11,349 nt of DNA from Prolixibacteraceae bacterium (GTDB lineage: Bacteria > Bacteroidota > Bacteroidia > Bacteroidales > Prolixibacteraceae), in NCBI GenBank assembly GCA_016931875.1, contig JAFGDX010000306.1, positions 1 to 11,349 on the forward strand, in the 5' to 3' direction. Of this stretch, positions 1 through 11,349 are shown in pieces. Each line of letters starts with the position of its first letter. The first letter of the stretch is position 1. The position numbers and the translations under genes are program-made. Under the pieces are notes generated by a model, which had not been told where the DNA came from, ran no database searches, and saw nothing but the letters and a program-made list of their open reading frames with translations.

Positions 1-338
1 TGCATAATTTCACAGCCGTTATGACATTTTTTACCAATTTGCGTAACTTCCAGCAACACTTCGCCACACTGAAAGCGGTCGAGAATATTGGATTTATGAA
101 GTTCCATTCCTTCGGTGGTAATATTTTCACCAAAATCGCCAAAATGAAATGGCCGTTTGTTTTGTTCTTCCGCTTTTTTTAAACTTTCCACAGCCAGCAA
201 ACTTACCTGCCGGTGCCAGTATCCGGCGTGGGCATCGCCAATCACCCCCTGTGCGTTGATTTCAACAGTCTCCACCGGTGTTTTTAATGTCCCTTTTTCC
301 TTCGAAACATTGAGCGACCGTATTTTTACCTGAGTCAT
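1..338 (-). CDS. MOSC-domain protein, 3' end outside the window
   Basis: The first 112 codons of a MOSC-domain protein are visible; the gene runs off the left edge. MOSC domains bind the molybdenum cofactor or carry sulfur for it. Visible landmarks are GVIGDAHAG (residues 31-39) followed by [12 protein letters not shown], then FGDFGENI (66-73), and [20 protein letters not shown] (92-111), which holds Cys105 and Cys109 near the usual position of the conserved MOSC cysteine. The start is fixed by an ATGA overlap with the stop codon of moaC (335-338), which implies translational coupling. In related bacteria this domain is often fused to a MogA/MoaB-type molybdopterin adenylyltransferase; whether that holds here cannot be seen. 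Its position as the last visible gene of a moeA-moaA-moaC run supports a role in cofactor synthesis or delivery. Confidence 0.85.
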
Positions 339-784
339 TTTTTGGTTTTCTCCTCTAATTTTATTTCACTCATAACCATGGTTTTGTCTACTGCCTTACA
401 CATATCGTAAATGGTAAGCAGCGCAACATTTACCGCGGTTAATGCCTCCATTTCAACTCCTGTTTTTCCGGTACATTTTACCACTGAAAATGTTCTGATT
501 CCATCACTTTCGGTACTAAAACCGACCGAAATTTTGGTGAGCTGCAACTGGTGACACAAGGGGATGAGGTTGAATGTATTTTTTGCTGCCTGAATTCCGG
601 CGATGCGGGCCACCGAAAAAATATCGCCTTTTTTTATTGAATTGCTTTGAATTAGCTCAAGCGTTGCCGGTTGCAGAAATATTTTTCCGGAAGCCTTTGC
701 CTCCCTTTCCTGATCGGGTTTCGCGCCCACATCCACCATGTTGGCTTCTCCTTTTTTGTTCAAATGTGAAAACGTATCGGTCAT
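335..784 (-). CDS. moaC: Cyclic pyranopterin monophosphate synthase MoaC
   Basis: MoaC acts in the cytoplasm and converts the 3',8-cyclised GTP made by MoaA into cyclic pyranopterin monophosphate, completing step one of molybdenum cofactor synthesis. The 149-residue length is normal. Family motifs run through the whole protein: [11 protein letters not shown] (12-22), [18 protein letters not shown] (51-68), NLIPLCHQL (72-80), [27 protein letters not shown] in the C-terminal half. Lys68, Asp127 and Lys130 align with the catalytic Lys67, Asp128 and Lys131 of the E. coli enzyme. It begins 14 bases after the moaA stop and overlaps the MOSC gene by four bases. GGAGGA in the last Gly-Gly codons of moaA is the only purine-rich site nearby, but it lies about 17 bases from this ATG, which is far for a ribosome binding site. 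Confidence 0.97.
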
Positions 785-798
785 ATTTTTTGATTTTT

Positions 799-1596
799 CT
801 ATCCTCCGATGTTATAAAAACTCCCCTTTTGATTTACAGCTCCTTTTTTGGGTTTGGCATTCAGCGCTTTCAAAAAGGCATTTTCTATTCCGTGTTCTTT
901 AACACTGAATTCGCGGTTGCTGAACAAACACGGTTTTATCATTCCGTTGGCGGTCAATCTCAACCGGTTACAGATAAAACAATTTCCTCCGTCGCCTCCT
1001 TCCACCTGGCTAAATTCGCCCGTGCGTAAATCCATTTGGGAGATAAAACGCACCTGTGCTCCTTCTGCCTCAGCAAATTCTTTTAAGGCCTGCAAATCCT
1101 GGTTGCTGTTGCTGAGTTTTACCACATTTATTTTTACAGGTGTCAGTCCGGCTGCTTTTGCGGCCCTGATTCCGGCGATTGCATTTTCCAGATTTCCGCC
1201 GCGCGTAACTCTTTTGTATTGTTCGGGTGCCATCGAATCGAGACTGATATTCACCCGTTTCAAACCGGCCTTTTTGAGCGCTTCTGCATATTTTGGCAGC
1301 AGAATTCCGTTGGTTGTCATCGTTATTTCTTTGATTCCCTGAATTTGGTTTATCATTTCCACCAATTCAACAATCCCTTTTCTTACCAGAGGTTCACCAC
1401 CTGTGAGCCTGATTTTTTCGATACCCAGTTCAGCGCCTACTTCTACCACGCGGGCAATTTCTTCAATGCTCAGAATTTCTTCTTTTTTGAGCAAATCAAC
1501 CCCTCCTTCCGGCATACAATATACACAGCGAAGGTTGCAGCGATCGGTTACCGAAACCCTCAAATAGGTAATATTTCTGTTATATCGATCGAGCAT
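799..1596 (-). CDS. moaA: GTP 3',8-cyclase MoaA, short form
   Basis: Radical-SAM enzyme that rearranges GTP in the first step of molybdenum cofactor synthesis. The N-terminal cluster motif CNLRCVYC gives Cys20, Cys24 and Cys27; GGEP lies at 66-69, TTNG at 94-97, and NISLDS near 116-121. The second, substrate-binding cluster motif is intact (Cys206-X2-Cys209-X13-Cys223) with the two GTP-contacting arginines in CNRLRL (Arg211, Arg213). The protein ends in the Gly-Gly tail needed for activity. At 265 residues it is about 60 shorter than the E. coli enzyme (about 329). The missing part lies between VRFISQMD (182-189) and the second cluster, where only about 16 residues remain. The reading frame is intact, so this looks like a natural short form. 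The start overlaps the moeA end by 17 bases and is preceded by AAAGGGAG, a reasonable ribosome binding site. Confidence 0.93.
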
Positions 1597-2761
1597 TGAC
1601 CAAACTCCCTTTTTTTATTACGGTTGTACCCCGGGGCACTTCTATCAAAAAGTTTGCATTACTTAATGCATTGATGTGTGCAGAGCCATGAAATTCGACA
1701 GGAACAATTTCCATTTCCCCGTTCAGGTTTGCCGGAATAAAATTCAAACGGTCTGCTTTTTTTTGCTGATAATCAGTTGCGATGGGCAATTTCAGCACCA
1801 CCTGGCGAAACATGTGTCCCATCATTGCATATAAAAACGGTTTCACATACAGTTCAAACTGAACAAACGAAGAAACCGGATTTCCTGACAGCCCAAAACA
1901 GAATTGATTCTCTTTCCGGGCAAAAGTCATTGGTTTGCCCGGTTTTATTGCCGTTGCCCGCACTAACGTTTCAAACCCAAGGTTATCAAGAATTTCGGGG
2001 ATTAAATCGTATTCGCCTACAGAAACACCACCGGTTAAAATAACCACATCGTTTGAATAAAAAGCCTCTTCCACTTTGTTTTGAATCTGGGTGGTTTCAT
2101 CTTTCAAAATACCACCGTAAACGGCATGTAATCCTATTTCGGCCAGCTGCCCCAGCAACTGAGATGCATTTGAATTACGGATTTGAAACCAAAGCGGTTT
2201 TTCACCGGGTTCAACCAATTCTGTTCCTGTTGAAAAGATAGTAACTGCCGGTTGTTTAAAAACCTCAGGAAAGGTAATTCCGGCCCCGGCCAGCAAGGGC
2301 AAATGCCGCGGGGTAAGCAAGGTCGATTTATCCAGAATTTTATCGCCAGCACTGACATCTTCTCCGCGTAAACTTATGTTGCCGGGGGTTGACGGATTGG
2401 TGCAAATTACTTTACCACTGCCTGTAAACTCAGCATCTTCTTTTTTAAATACACAATCAGCCTGTTCGGGAACCACCGCTCCTGTCATAATTTTATAACA
2501 TTGGTTCTCGCCTATCTTTTTTTCAGGATTTTTCCCGGCATAGATGGTCTCAACCACTTCCAGTTCGTTGGTTATTTCCGAACGGCGGCAGGCAAAACCG
2601 TCCATGGCCGATTTATTGAAAGGCGGCATGTCTGTGTCGTGAAAAACATCGGTGGCCAATATGCGTTTAAGGGAATCTCTCAGTTCCACTTTTTCTGTTG
2701 ACAGTATCTGAGCGGCGGAGAGGATGATTTCGAGTGCCTTTTTATATTCAAGCATAGCCAT
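1580..2761 (-). CDS. moeA: Molybdopterin molybdenumtransferase MoeA
   Basis: MoeA inserts molybdate into adenylylated molybdopterin in the cytoplasm, the last common step of molybdenum cofactor synthesis. Visible landmarks are MPPFNKSAMDGFA (45-57), TGAVVPEQAD (93-102), the STGTELV strand (177-183), RNSNASQL (195-202), TGGVSVGEYDLIPEIL (243-258), KPGKPMTFA (273-281) and LSGNPVSSF (291-299). The first Pro of the LPGNP motif known from E. coli is Ser here. The 393-residue length is typical. The frame is open back to an ATG at 2803, but that start lies inside the upstream TSUP gene. MAMLEYKKAL fits the family N-terminus and leaves a 13-base gap after the TSUP stop, so 2761 (or the ATG at 2755) is preferred. 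Its 3' end overlaps moaA by 17 bases, indicating coupled translation. Confidence 0.93.
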   Translation of the reverse strand: MAMLEYKKALEIILSAAQILSTEKVELRDSLKRILATDVFHDTDMPPFNKSAMDGFACRRSEITNELEVVETIYAGKNPEKKIGENQCYKIMTGAVVPEQADCVFKKEDAEFTGSGKVICTNPSTPGNISLRGEDVSAGDKILDKSTLLTPRHLPLLAGAGITFPEVFKQPAVTIFSTGTELVEPGEKPLWFQIRNSNASQLLGQLAEIGLHAVYGGILKDETTQIQNKVEEAFYSNDVVILTGGVSVGEYDLIPEILDNLGFETLVRATAIKPGKPMTFARKENQFCFGLSGNPVSSFVQFELYVKPFLYAMMGHMFRQVVLKLPIATDYQQKKADRLNFIPANLNGEMEIVPVEFHGSAHINALSNANFLIEVPRGTTVIKKGSLVNARSI

Positions 2762-2774
2762 TAAATTTCTTTTT

Positions 2775-3506
2775 TCAGAAATAGAACAATTTAAAACTGG
2801 CAAACAAAAGAACTGCCGCCAGCAAATAGGTTAATTTTAGCGAGGTGAGTTTTTTCATTCCCATATAGGATCCCAGAAAACTTCCGGCTATTCCCATAAC
2901 AATCATCACATAAATTTCAGGAAGCGGATTTAAAGCTCCTTTTGAAGCCAGACCGATAATGCCACTGGTTGAATTCAGAAAAATAAAAACGGCAGAAATT
3001 GCGGCTGTTTCTTTGATGGTTGCCCACCGCAGCAACAACAAAACGGGGCTGAGAATTATCCCTCCTCCAATGCCAATCATTCCTGAAAAGAACCCGAGAA
3101 ATGCACCCAAAGCCAACGCCACCGGTATGTTTACAGGTTTGGTTTCGGCTGATGATTTTGCCGTTAAAACCATTCTTGCAATGGCAATCAACAAAAATAT
3201 TCCAAGTATGATTTTATATGTGGTTGGATTGATTTGCAGCCGCGCCCCCACAAACGACATGGGAATGGAAAATACAATAAACGGCAGCAACATTTTAAAC
3301 TTAAAATAGCCTCCCCGGTGAAACGAGTAAAACGAAATTCCGGCAACAAATAAATTGAGAATCAGCGCCGAGGCTCTCATGTTTTCAGGTGATATGGCAA
3401 ACAGGGCCATGATTGCCAGGTAGCCACTTGCACCGCCATGCCCCACCGAGGAATAAAGTGCCGCAGTTACAAGAATCAAAATATAAAATATAACTCCTGG
3501 TTCCAT
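2775..3506 (-). CDS. TSUP (TauE/SafE) family sulfur-compound transporter
   Basis: A 243-residue inner-membrane protein of the TauE/SafE (TSUP, formerly DUF81) family, whose members carry sulfite, thiosulfate, sulfoacetate or related anions. Like the family it has two homologous halves, each with a glycine-rich signature: SSVGHGGASG (19-28) after the first helix, and SGMIGIGGGIILSP (141-154) in the second half. Hydrophobic segments fall near 6-20, 28-36, 46-62, 72-88, 99-113, 127-145, 150-160, 169-187, 197-214 and 226-242, but the exact helix count is uncertain. It is the first gene of the run leading to moeA, 13 bases before it. The substrate cannot be read from sequence. The neighbouring sulfur-reductase genes make sulfite or another sulfur oxyanion the best guess. 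An ATG at 3506 with GAACC just downstream is the only sensible start. Confidence 0.88.
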   Translation of the reverse strand: MEPGVIFYILILVTAALYSSVGHGGASGYLAIMALFAISPENMRASALILNLFVAGISFYSFHRGGYFKFKMLLPFIVFSIPMSFVGARLQINPTTYKIILGIFLLIAIARMVLTAKSSAETKPVNIPVALALGAFLGFFSGMIGIGGGIILSPVLLLLRWATIKETAAISAVFIFLNSTSGIIGLASKGALNPLPEIYVMIVMGIAGSFLGSYMGMKKLTSLKLTYLLAAVLLFASFKLFYF

Positions 3507-3860
3507 TTCAAACAGATTTTCCGGATATATGGAAAAAAGAACAATGGCCTCGCCGGATTTGTTTTCTACGTTACTTTATCTGAACGATTAAAATACAAAG
3601 TACAACTGATATTTCCATTCTCCTTTCCAATTTATTCCAATTTTTGCAAGATTCAGGAAGACAAATTGTTTCCGGGTTGTTCCACCGGTTCATTTTTCAC
3701 ACCCAAATGAGTTTAGAAAGATAAACCCGAAGAACCAATAAACCAAACTGTCAAAATATTTTTCCCTCGTTTTGTATTACACAATATGGCAGGTGATTCC
3801 GGATTTTGTATTCTATTAACTTTATTTGTCCACCCACCTGAAAAACAATTGAAAATAAAA
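3507..3860. other. Intergenic gap with no recognised gene
   Basis: About 350 bases between the start of the TSUP gene and the terminator of the preceding minus-strand run. Open frames here have no recognisable protein character and no family motif. The stretch should hold the promoter of the TSUP-moeA-moaA-moaC run, but no exact TAnnTTTG element is present on the minus strand; the nearest is a 7-base TACTTTG (3596-3602). On the plus strand TTCCA recurs at 3613-3617, 3625-3629 and 3635-3639, roughly one helical turn apart, which could be a regulator site or chance. No riboswitch fold was recognised. Confidence 0.5.
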
Positions 3861-3893
3861 AATCCTGAAGATGATTTTTTCCCCAGGATATTT
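3849..3893 (-). terminator. Probable intrinsic terminator after the rhodanese-like gene
   Basis: On the minus strand the sequence ATCCTG (3884-3889) can pair with CAGGAT (3862-3867) across a 16-base loop. It is followed at once by TTTTTATTTT. Flanking A and T runs can extend the stem. It starts about 25 bases past the stop of the rhodanese-like gene, where the psr run should end. The stem is short and the loop large, so strength is uncertain. Confidence 0.45.
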
Positions 3894-3913
3894 TATGGTA
3901 TGCTATCCAAAAT

Positions 3914-4534
3914 TTAACATCCTCCCTGAACGGTTTTTTTCTTTGGCCGTTTCTGAATGGGTGGTGCAGGTGCGCTGACAGCAGGAGCTGACTGGGTATT
4001 TTCGGCATCGCCACCCAGAGCCAATCCGGCGCCTTTGCGCAAGTTGTATTTCAGAAACTCTTCGTTGGGACTGGTGTTTTCCGGTGCTTCCGGATTCATA
4101 ATCGTTTCGGCCCAGTAATTTAAACCTCCCTGTAAAACATAGTTGTTTTTGAATCCCAGCTGCCGTGTAATCATCCATGCTTCGTTGGCATCGTTACTGC
4201 CGTTGGAATAAAATACATTTAACTTCACATCCTGGTTGATGTAACCCTCCCATTCCGGATTCAGAATATCGGTCAGCGGAATATTGATGGCATTGGGTAA
4301 GCTGAATTTTTCAAATTCGTCGGCATTGCGTACATCAATCAATTGCAACGACGGGTCTTTTGAAACCAGCATATCGGCCACCTGGTCCGGATGAATAAAC
4401 TGAGTACCACTTTGTACTTCTTCCAGCAGTTGTTCGGCAGTAAGTTTATAGGGTTTGGTGGTATTTTCCGGAACAGCGGCAATGATCAACCCCAAAGGAA
4501 TCAGAACGGCTGCCAGTATTAATCTTGCTTTCAT
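3914..4534 (-). CDS. Exported rhodanese-like protein lacking the catalytic Cys, with C-terminal Gly-Gly-Cys
   Basis: A 206-residue protein with a short positively charged start and a hydrophobic segment at about 5-20 (signal peptide or membrane anchor), so the rest probably lies outside the inner membrane. Residues 45-147 form a rhodanese-like domain: LQLIDVRNADEF (63-74) is the classic DVR strand, followed by LPNAINIPL (79-87) and LQGGLNYW (134-141). Where rhodaneses have the persulfide-forming Cys (V-Y-C-x-x-G), this protein has FYSNGSND, with Ser110. The tail from about 150 is low in complexity, rich in Ala, Pro and Lys, and ends in KKKTVQGGC. That final Cys206 is the only cysteine in the protein. 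The gene is last in the psr run, 48 bases after a YeeE/YedE half. Classical sulfurtransferase activity is unlikely; a scaffold, or a sulfur carrier using the tail cysteine, is possible. Function unknown. Confidence 0.88.
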   Translation of the reverse strand: MKARLILAAVLIPLGLIIAAVPENTTKPYKLTAEQLLEEVQSGTQFIHPDQVADMLVSKDPSLQLIDVRNADEFEKFSLPNAINIPLTDILNPEWEGYINQDVKLNVFYSNGSNDANEAWMITRQLGFKNNYVLQGGLNYWAETIMNPEAPENTSPNEEFLKYNLRKGAGLALGGDAENTQSAPAVSAPAPPIQKRPKKKTVQGGC

Positions 4535-4582
4535 ATCTGTAATTTTTAGATGATTTTCTTTTCTTCTTTAAACGAATCAGAA

Positions 4583-5188
4583 CTATTTTTGGTTCAGCTG
4601 ATAATCGCTGCGGGCAAATTTTCTTTCCGACCACTCACCCAAATAAAACATTCCGAGTGCAACCAGAATAATCAGGAAAGTAAGCAGTCCGCGGGATGTT
4701 CCCAAAACCTCGCTTAAAAGAGGCGCTCCCATAAATTTGGCGTTGTAAAATTCTTCCCACAACGGAAATCCTTCAGCAAAAATTAAGATTCCGATAAACA
4801 TTCCGCCGATAAAAGCCAGTGCATCCAACTTACCGATAGAGGCCGCGCAAAACGAGGTACCCGGGCAGTATCCGCCCAAAATAAAACCAGCGCCCATAAT
4901 TACCCCACCACCGATGGTTGACCACAAATACGTTGGATTGATGTAGATATAACTCAGGTCAATCCAGCCAAAAAGGCTCATAAACAACAGCCCTGTTGCA
5001 CCAACTATGGCTGCGGTGAAAAATACTTTTAAAACGGTGGTGTCATAACCATAAAACATTCCGGCCAAACGACGGCTTGATGAAAAGCCATTGGACTCGA
5101 GCACAAAGCCAAAACCAATTCCGATTAAAAAAGCCAGAAATAAATTTGTATTATCTGAAATTATTCCGTTAACAATTAATGGTCCCAT
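4583..5188 (-). CDS. YeeE/YedE-family sulfur transporter, half-size (GGYCPGTSFC half)
   Basis: A 201-residue membrane protein with the YeeE/YedE (sulf_transp, formerly DUF395) signature. GFGFVLESNGFSSSRRLAG at 25-43 matches the first conserved loop, and GGYCPGTSFCAAS (105-117) is the cysteine motif with Cys108 and Cys114. Hydrophobic segments lie near 17-30, 55-73, 92-106, 122-139 and 166-184. Full-length members such as the thiosulfate channel TsuA pass substrate along a few conserved cysteines; here the family is split into two proteins, this one and its upstream neighbour, which probably pair. The gap to the upstream gene is 40 bases. Thiosulfate, sulfide or a persulfide-like species are candidate substrates. 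Because the neighbours are a sulfur reductase, the alternative role of selenium-related transport known for some YedE proteins is less likely. Confidence 0.88.
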   Translation of the reverse strand: MGPLIVNGIISDNTNLFLAFLIGIGFGFVLESNGFSSSRRLAGMFYGYDTTVLKVFFTAAIVGATGLLFMSLFGWIDLSYIYINPTYLWSTIGGGVIMGAGFILGGYCPGTSFCAASIGKLDALAFIGGMFIGILIFAEGFPLWEEFYNAKFMGAPLLSEVLGTSRGLLTFLIILVALGMFYLGEWSERKFARSDYQLNQK

Positions 5189-5228
5189 TATTTTATTTTT
5201 TTGAGTATGTCACTGATTATAAGTACAA

Positions 5229-5780
5229 TTAAATCCAAAGTTTTCGTGCAAAATAAGCCAGAGCGAATGCTGTACCAAAAATGGCTGCCATAGAAAGAAA
5301 CCCGCTGAGCGACAAAACCGCCATTCCGGTTAATGCCGACCCGCTGGTACATCCGCGGCCAAGTTGCGAGCCAAATCCAAAAAGAATACCCCCCAGCACA
5401 GCAAAAATCAACCTTGTTTTGCTGGTAATTTTAGGTGATTTTTCAACCTTGAATTTTAAGCGCCCGGCAATGGCGCCTGAAATAAAACCACCCACTATTA
5501 CCCCCAGCATCTGAAACACCAGCCATTCTTTCATTGGCTGAGGGTGCGTTTCCAGATAACCCTGGTAAAAAGCTGTGTTCTCAACGTGTTTCGGGGCCAC
5601 TGTTTTCACCCCTGTTACAATGGCGCTTTTGGCGGCACCACTGGCTCCCAGCCCACGGCCGGAAACCCAGAAGGCAATTATCAGTACCAACCCGAGCAAA
5701 ACCCCGCCCACATATGGATTCATGTATTTTTTCTGTTTCATTATTGTATTTTTTATTTTTTTGAATTCTAACTTTTCCAT
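5229..5780 (-). CDS. YeeE/YedE-family sulfur transporter, half-size (GRGCTSG half)
   Basis: A 183-residue membrane protein with the other YeeE/YedE cysteine motif, FGFGSQLGRGCTSGSAL (134-150). Its single cysteine is Cys144. Hydrophobic segments lie near 23-40, 88-106, 123-138 and 152-176, with an extended loop between about 41 and 87. It would complement the downstream half to give one GCTSG plus one CPGTSFC motif, as in a full-length transporter. It starts only 6 bases after the psrC stop, so it is almost certainly co-transcribed with the reductase. The first ATG (5780) has GGGA directly before it; a later ATG at 5741 gives a more usual N-terminus (MKQKKYMNPY), so the first 13 residues are doubtful. 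Confidence 0.87.
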   Translation of the reverse strand: MEKLEFKKIKNTIMKQKKYMNPYVGGVLLGLVLIIAFWVSGRGLGASGAAKSAIVTGVKTVAPKHVENTAFYQGYLETHPQPMKEWLVFQMLGVIVGGFISGAIAGRLKFKVEKSPKITSKTRLIFAVLGGILFGFGSQLGRGCTSGSALTGMAVLSLSGFLSMAAIFGTAFALAYFARKLWI

Positions 5781-5786
5781 TCCCGG

Positions 5787-6728
5787 CTAATACAGCCAGC
5801 GGCTAAGCTGACCGGCGTAAGCAAAAACAAACCGCAGCATCAAACTTCCAAACAACACCAACACTACCGGAATAACATGCGGAATATGAAATTTTTTCAG
5901 CTCCAGAAACTCAAGCACCGCCGGCACAATCATCCCGATGATGACCACAAAAATCCAGAACGGCGCTGTATATTGCCCGCCCAGAAACAGGTTGGCAGCT
6001 TCAATCTGTACTTCGGTGCTGGCCAAAAAGCCCATAAACATGTGAACAATCAGAAACAACTCAATGCCAATAAGCATGATATCAATTTTGGCAAAATTTA
6101 CCCGTTCTCCCTTTCGTTTCGAAAAGAGAATAATTACCGCCGCTCCTGCCGACAAACCGGAAGTTAAAAACAGCGGCCCCAAAATGGATGTATTCCATAA
6201 CGGGCGGGCATTAAATGCCGAAAACAAAATTCCGGTGTAAATACCTAAAATTACTGAAAGAAAAAGAGTTACCCATGCCAGGTAAATTTTGTTTTTCACA
6301 AAAAACAGTTCCAGTTCTTTAAAAATGAGCCACTTCCATTCCCATTTGGGCAAAAATTCTTTTATGTGAATAGCTACCCATATAAATGAAATCGGCGTGA
6401 TGGCCATCAAAGTCCAGGCACCCCACGACATGGGTGACTGTAATTTTATTGTGGTATACAATTGCCAGAAATACATTTTATGTTTCAGGTCGAGAAACAA
6501 CGCCGCCAATCCAACTATAAGTAAAATAGGAACGATAACCGGAGCCCGGCGGACAGCTCCCCGAAACTGATTTTCCTTGCCAAGCACAACATATAAACTG
6601 GCAAAAAAGAGGATGCCGGCTGCCAGACCTCCCAAGAACAGGTACAAGGGAATGTGCCAGTGCCAGATTTCCAAATGCGGGTCGATATTCGGATTCAATC
6701 TTCCTGATGTGATTATTTCTTCTCTCAT
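5787..6728 (-). CDS. psrC: NrfD/PsrC-type membrane subunit of a sulfur-compound reductase
   Basis: Integral membrane subunit that exchanges electrons with the quinone pool and passes them to or from the iron-sulfur subunit. The 313 residues show eight likely transmembrane helices, near 25-49, 62-80, 99-122, 148-170, 178-203, 215-236, 255-276 and 285-307, as in PsrC of Thermus thermophilus. Family hallmarks are WHWHIPLYLFLGGLAAG (22-38) and the loop GILFSAFNARPLWNTSILGP (166-185). It begins 10 bases after psrB and ends 6 bases before the first YeeE/YedE half. NrfD proteins also serve nitrite, tetrathionate, arsenate and DMSO reductases. The psrC name rests on the catalytic subunit and the sulfur neighbours, so the subunit class is sure and the substrate is not. 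Confidence 0.9.
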   Translation of the reverse strand: MREEIITSGRLNPNIDPHLEIWHWHIPLYLFLGGLAAGILFFASLYVVLGKENQFRGAVRRAPVIVPILLIVGLAALFLDLKHKMYFWQLYTTIKLQSPMSWGAWTLMAITPISFIWVAIHIKEFLPKWEWKWLIFKELELFFVKNKIYLAWVTLFLSVILGIYTGILFSAFNARPLWNTSILGPLFLTSGLSAGAAVIILFSKRKGERVNFAKIDIMLIGIELFLIVHMFMGFLASTEVQIEAANLFLGGQYTAPFWIFVVIIGMIVPAVLEFLELKKFHIPHVIPVVLVLFGSLMLRFVFAYAGQLSRWLY

Positions 6729-6738
6729 AAGTTTACTT

Positions 6739-7272
6739 TTAAATCAGGTAATACACATGGGGTTTTGTTCCGGCTTCAGGAATAAGCGTTTTGCTTTTTC
6801 GTTTTTTCAGAACCTGCGAAATGTCGCTGTTCGGGTCGTCCAGGTCGCCAAAATACATACATTTTGTTGGGCAAACTTCCACGCAAGCAGGCTGCTGCCC
6901 TTTTTTTACGCGGTGTAAACAAAAGGTACACTTATCAACATATCCATCCGGATGTGAATATCTTGCATCATACGGGCAGGACTGAATACAGGCGCCGCAA
7001 CCAATACATTCGTTGTGGGTTACTGTAACAATTCCGCCGGCTTCATAGTGGCTGGCTCCGGTGGGACAACACCGCACACAAGGTGAATTCTCGCAGTGGT
7101 TGCACCGTTCTGAACGAATTTCAATTTCCAGCTGAGGATATGTACCATCGGTAACTTCCACAATCCAGTCGCGGCAATATCCAATCGGAACATTGTTTTC
7201 AGTCTGACAAGCCACCACACAATCTGAGCAGCCCACACATTTTTTGGTATCAATAGCCATCGCATATCTCAT
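6739..7272 (-). CDS. psrB: Four-cluster [4Fe-4S] ferredoxin subunit (PsrB/PhsB/DmsB type)
   Basis: Electron-transfer subunit that wires the NrfD membrane protein to the molybdopterin subunit. The 177 residues carry sixteen cluster cysteines in the order typical of this family: Cys12/15/18/22, Cys57/60/65/69, Cys89/92/95/99 and Cys115/118/130/134. Extra cysteines occur at 33, 68 and 138. There is no signal peptide, as expected for a subunit exported together with its Tat-bearing partner. Its ATG overlaps the psrA stop as ATGA (7269-7272), so the two are translationally coupled; MAIDTKKCVGC starting at 7260 is a possible alternative start. The KKRK stretch near 156-159 and the C-terminal segment follow the last cluster. 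Confidence 0.94.
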   Translation of the reverse strand: MRYAMAIDTKKCVGCSDCVVACQTENNVPIGYCRDWIVEVTDGTYPQLEIEIRSERCNHCENSPCVRCCPTGASHYEAGGIVTVTHNECIGCGACIQSCPYDARYSHPDGYVDKCTFCLHRVKKGQQPACVEVCPTKCMYFGDLDDPNSDISQVLKKRKSKTLIPEAGTKPHVYYLI

Positions 7273-9512
7273 GACTGCACCTCACTTTCTTTTTCCAGCC
7301 GGAAGGTTACAAAATTACCACGCATTCCGGTTCCCCCCATAATCGGGTCGAGTAAAACCCTGGTTATCAACTGCGAGTCGCTGGCTCCTTTGCCATGGGC
7401 ACGACTCAGTTTTTTATTGGAATGCCCAAATCCGTGTACAATGTAAACCGAATCGAAGCGGATTCGTTCGGTTATCCGTACTTTCACCGCAAAATCAGTA
7501 ACTATCCCATCCTGGTTTTCCAGATAAACTTCCTGTCCGTTTTTCAAATACCATTGCCTGGCCACTTTCGGATTTACCCAAACCGTATTTTCATCCATTA
7601 AATCGGTAAGATTCGGATTGTTGGCCGTGCGGCTAAACGTATGCATCGGCGCTCTTCCGTAATTCAAATGATAATACCCTTCCGGTGGTTCAGCGTGGGG
7701 TGTGTACACAGGCATCGGGTCAAAACCTTCTTCGGCCAGTGCGGTGGAATACAACTCTATTTTCCCGGTATTTGTGTTGAATTCGATGTCTTCTCCCGGC
7801 TGAAAATATAAATCATCGTATGCCCGCGGCAGGTTTTTCACCCCTATTCGTTTCATTTCATCAAGCGAAGAGCCGACTTGTTTTAACTGCCAGTCCAGCA
7901 TTTCTTCAAATGAATTCCAGGCAAAATAATCTTCCAGCCCCAATCGTTTTGAAAGCTCCTTAGCCATCCAGTAGGCAGGTTTTGAATTGTATTTGGGTTC
8001 GGCTGCCGGTGCCCGGAGTGCAATACTTGGTTCCCTGCCCTGTGCCAGACGAAAATCGTCCCAGCGTTCAAGATAGGTGCACTCCGGCAACACTATATCG
8101 GCATAACCGGTAATCTCCATCGGCATGGTATCAACTACCACAAGTAAATCGAGATTATTTATCGCGTCAATGGTTTTTTTCTGATCGGGTAAAGTCATAA
8201 TCAGGTTGGTCCCGTTCACAATCCAGCCTTTAATATTGCAATCGAGCTCCGGCGAAGGAATAGTTGCATCGCAAACTCCCGATGCCAAAGCCAAATCGGC
8301 CAGGTTATATTTTCCTCCCATGGCATCGCGCCAGGTACGTGTTGGTGCCGGGAAAGGTGGATGCGGATAATCGGGCAGGCTCATTTTATCGGGAACAAAA
8401 AAACCGCCCCTGCGTCCCCACGATCCCAGCAAGGCATTCAGAATGGCAACCGCTCTTAAACGCTGTGTATCATCACCGTACCAGGTAACATGCCGCCCGG
8501 GGTGAATAATTACCGAAGGCGAGGCATTTGCCATTTCTCTGGCGGTTTCCCTGATCTGGCCCGGGCTTATCGTTGTAATTCCGTACGCCCATTCCGGGGT
8601 AAACGGCTGAACATAAGCTTTCAACTGGTCAAAACCGTAGGCATATTTTTCAATGTATTCGCGGTCGTACCACTCGTTATTGACAATTTCACGAATCCAG
8701 GAGAGCAACAGTGCAATATCAGTGGCTGGTTTTATTGGCAACCAATGTTTCGATTTGCTTGCCACTGTTGAAAACCGCGGATCAACAGTAATAATTGTGG
8801 CACCTTTGTCAATGGCGTCCGACAGTTCCTGCACCTGTCCGTTGTGCATGTTTTCTCCCAAGTGCGAACCAATCAGCACCAGACAGCGGGTATCGCGAAT
8901 ATCGGTAGGTTCGGGCGAATTCAACCCTGAACCAAATGTTGCAATAAAAGCTACTTCGCGCGGACCACGGCATTGTGCATACGATGGTGCAGCTATATTC
9001 CCCGAACCAAAAGCTTTTAGCAGGGTTCCCCAGTAGTGGCCCCCCGAACCGTGTGTAAACAGGGCAGTACATTCGGGCCCGTGTTCTTCTTTTATTTTTA
9101 CAAGTTTTTCTGCAATAAAATCAAATGCCTCGTCCCACGAAACTTCTTTGTAGCTTTGTTTTCCATCGGCACCGGTAACCCTCATCAAAGGCGTTTTCAA
9201 CCGGTCTTCATCGTAATACATCCCCACTCCGCCGGTACCACGCGGACAAAACCGCCCGTTGCAGTTGGGATCATCGTCGTTCCCTACAATCTTTTTAATC
9301 GAACCATCCTCGTTTTTATACACCCAGCCTGCACATTGCCAGAAACACACCTCGCAATAGGTAGGTGTGCGCTGTAAATCAACATCGCCCCCCGAAGTTT
9401 GATTCGCCTGCAAAAATTGTGGCATGGCCGATTGCAGATACTTTGCCCCGGCCAGCACTCCGGCAGTGCTCAACGATGAAATCCGAATAAAATCGCGCCT
9501 GGTTTTTGCCAT
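7269..9512 (-). CDS. psrA: Tat-exported molybdopterin catalytic subunit, polysulfide/thiosulfate reductase type
   Basis: Catalytic subunit of the DMSO-reductase superfamily with bis-molybdopterin guanine dinucleotide and one [4Fe-4S] cluster. A Tat signal is clear (TRRDFIRISS, 4-13, then a hydrophobic stretch to about 24), so it works outside the cytoplasmic membrane. The cluster cysteines are Cys53, Cys56, Cys60 and Cys89 (NGRFCPRGTGG). Cys181 in SYAQCRGPREVAF is the likely Mo ligand, as in PsrA/PhsA. The 747-residue length matches polysulfide and thiosulfate reductases (about 755-765). It leads an operon with a ferredoxin, an NrfD protein, two YeeE/YedE halves and a rhodanese-like protein, which favours reduction of polysulfide, thiosulfate or tetrathionate. 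Arsenate or another oxyanion cannot be excluded from sequence, and the reverse (oxidising) direction is possible. The AGGAT just before the ATG is a weak, unusually close ribosome binding site. Confidence 0.9.
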   Translation of the reverse strand: MAKTRRDFIRISSLSTAGVLAGAKYLQSAMPQFLQANQTSGGDVDLQRTPTYCEVCFWQCAGWVYKNEDGSIKKIVGNDDDPNCNGRFCPRGTGGVGMYYDEDRLKTPLMRVTGADGKQSYKEVSWDEAFDFIAEKLVKIKEEHGPECTALFTHGSGGHYWGTLLKAFGSGNIAAPSYAQCRGPREVAFIATFGSGLNSPEPTDIRDTRCLVLIGSHLGENMHNGQVQELSDAIDKGATIITVDPRFSTVASKSKHWLPIKPATDIALLLSWIREIVNNEWYDREYIEKYAYGFDQLKAYVQPFTPEWAYGITTISPGQIRETAREMANASPSVIIHPGRHVTWYGDDTQRLRAVAILNALLGSWGRRGGFFVPDKMSLPDYPHPPFPAPTRTWRDAMGGKYNLADLALASGVCDATIPSPELDCNIKGWIVNGTNLIMTLPDQKKTIDAINNLDLLVVVDTMPMEITGYADIVLPECTYLERWDDFRLAQGREPSIALRAPAAEPKYNSKPAYWMAKELSKRLGLEDYFAWNSFEEMLDWQLKQVGSSLDEMKRIGVKNLPRAYDDLYFQPGEDIEFNTNTGKIELYSTALAEEGFDPMPVYTPHAEPPEGYYHLNYGRAPMHTFSRTANNPNLTDLMDENTVWVNPKVARQWYLKNGQEVYLENQDGIVTDFAVKVRITERIRFDSVYIVHGFGHSNKKLSRAHGKGASDSQLITRVLLDPIMGGTGMRGNFVTFRLEKESEVQS

Positions 9513-9531
9513 ATCCTAAAATTTTGTTGTG

Positions 9532-9539
9532 CAAACATA
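9532..9539 (-). promoter_or_regulatory. Candidate promoter -7 element of psrA
   Basis: TATGTTTG on the minus strand fits the Bacteroidota -7 consensus TAnnTTTG exactly. It lies 19 bases before the psrA ATG, which predicts a very short leader. No good TTTG -33 element is found 19-21 bases further upstream. Instead an imperfect palindrome (TCATAT at 9549-9554, ATATGA at 9561-9566) covers the -33 area, so a regulator may bind there. Confidence 0.45.
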
Positions 9540-9578
9540 AATAATTCTTCATATCCATATATATGACAAAATAGATAT

Positions 9579-9644
9579 TTAAAATCAGTACATTTGATTC
9601 TTTACATAAGTTTATCAAAATAAATTATAATATACTGATTTTAA
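9579..9644. repeat. 12-base perfect inverted repeat upstream of psrA
   Basis: TTAAAATCAGTA (9579-9590) and its exact reverse complement TACTGATTTTAA (9633-9644) are separated by 42 bases. Inside the spacer is a smaller inverted pair, TTTGAT (9593-9598) and ATCAAA (9614-9619), on a slightly different axis. The arms are 54 bases apart centre to centre, close to five helical turns, a geometry that suits two bound regulator molecules on the same face of DNA. A stem with a 42-base loop would be a poor terminator. Confidence 0.6.
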
Positions 9645-9662
9645 TGATTTTAAACACCATTC

Positions 9663-9684
9663 AAAATGATTTTAGAATCATTTT
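9663..9684. repeat. Short palindrome, 9-base arms, between mobA and psrA
   Basis: AAAATGATT (9663-9671) and AATCATTTT (9676-9684) are exact reverse complements with a 4-base spacer. The octamer TGATTTTA occurs three times in direct orientation (9636-9643, 9645-9652, 9667-9674) and once inverted (9580-9587). It could be an operator, or a weak AT-rich hairpin ending the mobA message; there is no separate T-run beyond the stem on the minus strand. Confidence 0.5.
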
Positions 9685-9770
9685 AAATTGAACTTTCGAA
9701 TAAAATTTATAATGATTCCAAACAAGTATATATTGTTTACTGAGGTTGGAGTTTTTATGATTTCAATAGC

Positions 9771-10322
9771 TTAGAAATCAGCCGGAGAATTCAGGTTATA
9801 AAACAAACGGGGGAACTTTTCCACCCATGATTGTGAATCTACAAAACGAGTGGTTATTTTTTCAAGCAGAAAATGCATTTTGTACTCACCGGACGAAAGT
9901 TGTTGAAGCATGGCAGCAATTGCATTTTTATGATAAAGAGCTACAAGGGGTTCTTTTCCTTTTTGATGAAAGGGGACAACAGCATCAAAATTGCCGGCAT
10001 GGGAAATCAAAAATCTGACAAATTCAACTTCAACAAAAGGCGCATCGACACTAAGTACAAAATTCCACTCATTTTTCGAATGTTTCAAACAGGAATATAT
10101 GCCGCCCATCGGGCCACAGTTTTTTGTTTCATCAGGAATTGGCTGAATACCTTCAACTTTATGAGCTTCGTAATTTGAACTTATCAGAACCTCATTGCAA
10201 AACAACTGGCAAAACCCAACTGCCCGGCTAAGCAGTGTTTGTCCGTCCACCTCAAGCAAGGCTTTGTCGGTTCCCATTCGCTGGCTTTTTCCGCCAGCCA
10301 GTATAATTCCGGTGATTTGCAT
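9771..10322 (-). CDS. mobA: Molybdenum cofactor guanylyltransferase MobA
   Basis: MobA transfers GMP from GTP to the molybdenum cofactor, forming the guanine dinucleotide used by DMSO-reductase-family enzymes such as PsrA. The start MQITGIILAGGKSQRMGTDKA gives the nucleotide-binding loop (8-22) with the expected R-M-G-x-D-K. GPMGG lies at 70-74, the Mg-binding Asp in SVDAPF at 93, GKEPLVALYH at 122-131, and the C-terminal NLNSPADF matches the usual NxNxPeD ending. The 183-residue length is normal (E. coli about 194). The frame is open 30 codons further upstream, but that extension reads through the tRNA-His and its terminator, so 10322 is the start. The gene is upstream of psrA on the same strand with no strong terminator between, so partial co-transcription is possible. 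Confidence 0.94.
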   Translation of the reverse strand: MQITGIILAGGKSQRMGTDKALLEVDGQTLLSRAVGFCQLFCNEVLISSNYEAHKVEGIQPIPDETKNCGPMGGIYSCLKHSKNEWNFVLSVDAPFVEVEFVRFLISHAGNFDAVVPFHQKGKEPLVALYHKNAIAAMLQQLSSGEYKMHFLLEKITTRFVDSQSWVEKFPRLFYNLNSPADF

Positions 10323-10330
10323 TTTCCAAA

Positions 10331-10363
10331 AATAAAAAAAGCCCCGGAATAACCGGGACTTTT
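10331..10363 (-). terminator. Intrinsic terminator of tRNA-His
   Basis: On the minus strand AAAAGTCCCGG and CCGGGGCTTTT form an 11-base-pair stem (one G-U pair) around a 5-base loop, followed by a run of seven T broken by one A. It begins 5 bases past the encoded CCA of the tRNA and its T-run ends only 8 bases before the mobA ATG. Confidence 0.9.
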
Positions 10364-10367
10364 CACC

Positions 10368-10445
10368 TGGGGTGGTAGACCGGATTTGAACCGGCGACCT
10401 CTGGAACCACAATCCAGCGTTCTAACCAACTGAACTACAACCACC
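10368..10445 (-). tRNA. tRNA-His (anticodon GTG)
   Basis: The minus strand folds as a complete cloverleaf. It has an extra 5' G (G-1, at 10445) facing C73, which is diagnostic of tRNA-His. The D stem is GTTC/GAAC, the anticodon stem CTGGA/TCCAG encloses loop TTGTGGT with GTG at 10408-10410, the T loop is TTCGAAT, and CCA is encoded (10368-10370). The acceptor stem pairs GTGGTTG with CTACCAC and leaves a T-T mismatch at position 6:67. The T stem has one G-T pair at its base. Both are tolerable, and the terminator and promoter around it suggest a working gene. Confidence 0.96.
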
Positions 10446-10462
10446 GTTTGATTTTGCGGTTG

Positions 10463-10496
10463 CAAATATAATATTTTATTCTTTTTAGTATTCAAA
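10463..10496 (-). promoter_or_regulatory. Promoter of tRNA-His
   Basis: Minus-strand TATATTTG (10463-10470) is an exact match to the Bacteroidota -7 element TAnnTTTG, 17 bases before the tRNA 5' end. TTTG (10493-10496) lies 22 bases upstream of it and can serve as the -33 element, slightly beyond the usual 19-21 spacing. Confidence 0.6.
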
Positions 10497-10533
10497 AAAT
10501 AAAAAATAAATCGGAAAGGAACTTACAAAAAAC

Positions 10534-10541
10534 TATTTTTG
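10534..10541 (+). promoter_or_regulatory. Possible -7 element of the sugar kinase gene
   Basis: TATTTTTG fits TAnnTTTG on the plus strand, 16 bases before the kinase ATG. There is no clear TTTG -33 partner and the surrounding sequence is very AT-rich, so a chance match is quite possible. Confidence 0.3.
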
Positions 10542-10557
10542 AAAAAATACTTGAACC

Positions 10558-11349
10558 ATGCAAAAAAATAAGACGGAAAATATTGTATGTTTTGGCGAAG
10601 TGCTTTGGGATATGTTGCCAGACGGAGCCAAACCCGGAGGTGCACCTCTGAATGTAGCCATTCATTTAAAAAAACAAGGGCAAACCCCGGCTCTTGTCAG
10701 TAAAATCGGAGACGACAGCGAAGGAAGGGAGTTGATTCAGTTTCTAAAAATGGCCGGGTTAAATGACACGTATATCGGCACTGACAAAGCACTGCCTACC
10801 AGCAAGGTTCTAGTTCATTTAGACCACAACAAAAATGCAACTTACGAAATTTGCCAGCCGGTTGCATGGGATAACATAACTGCTGACCAAAGGACAGATG
10901 AACTGGTTGCCAATGCCGATATTATTATTTTTGGTTCACTGGCCTCACGTTCAGAAGTTACACGAAACACACTGATTCAGCTTTTAAAAAATTCGGATGC
11001 AAAACGCTTGTTTGATGTCAATCTGCGCCCTCCTTTTGATAATCGGGAAATTGTTGAATCTCTGCTGCGGATGTCGGATGTGATAAAGCTAAATGATGAA
11101 GAGCTGCTAAAAATAGCCTCGTGGCACAACCAATCGGGGAAACTACGCAAACTTATGCAATGGGTTTCAGCATATTATGAATGTCCCGAAATTTGTGTTA
11201 CCCGCGGACCACACGGAGCTTTGCTTTTGATGAACAATACCCTTATTGAACATCCCGGCTTTAAAGTAGAAACAGCTGATACCGTTGGCGCCGGCGATTC
11301 GTTTCTGGCAAGTTTGGTGGCCAACCTTGAAAAAATGCACTCGCCCGAA
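10558..11349 (+). CDS. PfkB-family carbohydrate kinase (fructokinase-like), 3' end outside the window
   Basis: The first 264 codons of a ribokinase/PfkB-family sugar kinase, which phosphorylates a sugar with ATP in the cytoplasm. Landmarks are CFGEVLWDMLPDGAKPGGAP (11-30) followed by LNVAIHL, the usual N-terminal sugar-binding region of fructokinases, then VSKIGDDSEG (47-56), FDVNLRPP (152-159), KLNDEE (177-182), VTRGPHGALL (214-223) and the signature DTVGAGDSF (241-249) with catalytic base Asp247. Family members are about 295-300 residues, so perhaps 30 codons lie beyond the edge. The GGAP loop and FDVNLRPP favour fructose, but the substrate is not certain. It is divergent from tRNA-His and shares no operon with the molybdenum or sulfur genes. 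The start follows from the family N-terminus; no clear ribosome binding site is present. Confidence 0.92.
   Translation, partial: MQKNKTENIVCFGEVLWDMLPDGAKPGGAPLNVAIHLKKQGQTPALVSKIGDDSEGRELIQFLKMAGLNDTYIGTDKALPTSKVLVHLDHNKNATYEICQPVAWDNITADQRTDELVANADIIIFGSLASRSEVTRNTLIQLLKNSDAKRLFDVNLRPPFDNREIVESLLRMSDVIKLNDEELLKIASWHNQSGKLRKLMQWVSAYYECPEICVTRGPHGALLLMNNTLIEHPGFKVETADTVGAGDSFLASLVANLEKMHSPE

Follow-up and report, generated by a model that had tools for sequence, protein, structure and literature searches.

The question raised by this locus is what role is left to a rhodanese-like protein that has no catalytic cysteine and carries its only thiol as the very last residue. The protein, here called RH1, is a pseudo-rhodanese of 206 amino acids with a terminal Gly-Gly-Cys arm, encoded on the minus strand (3914–4534, read from 4534 to 3914) of the window, i.e. 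the whole 11,349-nucleotide stretch of Prolixibacteraceae DNA that was analysed. Residues 49–143 (4106–4390; limits from the Pfam scan and an AlphaFold2 model) match the rhodanese superfamily PF00581 (E 3.3e-15), so that the rhodanese fold is present, and no other Pfam family, the SoxY domain PF13501 and the DsrC domain included, is matched at E<=0.01. Catalytic rhodaneses form a persulfide on a cysteine of the active-site loop; in RH1 this position is taken by Ser110 (codon 4205–4207, minus strand), as the sequence-only reading had proposed. The chain ends KKKTVQGGC, the sole cysteine being Cys206, and the codons of Gly204-Gly205-Cys206 lie at 3917–3925 (minus strand). In the AlphaFold2 model the rhodanese core is mostly above pLDDT 90, helices are placed at residues 3–19 and 157–172, and from residue 171 onward the ten-residue pLDDT means fall to 38–53. 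The tail had been described as flexible and about 55 residues long. Disorder is supported by the model, but these pLDDT values put the length of the Ala/Pro/Lys-rich arm closer to 34 residues (173–206; 3917–4018, minus strand), comprising a variable linker and an invariant tip.

The tip and the missing catalytic residue are both strongly conserved. Among the best 120 of 2613 matches to RH1, all 120 terminate in GGC and each has exactly one cysteine. A genome scan gave 131 confirmed candidates, from which 80 named loci were retained; 76 of the 78 complete proteins end in GGC and the other two in GGCS (the end is present in 78/78 if these are counted), while the remaining two proteins are cut by contig ends. 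Ser110 is retained in 80/80 named loci and 76/78 complete proteins have one cysteine beyond the N-terminal segment, so the serine substitution and the terminal cysteine are conserved together, as the earlier interpretation had asked to be checked. In 92 further RH1 proteins the active-site column holds Ser in 87, Gly in 3, Thr in 1 and Ala in 1, and Cys in none (0/92). The conservation of the terminal GGC across homologs means that the tail is neither a chance ending nor the sequencing frameshift that had been considered as an objection.

It could still be supposed that RH1 is simply a decaying rhodanese whose C-terminal cysteine is of no importance, since the catalytic cysteine is absent. This is very improbable. 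In an alignment of 75 sequences, which reaches down to 33% identity and includes a paralog family 33–38% identical, Gly204, Gly205 and Cys206 have zero entropy while linker residues 178–190 drift at 2.5–3.2 bits. Nor is a terminal cysteine a common feature of the neighbourhood: none of 619 ORF matches to nine further classes of window genes (duplicates and cut ORFs counted) ends in Cys. In the YeeB class a GGC(x) end occurs in 12 of 199 ORFs, each of them a YeeB-rhodanese fusion. A DNA scan of the same genome for GG-C-stop, with a pattern that omits TAG stops, returned 34 sites; among the 30 given as loci, the target alone ends an ORF of at least 120 amino acids.

RH1 is the last gene of an operon that lies entirely on the minus strand, with the order PsrA-PsrB-NrfD-YeeA-YeeB upstream of it. 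The first gene (7269–9512) encodes a PsrA/PhsA-type molybdopterin catalytic subunit, with 2vpw as best solved match (E 1.2e-194) and an N-terminal RR motif recognized by eye. It is followed by a PsrB-type iron-sulfur subunit (6739–7272), an NrfD/PsrC-type membrane subunit (5787–6728; PF03916, E 1e-43), and the two halves of a YeeE/YedE protein: YeeA (5229–5780), which corresponds to the C-terminal half (PF04143 positions 173–309), and YeeB (4583–5188), the N-terminal half (positions 11–161). The association with a split YeeE/YedE transporter and a sulfur reductase, previously read from this single locus, recurs elsewhere: the complete order including the rhodanese gene is found in 66/80 named loci; in 13 of the other 14 it is interrupted by a contig end, and in L052 YeeB is split over two frames. 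A terminator-like hairpin lies immediately 3' of the RH1 gene (3862–3889, minus strand), matching by consensus only and not exceeding expectation (1 found, shuffle mean 1.9). Beyond it are a TauE-type protein (Pfam scan) and molybdenum-cofactor genes, presumably MoeA, MoaA and MoaC. A tRNA-His gene is located at 10368–10444 on the minus strand. A comparable neighbourhood has been noted in the Bacteroidetes/Chlorobi group, with psrABC, two PF04143 genes and a downstream rhodanese gene in Ca. Thermonerobacter (PMC6338057); the available excerpt of that account makes no mention of a lost catalytic cysteine, a GGC arm or shared tails.

The two transporter halves offer few conserved thiols. YeeB has an invariant Cys108 (4865–4867; 178/178) and a second cysteine, Cys114, in 81% of sequences, while YeeA has a single conserved Cys144 (5349–5351; 174/174), around which it can be aligned with TsuA. 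YeeB alone found no match among PDB sequences at E 0.01. The site of YeeA, GCTSG, resembles the GUxSG motif that contains the Sec residue of a YeeE/YedE family selenoprotein, as given in the accessible text of PMC13188914. A similar division is described for the YeeE/YedE importers SoxT and PmpA-PmpB, where PmpB matches the N-half and PmpA the C-half, with one conserved cysteine each (PMC11582611); YeeA and YeeB are likewise split halves with one conserved cysteine apiece. In the sections available of the same source, transfer of sulfur from SoxY to the SoxT cysteines is proposed and called conceivable, and the route by which carrier-bound periplasmic sulfur enters the cytoplasm via YeeE-like proteins is described as poorly understood or not known. 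A dedicated rhodanese-arm donor is not described in those sections, whereas in the present operon the gene of a candidate donor adjoins that of the N-half, and in relatives the two are fused. A full-length YeeE/YedE gene occurs elsewhere in the same genome (contig C201, L083), adjoining a TetR-like regulator (by eye), and no rhodanese gene was noticed in that fetched stretch.

Fusion is seen in one clade, where YeeB and RH1 form a single protein of ~400 amino acids. All 120 fusion homologs listed have PF04143, PF00581 and a GGC end, and among the loci a GGC(x) end is found in 12 of 14 closed fusion ORFs (L074, one of the named loci, included). RH1 genes thus not only follow both YeeE/YedE halves, as an examination of their neighbours had been expected to reveal, but in some lineages are joined to one of them. 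The fusions also bear on the N-terminus, which had been taken for an export signal. The hydrophobic segment at the start of RH1 (residues 3–21; 4472–4528, minus strand; Kyte-Doolittle 2.5) becomes an internal segment in the fusions, and together with the charge distribution, judged by simple hydropathy, this would place the rhodanese outside the membrane. An export signal is uncertain, and a retained, uncleaved membrane anchor is more likely. Thirteen of the 14 fusion ORFs adjoin an octaheme cytochrome of the tetrathionate-reductase family (TIGR04315, E 1.7e-163 in L218) and a cytochrome b561; this pair lies next to YeeA and the fusion in L218, L207, L220, L222, L223, L224, L226–L229, L231, L232 and L074. 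Twelve of these 13 loci are without PsrABC. L074 has Psr and octaheme operons side by side, each with a separate arm protein, and both Psr and the octaheme pair occur in L186 and L199, where no fusion is present. L225 has no octaheme or cytochrome b match in 12.4 kb, and no PsrABC; its 373-residue YeeB-rhodanese fusion lacks the GGC end, and the next ORF, a rhodanese-like one, has it.

Two known periplasmic proteins resemble RH1 more closely than the DsrC/TusE and MoaD/ThiS carriers with which it had been compared. The DsrC domain is absent from RH1 (Pfam scan, E<=0.01), and MoaD and ThiS are beta-grasp proteins ending in Gly-Gly, whereas RH1 is rhodanese only and ends in Gly-Gly-Cys. The profile of RH1 matches 1qxn ('sulfide dehydrogenase', E 1.8e-4), which we take to be Sud of Wolinella succinogenes; 1qxn is not among the 50 structural matches listed. 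Sud is the partner of polysulfide reductase, and uses the single cysteine of its rhodanese active-site loop. RH1 loci share with it a rhodanese-fold protein encoded with a polysulfide reductase, but RH1 has serine at the active-site position and its sole thiol on a C-terminal arm. Sud is described as a periplasmic sulfurtransferase on which sulfur chains as long as ten atoms were built (excerpt of PMC3397948). The second precedent is SoxY, whose GGCGG cysteine has an established sulfur-binding function on a C-terminal swinging arm (PMC6067878, PMC5336275, in the parts available). SoxY and, by prediction, RH1 are both extracytoplasmic carriers with the cargo cysteine on an arm. They differ in that SoxY has another fold (PF13501), a SoxZ partner and a role in periplasmic thiosulfate oxidation, while RH1 has a rhodanese scaffold, probably anchored in the membrane, a cysteine in the last or last-but-one position, and a PsrABC-type operon; its conserved GGC is not followed by the second GG of the SoxY arm. 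A search for the SoxY family in eight isolate relatives gave 0/8, but the control was equally silent.

Because conserved thiols are few (Cys206 and those of YeeA and YeeB) and SoxY, SoxT and Sud provide precedents, RH1 is read as a protein of Sud-like fold with an arm of the SoxY kind. It is likely, judging from sequence and gene context, that RH1 is a sulfur carrier tethered to the inner membrane and facing the periplasm, and the strict conservation of the tip suggests that the arm probably passes sulfur around outside the cell membrane. The rhodanese domain, catalytically dead through Ser110, would act as scaffold and docking domain, and the Cys206 thiol at the tip of the flexible arm would be the cargo site, as in SoxY. 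Sulfane sulfur, as a persulfide or short polysulfide chain, may be loaded onto Cys206 from polysulfide or thiosulfate chemistry, or, in relatives, from the companion tandem rhodanese, whose active-site cysteine is intact. The arm would then deliver it to the active site of PsrA, where it would be reduced to sulfide, to the conserved cysteines of the split YeeE/YedE channel, by which it would be imported, or to both. Periplasmic topology, persulfide cargo, direction of flow and partners are the predicted parts of this scheme.

RH1 is not the only protein with such an arm. The same genome has a second locus (L087; contig C273, 1–3850) with another YeeB and a pseudo-rhodanese paralog, 39–41% identical, that ends DGGCE and has Gly at the active site; of the 120 homologs listed for this paralog, 119 end in GGC plus 0–1 residue and one ends DGACE. 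Two more L087 proteins have no arm: a companion of 151 residues that is matched by no Pfam family, and a tandem rhodanese encoded on the opposite strand. A lipoprotein-like protein of ~350 residues adjoins the armless tandem rhodanese in four loci (L087:39-1091, L206:8841-9911, L213:3308-4345, L230:3077-4138), and Pfam gives no match for the copy in L087. In 113 further loci (after dropping 4 duplicates) the operons contain RH1, often a divergent rhodanese-like protein, RH2, and a tandem rhodanese, RH3, the three classes being assigned by score and length. RH3 proteins mostly have a lipobox-like start and all 26 have a cysteine in the loop of the second domain (by pattern and by eye); a few lack the cysteine of the first domain. 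A GGC(x) end is found in closed ORFs of 93/96 RH1 (3 without), 66/76 RH2 (10 without) and 18/26 RH3 (8 without; the fusions of L225 and L228 are left out of this count). The aligned active-site column has Cys in 5/76 RH2 and in 0/11 fusions. An ordinary active-site cysteine or a missing arm in homologues of the same context had been named as evidence against a special carrier; RH1 itself is free of the former, but among its paralogs these five RH2 proteins have the cysteine and some members are armless.

Several of the exceptions have features of their own. RH1 and RH2 of L149 and L210 both end in EGC, a joint departure from the motif. The RH2 frame of L140 stops early, with a GGC-like end readable just downstream in another frame, and may be frameshifted. 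In L197 and L200 RH2 ends in CPDLN, whereas RH1 and RH3 of each operon share a GGCG tail; in L186 and L199 RH3 ends in EVCD and RH1 and RH2 in GGGCD, so that the residue after the cysteine agrees. Non-rhodanese ORFs of at least 80 residues with a GGC(x) end number two in the fetched loci other than L090–L119: one of 83 residues antisense to PsrA in L020, the other in L223, at the place of RH2 and resembling a weak RH2.

The arms of one operon resemble each other to a degree that the domains do not. In the 12-residue stretch that leads up to the terminal triplet, RH1 and RH2 tails are 0.619 identical within 63 operons, against a mean of 0.265 and a maximum of 0.333 in 5000 shuffles of the partners (the permutation is limited to proteins ending in Cys or Cys+1, and counts fusions as RH1). 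Such an excess is almost absent from the domain cores, whose identity is 0.215 within operons and 0.209 after shuffling (maximum 0.219). The residue following the cysteine matches in 61/63 operons (shuffle maximum 49). RH1-RH3 tails (0.417 vs 0.164 shuffled, maximum 0.301) and RH2-RH3 tails (0.338 vs 0.132, maximum 0.259), each in 18 operons, behave similarly. With near-duplicates removed, RH1-RH2 identity is 0.611 vs 0.26 in 61 operons. When the tail of the own partner is compared with that of the nearest relative, it is closer in 44 operons, farther in 8 and tied in 11 (Wilcoxon p 1.4e-6). Gene conversion as the sole cause is weakened, since 297/649 identical tail residues are encoded by different codons and the stop codons differ in 26/63 pairs, which makes recent DNA copying alone insufficient; an ancient conversion followed by selection is a possible source. 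Selection seems to keep the tails of different scaffolds alike, which would imply a common partner or exchange between arms. It looks unusual that different scaffolds should evolve in concert at the C-terminal arm and nowhere else, and this points to a partner that they share.

Such tails, specific to each genome and common to different scaffolds of one operon, would also fit a single reader of another kind, for which the tail would be a signal for recognition, docking or processing, and the terminal cysteine an attachment point, for lipid, protein or metal for instance, rather than a thiol that carries sulfur. A polybasic stretch beside the cysteine in many members agrees with this. Nonetheless it is unlikely: a hydrophobic anchor is already present, or a lipobox in some RH2 and RH3 (by eye), inspection by eye of the seven loci listed gene by gene revealed no modifying enzyme that recurs, and every recurrent neighbour that could be identified is a sulfur or redox protein. 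The sequence upstream, moreover, ranges from Lys-rich to acidic while Gly-Gly-Cys alone is nearly constant.

The idea of a single carrier, while in keeping with the anatomy, conservation and context of RH1, is too narrow in view of several scaffolds that share one tail. Our tentative proposal, held with slightly less than even confidence, is that Bacteroidota have a multi-scaffold extracytoplasmic relay in which a tethered dead rhodanese, a mostly dead second one and a live tandem rhodanese share one genome-specific, interchangeable GGC arm. Sulfur would move arm to arm, from thiol to thiol, from the live rhodanese to the reductase (PsrABC, or octaheme cytochrome plus cytochrome b) as well as into the channel made of the two YeeE halves, with the shared tail as the private address of the relay. 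Protein-bound extracytoplasmic sulfur carriers are already known, and what is new here is the unrelated scaffold and the presence of several carriers with a common arm. The parts available of the open-licence PMC literature held no description of the GGC arm, the lost catalytic cysteine, the sharing of tails or the fusion.

Among 198 genomes of the order, PsrA (E<=1e-200) is found in 58 and a rhodanese homolog (E<=1e-15) in 78, and all 58 PsrA genomes have the homolog (Fisher p 3e-33, uncorrected for relatedness). Twelve of the 20 genomes with the homolog and without PsrA are of the fusion type, with L225 as the thirteenth, and some of the remaining PsrA-less loci carry other Psr subunits (e.g. 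L160, L169, L194). YeeE is present and Psr absent in 22/109 loci, in many of them because the flank covers only ~1.5 kb. In L206, L213 and L230, YeeE halves and an arm occur with no Psr within ~4–5 kb upstream, so an adjacent Psr is not obligatory. Conversely, G296 (99% complete) has arms beside PsrB and NrfD, yet zero PF04143 matches, so YeeE is not obligatory either. Neither the enzyme nor the channel alone accounts for an arm that persists without one or the other; a shuttle between them would. G296 also bears on a further alternative, in which the terminal cysteine carries no sulfur and is instead disulfide-bonded, in a structural or regulatory role, to a cysteine of YeeA, YeeB or another arm, so that the channel or reductase is locked or gated. 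One invariant cysteine in each of YeeA and YeeB, and the proximity displayed by the rhodanese-YeeB fusion, are compatible with it, but it leaves unexplained the arms of G296, the two or three arms per operon and the arms on tandem rhodaneses with intact active-site cysteines, and is more doubtful than a recognition signal.

Within Bacteroidota the arm system is patchy: 6/395 genomes of a phylum-wide sample pass E 1e-25, and 25/299 genomes from the family of G134 pass E 1e-12 with a different query. Named members belong to Bacteroidota, apart from single MAGs labelled Neomarinimicrobiota (L068), Chlorobiota (L026) and FCB group (L065). Among the carriers of the operon are marine bacteria that can be cultivated, such as Labilibaculum, Sunxiuqinia, Mangrovibacterium and Mariniphaga. 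The advantage of this material is that a candidate donor with a single thiol stands beside the importer, or in relatives is fused to it, and has homologs in 78/198 genomes of the order, which makes the question of how carrier-bound sulfur reaches the cytoplasm testable with one cysteine mutant. TusA, sought as the cytoplasmic acceptor, gave no match in G000 (71% complete), G134 or G296. TusA matches are present in 7/8 isolate genomes, and all seven have one within a frame of ~830 residues (L239–L245), where the TusA domain is a possible cytoplasmic acceptor.
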